64,000 bases of DNA from an uncultured Clostridia bacterium (GTDB lineage: Bacteria; Bacillota; Clostridia; Oscillospirales; Ruminococcaceae). Below are positions 1-64,000 of this stretch, piece by piece; position 1 is the first letter of the stretch; every line of letters starts with the position of its first letter. The stretch is taken from NCBI GenBank assembly GCA_947589035.1, contig CANPYZ010000010.1:1-64000 (forward strand), given 5' to 3'. The notes under the pieces were generated by a model that searched no databases, had not been told where the DNA came from, and saw only the letters and a program-made list of their open reading frames with translations. Position numbers and translations under genes: made by a program.

Positions 1-633
1 GATATTCTTGTAAATTTTTCCGTCTGAACATATGGCAAGGTCTTTGATACCAACATCAATGCCAATTCCCTGATTTGCTGGCTTTTCCTGTGATTCCTCA
101 CAGTCAATGCCAACGGAAATCCACCAATTCAAGCCGTCAAAAGTAATTCTTGGATTGGAATATTTTGCATCAATGGGGATTCTGCCAGGCTCTGCCAACC
201 TGACAAGATTAAACTTCTGTTTGTTCTTCTTTCGGCTTGTTGTCAGCTTTTCTAATTTTACATGGGTAGAAGTAAAGCTGATTTTGCACGGGTCAGCGTA
301 AAAGCTCGGTTTTGATTTTCGTCTGCTTTTGAATTTCGGAAGTTCTGCAATACCGTTAAAAAATCTCTGATAGGCTGTTACTGCATCTCTGATTGCCTGT
401 TTCGGAATATTATTGCTGTAATCGTTCAGCCACGCATATTCTGGTTGTGTTTTCAACTTTGTAAAAATTCTGCGTAGTTCATGATGAGAAAGAAATGACT
501 TTCCTGCTGCATAATTTTTCTGTTCATAGTCCAATGCCCAATTATATGCAAATCTTACTGTTCCGGCACATGCAAACAATTTTGTTTTCTGCTTGTTATT
601 CGGTAGAAGCATGACTTTGATTGTCTTAATCAT
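1..633 (-). CDS. tnpB: RNA-guided nuclease TnpB, N-terminal part
   Basis: This is the first 211 codons of an OrfB/TnpB protein that runs off the left edge; the family is usually about 370-420 residues. It begins MIKTIKVMLLPN, has the conserved RFAYNWAL and IPKQAIRDAV segments of the TnpB N-terminal domain, and reaches the first RuvC aspartate in GIDVGIKDLAICSDGK about 15 residues before the edge. Family members are RuvC-type nucleases guided by an RNA made from the transposon end. The start overlaps the tnpA stop (ATGATTAA), implying translational coupling. No stop or frameshift is seen in the visible part, although its partner is broken. The RuvC II and III residues and the zinc finger are outside the window. 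Confidence 0.9.
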   Translation of the reverse strand, partial: MIKTIKVMLLPNNKQKTKLFACAGTVRFAYNWALDYEQKNYAAGKSFLSHHELRRIFTKLKTQPEYAWLNDYSNNIPKQAIRDAVTAYQRFFNGIAELPKFKSRRKSKPSFYADPCKISFTSTHVKLEKLTTSRKKNKQKFNLVRLAEPGRIPIDAKYSNPRITFDGLNWWISVGIDCEESQEKPANQGIGIDVGIKDLAICSDGKIYKNI

Positions 634-855
634 TTTCTGTAAGCTCCTTTATCATTTTTTTGGCTTTATTTGCACGCTTTTCTTGTGCAAGTAGGTACGT
701 TCTCATATTTTCTTCCTGTCTTTTCAAATCATCTTCTGCATAATAGCGATAACCATTTGCACTTTTATGATGTGGTATTAACTTACCAGATTTATCCCAA
801 TTCCTTAAAGTTTGTGCAGATACTCCTATAATTGGTGGATTGTGTAATATTTCAT
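627..855 (-). pseudogene. tnpA: Decayed IS607 serine resolvase (tnpA remnant)
   Basis: An intact IS607 TnpA has about 200 residues: a MerR-like helix-turn-helix followed by a serine-recombinase domain. Here an ATG with a good ribosome site (AGG then 8 nt) opens MKYYTIHQ and then hits a stop. In another frame the reading continues as IGVSAQTLRNWDKSGKLIP, the HTH part, to GYRYYAEDDLKRQ. The family text expected between GYRYY and DLERQ, which carries the catalytic serine, is missing. After ENMRTYLLAQ the sequence jumps straight to the C-terminal tail KRANKAKKMIKELTEND. So there is one frameshift and two internal deletions, and the recombinase core is gone. Confidence 0.8.
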
Positions 856-949
856 GACTTTCACCTCAATATATATTATAACATATAAAATTATAAAAGT
901 CAATGCTTTATGACAACGTTTTATAAAAATGTTTTAACTGTTAAACCCC

Positions 950-1522
950 TCACTTTCTCATCTGGTGAATTAAAAATTTCCCTGCTTTCCCTAATGCAAC
1001 TAAAAATTTCATTGCCTGCACGGCAAACTGTTTCATTTTCTTGCAATATTTCCGCAATTCTTCCCTGACTTCCGGCTGGAAAATCAACATTGCCACGCAA
1101 GCCGCATTCACTAAAATTATCATCACAAGATAAATTTTTTTCATTACCCTGCAAAATTTTGCCAAACTGGTTGCATGTTCTTCCCAATAAAGATTCCGGC
1201 GTTCTTTCGGGCTTAAATCCGCATTCTGGGCAATAAATTCCGTGATTTCTGCATAATCTTTAGTATGCACTTGTTCAGCGATTAACGGCGTTTCCCGTAA
1301 AATCATGAAAAAATCACTGGCAATCTGTTCAAAATCCGTCGTTACATTCATGCCAGACTTGAAAATTTTCCTCCGTTTCGTTGCCCCGTAACGCAAAACT
1401 GCACTGCTGAGCGCACCGGAAAGCTGAATCAGCGTTTCTTCCGACAAGGGAAATTCCTGCATAGCGTTTGCGGAATACAGCGCATTAGCGACAACATGCG
1501 CCGCAATCTGATAATTATTCAT
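950..1522 (-). CDS. Small membrane protein of unknown function
   Basis: A 190-residue protein I do not recognise. The start at 1522 is chosen because a GGAGG site lies 7 nt upstream; a longer reading to 1585 would overlap the preceding gene. Residues 1-125 look soluble and helical, with a charged stretch ATKRRKIFKSG near 47-57. One membrane segment lies at about 130-149 (IYLVMIILVNAACVAMLIF), followed by a short basic amphipathic tail. It starts 23 nt after the flavin reductase gene on the same strand, so the two are probably co-transcribed. No motif ties it to redox work. The weakest point of the call is function, not that it is a gene. Confidence 0.7.
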   Translation of the reverse strand: MNNYQIAAHVVANALYSANAMQEFPLSEETLIQLSGALSSAVLRYGATKRRKIFKSGMNVTTDFEQIASDFFMILRETPLIAEQVHTKDYAEITEFIAQNADLSPKERRNLYWEEHATSLAKFCRVMKKIYLVMIILVNAACVAMLIFQPEVREELRKYCKKMKQFAVQAMKFLVALGKAGKFLIHQMRK

Positions 1523-1545
1523 AAAAATTCCTCCTGAATTAAATA

Positions 1546-2109
1546 TTAATGTTTCTTTTTGACCGAAAATCCAAAATTTCCGCATTTTCTGCCGAGGGCG
1601 AAATATTCCCCGTGTGCATAGGCTAATAAGCCCGCTTGCTGAAGATTGAATTTTCCTTTACTGTCAATATATTTTTCTTCTACCTGCACTGCCGTGATGT
1701 TGGCAAGAAACATTGTGTGCGTGCCTAAATGTTTCGTTTCACAGACTTTGCATTCCAGACTGACCGGACATTGTGCCAAAACCGGAACATTTACCGTGCT
1801 GCCCTCCACTAATTCCAGCTGACATGCGGAAATTTTATCCGTATTCGCTCCGGTTTTCATTCCGCAATAATCGGTAATCTTACTCATTGAAGAAGTTGGT
1901 AAATTGATGACAAATTCACGCATTTTACTAATTATTGCATAGGAATGCCTTGACGGACGAACGGAAATATATGTCATTGGCGGATGCGTGCAGACAATGC
2001 CCGTCCATGCAACTGTAAATACATTCGGGTGCCGCATTGTTCCACAGGTGACCAGTGCAGGGGGAACAGGTGCAAGCATTGTACTGCCTTTCCAGATGAC
2101 TTTGCTCAA
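1546..2109 (-). CDS. Flavin reductase family protein (split-barrel FMN-binding)
   Basis: A 187-residue protein with the pattern of the flavin reductase-like split barrel: the N-terminal WKGSTMLAPVPPALVTCG, then FTVAWTGIVCTHPPM and YISVRPSRHSYAII, which line the FMN site in relatives. Family members reduce flavin or carry FMN in small redox enzymes of anaerobes; the actual substrate cannot be told. The start is a TTG codon at 2109, chosen because the family begins with an equivalent of SKVIWKG; the ribosome site in front of it is weak. A cytosolic protein with no signal peptide. A promoter lies 34 nt upstream. Confidence 0.85.
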   Translation of the reverse strand: MSKVIWKGSTMLAPVPPALVTCGTMRHPNVFTVAWTGIVCTHPPMTYISVRPSRHSYAIISKMREFVINLPTSSMSKITDYCGMKTGANTDKISACQLELVEGSTVNVPVLAQCPVSLECKVCETKHLGTHTMFLANITAVQVEEKYIDSKGKFNLQQAGLLAYAHGEYFALGRKCGNFGFSVKKKH

Positions 2110-2142
2110 ATGTTTTCCCCGCTTTCTATGATAGTTTATTTC

Positions 2143-2171
2143 ATTATAACATACTTGAAAAGAAATTGCAA
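2143..2171 (-). promoter_or_regulatory. Promoter of the flavin reductase gene
   Basis: Reading leftward, TTGCAA (2171-2166) and TATAAT (2148-2143) are separated by 17 nt, a sigma-A type promoter for the gene starting at 2109. Confidence 0.6.
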
Positions 2172-2268
2172 TGCTAATCTTGAAATTTTCTCTGAAAACG
2201 TTTGAAAAACGAAATTTTTATGAAAAATAATACGAATTGTAAATTTTTTATTTTTTTTTAAAAAACTG

Positions 2269-2297
2269 TTGCTTTTATTCGAAAAATATGTTATGAT
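2269..2297 (+). promoter_or_regulatory. Promoter of the proline-rich/TPR/AIM24 operon
   Basis: TTGCTT at 2269-2274 and TATGAT at 2292-2297 with a 17-nt spacer. The start codon at 2373 is about 75 nt downstream, preceded by AGGAGG at 2359-2365. An AT-only stretch at about 2241-2265 precedes the -35 box. Confidence 0.6.
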
Positions 2298-2372
2298 ATA
2301 TATGAACAGCTTTGAATCAGGAAGAGTATTCAAGGTACACATATTTTTAAAATCTAAAAGGAGGATTATATT

Positions 2373-4955
2373 ATGCAACTTTTTCTGTACAAAGATCCAA
2401 AAGACAATATTGTTCATGCATCTGCGAACGGGAAAGCTACCGGATGCAGAATTAAACTGAAAAATGCTCCGCAATTCAATCAGGCTGGCACAAGAGATTT
2501 TAATGACCTGATGGATTTTCTGGATGCAGTCAATTGCCAGAACTGCCAAAACGCATTTACGAAAAAAATTCTTGCAGCCGATAACAAGGCAAGACGTGAA
2601 CAAGTTCATGCAGCAAAAAAACAAGCCAAAAGTGGTTACTCTGAAGAAGAAAATAATATGGTCAATCTTGCGGAAGAACAAGAACGCCAGAAAAAACAAC
2701 CTAAATCCGGAAGCCGTCCAGCTCCGCCACCTTCTTCCTCACCACTTCCGCCGCCTTCTACAACATTACCGCCACCGCCTTCTTCTACGACATTACCACC
2801 GCCGGCAGCTTCTACAACGTTACCCCCTCCACCCTCTTCTACAACATTGCCGCCTCCGCCAGAAGCACAACAACAGCCTGCTCCTGCTCCGGCTGTACAG
2901 GCTCCGGAATTAGACGATTCCGCTTTACCAGCTTATGAAGAATGGGTTCCCCCGACAAAAAAGAAAGAACCCACTCCAGAACCTGCGCCGAGTATTGGCA
3001 GTTCGGATATTGATGATTCGTTAGCCGCCTTTATGGTAAAGCCCACCGGCGACCTCACTGCGGCAGCATTCGCTTCCGATACAAGCAAAAATCCTAATGT
3101 TCTTTCTGAACAACCAGTTACGCCTTCTGTACCTTCCGGAAATGGTCTTTTAGATGACACACTTTCTCAATTCGCTTTACCCGGTGCAAATGCACAGCCT
3201 AAACCTGCTCCGGCTAAACCTGAACCCGTTTCCAGTCTTCTTGACGATACTCTCGCACAATTCGCTGTTCCTCCAGTCGGTAATGCTTCTGCTCCGGCTC
3301 AGCCTGAAGCAAATGCTTCCGCTTTACTGGACAATACAATGAAACAATTCGCCGTTCCTCCAGTAAATGCACCTGCTGAACCTGCTTATCAGGCACAAAG
3401 CGTTGATGATTTACTGAAAGAATTTGGTCAGACTCCTGCAAAAGAATCTCAGACACTGGACGAATTATTCGCTAAATATAAAGAATCTTCTGCCGCTCCA
3501 GAACCAGAACCGAAACCAATTATTTCTGATTTTGGCAATTTAGAAGTTCCACAGCTTACTCCGCCTGTTGCTAAACCTCCCGTTGCTGAAGCACCGAAAA
3601 AGCCCGCTCCGGCTAAACCTTCTTCCGCAATGATGAGTGATGCAATGGAATTAGATGGCGTTGCCATGGCTCCCAAAGTGGACAGCAAAGAAGAAGAGGA
3701 AGACGACTATATGTCACTTGTAGTCAATACTCGTCTGGAAGATTATGATGATGACGACGATGATGATTATGATGACTACTATGATGATGACGAAGAAGAA
3801 TATCATGGTTCCAGTTATGCCCCTAAAGATGATGAACCGGAAGAAGAACCAGAACCGGAAGAAAGTGATTATGAACCTCCGAAACCAAAATTGACTAAAC
3901 CCGTTCCGGAAACAGTAAAACCAGCTCCAGAACCGCAAACGTCAAATGTAACAAATACTGACCTGAATGCTGCCGTTTCCGCCGTTTCCGCTGCTGCTTC
4001 CGCTTTATCTGAATCCGCTGCTGTTCCAGAACTACAGCCACAACCACAAACATCAAATGTCACAGCCGCTGACTTAAATGCTGCCGCTGCTGCCGTTGCT
4101 GCTGCTGCTTCTGCTTTAACAGCCGCTGCAAATGCTAATCCGATATTGTCCGGTCTTAGCAGTTTACCAGATTTGCCGGATTTGTCCGATTTAGATATTC
4201 CATCTGTACCGGACATTCCCAGCGTTCCTGATGTTCCGGATATTCCTTCTGTTCCGAGCGTTCCGAATATTCCCGATATTCCTAACCCATTTGAAGCGGA
4301 TTCTAATGCAGATATTCCGGAAGTGCCGACTCTTTCTGTGCCAACAATCAATGATGACATGGACCCGATGATTCCGGTTACACCTACTCCGGCTTACCCC
4401 TACACACAAAGAAGAAGCAGCATTCACACTCCGCAAAGTATGTATATTCCTCCCCAGTCACCGCAATCCGTTTACATTCCGCCACAGCCGCAGTCTGTTT
4501 ACATTCCACCGCAGCCCTATCCGGCACAGTCCGCACATACTCCGAATGTTCACACGGCTAACCCCTATGTCAATAATGCTTCTATGAACTCCATTCATTC
4601 CGTACAGTTCCAGCAAATGCAGCGACAGGCGGCACAACCTCAGCCACCCGTTTCCCAGGGTGTGAGAGTTTCCACAATCGAACAGAAAGCCGTTGTTCCG
4701 GATGCTGTCCGCAATGCGATTGCGAAAACTGCCGCACAAACTCAACACGGAGAAAATATTTTCGACCAGCAAGGCGGAAAAGTAGAAGTCGCTAAAGATA
4801 TTATGTCTGCTCTGAATCAAATGGGCGAAGACACCAGTTCATTCAATCAGCCGAAAAAATCTAATGAACCAGAAGTCACCGGCTTTAAAGAATGGAAACC
4901 GAAAGAAAACAAACGTTCCAATTTCATGAAGGATCTTCATAAAAAAGGATTATAA
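2373..4955 (+). CDS. Large proline-rich, acidic, low-complexity scaffold-like protein
   Basis: 860 residues with no family that I recognise and no signal peptide or membrane segment, so probably cytoplasmic. Residues 1-90 form a small domain (MQLFLYKDPKDN start, a CQNC motif near 55) ending in a charged helix. Then come a PPP-rich tract with repeated TTLPPPP (about 110-168), six short copies resembling LLDDTLxQFAVPP (about 210-370), an aspartate tract EDYDDDDDDDYDDYYDDD near 455-472, a duplicated QTSNV...LNAA alanine-rich segment (about 525-590), PSVPDIP repeats, and YIPPQ repeats near 690-720. The last 50 residues hold SALNQMGED...NEPEVTG...EWKPK, a signature shared with the next gene. First gene of a four-gene operon. 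A multivalent scaffold is my inference from the repeats. Confidence 0.85.
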   Translation: MQLFLYKDPKDNIVHASANGKATGCRIKLKNAPQFNQAGTRDFNDLMDFLDAVNCQNCQNAFTKKILAADNKARREQVHAAKKQAKSGYSEEENNMVNLAEEQERQKKQPKSGSRPAPPPSSSPLPPPSTTLPPPPSSTTLPPPAASTTLPPPPSSTTLPPPPEAQQQPAPAPAVQAPELDDSALPAYEEWVPPTKKKEPTPEPAPSIGSSDIDDSLAAFMVKPTGDLTAAAFASDTSKNPNVLSEQPVTPSVPSGNGLLDDTLSQFALPGANAQPKPAPAKPEPVSSLLDDTLAQFAVPPVGNASAPAQPEANASALLDNTMKQFAVPPVNAPAEPAYQAQSVDDLLKEFGQTPAKESQTLDELFAKYKESSAAPEPEPKPIISDFGNLEVPQLTPPVAKPPVAEAPKKPAPAKPSSAMMSDAMELDGVAMAPKVDSKEEEEDDYMSLVVNTRLEDYDDDDDDDYDDYYDDDEEEYHGSSYAPKDDEPEEEPEPEESDYEPPKPKLTKPVPETVKPAPEPQTSNVTNTDLNAAVSAVSAAASALSESAAVPELQPQPQTSNVTAADLNAAAAAVAAAASALTAAANANPILSGLSSLPDLPDLSDLDIPSVPDIPSVPDVPDIPSVPSVPNIPDIPNPFEADSNADIPEVPTLSVPTINDDMDPMIPVTPTPAYPYTQRRSSIHTPQSMYIPPQSPQSVYIPPQPQSVYIPPQPYPAQSAHTPNVHTANPYVNNASMNSIHSVQFQQMQRQAAQPQPPVSQGVRVSTIEQKAVVPDAVRNAIAKTAAQTQHGENIFDQQGGKVEVAKDIMSALNQMGEDTSSFNQPKKSNEPEVTGFKEWKPKENKRSNFMKDLHKKGL

Positions 4956-4984
4956 TCACCCCGTAATGAAAATTTTACAGCAAG

Positions 4985-5006
4985 GCAATGAGGTTTTCCT
5001 CATTGC
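4985..5006 (+). promoter_or_regulatory. Intergenic hairpin in the proline-rich operon
   Basis: GCAATGAGG, TTTT, CCTCATTGC: a perfect 9-bp stem with a 4-nt loop between the stop at 4955 and the start at 5033. No T-run follows, so it is not a typical terminator; it could be an RNA processing or stabilising site that sets the ratio of the two proteins. Confidence 0.5.
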
Positions 5007-5032
5007 AGGTTGCTGTGGACAGGAGGATTTTT

Positions 5033-5521
5033 ATGCCCGCTATTAAACGTGAAGCCGTTTGCGCTTCTATTCGTAATCAGTTAATGACTGACCCCCAGAA
5101 AGGAACGATTCTGCTTTTGAATCTTCTGAAATTATTCGCTGACAGAAAAGATGACGGGGAATTTGTTCGGGAAATTGCTGAACTCGCCAGTGACCTTGCC
5201 GCTGTGCCGTCTGATTCACCTTATGCCCATTCTCCGTTATTCGCCCAGCCTATGCCAATTCCTTATTTACAGGGAGACAGCAATATTGCCGCTGTGCCGT
5301 CATTTTCTGATTTTAATCCAGGCGAACTGCCACATCCCCCCGCTCCCCCTAAGCCTGAACCGAAACAGAAGGAAATTGCCACTGATGCGCTTTCCGCTCT
5401 GAATCAAATGGGGGAAGATACTACTCAATTTACTAACCGTCAGCGTCCTAATGAACCCAAAATTGAAGGCTACGAAGAGTGGAAACCGAAAAATACAAAA
5501 AAATCTAAACCTAATCACTAA
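5033..5521 (+). CDS. Small paralogue-like protein with the shared C-terminal signature
   Basis: 162 residues, unknown function. The start at 5033 follows AGGAGG by 6 nt; an earlier in-frame ATG at 4988 lies inside a hairpin and lacks a site. The N-terminal half (1-60) is helical (RNQLMTDPQKGTILLLNLLK). The middle is proline-rich (PHPPAPPKPEPKQK, about 100-113). Residues 119-153 read SALNQMGEDT...NEPKIEGYEEWKPK, nearly matching the tail of the 860-residue protein upstream. No signal peptide or membrane segment. The common tail suggests both proteins dock to the same partner, perhaps a product of this operon; that is inference. Confidence 0.85.
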   Translation: MPAIKREAVCASIRNQLMTDPQKGTILLLNLLKLFADRKDDGEFVREIAELASDLAAVPSDSPYAHSPLFAQPMPIPYLQGDSNIAAVPSFSDFNPGELPHPPAPPKPEPKQKEIATDALSALNQMGEDTTQFTNRQRPNEPKIEGYEEWKPKNTKKSKPNH

Positions 5522-5533
5522 TCAGGAGTATTT

Positions 5534-6571
5534 ATGACAGATACAGAAATAAAAGCCATTTTAACTTCCCTTGAAGAAAAACTCACCGGTGATACACTCA
5601 AAGACATGCAATTTCTTCAGGAACAAATGGAACAGTACGCCTCAACGGAAGACGGAAAAGCCGTTACAGATGCAATTCTTGAACTTGCGAAAAGCAAAAT
5701 GCCCGAAAAAGAACGGGAATATTTAAATCAGATGCTTTACATAGAAAATCAGCAGCTTAGTGCTGTTTATCAGGAAGCCCTACAGGCAGCAAATGAACAT
5801 CTGACCGCAAAATCTCTCGAATTAACTCGAAAACTTTACCAGCATATCCGAACATATTTCAAAGAAACTGACACTTCCCGTTTTTTCAGTTTCCGGAATT
5901 TATTGGAATCGAATTTATATTACCAGCTTTATCACCCAACGAAAAATTTACTCAAAACGCCGTTTGATTTCACCAGATATATTAGCTTACATGGCTATAA
6001 TCTCGTTGAACTCCGCCGGACAGAAGAAGCGATTCCTGTTTTACAAGAGGCAATTCGGTTCAATCCGGTAAACCCTGACCCACGTTTCGAATTAGCGGAA
6101 GCCTATAAATTACTTTCCAATCAGAAATTACTTCTGGAAACTATTCGGGAAACACTCCCCGTCTGTACATCTGCCTACGCTTTAGCAAGATGTTACACGA
6201 ATATGGGCTATTACTGCACAGAACGGAAAGATTATTCCAGTGCGATTTGTTTTTATTTCGAAAGTATGGTGATGGAAAAACACCCTGCTGTCCCGGGAGA
6301 ATTGCATAATATTTCTATAATTACCGGAAAACCCATTACTCCCCCGACAAGAAAACAAGTGTTAGCTGCTTTCGAAAAATATAAAATTCAAACAGGTCCT
6401 TATCCTGAAGTTATGCATGTGGCTACTTCTTTGTCTAATCAGGCAATCGAACGGGAAAATTGGGCAGAAGCAGTTTATTATTTGTATGTGATTTACGACA
6501 TCACAAAAGACCCTGCCGCAAAAACAATGTTAGAACATTGTCAGGCTCATCTTGAACAGAAAGCGAATTGA
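5534..6571 (+). CDS. TPR-repeat protein
   Basis: 345 residues, starting 12 nt after the previous stop with an AGGAG site. The clearest tetratricopeptide unit is near residues 155-190: NLVELRRTEEAIPVLQEAIRFNP followed by DPRFELAEAYKLL, with the spacing of a TPR helix pair. Weaker helical pairs flank it (ALARCYTNMGYYCTERKDYSSAICFYFES, about 215-243; ENWAEAVYYLYVIYDI near the end). No signal peptide, so cytoplasmic. TPR domains bind short peptides or extended protein tails, which makes the repeated motifs of the two upstream proteins plausible ligands; this link is inferred from co-location only. Confidence 0.8.
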   Translation: MTDTEIKAILTSLEEKLTGDTLKDMQFLQEQMEQYASTEDGKAVTDAILELAKSKMPEKEREYLNQMLYIENQQLSAVYQEALQAANEHLTAKSLELTRKLYQHIRTYFKETDTSRFFSFRNLLESNLYYQLYHPTKNLLKTPFDFTRYISLHGYNLVELRRTEEAIPVLQEAIRFNPVNPDPRFELAEAYKLLSNQKLLLETIRETLPVCTSAYALARCYTNMGYYCTERKDYSSAICFYFESMVMEKHPAVPGELHNISIITGKPITPPTRKQVLAAFEKYKIQTGPYPEVMHVATSLSNQAIERENWAEAVYYLYVIYDITKDPAAKTMLEHCQAHLEQKAN

Positions 6572-6575
6572 AATT

Positions 6576-7334
6576 ATGGTCAAGACAAATATTATGAAAT
6601 CCACTTCCTGTAGGGGAATTGTGGAAACAGCTGGCTGTTTTTCGTTACTGGAATATTCAAGGGATATTTCCACGAATACAGCACAGGCAGCACAGCAATA
6701 TTATGCTGCACAGATGAACGTCCGCAAAAGGCAAGTTGTTGCCACATTAAACGACAATGGTGTGATTGTACAGGCTGGTGCAATGCAATGGTTTTCCGGC
6801 GCAATAGAAGCCGCAACTAATATTTCCGGTGTGGGCGATTTCGCTAAAAAACTCATTGGCGGGAAAGTTACCGGCGAAAGTGCTGTAAAACCTCGTTACC
6901 AAGGAACTGGAACACTTGTTTTAGAACCGACATACAAGCATATTTTGTTTGAAGACGTTTCCCAATGGAACGGACTTGTCATTGAAGATTCTTTATTTTA
7001 TGCCTGCGAAGATACCGTGGAAATGAAAGTTGTCGCAAGAAATACAATTTCTTCCGCTGCACTCGGCGGGGAAGGATTATTCAATAACTGCCTATTTGGA
7101 AAAGGCGTTGCCGTTCTGGAAAGTCCTGTTCCTCGTGATGAACTAATCGTTATGGAACTGACTGAACCTAATGATGTAGTGAAAATTGACGGTAATATGG
7201 CGATTGCATGGAGCAATTCTTTGAAATTCACCGTTGAAAGAACAACAAAATCGTTAATTGGTTCAGCGGCTTCCGGTGAAGGCTTAGTGAACGTTTACAG
7301 AGGAGCCGGAAAAATTTTAATGGCTCCCGTATAA
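6576..7334 (+). CDS. AIM24 family protein
   Basis: 252 residues resembling the AIM24/DUF124 family, beta-rich proteins of unclear function found in bacteria and, as Aim24, in mitochondria. Typical features are GTGTLVLEPTYKHILFEDV, the glycine-rich SSAALGGEGLFNNCLFGKGVAVLES, and the C-terminal TTKSLIGSAASGEGLVNVYRGAGKILMAPV. The glycine-rich GEG segments are the family hallmark. No signal peptide. The start is uncertain: ATG at 6576 is used, with TTG at 6552 (overlapping the TPR gene) and ATG at 6594 as alternatives; none has a strong ribosome site, suggesting coupling to the TPR gene. Last gene of the operon, followed by a terminator. Confidence 0.85.
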   Translation: MVKTNIMKSTSCRGIVETAGCFSLLEYSRDISTNTAQAAQQYYAAQMNVRKRQVVATLNDNGVIVQAGAMQWFSGAIEAATNISGVGDFAKKLIGGKVTGESAVKPRYQGTGTLVLEPTYKHILFEDVSQWNGLVIEDSLFYACEDTVEMKVVARNTISSAALGGEGLFNNCLFGKGVAVLESPVPRDELIVMELTEPNDVVKIDGNMAIAWSNSLKFTVERTTKSLIGSAASGEGLVNVYRGAGKILMAPV

Positions 7335-7336
7335 GC

Positions 7337-7369
7337 AAAACAGCTCCCTATTTCAGGGGGCTGTTTTTA
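7337..7369 (+). terminator. Terminator of the AIM24 operon
   Basis: AACAGCTCCC and GGGGGCTGTT form a stem around TATTTCA, followed by TTTTT. The stop codon of the convergent GH26 gene lies in the loop, so the hairpin is shared by both 3' ends. Confidence 0.8.
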
Positions 7370-8972
7370 ATTTATCTAAAGTAATTGCCCGTTCAGAATT
7401 GTAAAATTCAATTAGTTTCTGTTCGTCCACAGAAGAAAAATATTTCCCGTACCAAAGCCCCATAAAACTCCACACAGTACGGTCACGAAACATTAAATTC
7501 ATGTCCGGAACGGTACTGCATTCACTTAAGGCTAAAATTTTCTTTTTTTTGGTCATTTTGTAAAGAGAAACAAATTCTTCATAACGGCTGCCAAATTCTT
7601 CCCCTTCTTCTAAATAAATATCCATTGAGGCAATGTCATATTTATCTACGAGCCATTCTTTACTTTGTCCGTTCCAAATCCATATTAAATTATGTAAACC
7701 ATGAAATTCTGTCATTCTTCTGTAAAGTATATCCCACAACCAACGGTAAGACTGCGCCCCGTCTGCACTCCACCAATACCAACCGCCGCCGGCTTCATGC
7801 AACGGTCGCCATAATACCGGAATATCTTTTTCCGCTAAGGGTTTCAACGCCTCTGCAATCTGGTCAATATCTTTTAAAATTGCTGCACAAGATTCCGAAA
7901 TTTCATGATTTTCTACGGCGGATTCTATATTTTCCAACATAGCCACGTCGGAAAAATAACTCACTTGTCCTTCCGTCAATTCACTTTTCGGGATAGCATC
8001 CGCAAGCGAAAAATTCGTTTCTTCTGCGTAAACGCTTGCAGTTCCTTCCGGTGCGTCCCAATTCCAAATTAAACCAACAATTCCGCCTTGTTCCGCCCAT
8101 TGTTCACAAGAAGAAATAATATTTTGCTTTTCAGCTGTCGTATTCAGCGAATAACTTCGCATGTCTCCGAAACGAATTGCCGGATATTTTCCCGTAATCC
8201 GGCATACTTCATTCAATTCCGCATTGCCTTCCCCGTCAACATACTGCCCTGTAAAAATATGATTTCCATAATTTTCTTTTAAATATTGCATTAACTTTTG
8301 TGCAGAAGCAGAAGCTTGTGGGTCTGTTAAAGTTTCACTATGCTGATAATGAATTTTCTGCAATTCCTGGTCATCAGAAATTTCAAAATAATCTACGTCA
8401 ATATTTCCGTCAATTTGCTGAATCGCTAATTCAGCCTGCCCTGCCGGAAGATATACCCCTGAAACGGTTACTCTTGTAAAATGTTCCGTGTCCGTTAAAG
8501 TAAACTGCCCGACTTCCTGACCGTTCAGCAGTAAAGCATTTGTTCCGGAAATTTCCGCACGAACACTAATTGTTAAATGATAATGCTGTGCTGTCGGTAT
8601 CATGAACGCCGCTTGTAAAGTATTTTCTTCCTGACCGGAAAACCCTGTCACATACTGCCCATTGCTGCATTCTTCCCGTTCTTCGGAATGCAACGCACCG
8701 GAAAATTTCGCATGTTCCGCTTCCGCTGTTAATAATACTTCCTGAGGGTTGACTTCCGGAACGGAAAGCGGAACGACCGGAAATTCCGGTGCATTTTCTA
8801 AAAATGTTTCTGTTTCGTTTTCGGAAACTTCCGGTTCTGTTTCTGATATTGTTTCCGTTGATTCTAAAATCATTTCTTCCTGTTCCGGCTGACGTTTTCC
8901 GGAAAAAAATATGATTCCTGTTCCGGCAATCACTGCTAAACATAAACTTAAAAGCAGTATTTTCTTTTTCAT
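7353..8972 (-). CDS. Membrane-anchored GH26 mannanase-like glycosidase with CBM35-like module
   Basis: 539 residues. Residues 1-24 are a signal anchor (KKKILLLSLCLAVIAGTGIIFF) without a lipobox, followed by a Glu/Thr/Pro linker to about 75. Residues 80-200 look like a CBM35-type carbohydrate-binding beta-sandwich. The GH26 catalytic domain spans about 225-535. The acid/base glutamate is E393 in WRPLHEAGGGWYWW and the nucleophile is E484 in LALSECSTVPD, both in the family contexts. GH26 enzymes are mainly beta-1,4-mannanases; some cleave mixed glucans or xylan. It follows the GH95 gene by 32 nt, so the two form an operon. No dockerin, so it is cell-bound rather than part of a cellulosome. Confidence 0.88.
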   Translation of the reverse strand: MKKKILLLSLCLAVIAGTGIIFFSGKRQPEQEEMILESTETISETEPEVSENETETFLENAPEFPVVPLSVPEVNPQEVLLTAEAEHAKFSGALHSEEREECSNGQYVTGFSGQEENTLQAAFMIPTAQHYHLTISVRAEISGTNALLLNGQEVGQFTLTDTEHFTRVTVSGVYLPAGQAELAIQQIDGNIDVDYFEISDDQELQKIHYQHSETLTDPQASASAQKLMQYLKENYGNHIFTGQYVDGEGNAELNEVCRITGKYPAIRFGDMRSYSLNTTAEKQNIISSCEQWAEQGGIVGLIWNWDAPEGTASVYAEETNFSLADAIPKSELTEGQVSYFSDVAMLENIESAVENHEISESCAAILKDIDQIAEALKPLAEKDIPVLWRPLHEAGGGWYWWSADGAQSYRWLWDILYRRMTEFHGLHNLIWIWNGQSKEWLVDKYDIASMDIYLEEGEEFGSRYEEFVSLYKMTKKKKILALSECSTVPDMNLMFRDRTVWSFMGLWYGKYFSSVDEQKLIEFYNSERAITLDKLKTAP

Positions 8973-9004
8973 CAGCGTTTCTCCTTAATTTAAATTTAAT
9001 TTAT

Positions 9005-11347
9005 TTATTTAAGATAATATTTTGTATTTGGTTCTGTGTCAAAACAAATCACGCCGTCAGAAATTTTCGCACTGACTGGTGTTTCATCTTTCCGGTAAAC
9101 GCTGACAATTCCGGCTGTTCGTAAACAACAAGGATTTCCCTGAAGAGAAAGTAATTCCGCATGAAGTAATTTTCCGTCTTTCCATTCCATGCTGACTTCA
9201 AAACCACCTCTTGCACAAAGTCCGGTAATACTTCCATTCTGCCATGATTTTGGCAACGCCGGCAGAAGGTGAATTTCTCCGCTGTGACTTTGCAGAAGAA
9301 TTTCCGCAATTCCGGCAGTTCCTCCGAAATTTCCGTCAATCTGAAATGGCGGACTGAAATTCAATAAATTTGCACTTGTCGAATGAGCAAGTAATTTTCT
9401 TAAATTTTCATATGCCATATCTGCATCATGCAATCTCGCCCACATGTTAATAATCCATGCACAGCTCCAGCCTGTATGCCCTCCGCCGTGAATTAACCGG
9501 CGAATCATTGTGGCTCTTGCGGCTCTTGCTAATTCCGGTGTTTTCTGCGGTGAAATTAAATCCGCCGGATATAATGCAAATAATTGTGAAATGTGCCTGT
9601 GTCCGACTTCTACTTCATCATAATCTTCCGCCCATTCCATAATTTGACCGTATTTCCCCACGGAAATTGGCGGTAATTTTTTCAGCATTTCCGAAAGTTG
9701 ACTTGCTAATTCATGACAGGAATCTAAAATTTCTGACGCTTGAATAATATTGTTAAACAGAACGGTAATAATTTGCGTATCCATTGACGGACCTATACAT
9801 AAACTGCCTTTTGTGCCGCTTTTAGTTAAATATGTGTTTTCCGGTGAAACAGAAGGTCCTGTGACTAATTGCCCGTGCTGATTTTCAAAAAGATAATCCG
9901 TGAAAAATTCCGCTGCTTCACACATTGTGTCAAAATGTTCCGCTAAAAATGCTTTATCCTGCGTGAACTGGTAATGTTCAAAAATATGCAAGCATAACCA
10001 CGCTGCACCCATACACCAGATTGTTGCCGGCATCCATAAATCCTGCGGCGCACAATCTCCCCATATATCCGTGTTATGATGACAGCAGAAACCTTTTGCA
10101 TGGTACATTTCTTTTGCGGTTTTCCTGCCGTCCGGGCGCATTCGTTCAATTAAATCAAATAACGGCAAATGGCATTCCGGAAGATGACAACTTTCTGCAC
10201 ACCAATAATTCATTTCCGTATTGACATTAATCACGAACCGACTGCCCCATAACGGAATCATTTCTTCATTCCAAATGCCTTGCAAATTCATTGGCTGGCT
10301 GCCTGGACGGCTTGCCGAAATCATTAAATAACGCCCGTAATTAAAATATAACACCCCTAAATGATTATCCCGTATTAACTTATGACATTCTTTGTCATCA
10401 TCTTCATTTCCTTTCAAACGGGCAATACGCTGGTCAGTTGGTAATTCTGATGCGCCTTCACTGTTATCTTCTAAAATGAATTTCACACGTTGATATAATT
10501 TCTGATAATCTTCTACATGTTCAGTTTTTAATTTTTCCGTCATTTCGGTAATGTCCTGCACGGAATCTGTTACTTTGTGCAAACGTTCCAACGCCTGCTG
10601 AATATAATTTTCCCCCTGGTAAAAACTCGTTTCCATAGAAATCAATAATAATGCCTCATCCGCTTCATGCACTTGTAAAGCATTTCCAATTGTTTCCACT
10701 GAACCGCCTTTCGTGAAAACCGTCATTCCGGCAGCGAAAAATATTCCGTTCCGGCTTCCTGTTCCCCCCGTGTATAAAATTAAATTTTCTTCCACGGGTC
10801 TGTTATCGTCGTAATTATCTTCCCGTCCGTCAATTGAGGCGGAAAATTTCACTTTTCCGGAAACGTCCGCTTTGATTGAAATCACCATCAATTGTGCCGG
10901 ATAAGAAATAAACACTTCCCGAACGAAATTCACTCCGGCATCATCATGAAATTCCACTTTGGCAATTGCCTGCCGTAAATCTAAAGAACGCCGGTATTCT
11001 CTTGCTTTCCCTGTAAATACATGGCACAAAGTCAAATCCCCTAACGGCATATAATGCCTTGCATTCGGGGTTACGCCCTGCATTTTCTGAAAAGCAATTT
11101 TTTCCGCCTCTTCAATTTTTTCTTCCAGCAGTAATTTTCGAATTTCTTGTACGCCTTCATAAGCCCTCGGATTAAGTCTGTTTCGTTTCCCTCCGGAATA
11201 AACGGAATCTTCATTCAATTTGAAAATTTCCTTTCCCGCTCCGCCGAACACCATTGCGCCCATTCTGCCATTACCGACAGGCAACGCACTGTTAAAATCA
11301 GCAGCTTCTTTTGTATACCAGAGTAATTCATCTGTACTCATGTTCAT
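9005..11347 (-). CDS. GH95 family glycosidase (alpha-L-fucosidase or alpha-L-galactosidase type)
   Basis: 780 residues, typical family length. The N-terminal [20 protein letters not shown] with the downstream [12 protein letters not shown] is diagnostic of GH95. [20 protein letters not shown] holds the asparagines that activate water, and [10 protein letters not shown] and [19 protein letters not shown] are further conserved blocks. GH95 enzymes remove alpha-1,2-linked fucose or L-galactose by inversion. No signal peptide, so it should act inside the cell on imported oligosaccharides, in contrast to the anchored GH26 protein downstream. The ATG at 11347 is chosen because AGG lies 8 nt before it; an earlier GTG at 11356 falls within that site. 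Confidence 0.88.
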
Positions 11348-11384
11348 CACAATCACCTAATTTCAAAAAATTTCTCTCTTTGTC

Positions 11385-11413
11385 ATTATAACACAAATTC
11401 AGAAATAATGCAA
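11385..11413 (-). promoter_or_regulatory. Promoter of the GH95-GH26 operon
   Basis: Leftward TTGCAT (11413-11408) and TATAAT (11390-11385), 17-nt spacer, about 38 nt before the start at 11347. No obvious operator palindrome was found beside it. Confidence 0.6.
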
Positions 11414-11470
11414 TAGATGTATTATTTTTCGGTATTTTAACCAGAATTTTTCTGAAATGTAAATTTATTC

Positions 11471-11499
11471 TTGACTTTTTTGTAAATTTCTGCTATAAT
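11471..11499 (+). promoter_or_regulatory. Promoter of the rubrerythrin gene
   Basis: TTGACT at 11471-11476 and TATAAT at 11494-11499, 17-nt spacer, followed by AAGGAGG at about 11524 and the ATG at 11542. It is back to back with the GH95 promoter. Confidence 0.75.
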
Positions 11500-11541
11500 G
11501 ATGATAACGACATTTTTAATTCAAGGAGGAAAGTTTCTGAA

Positions 11542-12207
11542 ATGAAAACTTATCAATGTAAGGTATGCGGTGAAGTCTTTCAGGTGGAAGACGGAAAAGA
11601 ACCCGTTTGCCCCGTATGCAAGCAGAAAGGCGACAAGCTGGAATTGATTGAAGAATCTGCTCCGGCTAAAACTAACCCTTACGCCGGAACACAGACGGAA
11701 AAAAATTTAGAAGCCGCTTTCGCTGGCGAATCTCAGGCAAGAAATAAATATACTTATTTCGCTTCTGTCGCTAAAAAAGAAGGCTATGAACAAATTGCCG
11801 CCTTATTCCTGAAGACCGCCGACAACGAAAAAGAACATGCTAAACTTTGGTTCAAAGAATTGCAAGGTATCGGTTCCACGGCACAGAACCTTAAAGCTGC
11901 TGCCGACGGCGAAAATTACGAATGGACAGACATGTATGAATCTTTCGCCAACACCGCTGAACAGGAAGGTTTCCATGAACTCGCCGCTAAATTCCGCATG
12001 GTTGGCGCAATTGAAAAACACCATGAAGAACGCTATCGGGCTTTACTGCACAATGTGGAAACGAAAGAAGTTTTCCAGAAAAGCACGGTTAAAGTTTGGG
12101 AATGCCGGAATTGCGGTCATATTATCATTGGCACAGAAGCACCTGAAATTTGTCCTGTCTGCGCCCACCCGCAAAGTTATTTTGAAGTCAATGCAGAAAA
12201 TTATTAA
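11542..12207 (+). CDS. Rubrerythrin with rubredoxin domains at both ends
   Basis: 221 residues. An N-terminal rubredoxin-like knuckle pair ([11 protein letters not shown]6/C9, and CPVCKQK, C23/C26), a linker, a ferritin-like diiron domain at about 52-180 ([39 protein letters not shown] supply the iron ligands), then a second rubredoxin-like module (CRNCGH and CPVC). Rubrerythrins reduce hydrogen peroxide in anaerobes, with electrons arriving through the rubredoxin iron. The usual forms carry one rubredoxin domain, at either end; this one shows both. Cytosolic. Convergent with a flavodoxin gene, with a shared terminator. Confidence 0.92.
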
Positions 12208-12216
12208 TTAATCATG

Positions 12217-12252
12217 AAAAATCCGGCGGAATCATTCCCGCCGGATTTTTAT
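12217..12252. terminator. Bidirectional terminator between rubrerythrin and flavodoxin genes
   Basis: ATCCGGCGG (12221-12229) pairs with CCGCCGGAT (12238-12246), flanked by an A-run on the left and T-run on the right, so it works in both directions. Confidence 0.85.
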
Positions 12253-12256
12253 TTTT

Positions 12257-12667
12257 TTATTGGGCTAATTTTTTCCCTAATTCATGACACGCTGCTAATG
12301 CTGTTTCATCGGGCGTTTCGTTAGCGATTACCGGTTCGGCAACTAATTCCGCACCGATTTCTTCCGCTTCCTGTTTCCAGTTGCGCATCCATTCGCCGTC
12401 ACCCCAGCCGTAAGAACCGAATAAAGCAATTTTCTTTCCGCTTAAATTTGACTTGACGGAATCCCACATTGGCTGAAATTCTTCTTCTTCGAGAACTTCT
12501 GCACCCATTGCCGGACAACCGAAGGCAATCGCTTCAAATTCTTCTGCTTGATTTGCGGAAAATTCTGCGGCAGTAAGTAACGTTCCGCCGGAAGTTTCTG
12601 CAATGGCTTTCGCCATTGTTTCCGTGTTTCCTGTCTGACTCCAATAAACAACTGCTGTTTTCTTCAT
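12257..12667 (-). CDS. Flavodoxin
   Basis: 136 residues. The FMN phosphate loop is visible as WSQTGNTETMAKAIAE at residues 8-23, and the isoalloxazine-binding loops as FGCPAMGAEVLEEEEF and FGSYGWGDGEWMRNW. This is a short-chain flavodoxin, an electron carrier that replaces ferredoxin. The start at 12667 follows AGGAAG; a longer reading to 12691 has no site. It faces the rubrerythrin gene tail to tail. Confidence 0.93.
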   Translation of the reverse strand: MKKTAVVYWSQTGNTETMAKAIAETSGGTLLTAAEFSANQAEEFEAIAFGCPAMGAEVLEEEEFQPMWDSVKSNLSGKKIALFGSYGWGDGEWMRNWKQEAEEIGAELVAEPVIANETPDETALAACHELGKKLAQ

Positions 12668-12715
12668 GTTAAAATTCTTCCTTTCTTGCATAAACTTATG
12701 CTGATTGATAAGTTA

Positions 12716-12744
12716 ATTATACCCTTTTCAGCTATGTTTATCCA
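12716..12744 (-). promoter_or_regulatory. Probable promoter of the flavodoxin gene
   Basis: Leftward TGGATA (12744-12739) and a perfect TATAAT (12721-12716) with a 17-nt spacer. The -35 box matches only four of six positions. Confidence 0.45.
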
Positions 12745-12784
12745 CTCCAAACGGAACAAAAATCAATCCATTCCAGCTTAATGA

Positions 12785-12823
12785 ACAAAAAAATCCGTGA
12801 AACGTTTGCTTCACGGATTTTAT
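12785..12823 (-). terminator. Terminator of the leucine-rich-repeat dockerin gene
   Basis: An 11-bp perfect stem, AAATCCGTGAA (12791-12801) with TTCACGGATTT (12810-12820), and a leftward T-run, directly after the stop at 12829. Confidence 0.85.
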
Positions 12824-12828
12824 TTTAT

Positions 12829-15800
12829 TTAATCAAAAGATTCAATAATTTTTACAATTCTCTTCATAATCATCAAAGCATCAGCAGGGGTTACGTCCCC
12901 ACTCTTGTCTACATCAGCAGCAGTAGTCTGTTCACTTGTTAATGTTGCCTTACCAAGAATAGATCTGTTGACCAGAATAACATCCAGAATGTCAATTGTT
13001 TCTGTCCCGTCAACGTCACCTAAAGCATATTTTCCGCCGGTATTGGGTTTTGTTGTGTCTGTCGGGTCACTGTTGGAATTATTTCCTGTCGGGTCTGTTG
13101 GTTCTGGTTTCGGTAAGTTCTTCGGGTCATACTGTGTAATGTCTACGAAAGTAAATTCATTCTTATCTGCATAAGCTTTCGTATTGGAATCTTCACTGTT
13201 GATTGTGCTTACTCCGGCAACTACAAAATCTGTGATTTTCTTAGTGCCGTTATAGCCAATCGCATGATTGCCAATTGTCGGATTGTCCGGAATCGCAATT
13301 CCCATTAATGACGTACAGTTAGCGAAAGCATTTATACCAACCTTTTCCAAAGTTTTGGAAAGCTGATTGATTGTTACACCAGTTGCTTCCAGTGATGTAC
13401 AGCCTGAGAAAGCATTTGCGCCAATGTCTTCCGTGTTGATGGCTAAAGTTTTCAATGATACATCTTTTTCAAATGCACTCTTTCCGATTGTGACAGCCGT
13501 CACATCTACATTTTCCAGACCGTTACAGCCGGAGAATGCATTTGCGCCAATGCTGCTTGCATCGTTAATTTGTACTTTAGTTAAACCTGAACCGGAAAAT
13601 GCATTCGTACCGATAGACTGCATTTTACTCAGGTCAAATTCAGTCAGGCAGGTGCAGTTAGTGAATGCATTATTCGGAATGGAATCTACATTCTGAATAG
13701 TAACTTCTTTCAGCACTGTGCAGTCTGCAAACATGCCTTCTGATAAGGAATTGACTTCAGCGGATTCCAATGAAGCGCAGCCCATGTAATTTTCTTTTCC
13801 GTCATAAACTGTTGCCATGTCTGCCGGAATTTTCTTCAGGTTAGCGCAGCCTTTGAATGCAGCACCGCCAATATCCTGTGCAATAATTGTTGCTTTATCG
13901 TCAAGTGTGTTCACTGCCTGGAGAGATTCGCACCCTTCAAAAGCACTTGCTTTAATGGAAGTTGCATTTGTGCAGACTTTCAATAAACCTGTGCAGCCCT
14001 GGAACATGCCTTTTGTAATAATATTGCCTTCATAGGTAGCATTCTGTAAAGCAGTATCATTAGAGAAAATTGTGTCTCCTATGGAGAATAAAGCCGCACT
14101 TCCGGACATGATTTTTGCTTTTGTTAAATTCGGGCAATCTGCAAATGCTGATTTGCCAATAACAACTGTACCGTTAGCCATACCGGCAATATCTACTTCT
14201 GTAATGCCGCTTCCCTGGAATGCGGATTCATCAATGGTGTAAATATCCCCTGTCACAACGCTGTCTAATGCTTCACAGCCGAAGAAACATTTTTTGCCAT
14301 AGTCTTCTGCTTTGATTGCGTTTCCGCTGGCAGAAATGCTATTTAATACAGTACAACCAGCAAAAGCACTGTCTTCAATAATTCTCAGCCCCGGCATGTC
14401 AATAGATGTCAGAGATGTGCAGTTTTCAAAAGTGCTTGGACTTAAAATAGAAACATCCTGCAAAGCAACCTGGTCCGGGTCAGCTACAGAAGTTAATGCA
14501 GAACAATTCTGGAAAAAGCCGTCCGGCGTTTTCGTCATGCCTTTAGAACTAATGGTAATCACTGTTGCACTGGTGCAATCTTTGAACGTATAACCTTTGT
14601 TTTTCTTCGGGTCAGTCGTATCTTTGACATAAGAGTCAGACAACAGCGTAATAGATTTCAAAGAAGAACAGCCTTCCAATGCATTTTCACCGACACCAGG
14701 CAAGAAAGTTTCTTTTTTGTTAATGGTTTTGGTTACGCCTTTGCATTCACCAACTTTGAAACTTTCCATAGCGGAACAGCCCTTGAATGCCTTGTCGCCT
14801 AAACGGGTAGCGTTCGCAAATTCTACTACACGGATAGCCGTACAGCCTTCAAATGCACTGTTATCAATCAATTCCAGTGACGGGTCACATGCTGTGCCTT
14901 CTACTTTATCGGATTCACTGGACTTGTAAACAGCTGTCAGAGAAGTACAACCGCTGAATGTTCCTTCTGAAAGTTCTGTGACAGAAGGCGGTAAATCCAC
15001 AGAAGTTAAAGAAGTACAGCCGGCAAACATATTATTTCCGAAGCCCCAGCCTTCATCTTCACCGTAAGGTGTCCAGTTTCCAATCGTTGCCGGAAAACCG
15101 GAAACACTCTGTAAAGATGTACAATCTTTGAACACTGCTCCGCCTAAAGATTCCAGTGCATTATTAAAGTTAATTGTACTTAAAGAAATGCACCCTTCAA
15201 AACAGGAAGTATCTGCGCCGATTGTTCCTTCACCGAATGTAATATCTGCAAGGCTTGTACAGCCTTTGAATGCTTTTTTCCCTAAAATGGTCAAATTATC
15301 TGACATTTTCACAGATTTAATAGAAGTACAGCCTTCAAATGCACTGTCATTGACAGTTAATTCTTCATAGCTGGAATCAGATACCCAATTCTGGAAAATT
15401 GGTGTTTCCAACGGTGTAGCTTTAAATGCATTTTTACCGATTACTCTGACAAATTCCGGATGTTTGAATGTTACATCTGTTACCTGTGTAGAAGCACAGA
15501 GTCCGTCCGGAACAATCGGCATATCATTATTCACGACAATTGTTTTCAGTCCGCTTTTTTCGAAAGCAGATGCACCAATATATTTTACATTTTCCGGAAT
15601 GGTTACTTCAGTGAAATATGTGCATTCCATGAATGCATTTTTGCCGATATAGTCAATATTTTCCAGACCGGAAACAGATTTCAGATAAGATTTCTGGAAT
15701 GCTCCGTCACCAATTACCGTGACTTTATCAGGGTCAAGAAGTTCAACTTCTTCTTTTGCCTTAGCAGCAACAACAGTATCAAACATTTCTGTTGCTTTCT

Positions 15801-16194
15801 CCTGGTCAGCAGCTGATTCAAGTAAAGTACTTAAATCCACATCGAGTTCAGTATTCAGCATTGTTTTCAGCCCGACACGGTATTCAGTCAAAAGAGTTCC
15901 TTTTTTTCCGGTTTCTTCATCGACACCAGAAACAGTAATTTTATAGATACCATAAGTATTACCATTTTCTGATTTCCAGTTGGTGTTAGTCACCATAGAT
16001 ATTGCATGTGTATAAACGGAAGTATCTGCATACGGGTATGTATACTGATCAGCGTTTACCCCTGCTTCGGGAATCTCAGTTGCTGCGGAAGCCATAATAG
16101 AAACAGCAGATAATCTTCCGGAAATCTGCGGTGCGATAGCTCCTGCACCCATTACGCAAGAAATGGCAAGCAAAGCTGCGATTGTTTTCTTCAT
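12829..16194 (-). CDS. Secreted leucine-rich-repeat (BspA-like, LRR_5) protein with C-terminal dockerin
   Basis: 1121 residues. A signal peptide spans about 1-38 (KKTIAALLAISCVMGAGAI). Residues 130-1000 are an array of BspA-type repeats of about 20-25 residues; I count 24 copies of the F-x-G/D/N-C core, as in AFEGCTSL. A Pro/Thr/Asn linker (about 1030-1060) leads to a type I dockerin: GDVDGTETIDILDVILV and DVDKSGDVTPADALMIMKR are the two calcium-binding repeats. Dockerins attach proteins to cohesins of scaffoldins. The repeats suggest a binding or adhesion role; no enzyme domain is seen. The start at 16194 is 12 nt from GGGAG; a start at 16206 would abut that site. Single-gene transcript. Confidence 0.92.
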   Translation of the reverse strand: MKKTIAALLAISCVMGAGAIAPQISGRLSAVSIMASAATEIPEAGVNADQYTYPYADTSVYTHAISMVTNTNWKSENGNTYGIYKITVSGVDEETGKKGTLLTEYRVGLKTMLNTELDVDLSTLLESAADQEKATEMFDTVVAAKAKEEVELLDPDKVTVIGDGAFQKSYLKSVSGLENIDYIGKNAFMECTYFTEVTIPENVKYIGASAFEKSGLKTIVVNNDMPIVPDGLCASTQVTDVTFKHPEFVRVIGKNAFKATPLETPIFQNWVSDSSYEELTVNDSAFEGCTSIKSVKMSDNLTILGKKAFKGCTSLADITFGEGTIGADTSCFEGCISLSTINFNNALESLGGAVFKDCTSLQSVSGFPATIGNWTPYGEDEGWGFGNNMFAGCTSLTSVDLPPSVTELSEGTFSGCTSLTAVYKSSESDKVEGTACDPSLELIDNSAFEGCTAIRVVEFANATRLGDKAFKGCSAMESFKVGECKGVTKTINKKETFLPGVGENALEGCSSLKSITLLSDSYVKDTTDPKKNKGYTFKDCTSATVITISSKGMTKTPDGFFQNCSALTSVADPDQVALQDVSILSPSTFENCTSLTSIDMPGLRIIEDSAFAGCTVLNSISASGNAIKAEDYGKKCFFGCEALDSVVTGDIYTIDESAFQGSGITEVDIAGMANGTVVIGKSAFADCPNLTKAKIMSGSAALFSIGDTIFSNDTALQNATYEGNIITKGMFQGCTGLLKVCTNATSIKASAFEGCESLQAVNTLDDKATIIAQDIGGAAFKGCANLKKIPADMATVYDGKENYMGCASLESAEVNSLSEGMFADCTVLKEVTIQNVDSIPNNAFTNCTCLTEFDLSKMQSIGTNAFSGSGLTKVQINDASSIGANAFSGCNGLENVDVTAVTIGKSAFEKDVSLKTLAINTEDIGANAFSGCTSLEATGVTINQLSKTLEKVGINAFANCTSLMGIAIPDNPTIGNHAIGYNGTKKITDFVVAGVSTINSEDSNTKAYADKNEFTFVDITQYDPKNLPKPEPTDPTGNNSNSDPTDTTKPNTGGKYALGDVDGTETIDILDVILVNRSILGKATLTSEQTTAADVDKSGDVTPADALMIMKRIVKIIESFD

Positions 16195-16258
16195 AAAATA
16201 ATCCATCTCCCAAAAATCTTGATATTTACTGATTCATAATGAAAATCAGCATATTTAT

Positions 16259-16287
16259 ATTATAGCACATATTTGATAAAAAATCAA
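16259..16287 (-). promoter_or_regulatory. Promoter of the leucine-rich-repeat dockerin gene
   Basis: Leftward TTGATT (16287-16282) and TATAAT (16264-16259), 17-nt spacer, about 65 nt ahead of the start. Confidence 0.65.
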
Positions 16288-16354
16288 GAGTATCTCTTGC
16301 TTTTCGTCAAAAGTAACAAAACAAATCCAGAAAATTAGTCAATATTATCAAATT

Positions 16355-17389
16355 TCAGATTTGTTTGATTTCCGAACGGTAACGATTTTTCCACGCAAGG
16401 CGTTTCTGGTGTAACATTTTGTTCAAGAAAAGATAAGTTTTACTCAACAGGAAAATGCCATAAATTATAGGATAAATTAGTAAAATTATCTGAAATAATA
16501 AAATTATCGCCGTGTCAAAACTAATGATTTTCGCTGTATTTTCCCAATATGGGAATATGACTTTGTCACAAATCAGTAATTCATGAATATGGCGCAACGT
16601 GTTCCAGCGTTCAGAAAGAGCATATCTTCCGGTATTCTGCAATAAAACACTGTTTTCTTTTTCTTCTTCACTGAAGATATTTTCCAGAATGCCCATTGCA
16701 AAATTTTTCACCGGATTAGGGAAAACTGCCTCATAGCAAGTAATAGTTTGCTTTTCTTTTGTAAGGCAAGTATAGGGAATGTACATTCTCGGCATTGTTC
16801 CGTAAGCTTTACGGGAAGCGTAATCTGTTTCCGGCTGAACCACTCCCGCAATGAAGAATGTTTCATTCTGGAATTGAATTTCCATTCCGGCAACGTCGGA
16901 AGAACCGAATAATTGCCACGCTAACTGTGTATCAATCACTACTCTGTCATGCATTAAATCCGTTTCGGAAAAATATCCCCCGCTGACTAATTGCATAGCA
17001 TGAAGTAAGAAAAAATCTCCCCCAACTGCGGTGACTAATGCCTTAGCTGAATTTTTCCGGTTGCCTTGAATTTCCATTTGTCCGGCTTCCGTACTGTAGG
17101 AATCATACCATAAACGAGTTTCGGAATTTTCCGTTTGTAAAGATTTAGAAGCTAATTCTGTTTCAATATTTTCATGCAAGGTTTGTATATTTTCCGTAGT
17201 GAAATCAGCTTTTTCCGGAAAAAATATACTCACCTGTGCGGAAAGTGAATCATTTTCCCAACGTTCCGCCCCGTACTGCACATCTGGCAATTGAATGATT
17301 ACATGATTAATTCCCATTAAAACAAAGAAAATGATGATGCAAACTAATGCCAAAATTATTCTTATGATTCGGGTTTTGTTCAGTTTCAT
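16355..17389 (-). CDS. MacB-like extracytoplasmic-domain membrane protein
   Basis: 344 residues with an N-terminal membrane segment (about 8-29), a large outer domain and one C-terminal segment (about 293-323, AIILLFQIILLIYPIIYGIFLL). The outer part resembles the MacB periplasmic core: GGDFFLLHAMQLVSGGYFSE, VVIDTQLAWQLFGSSDVAGMEI and FFIAGVVQPE. True MacB/FtsX permeases have four segments; this has only two, so it may be a degenerate or accessory permease-like protein. Its start overlaps the stop of the HlyD-like gene by 4 nt (ATGA). Last gene of a four-gene operon. The MacB likeness is from motif reading and is moderate. Confidence 0.65.
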   Translation of the reverse strand: MKLNKTRIIRIILALVCIIIFFVLMGINHVIIQLPDVQYGAERWENDSLSAQVSIFFPEKADFTTENIQTLHENIETELASKSLQTENSETRLWYDSYSTEAGQMEIQGNRKNSAKALVTAVGGDFFLLHAMQLVSGGYFSETDLMHDRVVIDTQLAWQLFGSSDVAGMEIQFQNETFFIAGVVQPETDYASRKAYGTMPRMYIPYTCLTKEKQTITCYEAVFPNPVKNFAMGILENIFSEEEKENSVLLQNTGRYALSERWNTLRHIHELLICDKVIFPYWENTAKIISFDTAIILLFQIILLIYPIIYGIFLLSKTYLFLNKMLHQKRLAWKNRYRSEIKQI

Positions 17390-19347
17390 GAATTTTCCTC
17401 CATGCGTACCTGCATTCCAGGGGTAAGAGGTTTTTCAGAATTTGTCACAATGAACGAGGAAGAAGAAACATCTCCCTGCACGGCACTGTTAATTTCATCA
17501 TGCGCTAAAACAGTAACATCACTGCGAGTAACATAATATCTGTTTCCTAACGGAGTATTTTTCACTTGCATAACTAAAATAAATTTTCCATTATTATCTT
17601 CCATAACGGCACTGGACGGGACAACACAATCATAATTTTCACTGGAAGTTTTAATGGATAATGCTAATACATCGCCAATATTTACTTCACTTCCGGTAAT
17701 GTCAAAGACTAAAATTTTACCGCTTTTGTCTGAAGATTCCGTATCTTTCCGAATAGCAACTAATGTTGCTGTTATATCGCTGTAATATTGATTGACAATT
17801 TCAGCCGTCATGCCTGTATGTAATTTCCTTGCTTGTTCGGCAGTAACGGAAAATTGCACCGTACAGCCTGAACCTGTTAAAGTAATACTCGCTAAAGAAT
17901 CTCCGTCCATGACTTTATCCCCTGCTGCACAATTTACCGTGTTGACAATTCCTTCATTTTTGCTGGTAATGATTTTACTGTCCTTGTCTTTCCGGAGCTT
18001 TTCCAATGCTTCTTTCTGCTGGTCAATGGCGTTCTGCTGGCTTTTTAAATCAAGGTCATTAAGTTGCTGTGTTAAAGCATCTTCTTTCTTCTTTTCTGCC
18101 AACTGCATTAATAAACTTTGTAAGGCTCTTTCCTGCTGGGAAACGGCTTCTTGTAAAGTCGTTACACTTTCGCCGGAATTTTCCATTTGCTGACTTTCGT
18201 ATGCGGAAATAATCCCCTGCGCTGAATCGGCTTTCTGACTGGCAATTTCTAAATCTGTCTGAATTAGCGTGCTGACATCAGCAGCGGCTTTCTGATAATT
18301 CGCTTTTGCTGTGTTCAATTCTTCCTGTGCCTGTGTAACGGCTAATTTTTTTGCAGCTTGTTCCTGTTCCTGTTTCTGAATTTCCTGAAGAGTATTTTTC
18401 GCATTTTGTAAATCTTCTTTCGCATAGCGTAATGTTTGTTCTGCGTCTTCCATTGCACGCTGTAAATCTGTTAAAGAAAACATCGGAATATTTTCTTCTT
18501 CGGAATTTTCTGACACTTCCGGTATGCCATTCGTTAAAGCAGAATCATAATCCGCTTTCGCTCTGTCATAGGCAACTTGTGCCTTTTCCACGTCTCTTTC
18601 TAAACTTAATACAGTCGCTTGCTGTTGTTCAGAAGAAACTAAAATTTCTACACTTTCTAAAGCTGTTTGCGATTCCTGAAGTTTTTGTTCTGCATTTTGT
18701 ACAGCAGTTTGTGCATTTTGTAACCCTGCTGTATATTGTAACGGAATATTTTCTAATTCTCCGGCAGTTACTGCTGTAAGATAACCTGTTAATGTTTCCA
18801 TTTCAGAAGAGGCATTTTTCGCATCTGTCATTGCTTGCTGATAATCCTCATCGGAAACGCTTTGCGTTTGTCCGCCTGCTGAATTAAGGCGGTTAATTGC
18901 GTTTTGCAAATCAGCTCTTGCATCTGCAATTTCTTGATTTTCCGCTGTGTAATCCGGTGCTACTGTCAGTAATGCTTTCTGGTAGGCAAGTTCTGAAGCC
19001 TGTAAAGCGTTTTCCGCCTCTTTAATTTCCGCTGCATTATCTTCCGCATCAAGCGCAAATAATTTATCCCCGACATGCACTTCATCACCAGATTTAATAT
19101 ATACAGTGGCAACAGTTCTGCTCCCTTCAGCGGAAACTTCATAATTCTGATTTGCTGAAACTGTTCCCGTACCACGAATTTTTTCAGTAATTGTTCCATT
19201 TCCTGCATACTGCGCTGAAACTGTCGGCAAACTATAATTCAGAATCGTATTCGAAAAAAACGTCAATAACAACAAAATCACTAAAAAAACAATTAAAATT
19301 GTTTTAATTCGTTCCCTGCGCCGGGCATTTTTATTCTGTTCTTCCAT
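17386..19347 (-). CDS. HlyD-like membrane fusion (adaptor) protein with long coiled coil
   Basis: 653 residues. One N-terminal membrane segment (about 16-37), then a biotinyl-lipoyl-like half (GTGTVSANQNYEVSAEGSRTV and VKSGDEVHVGDKLFALD-type text near 60-95), a very long helical region rich in Gln, Glu and Ala (about 105-455), the returning lipoyl half (SKNEGIVNTVNCAAGDKVMDGDSLASI) and a beta-barrel end. Adaptors of this type couple an inner-membrane transporter to export. The long hairpin is unusual for a Gram-positive, where no outer membrane must be bridged. It starts 7 nt after the permease gene at 19355 and overlaps the MacB-like gene. Confidence 0.85.
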   Translation of the reverse strand: MEEQNKNARRRERIKTILIVFLVILLLLTFFSNTILNYSLPTVSAQYAGNGTITEKIRGTGTVSANQNYEVSAEGSRTVATVYIKSGDEVHVGDKLFALDAEDNAAEIKEAENALQASELAYQKALLTVAPDYTAENQEIADARADLQNAINRLNSAGGQTQSVSDEDYQQAMTDAKNASSEMETLTGYLTAVTAGELENIPLQYTAGLQNAQTAVQNAEQKLQESQTALESVEILVSSEQQQATVLSLERDVEKAQVAYDRAKADYDSALTNGIPEVSENSEEENIPMFSLTDLQRAMEDAEQTLRYAKEDLQNAKNTLQEIQKQEQEQAAKKLAVTQAQEELNTAKANYQKAAADVSTLIQTDLEIASQKADSAQGIISAYESQQMENSGESVTTLQEAVSQQERALQSLLMQLAEKKKEDALTQQLNDLDLKSQQNAIDQQKEALEKLRKDKDSKIITSKNEGIVNTVNCAAGDKVMDGDSLASITLTGSGCTVQFSVTAEQARKLHTGMTAEIVNQYYSDITATLVAIRKDTESSDKSGKILVFDITGSEVNIGDVLALSIKTSSENYDCVVPSSAVMEDNNGKFILVMQVKNTPLGNRYYVTRSDVTVLAHDEINSAVQGDVSSSSFIVTNSEKPLTPGMQVRMEENS

Positions 19348-19354
19348 GATTAAA

Positions 19355-20254
19355 TCATCCTTTCACACCGCCGGAATAAGTAATTCCTTCAACGAGATAT
19401 TCTTCCCCGTACAAAAATAATAATAATGCTGGTATCATGTACACAACCGCAACGGCAAAAGCTAACCCCACGTCACCCTGATTGATTTGCGAAAGAAAAA
19501 CAGATAACGGATATTGTTCTTCTTCTTTCAGTAAAATTAACGGCTGTTCTACCATGTTCCAGTAATCAATAAATACAAGAAGCCCCACGGAAAGCATTGC
19601 ACTACGGCACAACGGCAAACAAATATGCCAGAAAATCTGAAATTCTCCTGCTCCGTCAAGTTCTGCCGCTTCGTAATAGGCTTTCGGAATCCGGCGCATG
19701 ATTTTCGTTAGTAAATAAACGCTGAACGGCGAAAATATCCCCGGTAAAATAATTGCCCATTTCGTTCCTAAAATTCCTAAATATTCCGATACTAAATAAT
19801 TCGGCACAAGTGTTACTTGATACGGCATCAGCATTAAAATCACATAACTGAAAAAAATTAGTTCTCTTAATTTCCCCCGATACCGTGAAAAGCCGTATGC
19901 AGTCACTGCCGCAAGCAAAACCTGAAAAACAGTAATTGGCACAACCATAATGACAGAGTTCCAGAATTTCAGCAAATAATCCGGACTTTTAAATAATACA
20001 GCAAGATATTGCTGAAAACTGACTTTATCCGGAATGAATTTTAAATTCAATTCTTCTGAAATATAGGTTTTTTCGTCTGTGGAGGCGTTGTCAATCATTG
20101 CACCGTAATTGGCATTGATTTCTTTTTCCGTCATGAATGAATTGCTAATGGTTAAAACCGTTGGCAGAAGAAATAAAATCGCTGCCAATGCAGAAAAAAT
20201 AAATAATAATCCGGTCAGAAAATTCCGTTTCCATTTTCTTCGGCTAATGTTCAT
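19355..20254 (-). CDS. ABC transporter permease, MalG/CUT1 type
   Basis: 299 residues with six predicted membrane segments. The cytoplasmic EAA loop is YYEAAELDGAGEFQIFWHICLPLCR (about 190-214), the docking site for an ABC ATPase. Sequence and order (second permease) match sugar importers of the CUT1 class. The start overlaps the stop of the first permease by 4 nt and has a GGAGG site. No ATPase or solute-binding protein is encoded in this operon; CUT1 permeases often share a remote ATPase, but the binding protein is normally adjacent. Confidence 0.88.
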   Translation of the reverse strand: MNISRRKWKRNFLTGLLFIFSALAAILFLLPTVLTISNSFMTEKEINANYGAMIDNASTDEKTYISEELNLKFIPDKVSFQQYLAVLFKSPDYLLKFWNSVIMVVPITVFQVLLAAVTAYGFSRYRGKLRELIFFSYVILMLMPYQVTLVPNYLVSEYLGILGTKWAIILPGIFSPFSVYLLTKIMRRIPKAYYEAAELDGAGEFQIFWHICLPLCRSAMLSVGLLVFIDYWNMVEQPLILLKEEEQYPLSVFLSQINQGDVGLAFAVAVVYMIPALLLFLYGEEYLVEGITYSGGVKG

Positions 20255-21114
20255 TCTTCCACGTCCTCCCCGTATTTCCGTTCAATCAGAAATAAAATGC
20301 CAATTAACACAATCATTACTAAAGAAAGTAATACCGCCGCACTGGAAAGTTTCTGATAATCTAAAGAATTAAACGTATTATTCATGAAATGCTGCATTAA
20401 ATACACGCTTTCATAGGGATAATCTCCTGTAAGTAAATACACTTCACGGAACATTTTAAACGAACTGATAATTGACAGAATCGTCACAAATAAAATTGTC
20501 GGCGAAAGATACCTCAATTTAATATGCAGAAACGTATACCATCTGTTCGCCCCTTCCAGTTCAGCGACTTCTACAATTTCTTTAGGAATCCCCCCAATAG
20601 CCGACATGAACAAAATCATATTATAACCTAATGTTTTCCATAAAAACATAATCGTTAATACTAAATATGACCAGTTCGTTTTCAGCCAGTCTATTGGTTC
20701 AATGCCGAATAATTCCGTAATTTGGTTCAATGTTCCGTGATAATGGAAAATTACCTGCCACACCAGCACTACAGAAGCTATCGGCACCATTAGCGGACAA
20801 AGAAAACATGACCTGATCCAACTTTTTCCTGGTATGCGTGAATTTAATCCGAACGCCATTGCCAAAGACAACACCACGGAAAGCGGAACGGAAATTCCTG
20901 TGAAAATTCCTGTATTTTTCGCCGCCCTGAGAAAAGCCGGATTGTGAAACAAATTCAAATAATTCTTAATGCCAACAAAATTCGCAAAAGTAGGATTATC
21001 CAAAACGGAATAATACACAACCACGCAAAACGGAATGACAAAAAACACCCCCACACCAACCAAACTCGGAATTAACCAACTCCAATTTTTCAATAGCTGT
21101 ATGCCTTTTTTCAA
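20251..21114 (-). CDS. ABC transporter permease, MalF/CUT1 type
   Basis: 287 residues, six membrane segments, with an EAA-type loop EIVEVAELEGANRWYTFLHI near 185-204. It is the MalF-like partner of the next gene. A TTG at 21114 is taken as the start since GAGG lies 8 nt upstream; a GTG at 21123 falls inside that ribosome site. First gene of the operon, with a promoter at 21158-21186. The substrate cannot be read from the permease; its linkage to an HlyD-like adaptor rather than to a binding protein is odd. Confidence 0.87.
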   Translation of the reverse strand: MKKGIQLLKNWSWLIPSLVGVGVFFVIPFCVVVYYSVLDNPTFANFVGIKNYLNLFHNPAFLRAAKNTGIFTGISVPLSVVLSLAMAFGLNSRIPGKSWIRSCFLCPLMVPIASVVLVWQVIFHYHGTLNQITELFGIEPIDWLKTNWSYLVLTIMFLWKTLGYNMILFMSAIGGIPKEIVEVAELEGANRWYTFLHIKLRYLSPTILFVTILSIISSFKMFREVYLLTGDYPYESVYLMQHFMNNTFNSLDYQKLSSAAVLLSLVMIVLIGILFLIERKYGEDVEE

Positions 21115-21157
21115 GTTAATCACCTCTTAATTAATTTCATTTCATTTAACTGTAACT

Positions 21158-21186
21158 ATCATAGCACAGTTATTTTCACTTGTCAA
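21158..21186 (-). promoter_or_regulatory. Promoter of the permease/HlyD/MacB-like operon
   Basis: Leftward TTGACA (21186-21181) and TATGAT (21163-21158), 17-nt spacer. Confidence 0.65.
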
Positions 21187-21301
21187 CCGCTTTTCTCACC
21201 TATAAAACAATTCTGACGGGCAAAATATGACACTTTTCTGAAAATTCAGCAAAAGTAATAAATTTTAGACGAATTTTCCGAAAAATTTAGCATAATCACT
21301 A

Positions 21302-21330
21302 TTGACAAATTCTTCTTGATGTGCTATAAT
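21302..21330 (+). promoter_or_regulatory. Promoter of tRNA-Leu
   Basis: Consensus TTGACA (21302-21307) and TATAAT (21325-21330), 17-nt spacer, 28 nt before the tRNA. Confidence 0.8.
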
Positions 21331-21358
21331 ATCAATTGTACGATATGTACGATATGAT

Positions 21359-21442
21359 GCCGCTGTGGTGGAATTGGCAGACACAAGGGACTTAAAATCC
21401 CTCGGAGTAAAATCCGTACCGGTTCAAGTCCGGTCAGCGGCA
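21359..21442 (+). tRNA. tRNA-Leu (anticodon TAA)
   Basis: 84 nt. Acceptor GCCGCTG pairs with CAGCGGC; anticodon arm AGGGA-CTTAAAA-TCCCT gives TAA; a long variable arm (class II) and T-loop GGTTCAAGTCC are present. The CCA end is not encoded. Confidence 0.97.
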
Positions 21443-21444
21443 TG

Positions 21445-21479
21445 AAAAAACCTGCATCATTCCGGTGCAGGTTTTTTTT
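21445..21479 (+). terminator. Terminator of tRNA-Leu
   Basis: AAAACCTGCA (21447-21456) pairs with TGCAGGTTTT (21466-21475), followed by a run of eight T. Confidence 0.88.
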
Positions 21480-21503
21480 CACCTATTTTTCAGAAAATTT
21501 ATC

Positions 21504-21532
21504 TTGCAATTCAGTTTGTTTTATGTTATAAT
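21504..21532 (+). promoter_or_regulatory. Promoter of the NYN-domain gene
   Basis: TTGCAA (21504-21509) and TATAAT (21527-21532), 17-nt spacer, 38 nt before the start at 21570. Confidence 0.65.
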
Positions 21533-21569
21533 ATAACTATATTAAAATTTCACGCAAAGGAGAAAAATT

Positions 21570-22904
21570 ATGACAGTTGATACAAAAGAAGTCGTCACGA
21601 CAATTGCGTACCTGATTGGCGTAAGGAAAAATATTATTGAGCAATGTTTCCGTGAAGATTGCGGCGAAACATTAGACAAGCTCTATGCCAGTCAGGAAGC
21701 AACCATTATTCGCTATCTGTGCAAACTGAGAACTACTTTGTTCCAGAAATTCAAAAAAACAGACGATGCTATGCGCTATGAGCTGAAAAACCTCAATTCT
21801 TTAGAATGGTATGACCAGGAAAATATTAAACAGCTGGAAAAATGGGGGTTCGTCATTATCCATGCCAATTACCGTTCAAATAAGTATATGCAGGATTTCA
21901 CCCGCCTCATCAATGAAAATATTGACCATTGCGCTAATCTGTTTTATGATTGGGTCAATTGGGAATATATCCGAGATTTGTTTTATATTCCGAAATATAA
22001 TCATAATGAAGGCGCAGTCATGCGGGAAGAATTTTATAAATACATGTCCAATATTGATTGTTATCCGTTCCAGATGTACATTCATTGGAAACCGGCGGAA
22101 CTGGGCAGTATTATTTATTCCGACAGAAAATTCCTGAAAGTGATTTACGGTCAGCATAATGACGTATTCACGGATTTCACGAAATACAAAGATGCCGACG
22201 ACGAAACTAAAAATAATATTTACGCTTTTGTGGAAAGCAGCACCAGAACTGCCATTGCCGTTGACTGCGAAAATTCCGATGTGTTTAAGCTTTACAGCGT
22301 GCTGAAAAATTTAAATCCGGACGAATTAGCGAAAATTGAAAAAATTACCCTTTACGACGACGACAACACAACCAGCGGCTGGGACTGGCTTGCGCATTTT
22401 ATCAGCATTCCGGTAGAACATATTGAAGTGCAGAGAGTGACAGACAGAAAATCTCTCGTGGATATTAAAATGACCGCCAGCGTTTGCAAAGATTACTATG
22501 AAAATGGCATTTCTTCTTTCATTATCGTTTCCAGCGATTCTGATTTCTGGGGGTTAATTTCTTCCTTGCCGAATGCAGATTTTTTAGTCATGTATGAATA
22601 TGATAAATGCGGAATGGCAATTAAAAACGCTCTTTCTGAACATAATATTTATTATTGCGCTATTGATGATTTCTGTACATCCGCCACGGACGAACTGAAA
22701 AAAGCCGTTCTCTTTGAAGAACTCGAAAAACATCTTCCGGAAATTTACGGGCAAACACCTGCCGACTTAACAAGAATGCTGTACGAAAATACACGCATTG
22801 CCGCTACACAAAAAGAAATGGACGTTTTCTGCACAAAATACGTGAAAACGTTACGTTTACGACTTAATTCAGAAGGCGCATTCGTCATTGAAATCCAGAA
22901 ATAA
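21570..22904 (+). CDS. NYN-domain (PIN-like) putative ribonuclease
   Basis: 444 residues. The C-terminal half (about 226-366) carries the acidic pattern of NYN domains: AVDCENSDV (D232, E234), RKSLVDIKMTA (D298) and VSSDSDFWGLI (D323, D325). NYN/PIN folds cut RNA with metal bound by these aspartates. The first 220 residues are a helical domain I do not recognise, containing two aromatic patches (NLFYDWVNWEYIRDLFYI; FQMYIHWKPAELGS). Cytosolic. The gene stands alone between its own promoter and terminator, next to tRNA-Leu. Whether it is a housekeeping RNase, a stress RNase or a defence effector cannot be decided here. Confidence 0.75.
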   Translation: MTVDTKEVVTTIAYLIGVRKNIIEQCFREDCGETLDKLYASQEATIIRYLCKLRTTLFQKFKKTDDAMRYELKNLNSLEWYDQENIKQLEKWGFVIIHANYRSNKYMQDFTRLINENIDHCANLFYDWVNWEYIRDLFYIPKYNHNEGAVMREEFYKYMSNIDCYPFQMYIHWKPAELGSIIYSDRKFLKVIYGQHNDVFTDFTKYKDADDETKNNIYAFVESSTRTAIAVDCENSDVFKLYSVLKNLNPDELAKIEKITLYDDDNTTSGWDWLAHFISIPVEHIEVQRVTDRKSLVDIKMTASVCKDYYENGISSFIIVSSDSDFWGLISSLPNADFLVMYEYDKCGMAIKNALSEHNIYYCAIDDFCTSATDELKKAVLFEELEKHLPEIYGQTPADLTRMLYENTRIAATQKEMDVFCTKYVKTLRLRLNSEGAFVIEIQK

Positions 22905-22919
22905 CCGGAAATAAATTAA

Positions 22920-22958
22920 ACAGTCTCTGTATCGATATGAAACAGAGACTGTATTTTT
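22920..22958 (+). terminator. Terminator between the NYN and clpE-like genes
   Basis: CAGTCTCTGT (22921-22930) pairs with ACAGAGACTG (22942-22951), then TATTTTTT. It also ends next to the stop of the convergent gene at 22958 and may serve both. Confidence 0.82.
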
Positions 22959-25285
22959 TACGAATTGCATTTTACTTTCACTTTTTGTTCTTCTGTCGTA
23001 ATCAGAACATTATGCAGAATTTTCCCTTCATCAATCATTTCCGACGCAATGACATCTTCCACACGGTCACGCAGAACACGCCGGATTTCTCTTGCGCCGT
23101 ACCGCTTGCCGAAAGCTTCTTCAGCGATTTTGTCTAAAGCAGACTGGTCATATTGCAAAATAATTCCTTTTTCGTTCAGAGGCGTTTTCATTTCGTCAAG
23201 CATTAAGCCGGCAATGGCGGAATAGTCTTTTTCCGTCAGCGGTTTGAATACAATAATTTCATCAATACGGCTGATAAATTCCGGACGCAGGAAATCTCTT
23301 AAGGCTTTTAAGGCTTTTTCTTTGGAAATGTCTTCCGCCGTTTTGTTAAAGCCTACTCCGGTAGATTTATCTGTTGAACCCGCATTAGAAGTCATGCAAA
23401 TGACCGTATGCGCAAAACTAACCGTTCTGCCCTGTGCATCTTCAATTTGTCCTTCGTCTAAAATTTGCATGAGAATATTCATTACATCGGGGTGGGCTTT
23501 TTCGATTTCGTCAAACAAAATCACGGAATAAGGCTTTCTTCTGACTTTTTCCGTTAATTGTCCGGCTTCATCATAACCCACATACCCAGGAGGCGAACCA
23601 ATCAGACGGGCAACAGAATGCTTTTCCATAAATTCCGTCATGTCTAACCGGATTAACGGGTCAGCCGCATCAAATAATTCAGAGGCTAAAACTTTTACTA
23701 ATTCTGTTTTTCCAACCCCCGTCGGACCGACGAAAATAAATGATGCTGGACGAATGCGTTCACTGAATTGGATACGGCTTCTTTTAATGGCTTTCGCTAA
23801 AGCATTCACTGCTTCATCCTGACCAATGACTTTCGATTGTAACCGCTGGGCAAGACCTTTCATGCGTGCCATTTCCGTTTCGGCAATTTTATTCGCCGGA
23901 ATCCCTGTCCATAATTCAATGACTGCTGCTAAATCGGTTTCTTCTACATAAATATTTTTAATTTTCGACTCCAGTTCCGTTTTTTTCATTTTCAAACGGC
24001 TGAAAGAAGATTTCGTTTCAGCAATTTTTTCAAAATTCGGAGTATCACTTTCCGAAAGTTCAGCTAATTTCTGTTCTGTATCTTCAATCTGAACATTCAG
24101 TTCATCGAGTTCTTTTAATTCTTTTGCACGAATGCTTCTGTAGGCGCAGCTTTCGTCCAGTAAATCAATGGCTTTATCCGGAAGAAAACGGCTGGTAATA
24201 TAGCGTTCCGAAAGTACCGCACATAATTTCAGCATACGGTCTTCAATATTAACACGATGATATTTTTCATAATATTCTTTTATGCCTTTCAGAACTTCTG
24301 TTGTTTCTTCCACAGTTGGTTCTGTAATCGTAATTGGCTGAAAACGCCGTTCTAATGCGCTGTCTTTTTCAATATATTTGCGATATTCTTTAAACGTTGT
24401 CGCACCAATGACCTGAATTTCTCCACGGGAAAGAGCCGGTTTTAATAAATTCGCCGCATTCATTGAACCTTCTGAATCCCCTGCGCCAACAAGATTATGC
24501 ACTTCATCAATAAATAAAATCACATTTTCCGCTTTGATAACATCCGCAATTAAGCCTTTGACACGGCTTTCAAATTGCCCTCTGAACTGCGTTCCGGCAA
24601 CTAATGCCGTCAAATCAAGCAAATAAATTTGTTTATCTAAAAGATGAAATGGCACTTCTTTAGCAGCAATTCTTTGTGCTAATCCTTCCGCAATTGCTGT
24701 TTTTCCGACACCTGGTTCACCAATTAAGCAAGGATTATTTTTCGTTCTTCTGGAAAGAATTTGCATTGCCCGGGAAATTTCCCTGTCTCTGCCAATAATT
24801 CTGTCTAATTCGTGATTTTCCGCACGTTTACTTAAATTTGTGCAGTAATTATTCAGGAATTTATATTCCTTTTCTTTTTCGGGTTTTTTCTTCTTTTGAT
24901 TTTTTTCTGCTTTCCGATTTTCACGGAAATCCGCATTGAACGGAGAACCTTTTCCATTCATGCCGAACATACTGCGTAAAAAATTCGGCATTGCATCAAT
25001 TGTTCCGCTTGGCGGTTCAGGATTTAAATTATCCTGACCGAGAGTATTTAATTCTTCTTCCAGCATTTCCGGAAGGTCTTCCTGCATCATTTCCGTCATT
25101 CTGTCGGAAAATTCTTCTAAATCTTCTTCATTGATATAATGACTTTTCAAGTAATCTGAAACTTGCGGAATATTCAAATCTCTGGCACAAACTAAGCAAT
25201 AGCCTTCATTTTTACTTTCTTCACCTCTTAAAGCGGAAATAAATACCACAGCAGTTCTTTTTTTACATTTACTGCATAAAACCAT
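22958..25285 (-). CDS. clpE: ClpE-like AAA+ unfoldase (Clp ATPase subunit)
   Basis: 775 residues. An N-terminal zinc-finger-like motif with C4, C7, C30 and C33 replaces the usual Clp N-domain, as in ClpE. Two AAA+ modules follow: GEPGVGKTA with [11 protein letters not shown], and GPTGVGKTE with [14 protein letters not shown] coiled middle region lies at about 385-445. The tripeptide VGF in [12 protein letters not shown] is the ClpP-docking loop, so it should feed substrates to ClpP, which is not in the window. It has two promoters and about 100 nt of leader. The call could be widened to ClpC-type, but the finger favours ClpE. Confidence 0.9.
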
Positions 25286-25390
25286 AGCTTCTCTTCCTTT
25301 CCTGTGTCAACTACCCAGAACGACAATTGACCAAAGTTCTTACATATATGTTTTCTTTCTATCTTCTGCATGTTATTTTACTACACTAAT

Positions 25391-25419
25391 AGAATAACAC
25401 ATTTTTCAGGCGTTGTCAA
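25391..25419 (-). promoter_or_regulatory. Proximal promoter of the clpE-like gene
   Basis: Leftward TTGACA (25419-25414) and TATTCT (25396-25391), 17-nt spacer, giving a leader of about 100 nt. Confidence 0.65.
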
Positions 25420-25464
25420 GTCAATTCAGAAAAAATCCTTTCACTTGTCAAACCTTTTCCCTAT

Positions 25465-25493
25465 AGTATAGCACATCTTTCCGGAATTGTCAA
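25465..25493 (-). promoter_or_regulatory. Distal promoter of the clpE-like gene
   Basis: Leftward TTGACA (25493-25488) and TATACT (25470-25465), 17-nt spacer, 74 bp upstream of the proximal promoter and close behind the stop of the DUF5711 gene. Confidence 0.6.
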
Positions 25494-25511
25494 CTCTTTC
25501 CGGAAAAATTT

Positions 25512-26663
25512 TTATTCTCCGCTTGCATTCACCCGCTGAATACGGTCATAGCCTAACAAATAAAAATATTTCCCATTTTTCAACGTTTTTTCGTAAACGT
25601 CCTGAATATGTAAAGCTGAACGTTCCGTTCCGTTGAAAGAATATTCCCGTATTCTTCCAGTATCTAATAAATAAACAGAATCTTTCTGCACGTCAACGGT
25701 TTTACAGAGAGTGTCAAAATTTAACGAAATAGGAGCAGTTGTTTCATCGGAAAATAACAGAAGAACAGACTGCCGGCGTTCTTCATTGCGCAAAAGCACT
25801 GCGCCGTGTTCTTCCGAAAAATCAAAATCCTGCAATGTACCTGTATATTCATACATATTAATTAATTCGCCATTATGATTATAATATGCGGCTTTCGTAT
25901 CTCCAATGACAAACACACCGCCGTCCCCTAACGTGTAAACATGCATACAAAGCGTAGTAAGCGGTTCCGTTGTCCATTGAATGTCGCTCTGGTCGAAACG
26001 AATGGACTGTATCACAGTAACTAATTCGCCGTTTTCCGCTCCTATTGTGGAAAATACACAGCCATTTTCCGTAAAGCTGACATCATTCAGGCGTTCCACA
26101 CAATCACGGGTATAAATTAATTTTCCGCTGGCATCGAAGATAATTAACCGGCAAGCATATGTTTCTGATTCTGTAATTACAGCAACATAGCCCTTTTCAC
26201 TAAGTACAGCAAATAAAATTGGTTGTTCTGTCTGATTTTCATAAAGCATTTTCTTTCGGGAATCTACCCGAAAAGAAGTTCCGTTAAATGAATAAGTTAA
26301 TGCTTTATTTGCATTTGTCTGCATAATGGCATTGCTGTAGGCATGTTGACGGCTGTCTAATAATTCACCGTTCATGCGGTAAATATATAAATATTTATCA
26401 CAAAGAACGAATAAATCATTATCTACAAATTCTGCATGATAATCTACACCGCCGGAAATTTTCAGCAAAAATTCTCCGTCTGTTTCTGCTGTTAAATTCG
26501 CATGTGGTGTACTGATTTCTTCCAATTGGGAAAATAAAACTTCCCTTTTGGAATAAATCATCGCTGCGGCAAGAATTGCGGCGAAAATTAACAATCCGGC
26601 AATTAATTGTTTTCGTCGTTTCAGTCGTTGCCTTGCCTGAATGACTTCATTAAGGTCTGCCAT
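25512..26663 (-). CDS. DUF5711 family membrane-anchored beta-propeller-like protein
   Basis: 383 residues. A basic N-terminus (RQRLKRRKQL) and one membrane segment at about 20-40, then an outer domain of repeated beta blades such as NDLFVLCDKYLYIYRMNGELL, GGVFVIGDTKAAYYNHNGELI and DSVYLLDTGRIREYSFNG, reminiscent of a WD/PQQ-like propeller. It matches the Clostridia family DUF5711, whose function is unknown. The start follows AGGAAG. It is 24 nt downstream of truA and probably the last gene of the long ruvC operon. Confidence 0.75.
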   Translation of the reverse strand: MADLNEVIQARQRLKRRKQLIAGLLIFAAILAAAMIYSKREVLFSQLEEISTPHANLTAETDGEFLLKISGGVDYHAEFVDNDLFVLCDKYLYIYRMNGELLDSRQHAYSNAIMQTNANKALTYSFNGTSFRVDSRKKMLYENQTEQPILFAVLSEKGYVAVITESETYACRLIIFDASGKLIYTRDCVERLNDVSFTENGCVFSTIGAENGELVTVIQSIRFDQSDIQWTTEPLTTLCMHVYTLGDGGVFVIGDTKAAYYNHNGELINMYEYTGTLQDFDFSEEHGAVLLRNEERRQSVLLLFSDETTAPISLNFDTLCKTVDVQKDSVYLLDTGRIREYSFNGTERSALHIQDVYEKTLKNGKYFYLLGYDRIQRVNASGE

Positions 26664-26687
26664 TTGCTGACTTCCTTTCCTAAAATA

Positions 26688-27425
26688 TTAATAAAATATC
26701 TGATTTAAATATAACCCGTGAGCAGGGGCAGTTCTTCCGGCAAGCAAGCGGTTTTTCGCCTGTATAATTCCGTCAAGCTGTTCTACAGAAATTTTCCCTT
26801 CATTGACTTCAATCAGCGTTCCCACAATAATTCTGACCATGTTGTAAAGAAAACCATTCCCCCGAACGTAAATTTCCAGTTTGTCGCCGGATTTTTCAAG
26901 GGTTATGCTGTAAATTGTTCTGACTGTCTGCATTTCCGGAGAACAACCCGAAGCGCAGAAAGATTGAAAATCATGCGTTCCTTCCAAATGTGGAATAGCT
27001 TTTTTCATTCGTTCAATATGCACCGGACGGCGGTAATGATAGGCTAAATCTGTTGTGAACGGGTCTTTGCTTTCGCTGCAATGCAGTAAATATAAATATT
27101 CTTTTCCTTTACAGCTGAACCGGGCATGAAATTCCGGTTCAGCATCTTCACAGGATAAAATAGAAATATCTTTCGGCAATTCCCCATTTACCCCACGGAC
27201 AAAATTCAAATTCCGAATAGTGCTGTTCGTTTTCACGGAAAAACAGAATTGTTTAGCATGAACTCCCGTATCCGTACGGGAACACCCGTGAATGATTACT
27301 GGTTCATTCAGCACTTTGGAAACGCATTTCTGCACGACTTCCTGCACAGTAATTCCATTCGGCTGAATTTGAAAACCATGGTAAGCCGTCCCACGGTAAG
27401 CCATCATGACTTTTAAATTTCTCAT
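26688..27425 (-). CDS. truA: tRNA pseudouridine synthase A
   Basis: 245 residues, the normal length. YRGTAYHGFQIQPNGITVQEV opens the fold and SRTDTGVHAKQF carries the catalytic aspartate; GNGFLYNMVRIIVGTLIEV is the conserved C-terminal block. It makes pseudouridine at positions 38-40 of the tRNA anticodon arm. Its start overlaps the stop of the YfhO gene by 4 nt. Confidence 0.96.
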   Translation of the reverse strand: MRNLKVMMAYRGTAYHGFQIQPNGITVQEVVQKCVSKVLNEPVIIHGCSRTDTGVHAKQFCFSVKTNSTIRNLNFVRGVNGELPKDISILSCEDAEPEFHARFSCKGKEYLYLLHCSESKDPFTTDLAYHYRRPVHIERMKKAIPHLEGTHDFQSFCASGCSPEMQTVRTIYSITLEKSGDKLEIYVRGNGFLYNMVRIIVGTLIEVNEGKISVEQLDGIIQAKNRLLAGRTAPAHGLYLNQIFY

Positions 27426-30292
27426 TCAGATTCTTCTTTCTGGGTTTCTTCCGGATTTTCTTCTGAATTTTCTTCTTGATTTTCTCCAAAATGCGCATCA
27501 ATGAAATCAAGAATTTCCTGATTTTGTTGTTTCACCCGTTCCGTTTCGGTAAAGGGCGTTTCTTCCGGCATAGTTAATTCTTCTTCAGGTTCTTCAGAAA
27601 ATTCTGATTCTTCTGAAGTTTCTGTTTCGTCGGAATTTTCTTCATTTTCAAATTTTTCAGTTTCTTCAGGTTCTTCCGGTTTCGGGTGTTTCCGTTCGTA
27701 AACATACAGTAAAACTAAAATTCCTGCGCAGACAATTCCAATGAACACCCCTGGAATAAATCCTGCCGGAGCATATTTCAGGCGGATTTCATGCGTTCCG
27801 GAAGTGAGTTTCACACCGGACATTGCCCCGAACATATTCAGTAAATCAGCTTTTTGTCCGTCTACTTCCACACTCCAGCCCTTTTCATAAGGAATAGAAA
27901 GATATAATATTCCGTCTTCCTGCGCATTAACCGTTCCGGAAAGTTTCGTATCTGAAAATTTTGTTAATTGCATACTGCCGTTCTGTTGTAATTTTTCATA
28001 ACCTCTTTTGAAGACATCTTCATTCAGTTCATAAAAATAAATATTCGCATCGCCGCTTTTCGCTTCATCTTTCATTGTACAGGTTAAATTAATTAACGTT
28101 CCGGCATCATACCAGCCTATAGGCGTAATATAGGGCTGCCGTTCGATATTATATTGATGAATCAATTCACCGTTATTGACACGAACTTCAAGATAATTCG
28201 CATCTTTCACTTTCGCATAAGCGTATACCATACCCATTTGCGTTGTTGTATAATTATATTTCAGGAAATGTTCCGGCGAGTCTTCCTCTCTGACATAATT
28301 ATAAGCCCCGTATTCCCTTCTGGAAACTTCAAACCCTTTATGCCCGACATGGGTAATATCTACCTGTTTGAATAAATCTTCTTCAATTCCGGTAATTTTC
28401 CGGAATAATTCGTTCTGCGTGGCGAACGGGTCGCTCTGGTCGGGAATTTCATAATTTTCTGTTTCATTTGGCATCATGAACCCAAGCCCTAAAAGATAAT
28501 CATTTTCAAACATAGCACAATTCTTATCTGTATCTTCGGAAACTTTATGCATGGAAAGCGTGTCCGCACTGTAATTATCTTTTGCGAAAAGATAACGCAC
28601 ATCAAGAAGTAAATTCGTTAAAGGTGAAGTATTCGCATAGAAATATCTATTCCCCGCTTCAGAAGCCGGAAGTGCAAGTTTTCTGCAAAATGTTGTGACA
28701 CTTTCATTCGCCATTGAGGAAAACTGTGAAACACCGTCATAATTATATAAAGCCGGGTCATTTAACGTGTACCACATTGTAATTTCACTTCTATGGAATA
28801 AATCGCTGTTATCCTGTTCAGAAATGAATTGCTGTATGCTTTCATTATTTGCCGGATAGCTGACATAATCTGAACTGCCTACCGTGTCAACGCCTCTGAC
28901 CGCCTGACCGGTCATTTCAAACGCTACCACACAAGCAAGAACAGTCTGAACAATTTGTTTCGGCATGAACCGCCGGAAAAAAATTGCTAATAAATACGCT
29001 GCACCTAACCAAATACAAGAAGTAACAAATTTATGTCCGTCATCTTCCTGTAAAGCGGATTTCTGCCCGATAAAGCAGAATATTCCGCCCGTGATTAACA
29101 TTGCTCCCCATTGCCAGAAGCTTAATTTTTCTTCCATAAGCACCTGATACGCCCTGTATGCCATAATCAGCATAGTGAACGAAAACAGGAATGAAAACCG
29201 GTAAGGAATCATATTCGTAAAATGAAACCCGTGCCAGATAAAATTCAGGTAATTCATATTACAGCTGACAATAATAAACACTAATAATAAAACAGCAGTA
29301 ATTTTTTCTCTTATGCGAATTTTTTTCGCAATTAAAAACGCACCTAATAATAACACCGGAAGTAAACCACAATATAAATTCGGAAGTCCTTCTTTCGTTG
29401 TTGGTTCCGTGTAAGCAAGCATATTCGCAATAATGTCTTTCCATGCTTCATAAAAAGTAACTGTTTCCGGAAATTCATTATTCGCACTATGCGTTAATTG
29501 CAAGGCTAACGCCGTCGGAATTAAAATCCATGCGGAAAGTCCTGCTCCTAAAAGCGAACCGCCCGTAATCATGCCGAAACGTTTCGCAAATTTCCGGAAA
29601 TCTAAACTTTCATACAGGCAAAGACAGAAAAATGCTAATACTGTATAAATACAAATAAAATATGCTATATAATAATTCGTGAATAACGCAACTGCTAAAG
29701 AAATAACATAAAGTCTGTATTTCCCTTCACGGACAAGCATTGTTAAGCCCATCATCACTAAAGGCAATAACGCAACCGTGTCCATCCAGATGGTATTCCA
29801 GTAATACCCCATGATATAACTACATAACGCATACATCACGCCGAACATTGTAATTGACAAATCATTAACACGGAAAACATATTTTAAACATTTTGCCATG
29901 AAAAACCCTGCAAAAGAAATTTTCAGCATTAATAACACTGTCATGCATTCCCGTAAACTTTCTTCCGGAACGAATATTGCAAGCACATTCAGCGGACTTG
30001 CTGCATAATACGCCATTAACGCAATAAAATTCGTTCCTAATCCCGTCCGGAAAGAATACAGCAATGATTCACCATGTTTTAATTTTTCCGTTAAAACCTG
30101 GAAAAACGGATAATACTGATGCCATAAATCTGTCACTAAAAATTGTCTGTCCCCGAATGGGTGTATTTCTTCCTGTTTGAACGCATAGCCCATCAGCAGA
30201 AACGGAATGACTAACGCTAAAATTTCCCAGAAACATAGCGCATCTAATTTTTCTTTCCAGTTCCGTTTCATCGCAGTGGAATTTTTCTGCAT
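27422..30292 (-). CDS. YfhO family multi-pass membrane protein with acidic tail
   Basis: 956 residues. The N-terminal half has about twelve membrane segments with YfhO hallmarks: HPFGDRQFLVTDLWHQYYPFF, the segment after YSFRTGLGTNFIALMAYYAASP, and the C-terminal ISIPYEKGWSVEVDGQK-type outer domain. YfhO proteins are GT-C-like and are thought to modify or glycosylate cell-surface polymers, such as teichoic acids in Bacilli. After the last segment there is a cytoplasmic tail of about 95 residues made largely of Glu and Pro (KPEEPEETEKFENEENSDE and onward), which is unusual. The start at 30292 follows AGGAAGG, 15 nt after ecfT. Confidence 0.85.
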   Translation of the reverse strand: MQKNSTAMKRNWKEKLDALCFWEILALVIPFLLMGYAFKQEEIHPFGDRQFLVTDLWHQYYPFFQVLTEKLKHGESLLYSFRTGLGTNFIALMAYYAASPLNVLAIFVPEESLRECMTVLLMLKISFAGFFMAKCLKYVFRVNDLSITMFGVMYALCSYIMGYYWNTIWMDTVALLPLVMMGLTMLVREGKYRLYVISLAVALFTNYYIAYFICIYTVLAFFCLCLYESLDFRKFAKRFGMITGGSLLGAGLSAWILIPTALALQLTHSANNEFPETVTFYEAWKDIIANMLAYTEPTTKEGLPNLYCGLLPVLLLGAFLIAKKIRIREKITAVLLLVFIIVSCNMNYLNFIWHGFHFTNMIPYRFSFLFSFTMLIMAYRAYQVLMEEKLSFWQWGAMLITGGIFCFIGQKSALQEDDGHKFVTSCIWLGAAYLLAIFFRRFMPKQIVQTVLACVVAFEMTGQAVRGVDTVGSSDYVSYPANNESIQQFISEQDNSDLFHRSEITMWYTLNDPALYNYDGVSQFSSMANESVTTFCRKLALPASEAGNRYFYANTSPLTNLLLDVRYLFAKDNYSADTLSMHKVSEDTDKNCAMFENDYLLGLGFMMPNETENYEIPDQSDPFATQNELFRKITGIEEDLFKQVDITHVGHKGFEVSRREYGAYNYVREEDSPEHFLKYNYTTTQMGMVYAYAKVKDANYLEVRVNNGELIHQYNIERQPYITPIGWYDAGTLINLTCTMKDEAKSGDANIYFYELNEDVFKRGYEKLQQNGSMQLTKFSDTKLSGTVNAQEDGILYLSIPYEKGWSVEVDGQKADLLNMFGAMSGVKLTSGTHEIRLKYAPAGFIPGVFIGIVCAGILVLLYVYERKHPKPEEPEETEKFENEENSDETETSEESEFSEEPEEELTMPEETPFTETERVKQQNQEILDFIDAHFGENQEENSEENPEETQKEESE

Positions 30293-30307
30293 AATAAAAC
30301 CCTTCCT

Positions 30308-31114
30308 TTATGTGAAAATAATATTGATTGTCACGGTCAACGCCAAAAACAACAAACAAATCACTAAACTGAAATAATCCGCTTTAGAAGCCTGTAGTTG
30401 TCTTAATCTCGTCCGACCCTCTCCCCCTCGGTAACAACGGCATTCCATTGCCGTTGCTAATTCTTCCGCCCTCCGGAATGCGGAAACAAATAACGGAATT
30501 AAAATCGGAATCATTGCTTTTACTCGTTCCATAAATTTCCCGCTGTCTAATGCTGCACCTCTTGCCTTCTGGGCGGAAATGATTTTATCCGTTTCTTCCA
30601 GTAACGTTGGAATAAATCGTAATGCAATAGACATCATCATTGCCATTTCATGCACCGGAAAATGAAATTTTTTCAGCGGTGACATTAACGATTCAATCGC
30701 ATCTGTCAGCAAAATTGGCGAAGTCGTATATGTAAGCAACGATGTTCCGATTAAAAGTAAAATAATCCGGAATACCATGAAAAAACTGGTTTGTATTCCG
30801 CCTTGTGTGATTTTCAGAAATTTCCATTCCCAAAGCGTTTCTCCACTGTCAATAAACACTAAATTTAATAAAGCCGTTACGGCTAATACCGGAAGTAATG
30901 GTTTTAAACTTTTCCAATTCATTTTCAGCGGCACTTTAGAAAGAATTTGCGCAATGAAAATCAGCACTCCCCCAATAATAAGAGCGGAATAGTGATTTCC
31001 CCAGAATAACAAAATAATTAACAGCATTGTTTCAATAATTTTAAATCTCGGGTCAAGCCTGTGCAGAACGCTGTTGATTGGAAAATATTGCCCTAAGGTA
31101 ATGTCTTTCAGCAT
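30308..31114 (-). CDS. ecfT: ECF transporter transmembrane subunit EcfT
   Basis: 268 residues with about five to six membrane segments. The two coupling-helix motifs that touch the ATPases are visible: AQKARGAALDSG and AMECRCYRGGEGRTR. EcfT joins the two ATPases to interchangeable vitamin- or metal-binding S subunits; no S subunit is encoded nearby, which fits the group II (shared module) arrangement. It overlaps ecfA2 by 7 nt. Confidence 0.93.
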   Translation of the reverse strand: MLKDITLGQYFPINSVLHRLDPRFKIIETMLLIILLFWGNHYSALIIGGVLIFIAQILSKVPLKMNWKSLKPLLPVLAVTALLNLVFIDSGETLWEWKFLKITQGGIQTSFFMVFRIILLLIGTSLLTYTTSPILLTDAIESLMSPLKKFHFPVHEMAMMMSIALRFIPTLLEETDKIISAQKARGAALDSGKFMERVKAMIPILIPLFVSAFRRAEELATAMECRCYRGGEGRTRLRQLQASKADYFSLVICLLFLALTVTINIIFT

Positions 31115-31974
31115 TCGTTCTTCCCCTTTCTCAGCAAATGCAAAATTGCTTGTTTTGCCTCTTCAACAGTGTATAAATCTTCCGGTAAGGGATAGCCTTT
31201 TTTCCTTAAGGCTGACATTACAGAAGCAATTTGCGGAATTTTCAATCCAAGGCTTTGTAATTCTTCCGCACGCCGGAAAACTTTTTTCGTTTCCTCATAA
31301 CAAAACACTTTCGCCTGATTCATTACAAGCAATTTTTCCGTAAATTCAGCAACATCTTCCATACTGTGCGAAACAAGCAACACGGTGCTGTGTGTTTTCT
31401 TCTGGTAATGCTGAATCTGGTGCAGCATGGTATTTCTTCCTTTCGGGTCAAGCCCTGCACAAGGTTCATCTAAAATTAACACTTCCGGACGCATTGCCAT
31501 AACTCCGGCAATGGCTACTCTTCTTTTCTGCCCTCCTGATAACGAAAACGGCGAACGAGTCAATAAATTCCGTTCAATGCCTAACATTTCTGCCGTTTCT
31601 AAAATTCTTGAACGAATTTCCGTTTTGCCTAATCCCATATTTTTACAACCGAATGCAATGTCTTTTTCTACTGTTTCTTCAAATAACTGATATTCCGGAT
31701 ACTGAAATACTAATCCTACTTTGAAGCGTACTTCCTGAAGTTTTGCCTTATCCGCCCAAATATCTTCTTCTTTCAGGAATACTTTTCCGGAAGTCGGCTG
31801 TAACAAGCCGTTGAAATGCTGAATTAGTGTAGACTTTCCCGAACCAGTATGCCCAATGACACCAATCATTGTATTTTCTTCAATGTTAATTTCTACATGG
31901 TCAACAGCAGTTTTTTCAAAAGGAGTGCCTGCGCTGTAGGTGTATGTCAGACCCTCCGTTCTAAGAATCGTCAT
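31108..31974 (-). CDS. ecfA2: ECF transporter ATPase EcfA2
   Basis: 288 residues. Walker A GHTGSGKSTL, signature LSGGQKRRVAIAGV, Walker B VLILDEPCAGLD and the switch histidine in LLVSHSMEDV are all intact. It is the second ATPase in the usual ecfA1-ecfA2-ecfT order and overlaps ecfA1 by 14 nt. It powers uptake through EcfT and S subunits encoded elsewhere. Confidence 0.93.
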   Translation of the reverse strand: MTILRTEGLTYTYSAGTPFEKTAVDHVEINIEENTMIGVIGHTGSGKSTLIQHFNGLLQPTSGKVFLKEEDIWADKAKLQEVRFKVGLVFQYPEYQLFEETVEKDIAFGCKNMGLGKTEIRSRILETAEMLGIERNLLTRSPFSLSGGQKRRVAIAGVMAMRPEVLILDEPCAGLDPKGRNTMLHQIQHYQKKTHSTVLLVSHSMEDVAEFTEKLLVMNQAKVFCYEETKKVFRRAEELQSLGLKIPQIASVMSALRKKGYPLPEDLYTVEEAKQAILHLLRKGKNEC

Positions 31975-32845
31975 TTCCTCGCCTTTCTCCGGATAATAAT
32001 TTTTCTAAAGCCTGTATGCAATTTTTTTCAGTAATAATTTCAGTAGAAACGGAATAACCAGCTTTCTGAAGTTCCCACGCTAATTCTGTTACTTGCGGAA
32101 CGTCTAAACCTAATGCTTTCATTTCTTCCACATGGGAAAATACTTTTTCCGGCACGTTGTCGAAAATAATTTTCCCGTTGTCCATCACAATAACTCTGTC
32201 CGCTAAAGCGGCTTCTTCCATGTAATGCGTAATTAAAATCACTGTCATATTTTTTTCATGATTTAATTTTTGAATTGTCTGCATAACTTCCTGCCTGCCT
32301 TGCGGGTCAAGCATGGCGGTTGGTTCGTCAAGAATTAAACATTCCGGCTGCATGGCAATCACTCCGGCAATTGCTACACGCTGCTTTTGTCCGCCGGAAA
32401 GCTGTGAAGGGGCATGATTCCGGTAATCATACATATTAACCGCATGAAGGGCTTCATCAACTCTTTTCCGGATTTCTGCCGGCGGTACGCCTAAATTTTC
32501 AGGCGCAAAGGCAACATCTTCTTCTACAATCGTTGCAACAATCTGATTATCTGGATTTTGAAAAACCATTCCGGCTTTTTGCCTGATAGAAAATAAATTT
32601 TCTTCTTCTGCCGTGTTCATGCCGTCTACGAATATTTTTCCGGATTCCGGAATTAAAATTGCATTGATATGTTTTGCAAAAGTAGATTTCCCACTTCCGT
32701 TATGTCCTAAAATTGCAATGAAACTTCCTTTTTCTATCGTTAATGTTAAATTTTCAAAAACGGGAATATTCTGTTTAGCGTTCGGGTTTTCTTCATCGGT
32801 AGGGTAACAGAATGTAATTTTTTCCGCCTCAACAATGGGATTCAT
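31961..32845 (-). CDS. ecfA1: ECF transporter ATPase EcfA1
   Basis: 294 residues. Walker A GHNGSGKSTF, signature LSGGQKQRVAIAGV, Walker B CLILDEPTAMLD and LITHYMEEA. The start at 32845 (MNPIVEAEKITF) follows GAGGAG; a longer reading to 32959 would lie inside the methyltransferase gene. The first 17 nt overlap the end of that gene. It forms the heterodimer with EcfA2. Confidence 0.93.
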   Translation of the reverse strand: MNPIVEAEKITFCYPTDEENPNAKQNIPVFENLTLTIEKGSFIAILGHNGSGKSTFAKHINAILIPESGKIFVDGMNTAEEENLFSIRQKAGMVFQNPDNQIVATIVEEDVAFAPENLGVPPAEIRKRVDEALHAVNMYDYRNHAPSQLSGGQKQRVAIAGVIAMQPECLILDEPTAMLDPQGRQEVMQTIQKLNHEKNMTVILITHYMEEAALADRVIVMDNGKIIFDNVPEKVFSHVEEMKALGLDVPQVTELAWELQKAGYSVSTEIITEKNCIQALEKLLSGERRGNDDS

Positions 32846-33728
32846 AAAATAACTCCTCTGCACGTTCTGCACACCAGACAGCCGTTGCACCGCATGGAAG
32901 GCACATTCCGCTTTTTTCCACGGGAAGACCGATTTCATCGAAATAAACATATCCGCCATATTTTTTCGTTAAAAAGCTATTCAGAATATATCCCATGACA
33001 GACGGCGAAAGTCCTGTTGTATAACTATTGATTAAAAAAAACAAGGGCTGTTCACTCAACACATTCACGCAGTTCTGCACTAAATCATAAATACAGTTTT
33101 CTAATTTCCAGACTTCTCCGTTAGGTCCTCTGCCGTAACTCGGCGGGTCCATAATAATTGCATCATAACTTCTTTTTCTCCGGATTTCCCTGAGCGTGAA
33201 TTTTTCGCAGTCGTCCACAATCCAACGTATTGGCTTATTCTGTAAATGGGAAAGTTCCGCATTTTCTCTCGCCCATTGCACCATACCTTTTGAAGCGTCT
33301 ACATGGCAAACACTCGCTCCGGCATTAGCGCAGGCAAGCGTTGCCCCTCCTGTATAGGCGAATAAATTTAACACACTGATATTTCTTTCCGCATGGCGAA
33401 TTAAGTAATCAACAAAATCCCAATTCACCGCCTGTTCCGGAAATACTCCTGTATGTTTAAACCCTGTCGGACGAATCCGGAATTGTAATGCTTTATAAGG
33501 TAATTCCCATTGTTCCGGCAAATTAGCATGAAATTCCCATTTTCCGCCGCCGCTTGCGCTCCGGTGATAATGTGCATCTGCCCTTGACCAGAGATTTTCT
33601 TCTTTTTGGGTTTTCCATAATACTTGCGGGTCAGGACGAATTAATGTTACGCCGTTCCAGATTTCTAATTTTTCTCCGTCGGAAGTGTCAATAATTCGGT
33701 AAGATTTCCAATTTTTCGCTGCTCTCAA
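32829..33728 (-). CDS. SAM-dependent RNA methyltransferase, RlmI-like
   Basis: 299 residues with a class I methyltransferase core: NLFAYTGGATLACANAGASVCHVDASKG is motif I and its following acidic position, and DAIIMDPPSYGRGPNG carries the catalytic-type DPPSY loop of the RlmI/RlmK group. Such enzymes methylate 23S rRNA cytosine or guanine; the target here is unproven, and the usual N-terminal PUA domain is replaced by a beta-rich segment (about 1-95). The start is TTG at 33728, with GGAGG 9 nt before it. Between ruvB and ecfA1. Confidence 0.8.
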   Translation of the reverse strand: MRAAKNWKSYRIIDTSDGEKLEIWNGVTLIRPDPQVLWKTQKEENLWSRADAHYHRSASGGGKWEFHANLPEQWELPYKALQFRIRPTGFKHTGVFPEQAVNWDFVDYLIRHAERNISVLNLFAYTGGATLACANAGASVCHVDASKGMVQWARENAELSHLQNKPIRWIVDDCEKFTLREIRRKRSYDAIIMDPPSYGRGPNGEVWKLENCIYDLVQNCVNVLSEQPLFFLINSYTTGLSPSVMGYILNSFLTKKYGGYVYFDEIGLPVEKSGMCLPCGATAVWCAERAEELFYESHC

Positions 33729-33763
33729 ACTTTTTCCTCCTTATTAGTTAATATTAGTTAATT

Positions 33764-34822
33764 TTATAAAAATTCCCCCGTTAAAGATAACTGTTCATTA
33801 TCTTCCTGCACGGAATAGCCTAAATGCTGATACGCAAGTTTCGTGGCACATCTTCCTCTCGGCGTTCTCGATAAAAAGCCTAATTGCATTAAATACGGCT
33901 CACAGACATCTTCTAAAGTTACGGCTTCTTCCCCTAAAGCCGCCGCAAGCGTTTCTAAACCAACCGGACCGCCGTTGTAACTTTTAATCATCATGTTCAA
34001 CATTCGTCTGTCGTTGCTGTCTAAACCGATTTCATCGACTTCTAAACGGTCAAGAGCTTTTGCGGCAATTTCTTTTGTAATTTTCCCATCGCCGATTACA
34101 TCAGCGAAATCCCGTACACGCTTTAAAAACCGATTAGCAATTCTCGGTGTGCCTCTTGAACGCCTTGCTAATTCCCTCGCTCCGTCAACCGTGCAGGGAA
34201 TTTCTAAAATTTGCGCACTCCGGCGGATAATTTCCGTTAATTGTTCCGTTGTATATAATTCTAAACGCTGTACAATTCCGAATCTGTCCCGTAAAGGTGC
34301 TGAAAGCTGTCCGGCTCTCGTTGTTGCTCCAACAAGCGTAAATTCCGGTAAATCTACCCTTAATGACCGTGCGGAAGGTCCTTTCCCGACAATAATGTCA
34401 ATAGCATGGTCTTCTAATGCCGGATAGAGAATTTCTTCTACAGAACGGTTTAAACGGTGAATTTCATCTATGAATAACACATCACCGGAAGAAAGATTCG
34501 TTAAAATTGCTGCTAAATCTCCCGGGCGTTCAATTGCCGGTCCTGTGGTAATTCTTAAATTTACCCCCATTTCATGGGCAATAATTGCTGAAAGAGTTGT
34601 TTTTCCTAACCCTGGCGGACCATATAGCAAAACATGGTCTAACGCTTTTTCACGCCGTTTTGCGGCTTCAATGTAAATCGCCATATTTTCTTTCACTTTG
34701 TCCTGCCCGATATATTCCCCGAGTGTCAGCGGTCGTAATCCTCTTTCTATTCCGCTGTCTTCTTCCGTTTCCTGCGCTGAAACAAGCCTGTTGTCAAAGG
34801 AAAAATCCCCTGTTTCTATCAT
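33764..34822 (-). CDS. ruvB: Holliday junction branch migration ATPase RuvB
   Basis: 352 residues. Walker [12 protein letters not shown], Walker [11 protein letters not shown], sensor text [18 protein letters not shown] and the C-terminal winged helix ([13 protein letters not shown]) are standard. It drives branch migration with RuvA. In this genome an SseB-like gene separates it from ruvA. The start follows GGAGGG. Confidence 0.97.
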
Positions 34823-34840
34823 GAATATCCCTCCTATATA

Positions 34841-35566
34841 TTACCGTTGAAAATAACGTTTCGTGTTCCGAATATAAAACGGTTCAATATCTGCAACCGC
34901 TTTTTTCGCTAATTCCTGTTCATAACTTAAAAAATACAAATGCGCATGGTCAGCCGTTTTCGCAAGATGTCTCGCTAACGCAACAAATAATTTTCTTGTG
35001 TTGCCGAGCATGTCCACAACAATTAGCAATTTCGGCTTTTCACCGCCTTTTTGCATTTCTAACAGAAATGCCCTGTCTACGTTCGGTTGTGTGCTGAAAA
35101 ATTTACTCGCTGATTTGGTGAGTTGTGTAAAATCGCCTTCTGGTTTTCTGTAACGGAATGTGTCAAATTTATGCTGAATAATTGGTTCAATATGCTGATT
35201 GCGGGAAATTCTCAGAATAGATTTAATTTCTTCTGAGCTAAATTCTTTCCCGTAAGAATTAGGATTCAGCACGGCACCCATTTCCTGCACTAAATCGAAA
35301 AACCGTAAACAATTCATTTTGCAGCATTCTACATATTGTCCTGCAAAATGCTGCAATTCTCTATGACTGGTGAAAAACGGAATTAATACTTCATTTTCCG
35401 GATTTTGTACCGTCACCAATTCAAGCTGTACTGCTTGATTTGCCGTTTCTTTCTGAACCGGATTCCGGCAAATGATGAAAATTTCACTACGAATTAACGT
35501 TTGCAGAAAAATTTTCCTGTAATCAGGGTCATCAATTGCTGTTTTCAGCAGTTCTTCCAGATTCAT
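34841..35566 (-). CDS. SseB-like protein
   Basis: 241 residues. The N-terminal half has the SseB pattern: LVTVQNPENEVLIPFFTSHRELQHF, and the C-terminal half (PNVDRAFLLEMQKGGEKPKLLIVVDMLG) resembles the SseB C-terminal domain. SseB is named for enhanced serine sensitivity in E. coli; its molecular role is not settled. Cytosolic. It lies between ruvA (14-nt gap) and ruvB (18-nt gap) in the same operon. Confidence 0.75.
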   Translation of the reverse strand: MNLEELLKTAIDDPDYRKIFLQTLIRSEIFIICRNPVQKETANQAVQLELVTVQNPENEVLIPFFTSHRELQHFAGQYVECCKMNCLRFFDLVQEMGAVLNPNSYGKEFSSEEIKSILRISRNQHIEPIIQHKFDTFRYRKPEGDFTQLTKSASKFFSTQPNVDRAFLLEMQKGGEKPKLLIVVDMLGNTRKLFVALARHLAKTADHAHLYFLSYEQELAKKAVADIEPFYIRNTKRYFQR

Positions 35567-35580
35567 TTGAAACCCCTTTC

Positions 35581-36189
35581 TTATGCATTGGATTTTCTGC
35601 CCATTTCCCGTAAGGTTAAGCGAATGAGTTCTTCTGTGGGAAGTGATTCATCTAAGCCGGCAAGAACGGGCAAAATTTCTTCCTGACGGTAGCCTAACAC
35701 AACAAGTGCTGCTATAGTTTCTGAAAAATGGTCTGCCTGAACAGAAACAGAAGTATGAAAATTTGTTTCTTTCAGTAATGGATTTGTTTTCAGCAATTTA
35801 TCTTTCAGGTCAAGAATAATGCGTTCAGCTGTTTTTTTGCCAATGCCTTTCACTTTCGTTAATGCGGCACTGTCTCCGGAAGCCACTAATAAAGCGAATT
35901 TATCCGGCGTTAAAGCGGAAAGAATTGCTAAAGCGGCTTTTCCGCCAATTCCTGAAACAGTAATCAGCATACGGAAACAATTCAATTCGTTCTGGTCAGC
36001 AAAACCAAATAATTCTATAGCATCTTCCCGAATGATTAAATGTGTGTAAACATGCACTGTTGTTCCGATTTCGCCGAGGGCGGAAAGCGTTGTGCTGGTT
36101 GTCCGGCAGGCATACCCAACGCCGGAACATTCAATTACGGCTAAATTCGGCGCAGTTTCAGTTAAAATTCCATGCAAGCTATAAATCAT
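35581..36189 (-). CDS. ruvA: Holliday junction DNA helicase subunit RuvA
   Basis: 202 residues. N-terminal OB fold (MIYSLHGILTETAPNLAVIE), helix-hairpin-helix text FRMLITVSGIGGKAALAILS and VKGIGKKTAERIILDLKDK, and the small C-terminal domain that contacts RuvB (AALVVLGYRQEEIL). It binds the four-way junction. It overlaps the small upstream gene by 4 nt. Confidence 0.97.
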   Translation of the reverse strand: MIYSLHGILTETAPNLAVIECSGVGYACRTTSTTLSALGEIGTTVHVYTHLIIREDAIELFGFADQNELNCFRMLITVSGIGGKAALAILSALTPDKFALLVASGDSAALTKVKGIGKKTAERIILDLKDKLLKTNPLLKETNFHTSVSVQADHFSETIAALVVLGYRQEEILPVLAGLDESLPTEELIRLTLREMGRKSNA

Positions 36190-36416
36190 GTTAATTCTCC
36201 CTGAATCATATATGTTTCCTTGCCTTCTTCAAGTGCCTGAAAAATTTTTTCCAGTTCGTCCATAGCATTTTTTTCTTCAGGGTAAAATGCAAGTACTCCG
36301 CCAAGGTCATCCGTTAAAGCAAATTTTTTCCCTTTTCCTCCGCCTATTGTTTTTTCAACTTTTAATATTCCTTTCAGTGAAATAATCGCTTTTTTTTCCT
36401 TTGAAAAAATATACAT
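36186..36416 (-). CDS. Small conserved-context protein between ruvC and ruvA
   Basis: 76 residues, not recognised. The start at 36416 (MYIFSKEKKAIISLKGI) has GGAGG 7 nt before it; the longer reading to 36467 lies inside ruvC. The sequence is beta-rich and basic in the first half (KGILKVEKTIGGGKGKKFAL) and helical at the end (AMDELEKIFQALEEGKETYM). No signal peptide. Its tight spacing with ruvC (17 nt) and the 4-nt overlap with ruvA imply a link to that operon, though no recombination motif is visible. Confidence 0.7.
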   Translation of the reverse strand: MYIFSKEKKAIISLKGILKVEKTIGGGKGKKFALTDDLGGVLAFYPEEKNAMDELEKIFQALEEGKETYMIQGELT

Positions 36417-36433
36417 GTTGATTTCCTCCGTTC

Positions 36434-36913
36434 TTAATTTCTGCCCCGACAATAATGCCCGTGACAAATTGCAATAGCTAACGCATCTGCCGCATCATCT
36501 GGTTTCGGAATCTGCTTTAGTTTCAAAATATTTTTCGTCATTGTCATGACTTGTTTTTTTTCCGCCTTGCCATAACCGACAACCGCCATTTTCACCTGTA
36601 ACGGCGTATATTCAAATACGGGTATGCCCCGTTTCGCCGCCGCAAGAATTAAAATTCCTCTTGCCTGTGCAACATCAATCGCTGTTTTCTGATTAGAAGT
36701 GAAATATAATTTTTCCACTGCCATGCATTCCGGCTGATACCGCCGGAAAATTTCTTCTATGTCCCTGTCAATGCTGCAAAGTCTTTCCGTGAACGGCGTG
36801 TGGGCTTCTGTTAAAATTGCGCCGTATTCTATCGGCTGAAAATTTATTCCGGCATACTCCACCACGCCAAACCCCACTATGGCATAACCGGGGTCTATCC
36901 CTAAAATTTTCAA
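36434..36913 (-). CDS. ruvC: Holliday junction resolvase RuvC
   Basis: 159 residues. Catalytic acids are visible in LGIDPGYAIVGFG, CMAVEKLYFTSN and PKPDDAADALAIAICHGH. RuvC cuts symmetric strands of the junction. The start is TTG at 36913, since AGGAGGGG precedes it by about 7 nt and the family begins right before ILGIDPG; an earlier ATG at 36967 would start inside the promoter. First gene of the long leftward operon. Confidence 0.95.
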   Translation of the reverse strand: MKILGIDPGYAIVGFGVVEYAGINFQPIEYGAILTEAHTPFTERLCSIDRDIEEIFRRYQPECMAVEKLYFTSNQKTAIDVAQARGILILAAAKRGIPVFEYTPLQVKMAVVGYGKAEKKQVMTMTKNILKLKQIPKPDDAADALAIAICHGHYCRGRN

Positions 36914-36944
36914 AAATGCTCCCCTCCTGTTCTGCACACATTCT

Positions 36945-36974
36945 ATTATAACACAAATGCTTATCACTTTTCAA
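36945..36974 (-). promoter_or_regulatory. Promoter of the ruvC operon
   Basis: Leftward TTGAAA (36974-36969) and TATAAT (36950-36945), 18-nt spacer. It diverges from the pheA promoter, with the two -35 boxes about 22 nt apart. Confidence 0.6.
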
Positions 36975-36996
36975 TAGCTGAATGAAAAATTTCATA

Positions 36997-37025
36997 TTGA
37001 TTTTTTCGAAAAAATTTTGTATAAT
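36997..37025 (+). promoter_or_regulatory. Promoter of pheA
   Basis: TTGATT (36997-37002) and TATAAT (37020-37025), 17-nt spacer. The leader to the ATG at 37074 is only about 40 nt, too short for a T-box or attenuator. Confidence 0.65.
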
Positions 37026-37073
37026 AGTAATAAGGGCGGTAACACTGCCAGTTATTTTACAGGAGGATTATTT

Positions 37074-38189
37074 ATGAATTTAGAAGAATTAAGAAAAGAA
37101 ATCAATGCGCTTGACACACGCATTCTTTCGGATTTCGCCGAACGTATGGAATTATGCAGGCAAGTTGCCCTGTATAAGCAGGAAAACGGCTTGCCAATTT
37201 TCCAGACTTCCCGTGAAAAAGAAGTCATTGAACGAATCCGGAAAAATGCCCCTGACGGGTTAGAAGGCTATTCTGCTGTACTGTTTCAGAATATTATGGA
37301 CATCAGCAAATATTTACAATACAGAGAATTGCACAAACATGTGCAGTCTTACGAATATCAGCCGTTAAAGCTTACTTCTTCCGCAAGCGTTGCCTGTCAG
37401 GGAACTGCCGGCGCAAATGCCGAAACTGCCGCAAAACAGATTTTCGGGAAAGAATGCCAGCCGAAATTTTTCTCCGGTTTTGCAGAAGTTTTTGAAGCCG
37501 TTCAGAATGGTGAAGTACAATTCGGAATTATTCCCGTGGAAAATTCCACTGCGGGAAGTGTTGTTCAGGCGTATGACCTCATGGCAAAATATAATTTTTA
37601 CATCTGCAAAACAACAACTGTAGAAGTCACAAACTGTTTCGCTGTTCGTAAAGGCACGAAATTATGGGACGTGAAAGAAGTGTATTCTCACCCGCAAGCC
37701 CTGTCACAGTGTTCAAGCTTTATCAATGTGCATGATATGCACCCTATGCCCTACAGCAATACTGCCACAGCAGCGGAAATGGTTTCCCAGTCTGACAAGC
37801 CCTATGGTGCAATCTGTTCCGAAAATTGCGCTAAACTGCACGGTTTAGAAATTCTTCAGAAATATATTTCCGACTACGTTCCCAATTATACACGGTTTAT
37901 CTGCATTTCGAAAGAATTATTCCTTCCTGAAAATGCTGACCGTATTTCCATTATGCTGAAACTTCCCCATGAAGAAGGCTCTCTCTACCGTTTATTAAGT
38001 AAATTTGTGATTGGCGGAATGAATTTGCTGAAAATTGAAAGCCGTCCTATTCAGAATGGCAGTTTTGAAGTCATGTTTTACTTAGATTTCAGCGGAAATA
38101 TTCATGATACTACTGTCTGTGCCTTACTTCAGGAACTGTCGGAAAATCTTGAATATGTGAAATTTCTCGGAAACTTCAATGAAATATAG
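37074..38189 (+). CDS. pheA: Bifunctional chorismate mutase / prephenate dehydratase
   Basis: 371 residues, three domains: an AroQ-type chorismate mutase at about 1-85 (LEELRKEINALDTRIL), a prephenate dehydratase at about 100-280 (GIIPVENSTAGSVVQAYDLM and TRFICIS), and a C-terminal ACT domain with the phenylalanine-binding KIESRPIQ motif. It makes phenylpyruvate for phenylalanine synthesis and should be feedback-inhibited through the ACT domain. The ATG at 37074 follows AGGAGG. It stands alone on its transcript. Confidence 0.95.
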   Translation: MNLEELRKEINALDTRILSDFAERMELCRQVALYKQENGLPIFQTSREKEVIERIRKNAPDGLEGYSAVLFQNIMDISKYLQYRELHKHVQSYEYQPLKLTSSASVACQGTAGANAETAAKQIFGKECQPKFFSGFAEVFEAVQNGEVQFGIIPVENSTAGSVVQAYDLMAKYNFYICKTTTVEVTNCFAVRKGTKLWDVKEVYSHPQALSQCSSFINVHDMHPMPYSNTATAAEMVSQSDKPYGAICSENCAKLHGLEILQKYISDYVPNYTRFICISKELFLPENADRISIMLKLPHEEGSLYRLLSKFVIGGMNLLKIESRPIQNGSFEVMFYLDFSGNIHDTTVCALLQELSENLEYVKFLGNFNEI

Positions 38190-38242
38190 CATTTTTACTG
38201 AAATTTGTAATCAGTGTGTAAAAATTTGATGTAAATTTGTTA

Positions 38243-38271
38243 TTGCATTTCTTTTCCGGATATTATATAAT
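38243..38271 (+). promoter_or_regulatory. Promoter of the PP2C phosphatase gene
   Basis: TTGCAT (38243-38248) and TATAAT (38266-38271), 17-nt spacer, about 36 nt ahead of the start at 38307. Confidence 0.6.
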
Positions 38272-38306
38272 ATTATGCAGAAAACCCTGACAGGAAGTGA
38301 AAGAAT

Positions 38307-39077
38307 ATGTATTATTGCTGCGCAATTACAGACAAAGGTGTCCGCCCGCATAATGAAGATGCTTTACTGATTCATAGAACTGTTCTCACTGAGGGCGTAA
38401 CGGAATGCGAATTGTCTAAACCTTTTCTTCTTGCTGTTGCTGACGGCGTTTCCGGTGAATTGTCCGGAGAAGTTGCTTCTTCCGCTTGTTTACAAATGCT
38501 TCGGGAAGTGTCTTTTTCCAGTCAGACCAATATGGAACGGAAATTATTTTCCATTCATGAAACACTAATGAAATTAGGAAAAAAACAAGAGGACAAGCGA
38601 AACATGCAGACAACCCTTTGTGCTATTGGTGTAGATGAACATGACATGCTTCACAGCATGAATGTTGGTGATTCCCGATTATATCGTTACCGGAATGAAC
38701 AATTATTTCAATTATCCCGTGACCAGTCTTTAGTGCAGGTGCTTTATGAAGAGGGCGCAATTTCTGAAGAAGAACGCCAGCACCACATTAACCGGAATAT
38801 TATTTTCCCTGTTTTGGGAAATTTAACAGAATTACCTGATTTTGACGTGAAAAAACACCACGAAAAAATAGAATATGGTGATATTCTTTTACTTTGTTCT
38901 GACGGGCTTTCCGACTATGTCAGTAAAACCGAAATGGAAAAAATTCTTGCTATGCCTGAACCGTTAGTCCGGCGTTTACAGCTTTTAACAGAACTCGCTT
39001 TTCAACATCATTGTGCAGATAATATTACAATTATTACGTTAATTCGCCTTCCGCAGAAACGCAAACATAAAAAATAA
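38307..39077 (+). CDS. PP2C-type protein serine/threonine phosphatase
   Basis: 256 residues with the metal-binding motifs of bacterial PP2C: DKGVRPHNEDALL, LAVADGVSGE, NVGDSRLYRYR, LLCSDGLSDYV and CADNITIITLI. Cytosolic, with no added sensor domain. Such phosphatases usually counter a PASTA or Hanks-type kinase; no kinase gene is next to it. It is a single gene with its own promoter and terminator. Confidence 0.93.
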   Translation: MYYCCAITDKGVRPHNEDALLIHRTVLTEGVTECELSKPFLLAVADGVSGELSGEVASSACLQMLREVSFSSQTNMERKLFSIHETLMKLGKKQEDKRNMQTTLCAIGVDEHDMLHSMNVGDSRLYRYRNEQLFQLSRDQSLVQVLYEEGAISEEERQHHINRNIIFPVLGNLTELPDFDVKKHHEKIEYGDILLLCSDGLSDYVSKTEMEKILAMPEPLVRRLQLLTELAFQHHCADNITIITLIRLPQKRKHKK

Positions 39078-39082
39078 GCAAA

Positions 39083-39117
39083 CAGCCTCTTTCTTTTTCA
39101 GGGAAAGAGGCTTTTTC
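39083..39117 (+). terminator. Terminator of the PP2C gene
   Basis: AGCCTCTTTC (39084-39093) pairs with GAAAGAGGCT (39103-39112), followed by TTTTC. The stop of the convergent lipase gene is 2 nt beyond. Confidence 0.83.
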
Positions 39118-39118
39118 G

Positions 39119-40462
39119 TCAGAAACCTTTTTGCTTTAATTCTTTTAATAAATTAACGTAAAATTCCCGCACATCAAAATCAGAAATATTTTCCCGATTT
39201 AAATCAATCATATCCCCGTGAGAAATTCCTCTTTTTCCGGAAGGCTTTAACAAATAAAATTCCCGTTGTTCAAGTTTTGCGGAAGAAATTGGTACTAATC
39301 CATCATTTTCAGGTTCTTTCCCGAAAAGTTTCACACAAAGATAACTGAATTTTAACGGAAAAGGCGCAGAATTTGCCGAACGCATTTCCGACATATAGCA
39401 TTGACAGAAAATTTCTTCCGGTACGGGGCATTCTTTATTAAATATTTTGCTGTGTTCGGCTGTCAAATCATAAACCCCTGCTAAAAATTCCGGCGATGTG
39501 TCCCCTAACGCCTGAAAAATTTTCCTATATCTTCTGTCAATCCACTGCTGAACAGAAACAGGAATTTTTTTCAGAACAGTATCTACCCAGTCACAACCAT
39601 GATGAGGTGTACTAATTGTTGTTAAACTTGCCACATAAGGCGCATCGCCTAATTTGGCAATAGCATATCTTGAATCTAATCCGCCTTTTGAATGGGCAAT
39701 AATATTGATTTTTTCTGCGCCGGTCTTTTCAAGAATGGCGTGAATCTGGTGATGCACTTCTTCCGCACTTGCGGCAATACTTTGAGAAGATTGTTGCTTT
39801 CCGTAATAAATTTCCGCACCGTTCCGGCGCAATTCCGGCGGAATCCTCCCCCAGTAATCAAACATTTGCCAGTCACGGAAAAATATTCCGTGTACCATTA
39901 ACACCGGATATTTCGTCCGGCAGATTTCATTTTCTTTCCGAACAAGGTCAAGTTCTGCTTTCGCCCGTTCTAAATAAAATTCCCGCCTTGCAATTTTCCC
40001 GATATGATGAAATAAAATTAAATTCCCTACAGGCACCCACCAGAAGAAAAATAAACTCACATACCATAATACTTTCACTTGTCGGGAACTAATCACCGTC
40101 CGGAAAATTCCCCCTGAAAATATTCCTGCCAAAATCACTAAAGAAATCAGAAAATTTATTCCGGCTGTCCAGTAATCTTTCTGACTAAGCGTAAAGCTAA
40201 TGACGAATATTTGCAATACAGAATAAATACACCCTTGCCAGATTAGTCTGATTCCATGCGATAAAATCGCTAATTTCCGACTTCCTGCCTGTTTTCTTTC
40301 CGGAAAAAATAACACAAATAAATAATAAATCATTAAAATCATTAAAATAATTATTTTCGTTCCGGTTGTTGCAGGAATTTTCCATAACAGCAAACTATTT
40401 CCTAATATTAACAATGGCAAAGTAAACAGAACATCTTCCAGAAATTTCAGGAATTTTTTCAT
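39119..40462 (-). CDS. Membrane alpha/beta hydrolase (lipase-like)
   Basis: 447 residues. About four membrane segments occupy residues 1-145; the hydrolase domain follows, with the oxyanion text YPVLMVHGIFFRDWQMFDYW and the nucleophile motif NIIAHSKGGLDSRYAI (Ser in A-H-S-K-G). GLVPISSAKLEQREF and ISHGDMIDL likely supply the acid and histidine. It resembles PGAP1/triacylglycerol-lipase-like enzymes acting on lipids. With a lipid kinase and a TVP38 protein upstream (1-nt overlap TAATG), a role in membrane lipid turnover is a fair inference. Confidence 0.82.
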   Translation of the reverse strand: MKKFLKFLEDVLFTLPLLILGNSLLLWKIPATTGTKIIILMILMIYYLFVLFFPERKQAGSRKLAILSHGIRLIWQGCIYSVLQIFVISFTLSQKDYWTAGINFLISLVILAGIFSGGIFRTVISSRQVKVLWYVSLFFFWWVPVGNLILFHHIGKIARREFYLERAKAELDLVRKENEICRTKYPVLMVHGIFFRDWQMFDYWGRIPPELRRNGAEIYYGKQQSSQSIAASAEEVHHQIHAILEKTGAEKINIIAHSKGGLDSRYAIAKLGDAPYVASLTTISTPHHGCDWVDTVLKKIPVSVQQWIDRRYRKIFQALGDTSPEFLAGVYDLTAEHSKIFNKECPVPEEIFCQCYMSEMRSANSAPFPLKFSYLCVKLFGKEPENDGLVPISSAKLEQREFYLLKPSGKRGISHGDMIDLNRENISDFDVREFYVNLLKELKQKGF

Positions 40463-41427
40463 TAGGCGTTATCCTTTTTTTCCACTTTCCATAATAAAAA
40501 CGTTTCTAAAAAACGATTTGTCGGGCAGTTTCTCGGCACTAAAAATGTTTCCGCCTGTCTATGATTCACAATGTGAAATTCTGAGGCGTTCGGCAAATAT
40601 TCCCCGTCAATCGTCCATGGAACATCAGTTTTTTCAAGCAATTCTACTTTAATTTCCGAAGCCCTTAAACAATAAACTTGTTCATTTTCCGGAAATTCAT
40701 GAATATCATTCAGGAAAGATAACACTTTCATTAAATCCCGTGGTTTGGCTAATTTTTTAATTAATGTCACTTCAAATTTTCCGTCATCAAAACAAAAATC
40801 ATGAATATCTAATACACTGCCAACAGATGCTGAATTAGTAATCATTCCATAAATAAATTCATCTTCAATGACATGCCCGTCACAAGTAATTTTCATCGGG
40901 TACGGGCGTATGCTTGACAAGCTTGTCATTGCATTCAGCATATATGCCGCCGGTCCTAATACATTTTTAATATTCTGCGGCGTGCCGTAGGCAATATCTG
41001 TAAATGCCCCAAATGCGGCAATATAACTGAATCCCCTGCCATTCACCGTTCCAATGTCAATTTTTCTCGGCAAGCCGTCTAACACTTCTTCACATGCCTT
41101 AAGCATATCTTTTGAAATGTCCATGCTTTTCGCAAAATCATTCACTGAACCGCAAGGAATATAGCCCACAGGAATAGTTTTTTTCGCTTTTAACATACCG
41201 TCCATGACTTCATGCAATGTTCCGTCTCCGCCGGAACAGAAAATATACTGATACATTCCGGAATTAGCTGCCATTTCTGCTGCTTGTGTAGCGTCCTGAA
41301 CGGCTTGCGTTGGGTGAACAGTTACTTCAAATCCGGCTTTGGTCATTCTGTCTAAAATGCCCCCAAGCGAATTGCTGAGTTCTGCTTTTCCTGCCTGTAA
41401 ATTACAAATATAATAAATACGTTTCAT
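40462..41427 (-). CDS. Diacylglycerol kinase-like lipid kinase
   Basis: 321 residues of the DagK/YegS family. ICNLQAGKAELSNSLG starts the fold, FCSGGDGTLHEVMDGML holds the GGDGT nucleotide loop, and IPCGSVNDFAKSM is the usual GT-x-ND-x-A motif with serine in place of threonine. It phosphorylates a lipid such as diacylglycerol. The start at 41427 is chosen by homology and an AAGGAAA site; the reading to 41517 enters the TVP38 gene. It overlaps that gene by 4 nt. Confidence 0.88.
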   Translation of the reverse strand: MKRIYYICNLQAGKAELSNSLGGILDRMTKAGFEVTVHPTQAVQDATQAAEMAANSGMYQYIFCSGGDGTLHEVMDGMLKAKKTIPVGYIPCGSVNDFAKSMDISKDMLKACEEVLDGLPRKIDIGTVNGRGFSYIAAFGAFTDIAYGTPQNIKNVLGPAAYMLNAMTSLSSIRPYPMKITCDGHVIEDEFIYGMITNSASVGSVLDIHDFCFDDGKFEVTLIKKLAKPRDLMKVLSFLNDIHEFPENEQVYCLRASEIKVELLEKTDVPWTIDGEYLPNASEFHIVNHRQAETFLVPRNCPTNRFLETFLLWKVEKKDNA

Positions 41428-42116
41428 TTCGGATTTTCCTTCCCTTTCAGAATATGTTTTTTTATTTGAAATCCGACAAATACCGCTATTGCCGCAATGC
41501 AAGCAATGGCAATGCAAATTCCATATCTTCCTTCTGAAAGACTGTCGCCCATTAATACAGAAGCGGTCAATGCCGGAAATCTTGCCAATGTGGATAACAA
41601 CAAAAATTGCTTGCCGTCAATTTTTGTCAATGGTACAATATACGTCAGTAAATCTTTAGGAATGCCAGGTATCAGAAATAAAATAAATACCCAAAATTCC
41701 AGCTTGTCTTCATCTTCCAACACAGAATATGTTTTCATTTTCTTTTCTGAAATGAAAAGATTCACTAACGGTCTGCCGAATTTTTTCACTAAGGTGTACA
41801 CTGAAGCCGTTCCTAAAAATGCCCCTGTTACCGTCAGGAGCGTTCCTAACCAACCGCCGAACAGCACGCCGGCGGTAATTTCTAAAGGTCCGCCAGGAAT
41901 TATTGCAATGACAATCTGCACCGCCATGAGCAAAACGAACACCAACGGCGCAAAAATTCCTGCATGTTCAATCCATTCTGCTAACACTTCCCGCCCTTGT
42001 TCCGTTCCTAATGTTTTACAGAATGGCAAAAAATACCGGAAACAAAGATACCCTACGGCAAAAATGAACACTGTCAGCAAAAGCCCTCGAATAATTTTCA
42101 AATTTTTTTCTTTCAA
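41424..42116 (-). CDS. TVP38/TMEM64 (DedA-related) membrane protein
   Basis: 230 residues, about five to six membrane segments. The VTT-type core is seen in IIPGGPLEITAGVLFGGWLGTLLTVTGAFLG and in FLIPGIPKDLLTYIVPLTKI. Relatives are thought to move or scramble lipids. A TTG at 42116 is placed 7 nt after AGAAGG; the ATG at 42122 is only 1 nt from it, so the start is uncertain by two codons. It leads the operon with the lipid kinase and lipase. Confidence 0.87.
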   Translation of the reverse strand: MKEKNLKIIRGLLLTVFIFAVGYLCFRYFLPFCKTLGTEQGREVLAEWIEHAGIFAPLVFVLLMAVQIVIAIIPGGPLEITAGVLFGGWLGTLLTVTGAFLGTASVYTLVKKFGRPLVNLFISEKKMKTYSVLEDEDKLEFWVFILFLIPGIPKDLLTYIVPLTKIDGKQFLLLSTLARFPALTASVLMGDSLSEGRYGICIAIACIAAIAVFVGFQIKKHILKGKENPK

Positions 42117-42138
42117 GTTCATCCCTTCTTCGTTAATT

Positions 42139-42167
42139 ATTATATCACAGAACCTGGAAAAAATCAA
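42139..42167 (-). promoter_or_regulatory. Promoter of the TVP38 operon
   Basis: Leftward TTGATT (42167-42162) and TATAAT (42144-42139), 17-nt spacer; leader of only about 20 nt. Confidence 0.65.
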
Positions 42168-42245
42168 CAGAAACAGGCATTTTCTATTCTGAAAATTCCG
42201 TGAAAAAATTTTTTTAAAATTTTCAAATTTTTTTTCAAAAAACAC

Positions 42246-42274
42246 TTGACAAACTCTGAAAAGTGTGGTATAAT
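42246..42274 (+). promoter_or_regulatory. Promoter of tRNA-Lys
   Basis: TTGACA (42246-42251) and TATAAT (42269-42274), 17-nt spacer, preceded by phased A/T runs at 42199-42242 like an UP element. Confidence 0.8.
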
Positions 42275-42323
42275 AATACATGTCGTGAGGGGAACGGCAA
42301 AAATTAAAGCAAAAATCAAAAAT

Positions 42324-42396
42324 GAGACACTAGCTCAGCCGGTAGAGCACCGCCCTTTTAAGGCGGGTGTCGAGGGTTCGAATCCCTCGTGTCTCA
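42324..42396 (+). tRNA. tRNA-Lys (anticodon TTT)
   Basis: 73 nt. Acceptor GAGACAC pairs with GTGTCTC; anticodon arm CCGCC-CTTTTAA-GGCGG gives TTT; T-loop GGTTCGAATCC. CCA is not encoded. Confidence 0.97.
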
Positions 42397-42408
42397 CTAA
42401 TTTTAATG

Positions 42409-42441
42409 AAAACTGGATTCTGTAAAGAGTCCGGTTTTTTT
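42409..42441 (+). terminator. Terminator of tRNA-Lys
   Basis: AACTGGA (42411-42417) and TCCGGTT (42430-42436) form a 7-bp stem with one G-T pair, followed by seven T. Confidence 0.7.
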
Positions 42442-42462
42442 ATTGATTCTTGATTTTTGAAA

Positions 42463-42492
42463 TAAAAAATCCGACATACGCCGGATTTTTAT
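42463..42492 (-). terminator. Terminator of the MBOAT/SGNH operon
   Basis: AAAAATCCG (42465-42473) pairs with CGGATTTTT (42482-42490); leftward it ends in a T-rich run, directly behind the stop at 42494. Confidence 0.78.
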
Positions 42493-42493
42493 T

Positions 42494-43633
42494 TTATTCA
42501 AAATTTTCTAAAATTTTCCAATCTTCCGCAAGTAAATCTTCCGGAGAAGCTGACCACGGTGTCAATTTATTTTCAGTAGTTTTAATCGCAATGTAAGAAG
42601 ATATTTCCACGCCGTCAGAAGATTTAGTTTCCGGAATGAATTGTAAATAAATACCTTCCCCCCATGCAGCTCTTGTCACACGCTGATGATTTTGCAATGC
42701 GTTCATGACTTCCTGGAAAGTGGTTGAAGTTGAAGTTGTTGTTTTGGTTTTCGGGAAACTTTCTTCTGTAATCGTCTGTGTGCATAACCATTCCGTCCAA
42801 CGGGCGTAATCATCGCCGGAAACGTGAATACCGTCATCACTATGTTCCGGAGAAAGGCAATTTTCCTCATCATCAAATAACGGATTCACATCAAGGTAAA
42901 AGCTTTTTTTCCCGTCGGCTAATTCTTCAATGTAAGAATTGGCAATGTTAATTTTTTCGTTACTGATAGCGGGTTGTTCTTCAGAAGTCTGTGCGGAAAC
43001 ATGTAAATTCGCCATCAGGAAAATTAACGCATCTGGACACGCTTCACAAAGCATTTGATAAACTTCCTGAATGTGTTCATGAAATTCATCTAACCCGAAC
43101 GCCGTTTCATTCAAGCCGACCATAAGGTAAATTTTCCCGTATGAATGCGTATTTAATATGTCTTGCAATGTCCTGCCGTCAATTTCTTTTCCGTCAAGAA
43201 TTTCATAAGCTGCCAATCCGGCTGTACAGAAAAAATCTGCTTCCGGTATTGTTCCGTAATCCCGTAATCCTACCGTTCGTGAATCTCCGATAATTAACGC
43301 ATCTCTGAAATATGTTTCATCACTGGTGACGAATTTCACTGATTCAGTAATTTCTTCCGGTTCTGTTTCAGGTTCTGTAGTCTGTTCTGAACTGGAAACA
43401 GATTCTGTTTCTGTTTCTGAGTCTGATTGCGTAACTTCCGGAACAGTTTCTGTTGATTGCGTTTCTTCTGTCATGGAAGCTTTGCTCTTTAATTGGTGCG
43501 AGTTCCAGAATTGTTTAATCATGAACGGCGCAAGAATGAGATACGCTATGCAAAACAAACCCCCATAGCAATATTTTCTTAATTTGCGAAAATTCCATCT
43601 TTTTTTCCGTGTAGATACTAATTTCTTTGTCAA
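42494..43633 (-). CDS. Membrane-anchored SGNH hydrolase fused to a Tad2-like (DUF2829) domain, copy 1
   Basis: 379 residues. A membrane segment at about 22-42, a Ser/Thr/Glu linker to about 98, then an SGNH domain with LIIGDSRTVGL (S118), MVGLNETAF (N175) and DDGIHVSGDDY (D267, H270). Residues 305-376 match DUF2829, now called the Tad2-like domain: FQEVMNALQNHQRVTRAAWG ... LTPWSASPEDLLAEDWKIL. Topology predicts both domains outside the cell. The start is TTG 8 nt after AGG; a GTG and an ATG at 43642/43639 lie inside the ribosome site. SGNH proteins beside MBOAT genes usually O-acetylate polysaccharides. Last gene of the operon; paralogue of the next entry. Confidence 0.85.
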   Translation of the reverse strand: MTKKLVSTRKKRWNFRKLRKYCYGGLFCIAYLILAPFMIKQFWNSHQLKSKASMTEETQSTETVPEVTQSDSETETESVSSSEQTTEPETEPEEITESVKFVTSDETYFRDALIIGDSRTVGLRDYGTIPEADFFCTAGLAAYEILDGKEIDGRTLQDILNTHSYGKIYLMVGLNETAFGLDEFHEHIQEVYQMLCEACPDALIFLMANLHVSAQTSEEQPAISNEKINIANSYIEELADGKKSFYLDVNPLFDDEENCLSPEHSDDGIHVSGDDYARWTEWLCTQTITEESFPKTKTTTSTSTTFQEVMNALQNHQRVTRAAWGEGIYLQFIPETKSSDGVEISSYIAIKTTENKLTPWSASPEDLLAEDWKILENFE

Positions 43634-43650
43634 AGTCATCACCTATCCGC

Positions 43651-44724
43651 TCATTCAAGAATAAACCAGTCTGTGGCAAGCATATCTTCCTGACTGGCTA
43701 CCCATGTTACAATTTTGCCGTCTGCCGTTTGTTTCTGAATGCGAGTTTCTTCGCTGGAAGAATCTAATTTCAGAAAAATATTTTCATCATTCCAGGCTTT
43801 TCGGGAAACGAATTGATTATTTTTCAGACTTTCTATTGCTTGTCCGAAATTCATTCCTGGCGCAGCAGCGAGCTGACTTTGTTCTGTAACGGTATGTTCA
43901 CACAGCCAGTCACACCAATCCGGATAACATGTAGCATATGGATGAACACCGTCTCCTGTTAAATCTTCCGGCAAAGAGCCGTCCTCATCATCAAATAACG
44001 GGTTGACATCTAAATAAAATACTTTCTCATCGTCACATAATTCTTCCAGTACTTCATTGAACATGTTAATTCGTTCATTGCTTTCAGAAGGATTATTTGC
44101 ACTGTATGCTGATGTTACATGCAGATTCGCCATCAGGAAAATTAACGCTTCCGGTTCATATTGCCGGACTTCTTCCATTAACTGCACCATGCCGTCCCTG
44201 AATGATTCCGGACTGTCTGCCACTTCATTCAAGCCTAACATGATATATACTTTTCCGAAATCCCGTTCGTTGCACTTTCGGGAAAGCGTGTCGCCGTCAA
44301 CGATTCTGTCGCCAGTGACTTTATACGTGGATAACCCTACTGCACAAAGAAAACTGGATTTTTCAAATGTTCCGTAATCCCGAATATCTACCATTCGAGA
44401 ATCGCCGATAAATAACGCATCGTCAAAATAGGATTTATCGCTTTTCACGAATTTTGACCCCGGTTCTAATGGTACTGTTTCCACTGGTTCTGTTGATTTT
44501 TCCTGTTCGGAAGAAAATTCCGCTGCCGGTTGAGTGGCTTTAGTTTCAGTAATTTCTGTTGTTTCTGTCGGTTCAGAAGTTTCTTCCGCAACAAAAGCCG
44601 TTTTCACGGGCTTTTTCTCTTCAACAGCAGTTGTTTTCAACACATATCCGGTAATTAACGGCGAGGAAATCAGAAAACTAATTCCTACTATGCCTAAACT
44701 AATATTTTTTGTGATTTTTTCCAT
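43651..44724 (-). CDS. Membrane-anchored SGNH hydrolase fused to a Tad2-like (DUF2829) domain, copy 2
   Basis: 357 residues. Membrane segment at about 9-29, Thr/Glu linker to about 90, SGNH domain with LFIGDSRMVDI (S109), MLGLNEVAD (N166) and GDGVHPYATCY (D258, H261). Residues 291-357 resemble DUF2829/Tad2: MNFGQAIESLKNNQFVSRKA and VTWVASQEDMLATDWFILE. The two copies share order, linkers and motifs such as ALIFLMANLHV and FYLDVNPLFDDE, so they come from a tandem duplication, but they differ enough to have separate substrates. The start at 44724 has AGGAAG. It lies 13 nt after the MBOAT gene. Confidence 0.85.
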   Translation of the reverse strand: MEKITKNISLGIVGISFLISSPLITGYVLKTTAVEEKKPVKTAFVAEETSEPTETTEITETKATQPAAEFSSEQEKSTEPVETVPLEPGSKFVKSDKSYFDDALFIGDSRMVDIRDYGTFEKSSFLCAVGLSTYKVTGDRIVDGDTLSRKCNERDFGKVYIMLGLNEVADSPESFRDGMVQLMEEVRQYEPEALIFLMANLHVTSAYSANNPSESNERINMFNEVLEELCDDEKVFYLDVNPLFDDEDGSLPEDLTGDGVHPYATCYPDWCDWLCEHTVTEQSQLAAAPGMNFGQAIESLKNNQFVSRKAWNDENIFLKLDSSSEETRIQKQTADGKIVTWVASQEDMLATDWFILE

Positions 44725-44737
44725 GAAATTCTTCCTT

Positions 44738-46141
44738 TCAGAACCGGAAATATAAGAACGGGTCATTCATGCCTTTATACATGCAATACACGCAGCTGAA
44801 AAATACGCCTAAACATAAAACAGAAACAACTTCCGGAGCGTGTTTGATTTTCTGCCAGATTTTTTGCGAAACAGGTAAACAGAAAAATACTGCGGCAACA
44901 AAATATTTCCAGTAAGTTCCCAAATACCGGAGATAATCGCCTTCAGCTACTCTGCCCATTGTTTCATGCGGTAAAAATGGCAGAAGTTTCTGGAAATAAA
45001 TTCTGATGTCGTGCATGTCCGTAATCGCAAATAATACCCATGTAAACGAAATCAAAATCAATAAGTAATAATGCCCGAGTATACGATGTTCATTCAGATA
45101 TTTCCCCGTGAATAATTTTTCCGTCAGCATAATGACGAATAAGGCAAGCCCCCACAGAATAAAATTCCAGTTTGCCCCATGCCAGAAGCCTGTTAATAAC
45201 CAAACAATCAGCATATTCCGGATTGTTCGTAATTTTCCTTTCCGGTTTCCGCCTAAGGGAATATAAATATATTCCCTGAACCATGAACCCAGCGTAATAT
45301 GCCAACGCCGCCAAAATTCCGTCATTGTGATGGACAAATACGGCTGATTGAAATTTTGCGGAAGATGAAATCCCATGAGTAACCCTAAACCAATCGCCAT
45401 TAGAGAATACCCGTAAAAATCGAAATACACCTGAAATCCATATGCTGCTACTCCCAACCATGCTAACGGCGTGGAAATGCTTTCAAAACCAATTGTTTCT
45501 ATTTCTTTCCATAAACCGCCAATCTGATTCGCTATCAGTACTTTATAGCCTAAACCTGCCGTGAAAATTTTCAAGCCCTCATCAATATTTTTCAGGGAAT
45601 GTTTTCTTTCCCGTAATTCTACTTCAATTGTATCATAAGTGACGATTGGTCCGGCGATTAGCTGCGGAAACATGGAAATATATGCTCCGTAATCAATTAA
45701 GCTCTTTGAGGCTTTTGTTTTATTCCGGTACACGTCCACAAGATAAGACAAATTCTGAAACGTGTAAAAACTTATCCCAATCGGCAGAAGAATATTTCTT
45801 TCCGGAATATTCATATGTAATATATTGTTGACGTTCGTCACGAAAAACCCCGAATATTTGAAAAACATCAGCCACCACAAATTATAAATCACACCAAGAA
45901 CTAATAATAATTTCCGGTGTTTTTCCATGTCCTGAATTAACCAGCCCAGCAAAAAATTAATTAAAATTGTCTGAACGAACAATTCAATATAGATTTTCGC
46001 ATCAAGAACGCCCATGCTGTAAAATACAACACTCCCTACGAAAATCACTAAATTTTTCAATCTCGTAGTAGGAACAAGCGCATAAACTAAGAAAAATATT
46101 GGCAAAAAAATAAAAATAAACTCTATACTGCTGAAAACCAC
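44738..46141 (-). CDS. MBOAT family membrane O-acyltransferase (AlgI/DltB-like)
   Basis: 467 residues, about ten membrane segments. The MBOAT core is clear: PQLIAGPIVTYDTIE, FWRRWHITLGSWFREYIYIP and LLTGFWHGANWNFILWG, the last with the catalytic histidine. Such proteins pass acyl groups across the membrane to a partner, usually an SGNH protein, which attaches them to an extracellular polymer. Here two SGNH partners follow. The polymer (peptidoglycan, teichoic acid or exopolysaccharide) is not shown by sequence. First gene of the three-gene operon. Confidence 0.93.
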   Translation of the reverse strand: MVFSSIEFIFIFLPIFFLVYALVPTTRLKNLVIFVGSVVFYSMGVLDAKIYIELFVQTILINFLLGWLIQDMEKHRKLLLVLGVIYNLWWLMFFKYSGFFVTNVNNILHMNIPERNILLPIGISFYTFQNLSYLVDVYRNKTKASKSLIDYGAYISMFPQLIAGPIVTYDTIEVELRERKHSLKNIDEGLKIFTAGLGYKVLIANQIGGLWKEIETIGFESISTPLAWLGVAAYGFQVYFDFYGYSLMAIGLGLLMGFHLPQNFNQPYLSITMTEFWRRWHITLGSWFREYIYIPLGGNRKGKLRTIRNMLIVWLLTGFWHGANWNFILWGLALFVIMLTEKLFTGKYLNEHRILGHYYLLILISFTWVLFAITDMHDIRIYFQKLLPFLPHETMGRVAEGDYLRYLGTYWKYFVAAVFFCLPVSQKIWQKIKHAPEVVSVLCLGVFFSCVYCMYKGMNDPFLYFRF

Positions 46142-46201
46142 AGCTTTCCCTCCTTTCTGCCAGTAAACTAAACTATTACTTGTGATTCACCAGCAAATTC
46201 C

Positions 46202-46230
46202 ATTATAGCACATTCATTTTCATTTGTCAA
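46202..46230 (-). promoter_or_regulatory. Promoter of the MBOAT/SGNH operon
   Basis: Leftward TTGACA (46230-46225) and TATAAT (46207-46202), 17-nt spacer. Confidence 0.75.
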
Positions 46231-46246
46231 TAGCGGATTTTGCGAT

Positions 46247-46280
46247 AAAAAAAACCAGTGTACTCCATAAAGTACACTGG
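46247..46280 (-). terminator. Terminator of the four-tRNA cluster
   Basis: A 10-bp perfect stem, CCAGTGTACT (46255-46264) and AGTACACTGG (46271-46280), followed leftward by eight T. Confidence 0.9.
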
Positions 46281-46291
46281 AAATGTTTCAG

Positions 46292-46366
46292 GGTGGGTAA
46301 TCGGATTCGAACCGATGGTCTTCAGTGCCACAAACTGACGCCTTAACCAGCTGGGCTATACCCACC
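46292..46366 (-). tRNA. tRNA-His (anticodon GTG)
   Basis: 75 nt including the extra G at position -1, which pairs with C73 as expected for histidine. Anticodon loop TTGTGGC gives GTG. Last of four tRNA genes on this strand. Confidence 0.95.
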
Positions 46367-46373
46367 ATATACA

Positions 46374-46447
46374 CGCGCCTTGCTGGACTCGAACCAGCGG
46401 CTTACTGCTTAGAAGGCAGTTACTCTATCCAGCTGAGTTAAAGGCGC
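46374..46447 (-). tRNA. tRNA-Arg (anticodon TCT)
   Basis: 74 nt. Acceptor GCGCCTT pairs with AAGGCGC; anticodon arm ACTGC-CTTCTAA-GCAGT gives TCT. Confidence 0.95.
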
Positions 46448-46461
46448 ATAAAATGAATAAA

Positions 46462-46532
46462 AGCGGACGACGGGAATCGAACCCGCATACTCAGCTTGGG
46501 AAGCTGATGCTCTACCACTAAACTACGTCCGC
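46462..46532 (-). tRNA. tRNA-Gly (anticodon CCC)
   Basis: 71 nt. Acceptor GCGGACG pairs with CGTCCGC; anticodon arm TCAGC-TTCCCAA-GCTGA gives CCC. Confidence 0.95.
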
Positions 46533-46551
46533 AAGGTTTAATGGAGCGTGG

Positions 46552-46622
<71 letters not shown>

Positions 46623-46658
46623 ATTGGGAATTTTCTGTTGTGCCTTACAACAATATCT

Positions 46659-46687
46659 ATTATACCACATCACTTTCTGTTTGTCAA
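46659..46687 (-). promoter_or_regulatory. Promoter of the four-tRNA cluster
   Basis: Leftward TTGACA (46687-46682) and TATAAT (46664-46659), 17-nt spacer, with A/T runs upstream at 46691-46730. Confidence 0.8.
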
Positions 46688-46732
46688 GGGTTTTTTCAAA
46701 ATTTATGAAATTTTTTTTATTTATTTTTTGAT

Positions 46733-46767
46733 AAAAAATTCAGGCTGTGGTGAAAACAGCCTGAATT
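46733..46767 (-). terminator. Terminator of the exopolysaccharide pair
   Basis: AATTCAGGCTGT (46737-46748) pairs with ACAGCCTGAATT (46756-46767), a 12-bp stem, followed leftward by six T. Confidence 0.88.
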
Positions 46768-46777
46768 ACGTCTATTA

Positions 46778-48412
46778 TTATACCTCTTCCTCGTGAATAA
46801 ATGAGGGGATGCTTCCCGTATCCGGAAATTCTGTAGATTCTGTCACAATTTCCGTTTTCGGGGAAAATGTTTCTGTGTTTGAATTTTTTCCGGATTCGTC
46901 CGGGAAATTATTGTTTTCTGTGTTCCCTGCATTTTCTGCTTTTTTTCTGTTTTTATTTTCTTCAATCAATGCTAAAACAAAACTCGTTCCGAAATACAAA
47001 ACAAACAGAATTGCTTCCAGAATCAGTATCGTTTCTTCAGAAGAACCGATAATATTTTTCACGGTCACTAATGCGGAGCTGCTTGCCGGTACAAGAATAC
47101 TATATGCATTCGCTAAATAAACTGTTTTGTAATATTCTTCTGCGGTTGCGTTGACTTCTTCCATTAACTGATTGATTTTTTCATTCAGGGAAGCAAGGTC
47201 TTCTTCTATTTTTTTCACTTGCTTTTTGGAAGCAGCGGAAGTACTTTTCATTTTGGTTAATCTTTCCTGTGCTTTCTGAATTTGCTGTTCATAGTTGGAC
47301 ACTTTTTTCTGAGCTTCAATTTTCTGGTTAATTAAGTCATTATACGCATCGGAAGATTGTGTATATTCGCTGACATCTTGCCCTTCTCCGCCGTAAACAA
47401 TGATTGTATCTTTTTCATAATTTTTAATAGAATCCGTTACCGTTTTCAGTTCATCTTCAGCAACTTTCTTGTTTCTGGTCAGTTCTTCAATCCTGTAATT
47501 ATAATATGCTTCGAGGGAAACTTTGTCTTTTGTCACGTTATTGACCGTAATGTAAGAAGTCAATACATCAAGGTCTACATTACGAATCATGGCAACAGAT
47601 TCAGAAAGGTCAGAAAACGTGTGTCCCGTTGTGGTAGAACAAAATCTGGTTTTGTCTGTTTTGGAAAGATTATCCAGATAAGTTTCTATTCTGTCAAGAG
47701 TGGAATCAAATACATCTACTGCCTGGGAATAATCATATTCTGTATAATCCAGTGTACTGATTGCATTTCCTAATGCCTGATTGACACCGTACATTTCGAA
47801 AAAATACTCTGAATAGCTTGTCAGAATCGTATTGAATAATTCCACAGCAACTTTTCCTTCCAGTCCTGTACCGGAATAATTGAATGTCAGATTATATTTT
47901 GTCGGATTCACGTCTACTTCCAGCATTTTTTCGCCGGCGTTTAAATTGCCTTCTTCATAAATGCTTTTATACATGTTGATTTTATCCTGTGCATTCGGAG
48001 GAATTACCCCTTCCACAGAAATATTCTGCCGGACACTTTCGAGCAAGGACAAATCTAAATTCATCGCTGTCAATGCTTTTTCCAGCACAGCAGGATTTTT
48101 CATTGATGCGCTTGCATTGAAATCACTGCCATCAGGAGCTTTTCCTTTTTCAATGCCGCTATAATTAAAGCTAACGGTTGCTGTAAGATTTTTATGTTGG
48201 TCTGCGGCAAATACAGCATAATATACCGGAACCAATATGCCGATAATCAACGCAATTGCAAGCCAAATCAACAAAAACCGTTTCAGCTGCTTGAAAATTC
48301 CGGAAAGCGAAATAATAATTTCTTCTTTTTCCTCTTCCGGATTCTGTAAAGTGACATTCAGGTAATGATTCTGGCTCTGGTTTTCATTTTGGTTTTGTTT
48401 CTGTTTATCCAT
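46778..48412 (-). CDS. Wzz-like polysaccharide chain-length / co-polymerase protein
   Basis: 544 residues. A Gln/Asn-rich N-terminus, first membrane segment at about 46-68 (LLIWLAIALIIGILVPVYYAVF), a large extracellular coiled domain (TVTDSIKNYEKDTI; KVSNYEQQIQKAQERLTKM), second segment near 450-475, and a Ser/Thr/Glu-rich cytoplasmic tail. This two-segment layout is that of Wzz/CpsC proteins, which set polymer length with a tyrosine kinase; no kinase gene is beside it. It follows the sugar-phosphate transferase gene, with a hairpin in the gap. Confidence 0.82.
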   Translation of the reverse strand: MDKQKQNQNENQSQNHYLNVTLQNPEEEKEEIIISLSGIFKQLKRFLLIWLAIALIIGILVPVYYAVFAADQHKNLTATVSFNYSGIEKGKAPDGSDFNASASMKNPAVLEKALTAMNLDLSLLESVRQNISVEGVIPPNAQDKINMYKSIYEEGNLNAGEKMLEVDVNPTKYNLTFNYSGTGLEGKVAVELFNTILTSYSEYFFEMYGVNQALGNAISTLDYTEYDYSQAVDVFDSTLDRIETYLDNLSKTDKTRFCSTTTGHTFSDLSESVAMIRNVDLDVLTSYITVNNVTKDKVSLEAYYNYRIEELTRNKKVAEDELKTVTDSIKNYEKDTIIVYGGEGQDVSEYTQSSDAYNDLINQKIEAQKKVSNYEQQIQKAQERLTKMKSTSAASKKQVKKIEEDLASLNEKINQLMEEVNATAEEYYKTVYLANAYSILVPASSSALVTVKNIIGSSEETILILEAILFVLYFGTSFVLALIEENKNRKKAENAGNTENNNFPDESGKNSNTETFSPKTEIVTESTEFPDTGSIPSFIHEEEV

Positions 48413-48446
48413 AATAAATATACACCCTTATTTGAATACTCAGTCT

Positions 48447-48473
48447 GGCAGAAACTGTTCAACAGTTTCTGCC
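48447..48473. repeat. Perfect inverted repeat at the end of the sugar transferase gene
   Basis: GGCAGAAACTGTT (48447-48459) and AACAGTTTCTGCC (48461-48473), 13-nt arms around one base. On the leftward transcript it straddles the stop codon at 48459 and lies ahead of the Wzz-like gene. No T-run, so probably not a full terminator. Confidence 0.6.
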
Positions 48474-49181
48474 GCTTAATACATGAAAAATTGTTTTGAA
48501 AATAATTTTAATATCCGTCCACAAAGACCGGTCTAATATGTATTTCCGGTCAAGTGCGACCTGTTTTTCGAAAGGAAGATTATTTTTCCCTCCGATTTGC
48601 CAATAACAGGAAAGCCCTGGAATCACGGATAATCTGTCAGCAGGCAATTTTTCCTGTTCGGACGGAATAAATGGTCTTGGTCCTACAACAGACATGTCCC
48701 CTTTGAGAATGTTAATCAGCTGCGGCAATTCATCAATCGAAAGTTTTCGGATAATATTGCCGACTCTGGTTACTCTGGGGTCTTTTTTCATTTTGAACGT
48801 TGCGCCTTTGCCTTCATTTTTGGCGAGCAATTCTTCACGGCGTTTATCCGCATCTTTGTACATGCTGCGGAATTTGTAAATTTTGAACGGCTTGCCGTCT
48901 TTTCCGATACGGGTCTGTGTGTAGAATGGCGTTCCGAAATCGTCCAGAACAATCAACCCCGCTGTCGCCACTAAAACGGGCGAAAGAATCGTCAGTGCGG
49001 TAACAGAACAAACAATGTCACCCATTCGTTTCAGTTTTTCGTAAACGGGCTTGTACAAAGGCTGTACTGCCGTTTCTAAAAGCTGTCGTTCTTTCTGAAT
49101 GGTGTCATTCGTGGTCATTTCAATTTTTGGTGTAGTGTGTTCTGCTTCTTCCTGATAGGCGAGATTAACATTTTTAATCAT
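48459..49181 (-). CDS. Polyprenyl-phosphate sugar-1-phosphate transferase (exopolysaccharide initiation)
   Basis: 240 residues of the bacterial sugar transferase (WcaJ/PglC-like) family. One membrane-inserting helix (VCSVTALTILSPVLVATAGLI, about 56-78), then FKIYKFRSMYKDADKRREEL, RKLSIDELPQLINILKGDMS and VVGPRPFIPSEQE, the core active-site text. It transfers a sugar phosphate to undecaprenyl phosphate, the first step of surface polymer assembly. The start at 49181 is set by a GGGGGAG site; the ATG at 49235 has none. The rest of an exopolysaccharide cluster is absent from the window. Confidence 0.9.
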   Translation of the reverse strand: MIKNVNLAYQEEAEHTTPKIEMTTNDTIQKERQLLETAVQPLYKPVYEKLKRMGDIVCSVTALTILSPVLVATAGLIVLDDFGTPFYTQTRIGKDGKPFKIYKFRSMYKDADKRREELLAKNEGKGATFKMKKDPRVTRVGNIIRKLSIDELPQLINILKGDMSVVGPRPFIPSEQEKLPADRLSVIPGLSCYWQIGGKNNLPFEKQVALDRKYILDRSLWTDIKIIFKTIFHVLSGRNC

Positions 49182-49333
49182 TTGAACTCCCCCTTTGGAT
49201 GAGTGGATATTCTTAAAAAGAATATCAGTTTTCATTTTCAGTGCAGTTTTTTATTAAAGTCTGTGAATCAGCATATATTCCGCCGTTTTCCCCTCAAAAA
49301 ACGAATGAAACAGAAGATATTCTGATTATCTTC

Positions 49334-49362
49334 ATTATACATGATTCTCAGAACTTTGTCAA
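49334..49362 (-). promoter_or_regulatory. Proximal promoter of the exopolysaccharide pair
   Basis: Leftward TTGACA (49362-49357) and TATAAT (49339-49334), 17-nt spacer. Confidence 0.7.
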
Positions 49363-49541
49363 TAGTTCACAAACAGAATGTTCATTTTTGTAAAAAATTC
49401 CTAAAATCCTAAAAGAAACCAATATATTTTCAGTAAATATTATAATACCCTCTGTATATTTCCGAAAAAAGTTTCCAAATATTTTAAAAAAATGCGGAAT
49501 AAATTACTTTGTTCCATTACATTCTGTAATTTTATGTTAAT

Positions 49542-49570
49542 ATCATAGCACAAAACATTAAAATTGTCAA
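49542..49570 (-). promoter_or_regulatory. Distal promoter of the exopolysaccharide pair
   Basis: Leftward TTGACA (49570-49565) and TATGAT (49547-49542), 17-nt spacer, 208 bp further upstream. Confidence 0.6.
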
Positions 49571-49637
49571 GTGATTTTTGACATTCTTGACAAATTAACT
49601 ATATTTTTAAAGAATTAAATTATTTTTTCATGCATTA

Positions 49638-51482
49638 TCACAGAATGAGTAAAAATCTAATCCATGCACCCTGTTCACAAGTCACCTGAAATTTAATTTT
49701 ATGAATTTCCATAATGCTTTTCGCAATGGCAAGTCCTAAACCGTAACCGTTTTTGCCTTTGTTATTTCTTGCCTTGTCGCCACGGTAAAACCGTTCGAAA
49801 ATTTTTTCCGTTTCTTTCGGGGAAATTTCACAACCCGTGTTATAAAATTCTAAAACGAAATTATTTCCCCGTTTCAGCAGAGTAATTTTAATTATGCCGT
49901 TTTCGTTGGAATATTTCATGGCGTTATCAATGAAAATCGCCGCTAATTGCCGAATATGCTGTTGACTTCCGGTGTAGGTCAAATTCGGCTGAATGTCAAT
50001 TTCTAAATTTTTATGCTGTTCGAATGCCTGACTTTCGAATGGCAATGCTGTTGCTTCAATTGCCATGCTTAAGTTGAACGGTTCGAAATGGTATTCCTGT
50101 TTTGCGTTATCCATTCGGGCAAGCCTTAATAAATCGCCAACGAGTTGATTCATTCTGTTTGTCTGTTCCTGAATATACTGTAACCATTTATTTTTGCCGA
50201 TTTCATCTTGTAAAATGTCCGCATTCGCTGTTAATACAGCAAGTGGTGTTTTCAATTCATGGCTTGCATCGGAAACGAATTGTTTTTGTCGTTCCATTGC
50301 CGTTCTGACGGGCTGAGTAATCCATTTCGAAAAGAATATTAAAAATATAAATAAAATTAACAATACAATTATGCCTGTAATCACAGTAATCCGGAATAAA
50401 TTATTCAAAATACCCTGGTCAGAAGTTTTATTCGTGACAACAATTAACGTTCCATATTGTTTTTCTGTCTGGTAATATTGTAACCAACCATACATGCCTT
50501 GTTGTTTATTTAACGAAAAAATCGCCTGGAAAATTTCTTCCGCCTCTTCTTCCGTGTAATCTTCCGTGTTTCGTATGCCTAAAAAATTTCCGTTCTGGTC
50601 TGCCATGAGTGCAAAATGGTCTAAGCTAATATTTACATTCCATTTATCTGGTTTCATGTCCGTTCGGAAATCTGGCGGAGGAACTCTTTTTTCGGGTCTT
50701 TCCGTGGAAGTTTCTGTTGATGTTTCTGTTGTGGAATTTTCCGTAGAAGAATTTGTTTCCGGTTCTGTTTCCGTTTCCGGTTCAGTTTCCGGTAATGTAA
50801 TTTCTTCTATTGTTTCGGGAATTTCTTCAGCGGGCATTTCCGGAAGGGTTTCTTCTGGTAAGGGTTCTATTTCTTCCGGAGGAATTTCTTCAACATCAGG
50901 GTTTTCTTCTGGAATTTCGGAAACTTCCGGAATTTCCGGTAATGCTGTTTCTTCTGGAATGACAAAAGTTTCCGGAAGAAATGGTTCTGTTGGCATTTCC
51001 GGCATTTCTTCTTCCGGAAATGTCCAGTCCTCTGACGGCATTTCCGGAAAATCTGGTCTATCGTTAGGATTTCCCCAGGGGTCTTCCCGTTCGTCAAAAG
51101 GATTTGGATTTTCATTAGGATTTCCCCAATTCTGATGAGGATTATTTCTGTTTTCCGGAAAATTCCCTAAAGTAATGATATTTCCCGCTTCTGCTAAATC
51201 ATTTCCCGTTTCTAAAGGTACTTCCGGCGGAGGAATATTCCGTTCCGGTTCGTCATTTACTTTGTCGTATCGGTCACTTTCGGCAATTTTCTGCAATAAC
51301 TGCATAGACTGCATTTGACTGACTGTCTGCATAAGCATGTTAATTGCGGTAAGCATGACAATGAACACGCCAATTAAAATTCCCATTGCCACGGCAACGA
51401 ATTTCATTTGCATAATGCGGATAACGTCCGGTTGTAATAAATTTTTCAGCCATTGCGGAAGTTTTTCAACTGGAAATTTCAC
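49638..51482 (-). CDS. Sensor histidine kinase with Pro/Glu-rich extracellular region
   Basis: 614 residues. Membrane segments at about 27-52 and 355-378 bound an extracellular region in which roughly 95-270 is low complexity (repeats such as PEMPTEPFLPETF and ETSTETSTERPEKR), followed by a small folded part (SLDHFALMADQNGNFLGIRN). The kinase core has the H-box SDASHELKTPLAVL, N-box FIDNAMKYSNENG and G-box GYGLGLAIAKSI. No clear HAMP domain lies between TM2 and the H-box. It overlaps the response regulator gene by 4 nt. The signal is unknown. Confidence 0.93.
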   Translation of the reverse strand: MKFPVEKLPQWLKNLLQPDVIRIMQMKFVAVAMGILIGVFIVMLTAINMLMQTVSQMQSMQLLQKIAESDRYDKVNDEPERNIPPPEVPLETGNDLAEAGNIITLGNFPENRNNPHQNWGNPNENPNPFDEREDPWGNPNDRPDFPEMPSEDWTFPEEEMPEMPTEPFLPETFVIPEETALPEIPEVSEIPEENPDVEEIPPEEIEPLPEETLPEMPAEEIPETIEEITLPETEPETETEPETNSSTENSTTETSTETSTERPEKRVPPPDFRTDMKPDKWNVNISLDHFALMADQNGNFLGIRNTEDYTEEEAEEIFQAIFSLNKQQGMYGWLQYYQTEKQYGTLIVVTNKTSDQGILNNLFRITVITGIIVLLILFIFLIFFSKWITQPVRTAMERQKQFVSDASHELKTPLAVLTANADILQDEIGKNKWLQYIQEQTNRMNQLVGDLLRLARMDNAKQEYHFEPFNLSMAIEATALPFESQAFEQHKNLEIDIQPNLTYTGSQQHIRQLAAIFIDNAMKYSNENGIIKITLLKRGNNFVLEFYNTGCEISPKETEKIFERFYRGDKARNNKGKNGYGLGLAIAKSIMEIHKIKFQVTCEQGAWIRFLLIL

Positions 51483-52156
51483 TGTTCGCCGCCTTCCAGA
51501 AAATACCCAATTCCCCTTGCGGCTTTAATTGTCACTGTTGAACCGATAGCGTGTAATTTTTTTCTTAGAAATGAAATATACACTTCCACGTTATTATATT
51601 CTGCATCACTTTCATAGCCCCAGATTTTTTCAATGAATCTTTCTTTCGAAATGAGTTGTTTCGGGTTGGCAATCATCATTTCCATAATTTGATATTCTTT
51701 CAGGCTTAACTTCACGAACTGCCCCTCACAGCTTAAACTGAATGTACTTTTATTCAGGGCAATATCCCCATAAGTGAATGCATCAGTAATGACTTCACCT
51801 TTTCTTCTGGTCAATGCACGAACACGGGCAAGCAATTCCCCGCTCACGAACGGTTTCGTTAAGAAATCATCTGCACCGCTGTCTAAACCGTTAATTTTAT
51901 CTTCTGTGTCAGATTTCGCCGTTAATAAGAGAACCGGCGTGGAAATATGCTTTTTCCTTAAAATTTTCAGCACATCTAAACCGTTCATTTTCGGGAGCAT
52001 AATATCTAATAAAATACAATCATAAATTCCCGTTAAAGCGTAATCTAAACCGCTTTCCCCGTCGTAAACCGCATCAACAGAATATTTATTTCGTTTTAAA
52101 ATTTCACTTAATGCTTCTGCTAATGCTTCTTCATCTTCTACTACTAAAATTTTCAT
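51479..52156 (-). CDS. OmpR/PhoB-family response regulator
   Basis: 225 residues. Receiver domain with the phospho-acceptor aspartate in YDCILLDIMLPKMNG (about D51) and the conserved lysine in LTKPFVSGELLARV; winged-helix DNA-binding domain from about 128, ending RGIGYFLEGG. Partner of the histidine kinase downstream. It is divergent from spoVAC across a 130-bp gap; no clear leftward promoter was found there. Confidence 0.96.
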   Translation of the reverse strand: MKILVVEDEEALAEALSEILKRNKYSVDAVYDGESGLDYALTGIYDCILLDIMLPKMNGLDVLKILRKKHISTPVLLLTAKSDTEDKINGLDSGADDFLTKPFVSGELLARVRALTRRKGEVITDAFTYGDIALNKSTFSLSCEGQFVKLSLKEYQIMEMMIANPKQLISKERFIEKIWGYESDAEYNNVEVYISFLRKKLHAIGSTVTIKAARGIGYFLEGGEQ

Positions 52157-52183
52157 TTTTCAACACGCCCTTAAAAAATTTAC

Positions 52184-52212
52184 TTGCAATTAAATGCAAA
52201 ATATGTTATACT
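52184..52212 (+). promoter_or_regulatory. Promoter-like sites upstream of spoVAC
   Basis: TTGCAA (52184-52189) and TATACT (52207-52212), 17-nt spacer. The -35 box is half of an inverted repeat TTGCA-N6-TGCAA (52184-52199) that could bind a regulator. Confidence 0.5.
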
Positions 52213-52286
52213 GTAATCAGGTTCAGTATTTTTCCTGAAAATCCGGTTATACTATTTCTGCATTATTTCAGCAAAGGAGAATTTTC

Positions 52287-52733
52287 ATGCAGATTACACC
52301 GGAATTATATCAGGATATGCAAAAACAAGCTGCTCCACGTTCTAACACGAAAGTTAATGTATTCATGGCATTTTTAACCGGAGGAGCAATTTGTACTATC
52401 GGGCAAATTTTATTTTTCGCTTTTCAGCGTTTAGGATTCAGTCAGGAAATTTCCATGGCGTGGACATCGATTACACTGGTTTTTTGCAGTGCTGTTCTGA
52501 CTGGATTTGGCATTTATGAAAAAATTGCCCGTCATGCCGGAGCAGGAACGCTTGTTCCCATTACTGGTTTTGCGAATGCAATTACTTCTTCCGCTATCGA
52601 ATCGAAAACAGAAGGTTTTGTTCTCGGTATCGGAACGAAAATTTTCACCATTGCAGGACCTGTGATTCTTTACGGAACAGCCGCTTCTGTGATTTACGGA
52701 ATCATTTACTGGATTACTATTCAAATATTCTGA
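52287..52733 (+). CDS. spoVAC: Stage V sporulation protein AC
   Basis: 148 residues, the usual length. NVFMAFLTGGAICTIGQILF near 28-47 is the family signature, followed by GFGIYEKIARHAGAGTLVPITGFANAITSSAIE. Three to four membrane segments. SpoVAC forms part of the channel that moves dipicolinic acid into and out of the spore core. In spore formers it sits in a spoVA operon with spoVAD and spoVAE; here it is alone. The host may be a poor or former spore former, or the rest may lie elsewhere. The ATG follows AAAGGAG. Confidence 0.9.
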   Translation: MQITPELYQDMQKQAAPRSNTKVNVFMAFLTGGAICTIGQILFFAFQRLGFSQEISMAWTSITLVFCSAVLTGFGIYEKIARHAGAGTLVPITGFANAITSSAIESKTEGFVLGIGTKIFTIAGPVILYGTAASVIYGIIYWITIQIF

Positions 52734-52737
52734 ATCA

Positions 52738-52754
52738 AGAGCCTTTCCGGCTCT
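52738..52754 (+). other. Small hairpin after spoVAC
   Basis: AGAGCC, TTTCC, GGCTCT: a 6-bp GC-rich stem 5 nt after the stop at 52733. No immediate T-run follows, so termination would be weak. Confidence 0.4.
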
Positions 52755-52820
52755 GTACATGATTTTAAAAATTTTAAAAATTTTTAAATTTTAAATTTTA
52801 ATTTAAGGAGTTTTTTAATT

Positions 52821-53375
52821 ATGGAAAAATTATATGTTACTCGTCATGGACTTACTGAATTTAACGCACAAGAACGAGTTTGCGGTTCAACAGATATTCC
52901 GCTTACGGAAACGGGCTTACTTCAGGCGGAACAAATGGCTCAACAAGCTGCTGCTTTCGGGGATATTCAGAGAATTATTGCCTCTCCGATGATTAGAGCG
53001 CAACAAACCGCTGAAGCCGTTTCCCGTGCGTTACAACTTCCCATTGAAACAGACGAACGCCTGAAAGAATGGAATTACGGCACTTTTGAAGGAAAAAGCC
53101 ATTTAACTTCCGGTTTTCAGGAGGCAAAAGCCGAATTTGGCGTGAAAATGCCGGAAGGAGAATCAGTTTTTCAGATTGTATTCCGTACATATAGCCTTTT
53201 AGAAGAATTGAAACATACAGAATTAAATACAATTTTAGTTTGTCACGGTGGCGTGGCAAGAGTCATTGACAGTTATTTTCATGACATGTCTGTTGAACGG
53301 TTCATGAGTTTCTTCATGGGAAACTGTGAAATTAAAACTTATTCTTTTTCAGATTCTTTTTCAAAAGAAATATAA
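52821..53375 (+). CDS. Histidine phosphatase (phosphoglycerate mutase-like) family protein
   Basis: 184 residues. LYVTRHGLTEFNAQ holds the phospho-accepting histidine of the RHG motif, with PLTETGLLQAEQM, IIASPMIRAQQTAE and the second histidine in ILVCHGGVARVID. Substrate unknown; relatives dephosphorylate small phosphoesters. The 3' end overlaps the convergent DUF434 gene by 37 nt, with no terminator between them. Confidence 0.92.
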   Translation: MEKLYVTRHGLTEFNAQERVCGSTDIPLTETGLLQAEQMAQQAAAFGDIQRIIASPMIRAQQTAEAVSRALQLPIETDERLKEWNYGTFEGKSHLTSGFQEAKAEFGVKMPEGESVFQIVFRTYSLLEELKHTELNTILVCHGGVARVIDSYFHDMSVERFMSFFMGNCEIKTYSFSDSFSKEI

Positions 53376-54067
53376 GCATATTCCCCAATACAGCATTGAA
53401 TGGCTTTTCGGGTTAAATTATACCAGTTTCTGCATTCGTCTAAAATAATCGCATCAGCCGTAATGACAATGTTTTTCTGTTTTAATACATAGTCTACTGC
53501 TGTTTCTATTTGAATCTCTAAAGCGAATGGCACATTCTGCATCAATTCCGCTATGCGTTCTTTTAATCGCCCTGAATTGGAAATCGGCGCATCTAAATAA
53601 ATCACTGCTTTTTGAATTTTCAATTTTGTGAATACTTCTGCAATAGCGTTAATGGCTTGGTCGGTTTTGTCAACAAGCCGGTAAGTTCCCCTTAATCCGG
53701 CTAAATCTCTGATTGTTCCGTCCATGCACGACAGCAAAGTTGAATCTGAAAAGGCAATTTCTAATGTAATAATTGTATTAAATCCGTCAATGTAAACTGT
53801 TTCCCCTGCTAATGCTTCATCGGGTAATTCTTTCTGTTTCCGGAGCTGAATATTTTTTTCCGGAGAAATCATTCTTGCTAAAGCTAATCTCTGCCGTTCA
53901 GATAACTGGTAATGATTTCCAACGAATGTTGTTGCTGTTTTAACGGCATACCCTCTGTTTAACAGAAAATATACTTCTTCTGCGGCGAATGTTAATTTTT
54001 CTAAATTTTTCCCGTGAAATTCCCGTTCATCTGTGGGAACGAATCCACGTTTTACTGATTTACTCAT
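53339..54067 (-). CDS. DUF434 family protein
   Basis: 242 residues. The pattern RGFVPTDEREFHGKNLEKLTFAAEEVYFLLNRGY and DGFNTIITLEIAFSDSTLL matches DUF434/DUF5616 proteins, which have no assigned function. GFNTIITLE and YLDAPISNSGRLKERI recall a PIN/TOPRIM-like nucleotide fold, but no catalytic set is certain. Cytosolic. The start overlaps the tyrosine phosphatase stop by 4 nt; third gene of the sortase operon. Confidence 0.78.
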   Translation of the reverse strand: MSKSVKRGFVPTDEREFHGKNLEKLTFAAEEVYFLLNRGYAVKTATTFVGNHYQLSERQRLALARMISPEKNIQLRKQKELPDEALAGETVYIDGFNTIITLEIAFSDSTLLSCMDGTIRDLAGLRGTYRLVDKTDQAINAIAEVFTKLKIQKAVIYLDAPISNSGRLKERIAELMQNVPFALEIQIETAVDYVLKQKNIVITADAIILDECRNWYNLTRKAIQCCIGEYAYISFEKESEKE

Positions 54068-54516
54068 AATTTAATTTTCTCCCAAAGACCTTGACAGCCT
54101 TTTTCAATGTCCTGATACGCCTTTGCAAAATCTCCTGTATACCAGGGGTCAGCCACATCACCTGAAAAACCTGCATATTCCAGTAATTTATGTATTTTCT
54201 GTTGTGGGTCGTCCGGAAAAATTCTGCTTAAATAAAATAAATTACTTTCGTCCATAACGAAAAATAAATCATATTTTTCATAATCAGAACGTTTCACCTG
54301 TACAGCATATTTCCCTTGACAAGAAATTCCATGCTTTTCTAACTCTTTTCTCGCTGGAGGGTAAACCGGATTCCCGATTTCTTCCCGACTGACTGCCGCT
54401 GAAGTGACTTCTATTTCGTGTTCAGCATGATTTTCCAGTAATATTTTCTTCATGATTAGTTCCGCCATTGGCGAACGGCAAATATTACCATGACAAATAA
54501 ACATCATTCTTTTCAT
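54064..54516 (-). CDS. Low-molecular-weight protein tyrosine phosphatase
   Basis: 150 residues. The P-loop FICHGNICRSPMAE holds the nucleophilic cysteine and arginine (C-x5-R), and the general acid is the aspartate in VADPWYTGDF. These enzymes remove phosphate from tyrosine, in Gram-positives often from polysaccharide co-polymerase kinases. Starts 1 nt after the sortase gene, with GGAG 8 nt before the ATG. Confidence 0.94.
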   Translation of the reverse strand: MKRMMFICHGNICRSPMAELIMKKILLENHAEHEIEVTSAAVSREEIGNPVYPPARKELEKHGISCQGKYAVQVKRSDYEKYDLFFVMDESNLFYLSRIFPDDPQQKIHKLLEYAGFSGDVADPWYTGDFAKAYQDIEKGCQGLWEKIKL

Positions 54517-55350
54517 TTATTTTTCTCCGACACAGTAAGCGAAAATCACACAGCGCATTCCGTCATTCGCTCCGGAATTACACGTCTGCAAAGTAATGAA
54601 ATCCTGCTGGTTATCTCTCGGCAAATGTTTCATATCTCCATAAAATACTGTTGCTGAATTAATAATTCCGTTCAGAAAATTCCGGTAGTCTGCACGATTT
54701 AATTCAACGAAATTCCAGTATTCGAATTTTGCACCGGCTTCCCCGTAAAGCACATTACAGGAGAACACTTTATATAAATATCTGTGTTCCGGTGTAGCGA
54801 CTTCAATATATTTATGCGCATTTCCCCAACTTGCATTTTTATAATTTTTAATTGCGCTGAACATCACACCGCTTGCCATATTATGCCCGTAAATAATTGT
54901 ATTATCGGATTTACTTAATCTGCAACGGAAATCGGCAAAAATTGCCCCTGAATGACTTGCTGCGCCATTCCATGTATGACTGACATAATATTCATTATCG
55001 CCGTTTTGCATAATCGGATAATTTACTGCCGTTCCGGAAATTTTAATCCAGCCTGCAACTTCCGGATTCGACTGACGATAAGAAGCGAGCGTTCCCATAT
55101 CTAAAGTCATTTGATAAGGTGCTTCTTTCTGTGGTGGTTCTGTCGGTGCTTCCGTAGGCGGTTCTGTCGGTGCTTCCGTAGGCTGAACGTATTCCGCCCT
55201 TGTCACAGAAGGCTTTTCCACTTCCGCAAATGTTGCCATTGTCTTTTCCGGAAAAGTGAAATTCCACGAAAGATATAACATTCCAAAACATAAAAACGCC
55301 CCGAACATTAACAAAAGGCTTGCCGGAATCATAATAATTGGTTTACGCAT
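54517..55350 (-). CDS. srtB: Class B sortase
   Basis: 277 residues. N-terminal membrane anchor at about 3-30, then a linker with three PTEAPTEPP-type repeats, and the sortase domain. The catalytic histidine is in IIYGHNMASGVMFSAIKNY, the cysteine in FITLQTCNSG and the arginine in NDGMRCVIFAY. It links surface proteins to peptidoglycan or pilin. No substrate with a sorting motif is nearby. The start at 55350 follows AGGAATG; a reading to 55374 lacks a site. Leads an operon with the phosphatase and DUF434 genes. Confidence 0.92.
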   Translation of the reverse strand: MRKPIIMIPASLLLMFGAFLCFGMLYLSWNFTFPEKTMATFAEVEKPSVTRAEYVQPTEAPTEPPTEAPTEPPQKEAPYQMTLDMGTLASYRQSNPEVAGWIKISGTAVNYPIMQNGDNEYYVSHTWNGAASHSGAIFADFRCRLSKSDNTIIYGHNMASGVMFSAIKNYKNASWGNAHKYIEVATPEHRYLYKVFSCNVLYGEAGAKFEYWNFVELNRADYRNFLNGIINSATVFYGDMKHLPRDNQQDFITLQTCNSGANDGMRCVIFAYCVGEK

Positions 55351-55389
55351 AGTAAAACATTCCTTTCTGTTCAAAATTATCTAACTTAT

Positions 55390-55418
55390 ATTATACAAAA
55401 TTCATTGGAAAATGTCAA
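55390..55418 (-). promoter_or_regulatory. Promoter of the sortase operon
   Basis: Leftward TTGACA (55418-55413) and TATAAT (55395-55390), 17-nt spacer, 40 nt before the start. Confidence 0.75.
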
Positions 55419-55497
55419 GCGTTCGGCAGATATTTTCACATTGTTTAATTTTATTATTCGATTTGAAAAAAAATTTCAAAAAATTTCAAAAAAACTC

Positions 55498-55526
55498 TTG
55501 ACAAAGTTTTCATTCTGTGTTATAAT
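55498..55526 (+). promoter_or_regulatory. Promoter of the Met-Glu-Glu tRNA cluster
   Basis: TTGACA (55498-55503) and TATAAT (55521-55526), 17-nt spacer, preceded by repeated AAATTTCAAAA runs (about 55469-55494) like an UP element. Confidence 0.82.
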
Positions 55527-55557
55527 ATAAAAGCTGGTTACAGCAAATTCGAAAAAT

Positions 55558-55634
55558 GGCGGCATAGCTCAGTTGGCCAGAGCATTCGGTTCATACCCGA
55601 ACGGTCACTGGTTCAAATCCAGTTGCCGCCACCA
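55558..55634 (+). tRNA. tRNA-Met, elongator type (anticodon CAT)
   Basis: 77 nt including an encoded CCA. Acceptor GGCGGCA pairs with TGCCGCC; anticodon arm TTCGG-TTCATAC-CCGAA gives CAT. The paired 1-72 base pair and lack of a GGG/CCC anticodon stem exclude an initiator; an Ile2 tRNA (modified CAT) is less likely. Confidence 0.93.
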
Positions 55635-55639
55635 TTTAA

Positions 55640-55711
55640 GGCCCCTTGGTCAAGCGGTTAAGACTCCAGATTTTCATTCTGGCAACATGGGTTCGATTCC
55701 CGTAGGGGTCA
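55640..55711 (+). tRNA. tRNA-Glu (anticodon TTC), copy 1
   Basis: 72 nt. Acceptor GGCCCCT with AGGGGTC (one G-T pair); anticodon arm CCAGA-TTTTCAT-TCTGG gives TTC. Identical to copy 2. Confidence 0.96.
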
Positions 55712-55743
55712 TCAAAATAATTTAATTTTAAATTTTAATATAA

Positions 55744-55815
55744 GGCCCCTTGGTCAAGCGGTTAAGACTCCAGATTTTCATTCTGGCAACATGGGTTCGA
55801 TTCCCGTAGGGGTCA
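55744..55815 (+). tRNA. tRNA-Glu (anticodon TTC), copy 2
   Basis: 72 nt, base for base the same as the copy 33 nt upstream. The spacer between them is AT-only apart from one C. Confidence 0.96.
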
Positions 55816-55818
55816 TTT

Positions 55819-55857
55819 AAAAAACAGCCTACAGTGATTTTCTGTAAGCTGTTTTTA
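55819..55857 (+). terminator. Terminator of the Met-Glu-Glu cluster
   Basis: AAAACAGC-C-TACAG pairs with CTGTA-A-GCTGTTTT with one mismatch, followed by T-rich sequence. Confidence 0.82.
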
Positions 55858-55875
55858 ATTTTTTTCAAAAACTAC

Positions 55876-55904
55876 TGGACAAATTCAGAAAAATATGTTA
55901 TACT
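55876..55904 (+). promoter_or_regulatory. Promoter of the small membrane protein gene
   Basis: TGGACA (55876-55881) and TATACT (55899-55904), 17-nt spacer, about 40 nt before the start at 55946. Confidence 0.6.
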
Positions 55905-55945
55905 GAAAACAGGGAAAATTTTTCTTTACGAAAGAAGGAATTTTC

Positions 55946-56533
55946 ATGCAGGAAACAGAAAAATCAGATACTTCCCATTATTCAAAATGCAAAACACTCA
56001 TGCTGAAATACAAGAAAAATGATAAAATCAGAGTATTCTTTTCTGCTTGTCTCGCTGTTGGTCAGGCTTTTCTGAATATTCAAGTTCCGTTGTTTGCACC
56101 GCAGCCACATCCGGCGTTCCGGTTTATGTGGGGAATGCTTTCTTTATTCTGCTGTATTGGCATTGCGGTGCTGATGCTTTTTTCTAATGCGAAAATGCCT
56201 AAAATTTTAATGTTCAATTTCGTGTGGATTATTTCCGGAATGATAGTAAGATTTATTCACCCTGCTGTAGGAATGATTTTATTATTCATGTGTATGACAA
56301 TTATTCCGGAATGTAAAAAAATGCGCTGGATTCAGCAGCAATCCGGCTATCCGCATTTCAGCGAACGATTAGATAAACAAATGGAATCTTTTGGGAAAGA
56401 ATATCAATCAGATTATCATTTCGACGGCGTGAAACATGCGGAAATGTCTGATATTCCGGAAGGGAATTTTTCTGATTTCACCATTGCTCCTAAAAAAGAA
56501 AAAACAGAAATGCCGGATATTTCCGATATATAA
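55946..56533 (+). CDS. Membrane protein of unknown function
   Basis: 195 residues, not recognised. After a basic N-terminus (ALKYKKNDKIRVFFSAC-like, about 12-32) there are three to four membrane segments up to about residue 115 (MWGMLSLFCCIGIAVLMLF; FNFVWIISGMIVRFI; VGMILLFMCMTIIP), then a soluble tail of about 75 residues rich in Asp and Glu (MSDIPEGNFSDF; KKEKTEMPDISDI). It lies 44 nt upstream of the dockerin esterase gene and may share its transcript. The ATG follows GAAGGAA. Confidence 0.7.
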   Translation: MQETEKSDTSHYSKCKTLMLKYKKNDKIRVFFSACLAVGQAFLNIQVPLFAPQPHPAFRFMWGMLSLFCCIGIAVLMLFSNAKMPKILMFNFVWIISGMIVRFIHPAVGMILLFMCMTIIPECKKMRWIQQQSGYPHFSERLDKQMESFGKEYQSDYHFDGVKHAEMSDIPEGNFSDFTIAPKKEKTEMPDISDI

Positions 56534-56577
56534 AAATTAAGAAAATAATTAAGAAAATAAGAAAGAAGGTTTTCATC

Positions 56578-57561
56578 ATGAAATTTTTCAATCAGAAAAT
56601 CATTGCCGGAATGACTGCCGGAATTTTAACATTTTCGTTTTGTTTTCCTGTTCCGGCATGTTCCGAAGAAAAAATTATTCGTGTGATGCCTTTAGGGGAT
56701 TCTATTACAGACGGGTTCACCGGTGACCCTGTGGGCGGTTATCGTTTAACACTCTGGAAAATGCTGGAAGAAAACGGCTACACGGAAAATCTTGATTTCG
56801 TTGGCCCTAACTGGGGCGGAGATGGCATTGACCCGAATCACGCAGGCTATTCCGGTTATGCAATCGCCGATATTCCCGGGCAAAGAAGTGGAATTTATAA
56901 TTTTTCGGAATGGCTCATGCAGGAATATCCCGCAGATGTCATTTTATTACAAATTGGCACGAATGACATTCTTTCCAGTGCATTAGACGGCATGGAAGAA
57001 CGGTTAGAATTGTTAATTGATACGCTTTTGCATTATGTTCCGGAAGACGGTGCGCTTTACGTTTCCACAATTCCCTACATGGACGCAAAGGTAACGAATT
57101 ACACGAACGCCTACACTGCTGAAGAAATGGACAAAGCTGTAGATGATTATAATGCACAAATTCGGGAAATTGTTTCCCGTAAACAAGCGGAAAACAAGCC
57201 AATCATTCAAGCGGACATTAATTCTGTTTTAACTAAAGAAGATTTGCTTGACGGCGTACACCCTAATGCCACAGGTTACCAGAAAATGGGCAATTACTGG
57301 TATAATTTATTAACAGATTACCTTGACGGAAATATGCATTCTTCCGGAACGGAAACAACAGAAACAATTCCTGAAACTGTTTCCGGAGATGTCAACACAG
57401 ATAAACAATTCAATTTGCAAGATGTTGTGTTAATGCAGAAATATCTTCTCGGCGTGCAAACTCTTTCGGCTGAAGCTTTCCGGAATGCGGACATGAATCA
57501 GGATTCGCATGTAAATATTTTTGATTTAGTACTGTTGAAAAGAAAGGCATTTGATTTATGA
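56578..57561 (+). CDS. Secreted SGNH esterase (CE3-like) with C-terminal dockerin
   Basis: 327 residues. Signal peptide about 1-28, with a cysteine near the cleavage site (PVPACSEE). The SGNH domain spans 34-250: VMPLGDSITDGF (S42), VGGYRLTLW, HAGYSGYAI, LLQIGTNDI (N129) and DGVHPNATGY (D225, H228). The N-terminal blocks resemble carbohydrate esterase family 3 acetylxylan esterases of rumen bacteria. A Thr/Glu linker leads to a type I dockerin at about 269-327 (GDVNTDKQFNLQDVVLM; ADMNQDSHVNIFDLVLL). It probably removes acetyl groups from hemicellulose in a cellulosome. CE3 is a motif-based guess; the SGNH and dockerin calls are firm. Confidence 0.9.
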   Translation: MKFFNQKIIAGMTAGILTFSFCFPVPACSEEKIIRVMPLGDSITDGFTGDPVGGYRLTLWKMLEENGYTENLDFVGPNWGGDGIDPNHAGYSGYAIADIPGQRSGIYNFSEWLMQEYPADVILLQIGTNDILSSALDGMEERLELLIDTLLHYVPEDGALYVSTIPYMDAKVTNYTNAYTAEEMDKAVDDYNAQIREIVSRKQAENKPIIQADINSVLTKEDLLDGVHPNATGYQKMGNYWYNLLTDYLDGNMHSSGTETTETIPETVSGDVNTDKQFNLQDVVLMQKYLLGVQTLSAEAFRNADMNQDSHVNIFDLVLLKRKAFDL

Positions 57562-58115
57562 ATTTAAATTATCATGAAATCCGTGCTGTTTACAATGAAC
57601 ATACAATTCGTGTTTATCAGGCGTATTGTTCAGTTATCGCTGAAGAAGCCGTTCGCTTAGGAACATTCGGCAGTCATTTTAAATTAAGCAGAATGACATG
57701 GATTAAACCGTCTTTTTTATGGATGATGTACCGTTCCGGCTGGGCAACAAAACCGAATCAGGAACATATTCTCGCCATAGACATTCAGCGTGAAACATTC
57801 GACACATTCGTCCGGAATGCAGTCATTTCCAGTTATCACGACAATGAAGAAATTTCTTTCGCTGAATGGCAAAAACAAATACAAACTTCTGATATTCGTG
57901 TACAGTGGGACCCTGAAAGGGACATTTCCGGAAATGCTTTGCCTTATCGTTCTATTCAGATTGGTATCCGTGGGGAAATGCTTTCACATTTCGTTCAGCA
58001 TTCTATTAAACAAATTCAAGATATTACTGAATTTGTTACCGAACTCCGAACGAAAAAAGAAGCAGGAGAAAATATTCTTCCCCTACTTCCTGAAGAACGA
58101 AAATACGTTCTGTAA
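57558..58115 (+). CDS. DUF4291 family protein
   Basis: 185 residues with the family text YHEIRAVYNEHTIRVYQAYC, FKLSRMTWIKPSFLWMMYRSGWA and QEHILAIDIQRETFDTFVRNAV. DUF4291 proteins occur in many bacteria and some eukaryotes without a known role. Cytosolic. Its start overlaps the stop of the dockerin esterase by 4 nt, so it is translated from the same message although the two are unlikely to share a pathway. The stop lies 1 nt from that of asnB on the other strand. Confidence 0.9.
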   Translation: MNLNYHEIRAVYNEHTIRVYQAYCSVIAEEAVRLGTFGSHFKLSRMTWIKPSFLWMMYRSGWATKPNQEHILAIDIQRETFDTFVRNAVISSYHDNEEISFAEWQKQIQTSDIRVQWDPERDISGNALPYRSIQIGIRGEMLSHFVQHSIKQIQDITEFVTELRTKKEAGENILPLLPEERKYVL

Positions 58116-58116
58116 A

Positions 58117-59955
58117 TTACAAACAAATTTTCACGTTGTATTTTTCCAGCCAGTAGTTAATTTGAATGAAATAAGCAATTGTTTGTGGTTTGGTCATTAA
58201 TTGCCCGTAAAATTGAACGTTTTCTTCTCCGTGAAGTAACTGTTCTAACGCTTCTTTCCGGACAATTTGCAGAATTGGCGCAGACGGGTCAGAAATTTTA
58301 TCTTCTAATATTTTAGCAACGGAATATAAATATTCCGGATGGTGTGTTTTTGGGTAAGGGCTTTTCTTCCGCCATAGAATTTCTTCAGGGAGGTAGTCTT
58401 TCATGGCTTCACGCAGTAAACCTTTTTCATAATGTTTATACTCTTTAAATTCCCACGGAATATTATATAAATATTGTGCGATTCGGTAATCACAGAACGG
58501 AACACGGACTTCTAAAGCGTTCCACATACTCATTCTGTCTTTCCGGTCAAGCAATGTCTGCATGAACCAATCTAAATTCAAGCGCATCATTTCCCGCATA
58601 CGCTTTTCTGTTTCAGATTCTCCGGAAAGTAAAGCTGTTCTCTGAAGTGTTGCCTGATATTCTCGGTCAATGTCTTGCCGTTGGGTTAATATTTCTGCGA
58701 TTTCCGGTTGGGCGAACTGCATTCTGTAGGCGGTACTTTGCGACCATGGGAAACCATACGCTGAACGGATTTCGGGGTCACGATACCACGGATAACCCCC
58801 GAATAATTCATCGGCGCATTCCCCAGATAAAGCCACTGTCACATGCTGTTTAATTTCTTCACAGAATACTAACAAAGAAGAATCCACATCAACCATTCCA
58901 GGCAAATCCCTTGCTTCCACAGCGGAAAATAATGCCCGAACGAGTTTCGGCGTATCAATCACTGTCCAATGGTGTTCAGCTTGTAAATATTCCTGCATTT
59001 TGCGAATATATTCAGGGTCGCTGTTCGGCTGGAATTTACTTTTCCGGAAATATTTTTCATTGTCCCGATAATCTACCGAAAATGTATGCAGAACTTTTCC
59101 TTGACGGGCAAATTCTTTCGCCGCAACAGAAGAAATTAAACTTGAATCTAACCCCCCGGACAAGAATGTTCCTATTGGCACATCAGAAACAAGCTGTCTC
59201 TGAATGGCATCTGTTAATAAAAATCTTACATGTTCCGCTGTTTGTTGAAAATTTTCCCGATGTTCTTCAGCTTTTAATTTCCAGTAACAGGAAACTTGCA
59301 AGCCTTTTTCTTGAGTATATTCAGCGAAATGTGCCGGAGGAATTTCTTTCATATTCCGGAATACTCCGCAGCCTGGAGTTCTTCCAGGACCGAATAATAA
59401 AATCTGACTGATTCCGTTCATGTCAATTTCATGTGGAATTTCCGGATTGGCGAGAATGGCTTTCATTTCAGAAGCGAATACTATTCCCGTTTCTGTTTCG
59501 TAGTAAAACAAAGGCTTTACCCCGATTCTGTCCCTTGCTAAAAATAATTTCTTTTTTCGTTCTTCCCAGATGGCGAAAGCGAATATTCCGTTGAATAATT
59601 GTAAACATTCCGCACCGTAAGCGGCATACGCCTGTAAAACAACTTCCGTGTCAGAATGCGTCCGGAAAGAGTATCCCTTCCGTTGAAGTTCCTGCCGGAT
59701 TTCCGCTGTATTATACAATTCCCCGTTATAAATTATCATATAAATTTCTTTTCCGTCTGTGAACTGCATAGGCTGTTTTCCGTTTTCGGGGTCAATTACC
59801 GCCAGGCGGGTATGCATTAACGCTGCATGTTCCTGTAAATACATACCATTCTGGTCAGGTCCTCTCCGGTTTAATGTTTTCTGCATTGTTTTCATGACTG
59901 CTGATTGCTTTCGCAAGTCCTGCTGAAAGTCAATCATTCCTGAAATGCCACACAT
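58117..59955 (-). CDS. asnB: Asparagine synthetase B (glutamine-hydrolysing)
   Basis: 612 residues. MCGISGMIDF exposes the N-terminal catalytic cysteine C2 of the class II amidotransferase, with RGPDQNG and HTRLAVIDPENGKQPM downstream. The synthetase domain has the pyrophosphate loop FLSGGLDSSLIS and the SGECADELFGGYPWY block. It makes asparagine from aspartate, glutamine and ATP; at this length it matches stand-alone AsnB. Upstream is a LysR gene in the opposite direction. No terminator separates it from the convergent DUF4291 gene. Confidence 0.94.
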   Translation of the reverse strand: MCGISGMIDFQQDLRKQSAVMKTMQKTLNRRGPDQNGMYLQEHAALMHTRLAVIDPENGKQPMQFTDGKEIYMIIYNGELYNTAEIRQELQRKGYSFRTHSDTEVVLQAYAAYGAECLQLFNGIFAFAIWEERKKKLFLARDRIGVKPLFYYETETGIVFASEMKAILANPEIPHEIDMNGISQILLFGPGRTPGCGVFRNMKEIPPAHFAEYTQEKGLQVSCYWKLKAEEHRENFQQTAEHVRFLLTDAIQRQLVSDVPIGTFLSGGLDSSLISSVAAKEFARQGKVLHTFSVDYRDNEKYFRKSKFQPNSDPEYIRKMQEYLQAEHHWTVIDTPKLVRALFSAVEARDLPGMVDVDSSLLVFCEEIKQHVTVALSGECADELFGGYPWYRDPEIRSAYGFPWSQSTAYRMQFAQPEIAEILTQRQDIDREYQATLQRTALLSGESETEKRMREMMRLNLDWFMQTLLDRKDRMSMWNALEVRVPFCDYRIAQYLYNIPWEFKEYKHYEKGLLREAMKDYLPEEILWRKKSPYPKTHHPEYLYSVAKILEDKISDPSAPILQIVRKEALEQLLHGEENVQFYGQLMTKPQTIAYFIQINYWLEKYNVKICL

Positions 59956-60065
59956 GATTCACCGCTTCCTTTCTTCTTACTGCGCTTATTCTATAGCAAT
60001 ATATGCAAAAAATCGTGAAAATGTGTCTAAAATTTAAACTTTTTATATATTATTTATAAAAATGC

Positions 60066-60094
60066 TTGACAAGCTTTCCAAAATCGTGTAAAAT
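60066..60094 (+). promoter_or_regulatory. Promoter of the LysR-type gene
   Basis: TTGACA (60066-60071) and TAAAAT (60089-60094), 17-nt spacer, about 48 nt before the start. Confidence 0.6.
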
Positions 60095-60142
60095 AGTTAT
60101 GTAGCTTAAACACTATAATATCAATATAAGGAGTAACTCAAC

Positions 60143-61030
60143 ATGTTAGATTTCAGAATTGCCACTTTTTTACAGCTCTGTGAGACACGGAGCTACACCA
60201 AGACGGCTCGACTGCTCGACATCACTCAGCCGTCCGTCACACAACACATCAAATATTTGCAGAAACGGTATCAGTGCAAGTTGTTCAGCTACGAAGGGAA
60301 AACCTTGCGCCTCACCCCTGAAGGAGAATACCTCCGTTCTCAGGCAGAAGCCATGACCAGAATGAGTGCAAAAATCGTCGCCGATTTAAAGCGTCTGTCT
60401 GAAAATTCCCACACTCTGCGTTTCGGTTTTCCGGAAGAATTTGGTGAAACATTCGCCGCTACTCTGCTTGCCGACATTCTCAAGCAGAAAAACGCTCCGG
60501 AAGTCAGCCTGTACGTGAAAAATTCCAAAGAATTGGTTTCTATGGTGGAAAATGGTCAGATTGATTTCATGATTGCCGACAGCATCAGCCAGACACCGCA
60601 CCTTGACAGTGAACCTCTCGGAAATGTGGAATTTGCTTGCTATGCAACCAAAAAACACGAGAAGAACCTGGAATCCCTTTCTCAGCTTCTTCCTGAACGC
60701 CTGTTAATTGGCGAAGAAACTTCCGTGAACTACACGGTAACGAAAGACATTCTCCAGCAGCACAAGCTGTTAATGGCAGAATTTCAGCGTATCATGACCG
60801 CCGGAACATCTGTTTCCCTGCGTGAATTGACGGCTTCCGGAATTGGTGTTCATTTCGCTTATGAAACCAGTATGATTGGTTCAAAAGACCGTGTGCAGAA
60901 ATTAGTTGTTTCCAATTTCGAAGAAAAACGCCCCGTTGTTTTCCTGTACCTGAAAGAAAATCCTGAACTGGAAAATTTCACCGGCTTTTTCGAAAGCTTC
61001 CGCAAAGTATGGAATGCGAAAGTGAAGTAA
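60143..61030 (+). CDS. LysR-type transcriptional regulator
   Basis: 295 residues. The N-terminal winged helix reads FLQLCETRSYTKTARLLDITQPSVTQHIKYLQKRY (about 7-41), followed by the linker helix and a periplasmic-binding-like effector domain from about 90 (LRFGFPEEFGETFAATLLAD). It diverges from asnB across 187 bp, so asnB is a candidate target in the usual LysR way; the effector is unknown. The first 60 codons use more C- and G-ending codons than neighbouring genes. Confidence 0.93.
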   Translation: MLDFRIATFLQLCETRSYTKTARLLDITQPSVTQHIKYLQKRYQCKLFSYEGKTLRLTPEGEYLRSQAEAMTRMSAKIVADLKRLSENSHTLRFGFPEEFGETFAATLLADILKQKNAPEVSLYVKNSKELVSMVENGQIDFMIADSISQTPHLDSEPLGNVEFACYATKKHEKNLESLSQLLPERLLIGEETSVNYTVTKDILQQHKLLMAEFQRIMTAGTSVSLRELTASGIGVHFAYETSMIGSKDRVQKLVVSNFEEKRPVVFLYLKENPELENFTGFFESFRKVWNAKVK

Positions 61031-61049
61031 TTCAAGTAAACATAATGCA

Positions 61050-61090
61050 AATTGCCCTGGCTGTTCAGTCAGGGCAGTTTTTAATTTTTT
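61050..61090 (+). terminator. Terminator of the LysR-type gene
   Basis: TGCCCTG (61053-61059) pairs with CAGGGCA (61070-61076), followed by GTTTTTAATTTTTT. It overlaps the stop of the convergent vanZ-like gene at 61081. Confidence 0.8.
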
Positions 61091-61596
61091 ATGTGATGTT
61101 CAGGCGTTTTCCATACGCCATATTCCATAATTTCCTTATTCCGGCAGGAATACCAGACACAAAGCAGTAAAAACGCAAGCAACACGCCGAAACACCCTCC
61201 GCAAGTGTCTAAAATCACATCTGAAACTTGCGCTGAACGTCCGGCAACGAATTTCTGATGTAATTCATCACTTGCCGCATAACATGCCGTTGCCAATATG
61301 GAAAATAAAATATTTCCTTTTTTCTTTCGCAAAAGTAAATACCAGAGAAATCCCATTAGCGTATATTCTGAAAAATGCGCCATTTTCCGGACAACATGTG
61401 TTAAGCCTTTGATAATTGTTTTCTGAATTTGCGTGTCGTAAGAAGAATAATCACTGAATAAAAATTTCGCCGCTAATGTGCAGAAATGTGAACTTGTTAG
61501 TGTGCTTTCATCTGCTGGCTGGGAAGATAAATAATAAATGACTCCCATGAGCAGAAGCAGCAAAAGCAAAATAAAAGAAATATGCCTTGTTTTCAT
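61081..61596 (-). CDS. VanZ family membrane protein
   Basis: 171 residues with four membrane segments. The VanZ pattern is clear: YYLSSQPADEST, VVRKMAHFSEYTLMGFLWYLLL and ATACYAASDELHQKFVAGRSAQVSDVILDTCGGCFG. VanZ proteins give slight teicoplanin resistance in one context; most, like this, are of unknown function. It follows rodA by 12 nt with an AAGGAG site. Confidence 0.9.
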   Translation of the reverse strand: MKTRHISFILLLLLLLMGVIYYLSSQPADESTLTSSHFCTLAAKFLFSDYSSYDTQIQKTIIKGLTHVVRKMAHFSEYTLMGFLWYLLLRKKKGNILFSILATACYAASDELHQKFVAGRSAQVSDVILDTCGGCFGVLLAFLLLCVWYSCRNKEIMEYGVWKTPEHHIKN

Positions 61597-61608
61597 GCAA
61601 AAACTCCT

Positions 61609-62763
61609 TTACCGTTCCGGTTCTGCCTCGTAAAACATGCGATGTTTCCGGACGTTGTGACATCTTGTGCTATTCACAATGCCAATTGCCGTATACATGC
61701 AGACAACTGCCGTTCCTCCGGCACTCATGAATGGCAAGGGTATGCCGATAACAGGCATAACTTTCAGCACCATGCCAATATTTAAAAAGCAATGTGAAAA
61801 AATCATGCCGAAAATTCCGATGCAAATAAATTTCCCCTGATAATTTTTCACATATAAGCTATCTGTTAATACTTTCAAACAAATATATGTCAGCAGGAAT
61901 AAAATCAGTAATGCGCCGACAAGCCCCCACGCCTGACCAGAATACGCATATATAAAATCATTATGCATTTCCGGAACAGTCACATAGCCTTTTTCACTGT
62001 GTAACCCAATGCCGAAAATTTGCCCGTTCGCTAATGCGGAAATTCCTAAATCCTGTTGATATTCTAAATTTTCAGGGTCTGTTCCCGGGTGCAAAATCAC
62101 TAAAATTCTGTTTTTATGCATGTCGGAAAGCAGAAAATTCCATGCTAAAATGCCCACTGCCGGCAAAGAAATAATCGCTAACAGAATATATCTCCATGCG
62201 ATTTTCGCACTGAACATTTCCGCTAAAAAAATTACCACAAATACAATGGCTGTTCCGTAGTCGCCTTGTTTAGCGACTAAACCTATTGGCACTGCTGCAT
62301 GTAAACATAATAAAAACATATTGCCTAACTGGTTCATGTTTTCTTCTACTTTGGCTAAATGATACGAAAACGTTAATACAAATGCTAATTTCAAAACTTC
62401 CGCAGGCTGAAGATAAAAATTCCCGATAGCAATCCATGCCTGGTCATCTGCTCCGCTTCTTCTGTAGCCTAAACTGGTAAACGTCAGCCCGACAAGCCCT
62501 AAAGCAACTGGCGCATAAATCCACCATAAGCGAATAATTTTATTATAATCAATTACGCTCAGAATACTAACCATAATCATTCCCATCACACTGGCAATGA
62601 CTTGTGTCCGGAATGTTCGGAAATCACACCGTTCAAGCAATTCATTCTGTGCTATGCTGTACAGCATAATGCAGCTAATCACTGAACAAATCATACACGC
62701 TAAAATTAGCCCTCTGTCCGACGCAATAAAATATCCTCTCAGACGGCTGAAATAGTTTTTCAT
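61609..62763 (-). CDS. rodA: RodA/FtsW-family peptidoglycan glycosyltransferase
   Basis: 384 residues, ten predicted membrane segments. The SEDS signature is present: AWIAIGNFYLQPAEVLKLAFVL, LVAKQGDYGTAIVFV and MPVIGIPLPFMSAGGTAVVCMY. SEDS proteins polymerise lipid II together with a class B penicillin-binding protein, which is not encoded nearby. RodA serves elongation and FtsW division; the context does not decide, although the GIPLPFMSAGG text is common to both. Upstream gene comM/yifB ends 33 nt before the start. Confidence 0.88.
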   Translation of the reverse strand: MKNYFSRLRGYFIASDRGLILACMICSVISCIMLYSIAQNELLERCDFRTFRTQVIASVMGMIMVSILSVIDYNKIIRLWWIYAPVALGLVGLTFTSLGYRRSGADDQAWIAIGNFYLQPAEVLKLAFVLTFSYHLAKVEENMNQLGNMFLLCLHAAVPIGLVAKQGDYGTAIVFVVIFLAEMFSAKIAWRYILLAIISLPAVGILAWNFLLSDMHKNRILVILHPGTDPENLEYQQDLGISALANGQIFGIGLHSEKGYVTVPEMHNDFIYAYSGQAWGLVGALLILFLLTYICLKVLTDSLYVKNYQGKFICIGIFGMIFSHCFLNIGMVLKVMPVIGIPLPFMSAGGTAVVCMYTAIGIVNSTRCHNVRKHRMFYEAEPER

Positions 62764-62796
62764 GTTGTTCTCTCTTTCTAATATTATTATATATAT

Positions 62797-64000
62797 TTAT
62801 TGTAAATATTTACTGTTAAATCCTCTGAATTGTACCGCCATAGAAATATCTTCACTGTTAATTTTTTCATGTCCGTGTAAATCTGCCGCTGAACGTGCCA
62901 TTTTCTTGATTCTTATGCCGGTTCTTGCGCTCATATGATAAAACATGTATAATTTTCCGAATAACTCTTCCGCATCGGGGGTCATTTGACAAAATTTATC
63001 TAAAAAATGGTCAGGAATATTCGCATTATCGTAAAAGCCCATTCCGGCATAGCGTTCCGCTTGTCTGTTTCGGGCGTTTTTCACTCGTTCACGAATTGTT
63101 TCAGAAGATTCCGGCTTTTCTTTCGTGGACAAATCTTCATAGGGGATTGGGTCAATGTCAATATGCATGTCGAATCTGTCTAATAATGGTCCTGAAATTC
63201 TGGATAAATACTGACGGATTTGTTTTTCCGTGCAGGTGCATTTCTTCTGCGGTGAACCGTAATACCCACAAGGGCAAGGATTCATTGCTGCCACTAACAT
63301 GAAATTACAGGGATATTCCGCTGAACCGGAAACACGGGAAATGACTACTTTCCCTGATTCTAACGGCTGGCGGAGTACTTCCAAAGTTGAACGGTGAAAT
63401 TCCGCTAATTCGTCTAAGAATAATATTCCGTTATGCGCTAAAGAAACTTCCCCAGGAATGGGAATGCTTCCCCCGCCGACAAGACCGGCAGAAGAAATAG
63501 TATGATGCGGCGACCGGAAAGGACGTGCAGAAATTAACGGATTCTCTGAAGATAATGCCCCGGCTATGGAATAAATATTAGACGTTTCTAAAATTTCTTC
63601 TTTCGTCATTGGCGGCAAAATTGTTGGTAAACGATTCGCTAACATGCTTTTCCCGCTTCCAGGGCTGCCCACTAACAGAACATTATGCCCGCCGGCGGCG
63701 GCAAGTTCCATTCCTCTTCTTGCTTTGAATTGTCCACGCACGTCACAAAAATCTAACATTCCCTCGAATTGTGCCATTTTCGGTTCGTAATGCGGTTCAG
63801 AGGAAAGAATGATTCGTCCGACAAGATGTAACATCAGGTCTTCCACGCTGGAAACGCCGTAAACCCGAATATTTTCCACAACTGACGCTTCTTTAGCATT
63901 TTCTTTCGGAACGTAAATTTCCTGAAAACCGTTTTTCCGTGCAAGCATAGTCATAGACATTGCGCCTTTCACGCTGCGGATTCTTCCATGCAAGCCTAAT
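62797..64000 (-). CDS. YifB/ComM family Mg-chelatase-like AAA ATPase, partial
   Basis: The C-terminal 400 residues of a protein normally about 510; the reading continues to the right edge as LGLHGRIRSVKG. AAA motifs: Walker A LLVGSPGSGKSMLANRLP, Walker B HNGILFLDELAEF, and arginine-finger text SGPLLDRFDMHID. A zinc-finger-like NPCPCGYYGSPQKKCTC sits between them. ComM drives branch migration during natural transformation; in non-competent bacteria the role is open. The N-terminal Lon-like domain is mostly outside the window. Confidence 0.93.
   Translation of the reverse strand, partial: LGLHGRIRSVKGAMSMTMLARKNGFQEIYVPKENAKEASVVENIRVYGVSSVEDLMLHLVGRIILSSEPHYEPKMAQFEGMLDFCDVRGQFKARRGMELAAAGGHNVLLVGSPGSGKSMLANRLPTILPPMTKEEILETSNIYSIAGALSSENPLISARPFRSPHHTISSAGLVGGGSIPIPGEVSLAHNGILFLDELAEFHRSTLEVLRQPLESGKVVISRVSGSAEYPCNFMLVAAMNPCPCGYYGSPQKKCTCTEKQIRQYLSRISGPLLDRFDMHIDIDPIPYEDLSTKEKPESSETIRERVKNARNRQAERYAGMGFYDNANIPDHFLDKFCQMTPDAEELFGKLYMFYHMSARTGIRIKKMARSAADLHGHEKINSEDISMAVQFRGFNSKYLQ

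Follow-up and report, generated by a model that had tools for sequence, protein, structure and literature searches.

Two SGNH proteins with a C-terminal Tad2-like domain in an MBOAT acyltransferase unit

What is a domain of the phage Tad2 family doing at the end of two SGNH proteins encoded next to an MBOAT acyltransferase? Tad2 is a cytosolic phage or prophage protein, a homotetrameric nucleotide sponge that binds gcADPR or cyclic dinucleotides. The question is raised by a locus in the window (the whole stretch of DNA analysed, 64,000 nucleotides), where three adjoining minus-strand genes form one unit. The MBOAT gene (44738..46141, minus strand) encodes a DltB/PatA-like acyltransferase of 467 aa (PF03062, 107.6 bits; cut-off 27). 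It is followed by the genes of two SGNH-Tad2 fusions, A (43651..44766, minus strand, 371 aa) and B (42494..43642, minus strand, 382 aa), each with a predicted N-terminal membrane anchor. The pairing with an MBOAT acyltransferase, noted in the preliminary description, was thus borne out. The MBOAT gene shares 29 bases with A, a gap of 8 bases separates A from B, and the two fusion proteins are 40% identical. No conserved third partner of the unit was found among the ten neighbours scanned; the surroundings of the unit vary among genomes, except that loci L027 and L029 have a common adjoining GGDEF gene (77% identity).

The SGNH domain of A occupies residues 111–293 (43888..44436, minus strand), with S123, N180, D272 and H275 present, and that of B Pfam residues 118–277 (42812..43291, minus strand), with blocks I, II, III and V intact. 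In the Pfam search, both matched the GDSL family PF13472 (59.4 bits for A and 46.0 bits for B; cut-off 32.9). Twelve fused copies were available for comparison, namely 11 full-length ones and one copy cut by a contig end (G298, L037, 3-332), whose SGNH part is not visible. The GDS, Gly and DxxH blocks were kept in 11/11 full-length fusions, with Ser-Asp-His present. The block III Asn was kept in ten of the 11; the exception was copy A of G315, which reads GFHE and whose SGNH domain scored 21.4 bits, under the PF13472 cut-off. The MBOAT ends in FLYFRF (44741..44758, minus strand), which fits the FXYXXF acyl-shuttle motif placed at the C-terminus of PatA-like MBOATs in PMC12148441. According to the same paper, the acetyl group travels to the SGNH Ser on the Tyr of this motif, and Block II of PatB has Ser/Asn, departing from the typical Gly. 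FLYFRF ended all six MBOATs that were read (five from fusion units and one from an unfused unit). Among the best 80 of 452 related loci, 78 had a same-strand MBOAT with a terminal FxYxxF, either overlapping the SGNH gene or ending at most 400 bases ahead of it. At the two remaining loci, the SGNH gene starts at most 340 bases from a contig end.

Judging from these sequence features, the locus very probably represents an MBOAT-SGNH acyltransferase system, for which acyl transfer to an envelope polymer is predicted; polymer O-acylation, which the preliminary description had proposed as the setting, is likely. D-alanylation of teichoic acid by a Dlt (DltB/DltD) system was rejected, since the MBOAT scored 149.8 bits with the NCBIfam DltB model, below its equivalog cut-off of 375. 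The model of A matches PatB (8tlb), with SGNH esterases and hydrolases ranking above PatB in both lists of structure matches. Given this ranking and the retention of the typical Gly in Block II, the SGNH domains may instead be hydrolases or esterases.

The C-terminal segments of both proteins had been read as DUF2829 (Tad2) domains from the motifs FGQAIESLK, FQEVMNALQ and W-x-A-S-x-x-D-L/M-L-A-x-D-W, all of which are present in the translations. The searches confirmed that these segments belong to the family. The Tad2-like domain of A spans residues 305–371 (43654..43854, minus strand; PF11195, 64.6 bits, E 1.2e-17, residues 305–369), and that of B residues 308–377 (42512..42721, minus strand; PF11195, 67.3 bits, E 1.7e-18, residues 308–377), against a cut-off of 25 bits. 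A sequence search of the PDB retrieved Tad2/AcrIIA7 chains for both A (1.8e-9) and B (1.5e-7), and the identity of the fused domain to Tad2/AcrIIA7 reached 48% across the aligned core. The Tad2-like fold expected in a predicted structure was found for copy A: when a domain-only model was compared with the PDB by Foldseek, all 24 matches with E <= 0.001 were Tad2/AcrIIA7 chains. Tad2 chains were absent from the 50 listed rows of the whole-protein structure matches, because the SGNH domain fills that list.

The model of A has an N-terminal helix at residues 8–46. Hydropathy peaks at 1.80 at residue 22 of A and at 1.83 at residue 24 of B; the 20 residues before the peak carry a net charge of +3 (A) and +10 (B). 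From these features we infer that A and B are each anchored by a single membrane segment and expose their C-terminal part outside, although the charge past the anchor is also positive (+2 and +3); the outward-facing position assigned earlier to the domain is probable. An internal start at the in-frame ATG at residue 305 of A, leading to a cytosolic Tad2, was rejected, since an AGGA abuts this ATG and Met occurs at the position in 1/12 copies.

The fusion is real and rare. It was present in 6 of the 38 genomes of the genus (G000, G298, G301, G311, G315 and G319), so that further SGNH-DUF2829 fusions with MBOAT neighbours, for which the preliminary description had advised a search, do exist; owing to its presence in six genomes, an assembly error was rejected as the explanation. 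In G298, one full-length fusion adjoins a further Tad2 frame, presumed to be copy A, that is truncated at the contig end. PF11195 proteins of other kinds occur in three genomes of the genus (G028, G307 and G318). In samples (subsets) of 297 family, 391 class and 398 phylum genomes, no further genome had a PF11195 match in an open frame of more than 300 aa, the longest matching frame being of 255 aa (G1060). Among the best 80 of the 452 relatives, the Tad2 domain was present in five loci (L034–L038), absent in 74 and undecided in one (L113), whose SGNH gene runs into a contig end; fusions among lower-ranked loci could be missed by this selection. At each unfused locus, one SGNH gene of this family was found. 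Among the papers listed in a narrow literature search, no description of an SGNH-Tad2 fusion was found, so that the preliminary statement that none is known was not contradicted.

On the SGNH tree, a branch with support of 100/99 splits the 11 full-length A and B rows from the 76 SGNH-only rows, on a topology with flagged long branches, above all that of L038_A. Since A and B group together, a single fusion followed by duplication fits the tree; most simply, the domain would have been joined once and the gene duplicated afterwards. The distribution within the genus was compared with relatedness, for which a chorismate mutase-prephenate dehydratase gene (37020..38189; PF01817 and PF00800) served as the marker. 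The fusion was not found in G297, G307, G310 and G028, despite marker identities of 86–87% to this genome, whereas G311 (85%) has it, as do G315 (69%) and G298 (74%). The absence in G310 may be a gap, since this genome is 77% complete; G297, G307 and G028 are 91–96% complete. The MBOAT of the cassette is 64–73% identical in G301, G311, G315 and G319. The patchy spread of the cassette relative to the marker, together with its differing surroundings, fits transfer or repeated loss.

A phage-type origin of the Tad2 domain appears likely. Stand-alone Tad2 genes are common on phage contigs (at least 529 relatives). On the phage contig L250, a PF11195 gene lies 33 bases past a GH25 gene, and on L251 about 90 bases past a GH25-CW_7 frame. 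G307 encodes a GH25-CW_7-Tad2 protein in a frame that extends past the end of its contig; considering the 33-base spacing in the phage contig, this protein could be two run-together genes. The GH25 cases illustrate a route by which a Tad2 domain may become attached to a wall-active protein, without thereby pointing to the donor of the SGNH fusion.

The comparison of the fused domains with phage Tad2 was made using 82 phage-type proteins, which comprise 80 loci kept of at least 529 relatives and two phage genomes. Residues F3, R18, W21, W52, L60, A61, D63 and W64 were found in 12/12 fused copies. By contrast, G20, N22 and G23 were present in 0, 2 and 0 of the 12 fused copies and in 82/82 of the phage set, a count biased by the ranking of the loci on likeness to the phage-type query row. 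The WNG stretch also occurs in each of the four structurally solved Tad2 proteins (SPO1, Hgm, Spt and Mod). The Thr position of SQTD is occupied by Glu in 12/12 fused copies, against 2/82 in the same biased set. ModTad2 is likewise devoid of this Thr and was nevertheless solved with hisADPR; therefore, loss of the Thr alone is not decisive. In addition, a Pfam-found control set (25 loci, of which 21 supplied the 22 aligned rows) was more mixed: of the 19 rows with letters at the WNG columns, 9 had WNG, and three rows had Glu in place of the Thr; thus, such losses also occur outside the fusions. Between its two Trp residues, the domain has a segment of 22–39 residues (median about 30) in the fused copies and 34–60 (median 49) in the 82 phage-type proteins, and the net charge of the domain is −2 to −13 in the 11 full-length fused copies and −7 to +3 (median −1) in the phage type, the ranges overlapping for both properties. 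In SPO1, Hgm and Mod Tad2, the segment has 47, 65 and 47 residues. According to the review PMC12043709, loops b1-b2, b3-b4 and b4-a3 form the site of the gcADPR pocket, whereas cyclic dinucleotides are bound in an insertion that lies between b2 and b5. By our own mapping from the model strands 319–322 and 331–335, the WNG stretch would correspond to the b1-b2 loop. The alignments thus indicate that loop features of the nucleotide-binding Tad2 are lost in the fused domain, while the fold core is kept; outside the core, the domain varies among orthologues.

These changes bear on the nucleotide-like ligand that the preliminary description had considered. An extracellular sensor or sponge that has retained the binding of a nucleotide-like small molecule would agree with the preserved fold and with R18, W21, W52, D63 and W64 in every fused copy; structures of the same fold are listed with gcADPR, 1',2'-cADPR, hisADPR and cGG in their PDB titles, and the ModTad2 case mentioned above points the same way. 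However, the absence of the WNG residues, the shortened Trp-to-Trp segment and the acidic charge argue against it, with a mixed result from the Pfam-found control, and a profile search for ThsB_TIR (PF08937) in this genome gave no match. The nucleotide-like ligand is thus unsupported, and we regard this function as quite improbable. An exported surface nucleotide sponge was put low because of the same loop loss, short middle segment and acidic charge. Even further down the scale, as a conjecture with very little probability, stands a variant in which the outward Tad2 domains would bind a diffusible signal (ADP-ribose-type or another small molecule) of lysed or infected neighbours and gate surface acylation; if true, a phage immune-evasion fold would have been turned into an extracellular danger sensor.

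The explanation that we favour, with a probability of roughly 40%, is that the Tad2 domains serve in the assembly of the two SGNH ectodomains. By analogy with PatAB, acyl-CoA would supply the acyl group that the MBOAT takes up on the Tyr of its terminal FLYFRF; from this Tyr the group would move to the SGNH Ser, to be placed by the SGNH protein on an extracellular polymer. A Tad2-fold domain, probably from a (pro)phage DUF2829 gene, would have been joined C-terminally to an ancestral SGNH protein, and the fused gene would later have been duplicated to give A and B. Self-association of the Tad2 domains would then hold the SGNH parts of A and B together near the MBOAT, possibly as a mixed tetramer. 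The self-association idea is borrowed from the intracellular phage Tad2. The invariant residues of the domain could reflect the fold core alone, which counts against an assembly role, as does its evolution at a faster rate than the SGNH domain (see below).

A close rival, suggested by AlgX with its C-terminal carbohydrate-binding module, is a role in acceptor binding, in which the domain would hold the polymer near the SGNH active site. The position of the Tad2-like domain corresponds to that of the AlgX module as given in PMC4148444, and PMC9487903 describes SGNH esterases that carry a carbohydrate-binding module at one end or the other. The Glu common to all fused copies (12/12, against 2/82 in the biased phage set) and the G307 protein, in which a Tad2-like domain is C-terminal to a cell-wall enzyme, also agree with polymer binding. 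On the other hand, the G307 case is a single, possibly composite protein running off a contig end, and the variability of the domain outside its core among orthologues speaks against this role, which we consider somewhat doubtful. It is less probable still that the domain is a passenger of little function or a mere stabilising cap. In the closest species pair, L035 and L036, dN/dS values were 0.35/1.38 (A) and 0.30/1.01 (B) for the Tad2 domain and 0.15/2.2 (A) and 0.11/0.96 (B) for the SGNH domain; thus, the Tad2 domain evolves faster (dN 0.30–0.35 against 0.11–0.15) and constraint is moderate. This rate would suit a passenger, as would the relatives without the domain (74 of the best 80 of 452 loci, one more being undecided). 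However, both paralogues retain the domain in the five units uncut by contig ends, and its dN/dS is about 0.25–0.30 in the closest pairs, dS being saturated in many others. These estimates indicate that the Tad2 domain is under constraint, weaker than that on the enzyme domain.

The assembly reading may be set against the systems that the unit resembles. Tad2 has so far been studied as an intracellular phage sponge; a conserved outward use in a bacterial envelope enzyme would demonstrate a role of the fold beyond nucleotide sequestration, and it cautions against labelling every DUF2829 protein as anti-defence. The unit also invites the question of why certain MBOAT systems carry two SGNH enzymes. 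As in the PatA/PatB peptidoglycan O-acetyltransferase, an MBOAT with a C-terminal FXYXXF is combined with a membrane-anchored Ser-Asp-His SGNH protein; unlike in that system, there are two SGNH partners, each with a C-terminal Tad2 fold, and they keep the Block II Gly instead of the Ser/Asn of PatB. AlgI is an MBOAT, and alginate acetylation by AlgI/AlgJ/AlgX likewise joins two SGNH proteins to an MBOAT, with an accessory C-terminal domain in AlgX; this likeness is one of description, and the accessory domain is a carbohydrate-binding module there and a Tad2 fold here. The phage Tad2/AcrIIA7 proteins of Thoeris anti-defence (DUF2829) are of the same Pfam family and fold, whereas the domain described here is fused, membrane-anchored, probably outward-facing and part of a three-gene unit rather than stand-alone (neighbours judged by eye), has no WNG loop or SQTD Thr, and is acidic with a shorter middle segment. 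Finally, the MBOAT-SGNH pairs of other Ruminococcus agree in gene order, in the terminal FxYxxF and in the family of the SGNH protein, but those in 74 of the best 80 loci are without Tad2, with one SGNH gene of this family found per unfused locus.

Upstream of the cassette, beyond four tRNA genes, a sugar transferase gene and a gene for a 544-aa protein are located on the minus strand (window positions 46,778–49,235). The sugar transferase matched PF02397 with 213.9 bits, and the Pfam search of the 544-aa protein returned no matches above the cut-off; judged from its sequence, this protein reads like a polysaccharide chain-length regulator. A link of the two genes to exopolysaccharide is possible. 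In three species, the cassette is adjoined by a gene for a GGDEF protein. Those at related loci L027 (7359–8507) and L029 (9386–10534) are orthologues with 77 percent identity, and that at L028 (11673–13397) is a different GGDEF protein; the association may be due to chance.

SGNH copy A of genome G315 (L030, 5115–6101) carries His in place of the conserved Asn of block III. Its GDSL score was below the cut-off, and the Tad2-like domain was still present. On the SGNH tree, genes from two contigs labelled Alistipes (L050 and L080) nested among Ruminococcus sequences; the MAG labels or bins of these contigs are therefore probably wrong.

In genome G1060 (L228, 1249–2007), a 252-aa protein contained two Tad2-like stretches; on reading, its flanking genes look like phage head genes. 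Many phage Tad2 proteins, including those of L170, L171, L174, and L190, carry at the N-terminus about 75 residues that include a GYISWSP-type motif. In phage contigs L250 (1587–2630) and L251 (2219–3858), a GH25 gene was followed at a short distance by a PF11195 gene.

Both domains were joined in one protein of genome G307 (L033, 5501–6307, minus strand), which had a GH25-CW_7-Tad2 architecture with Pfam scores of 48.0, 64.2, and 74.6 bits, respectively, each above the cut-off. By its predicted domains, this single case, whose reading frame reaches past the contig end, adds another type of cell-wall enzyme to those that carry a Tad2-like domain C-terminally.
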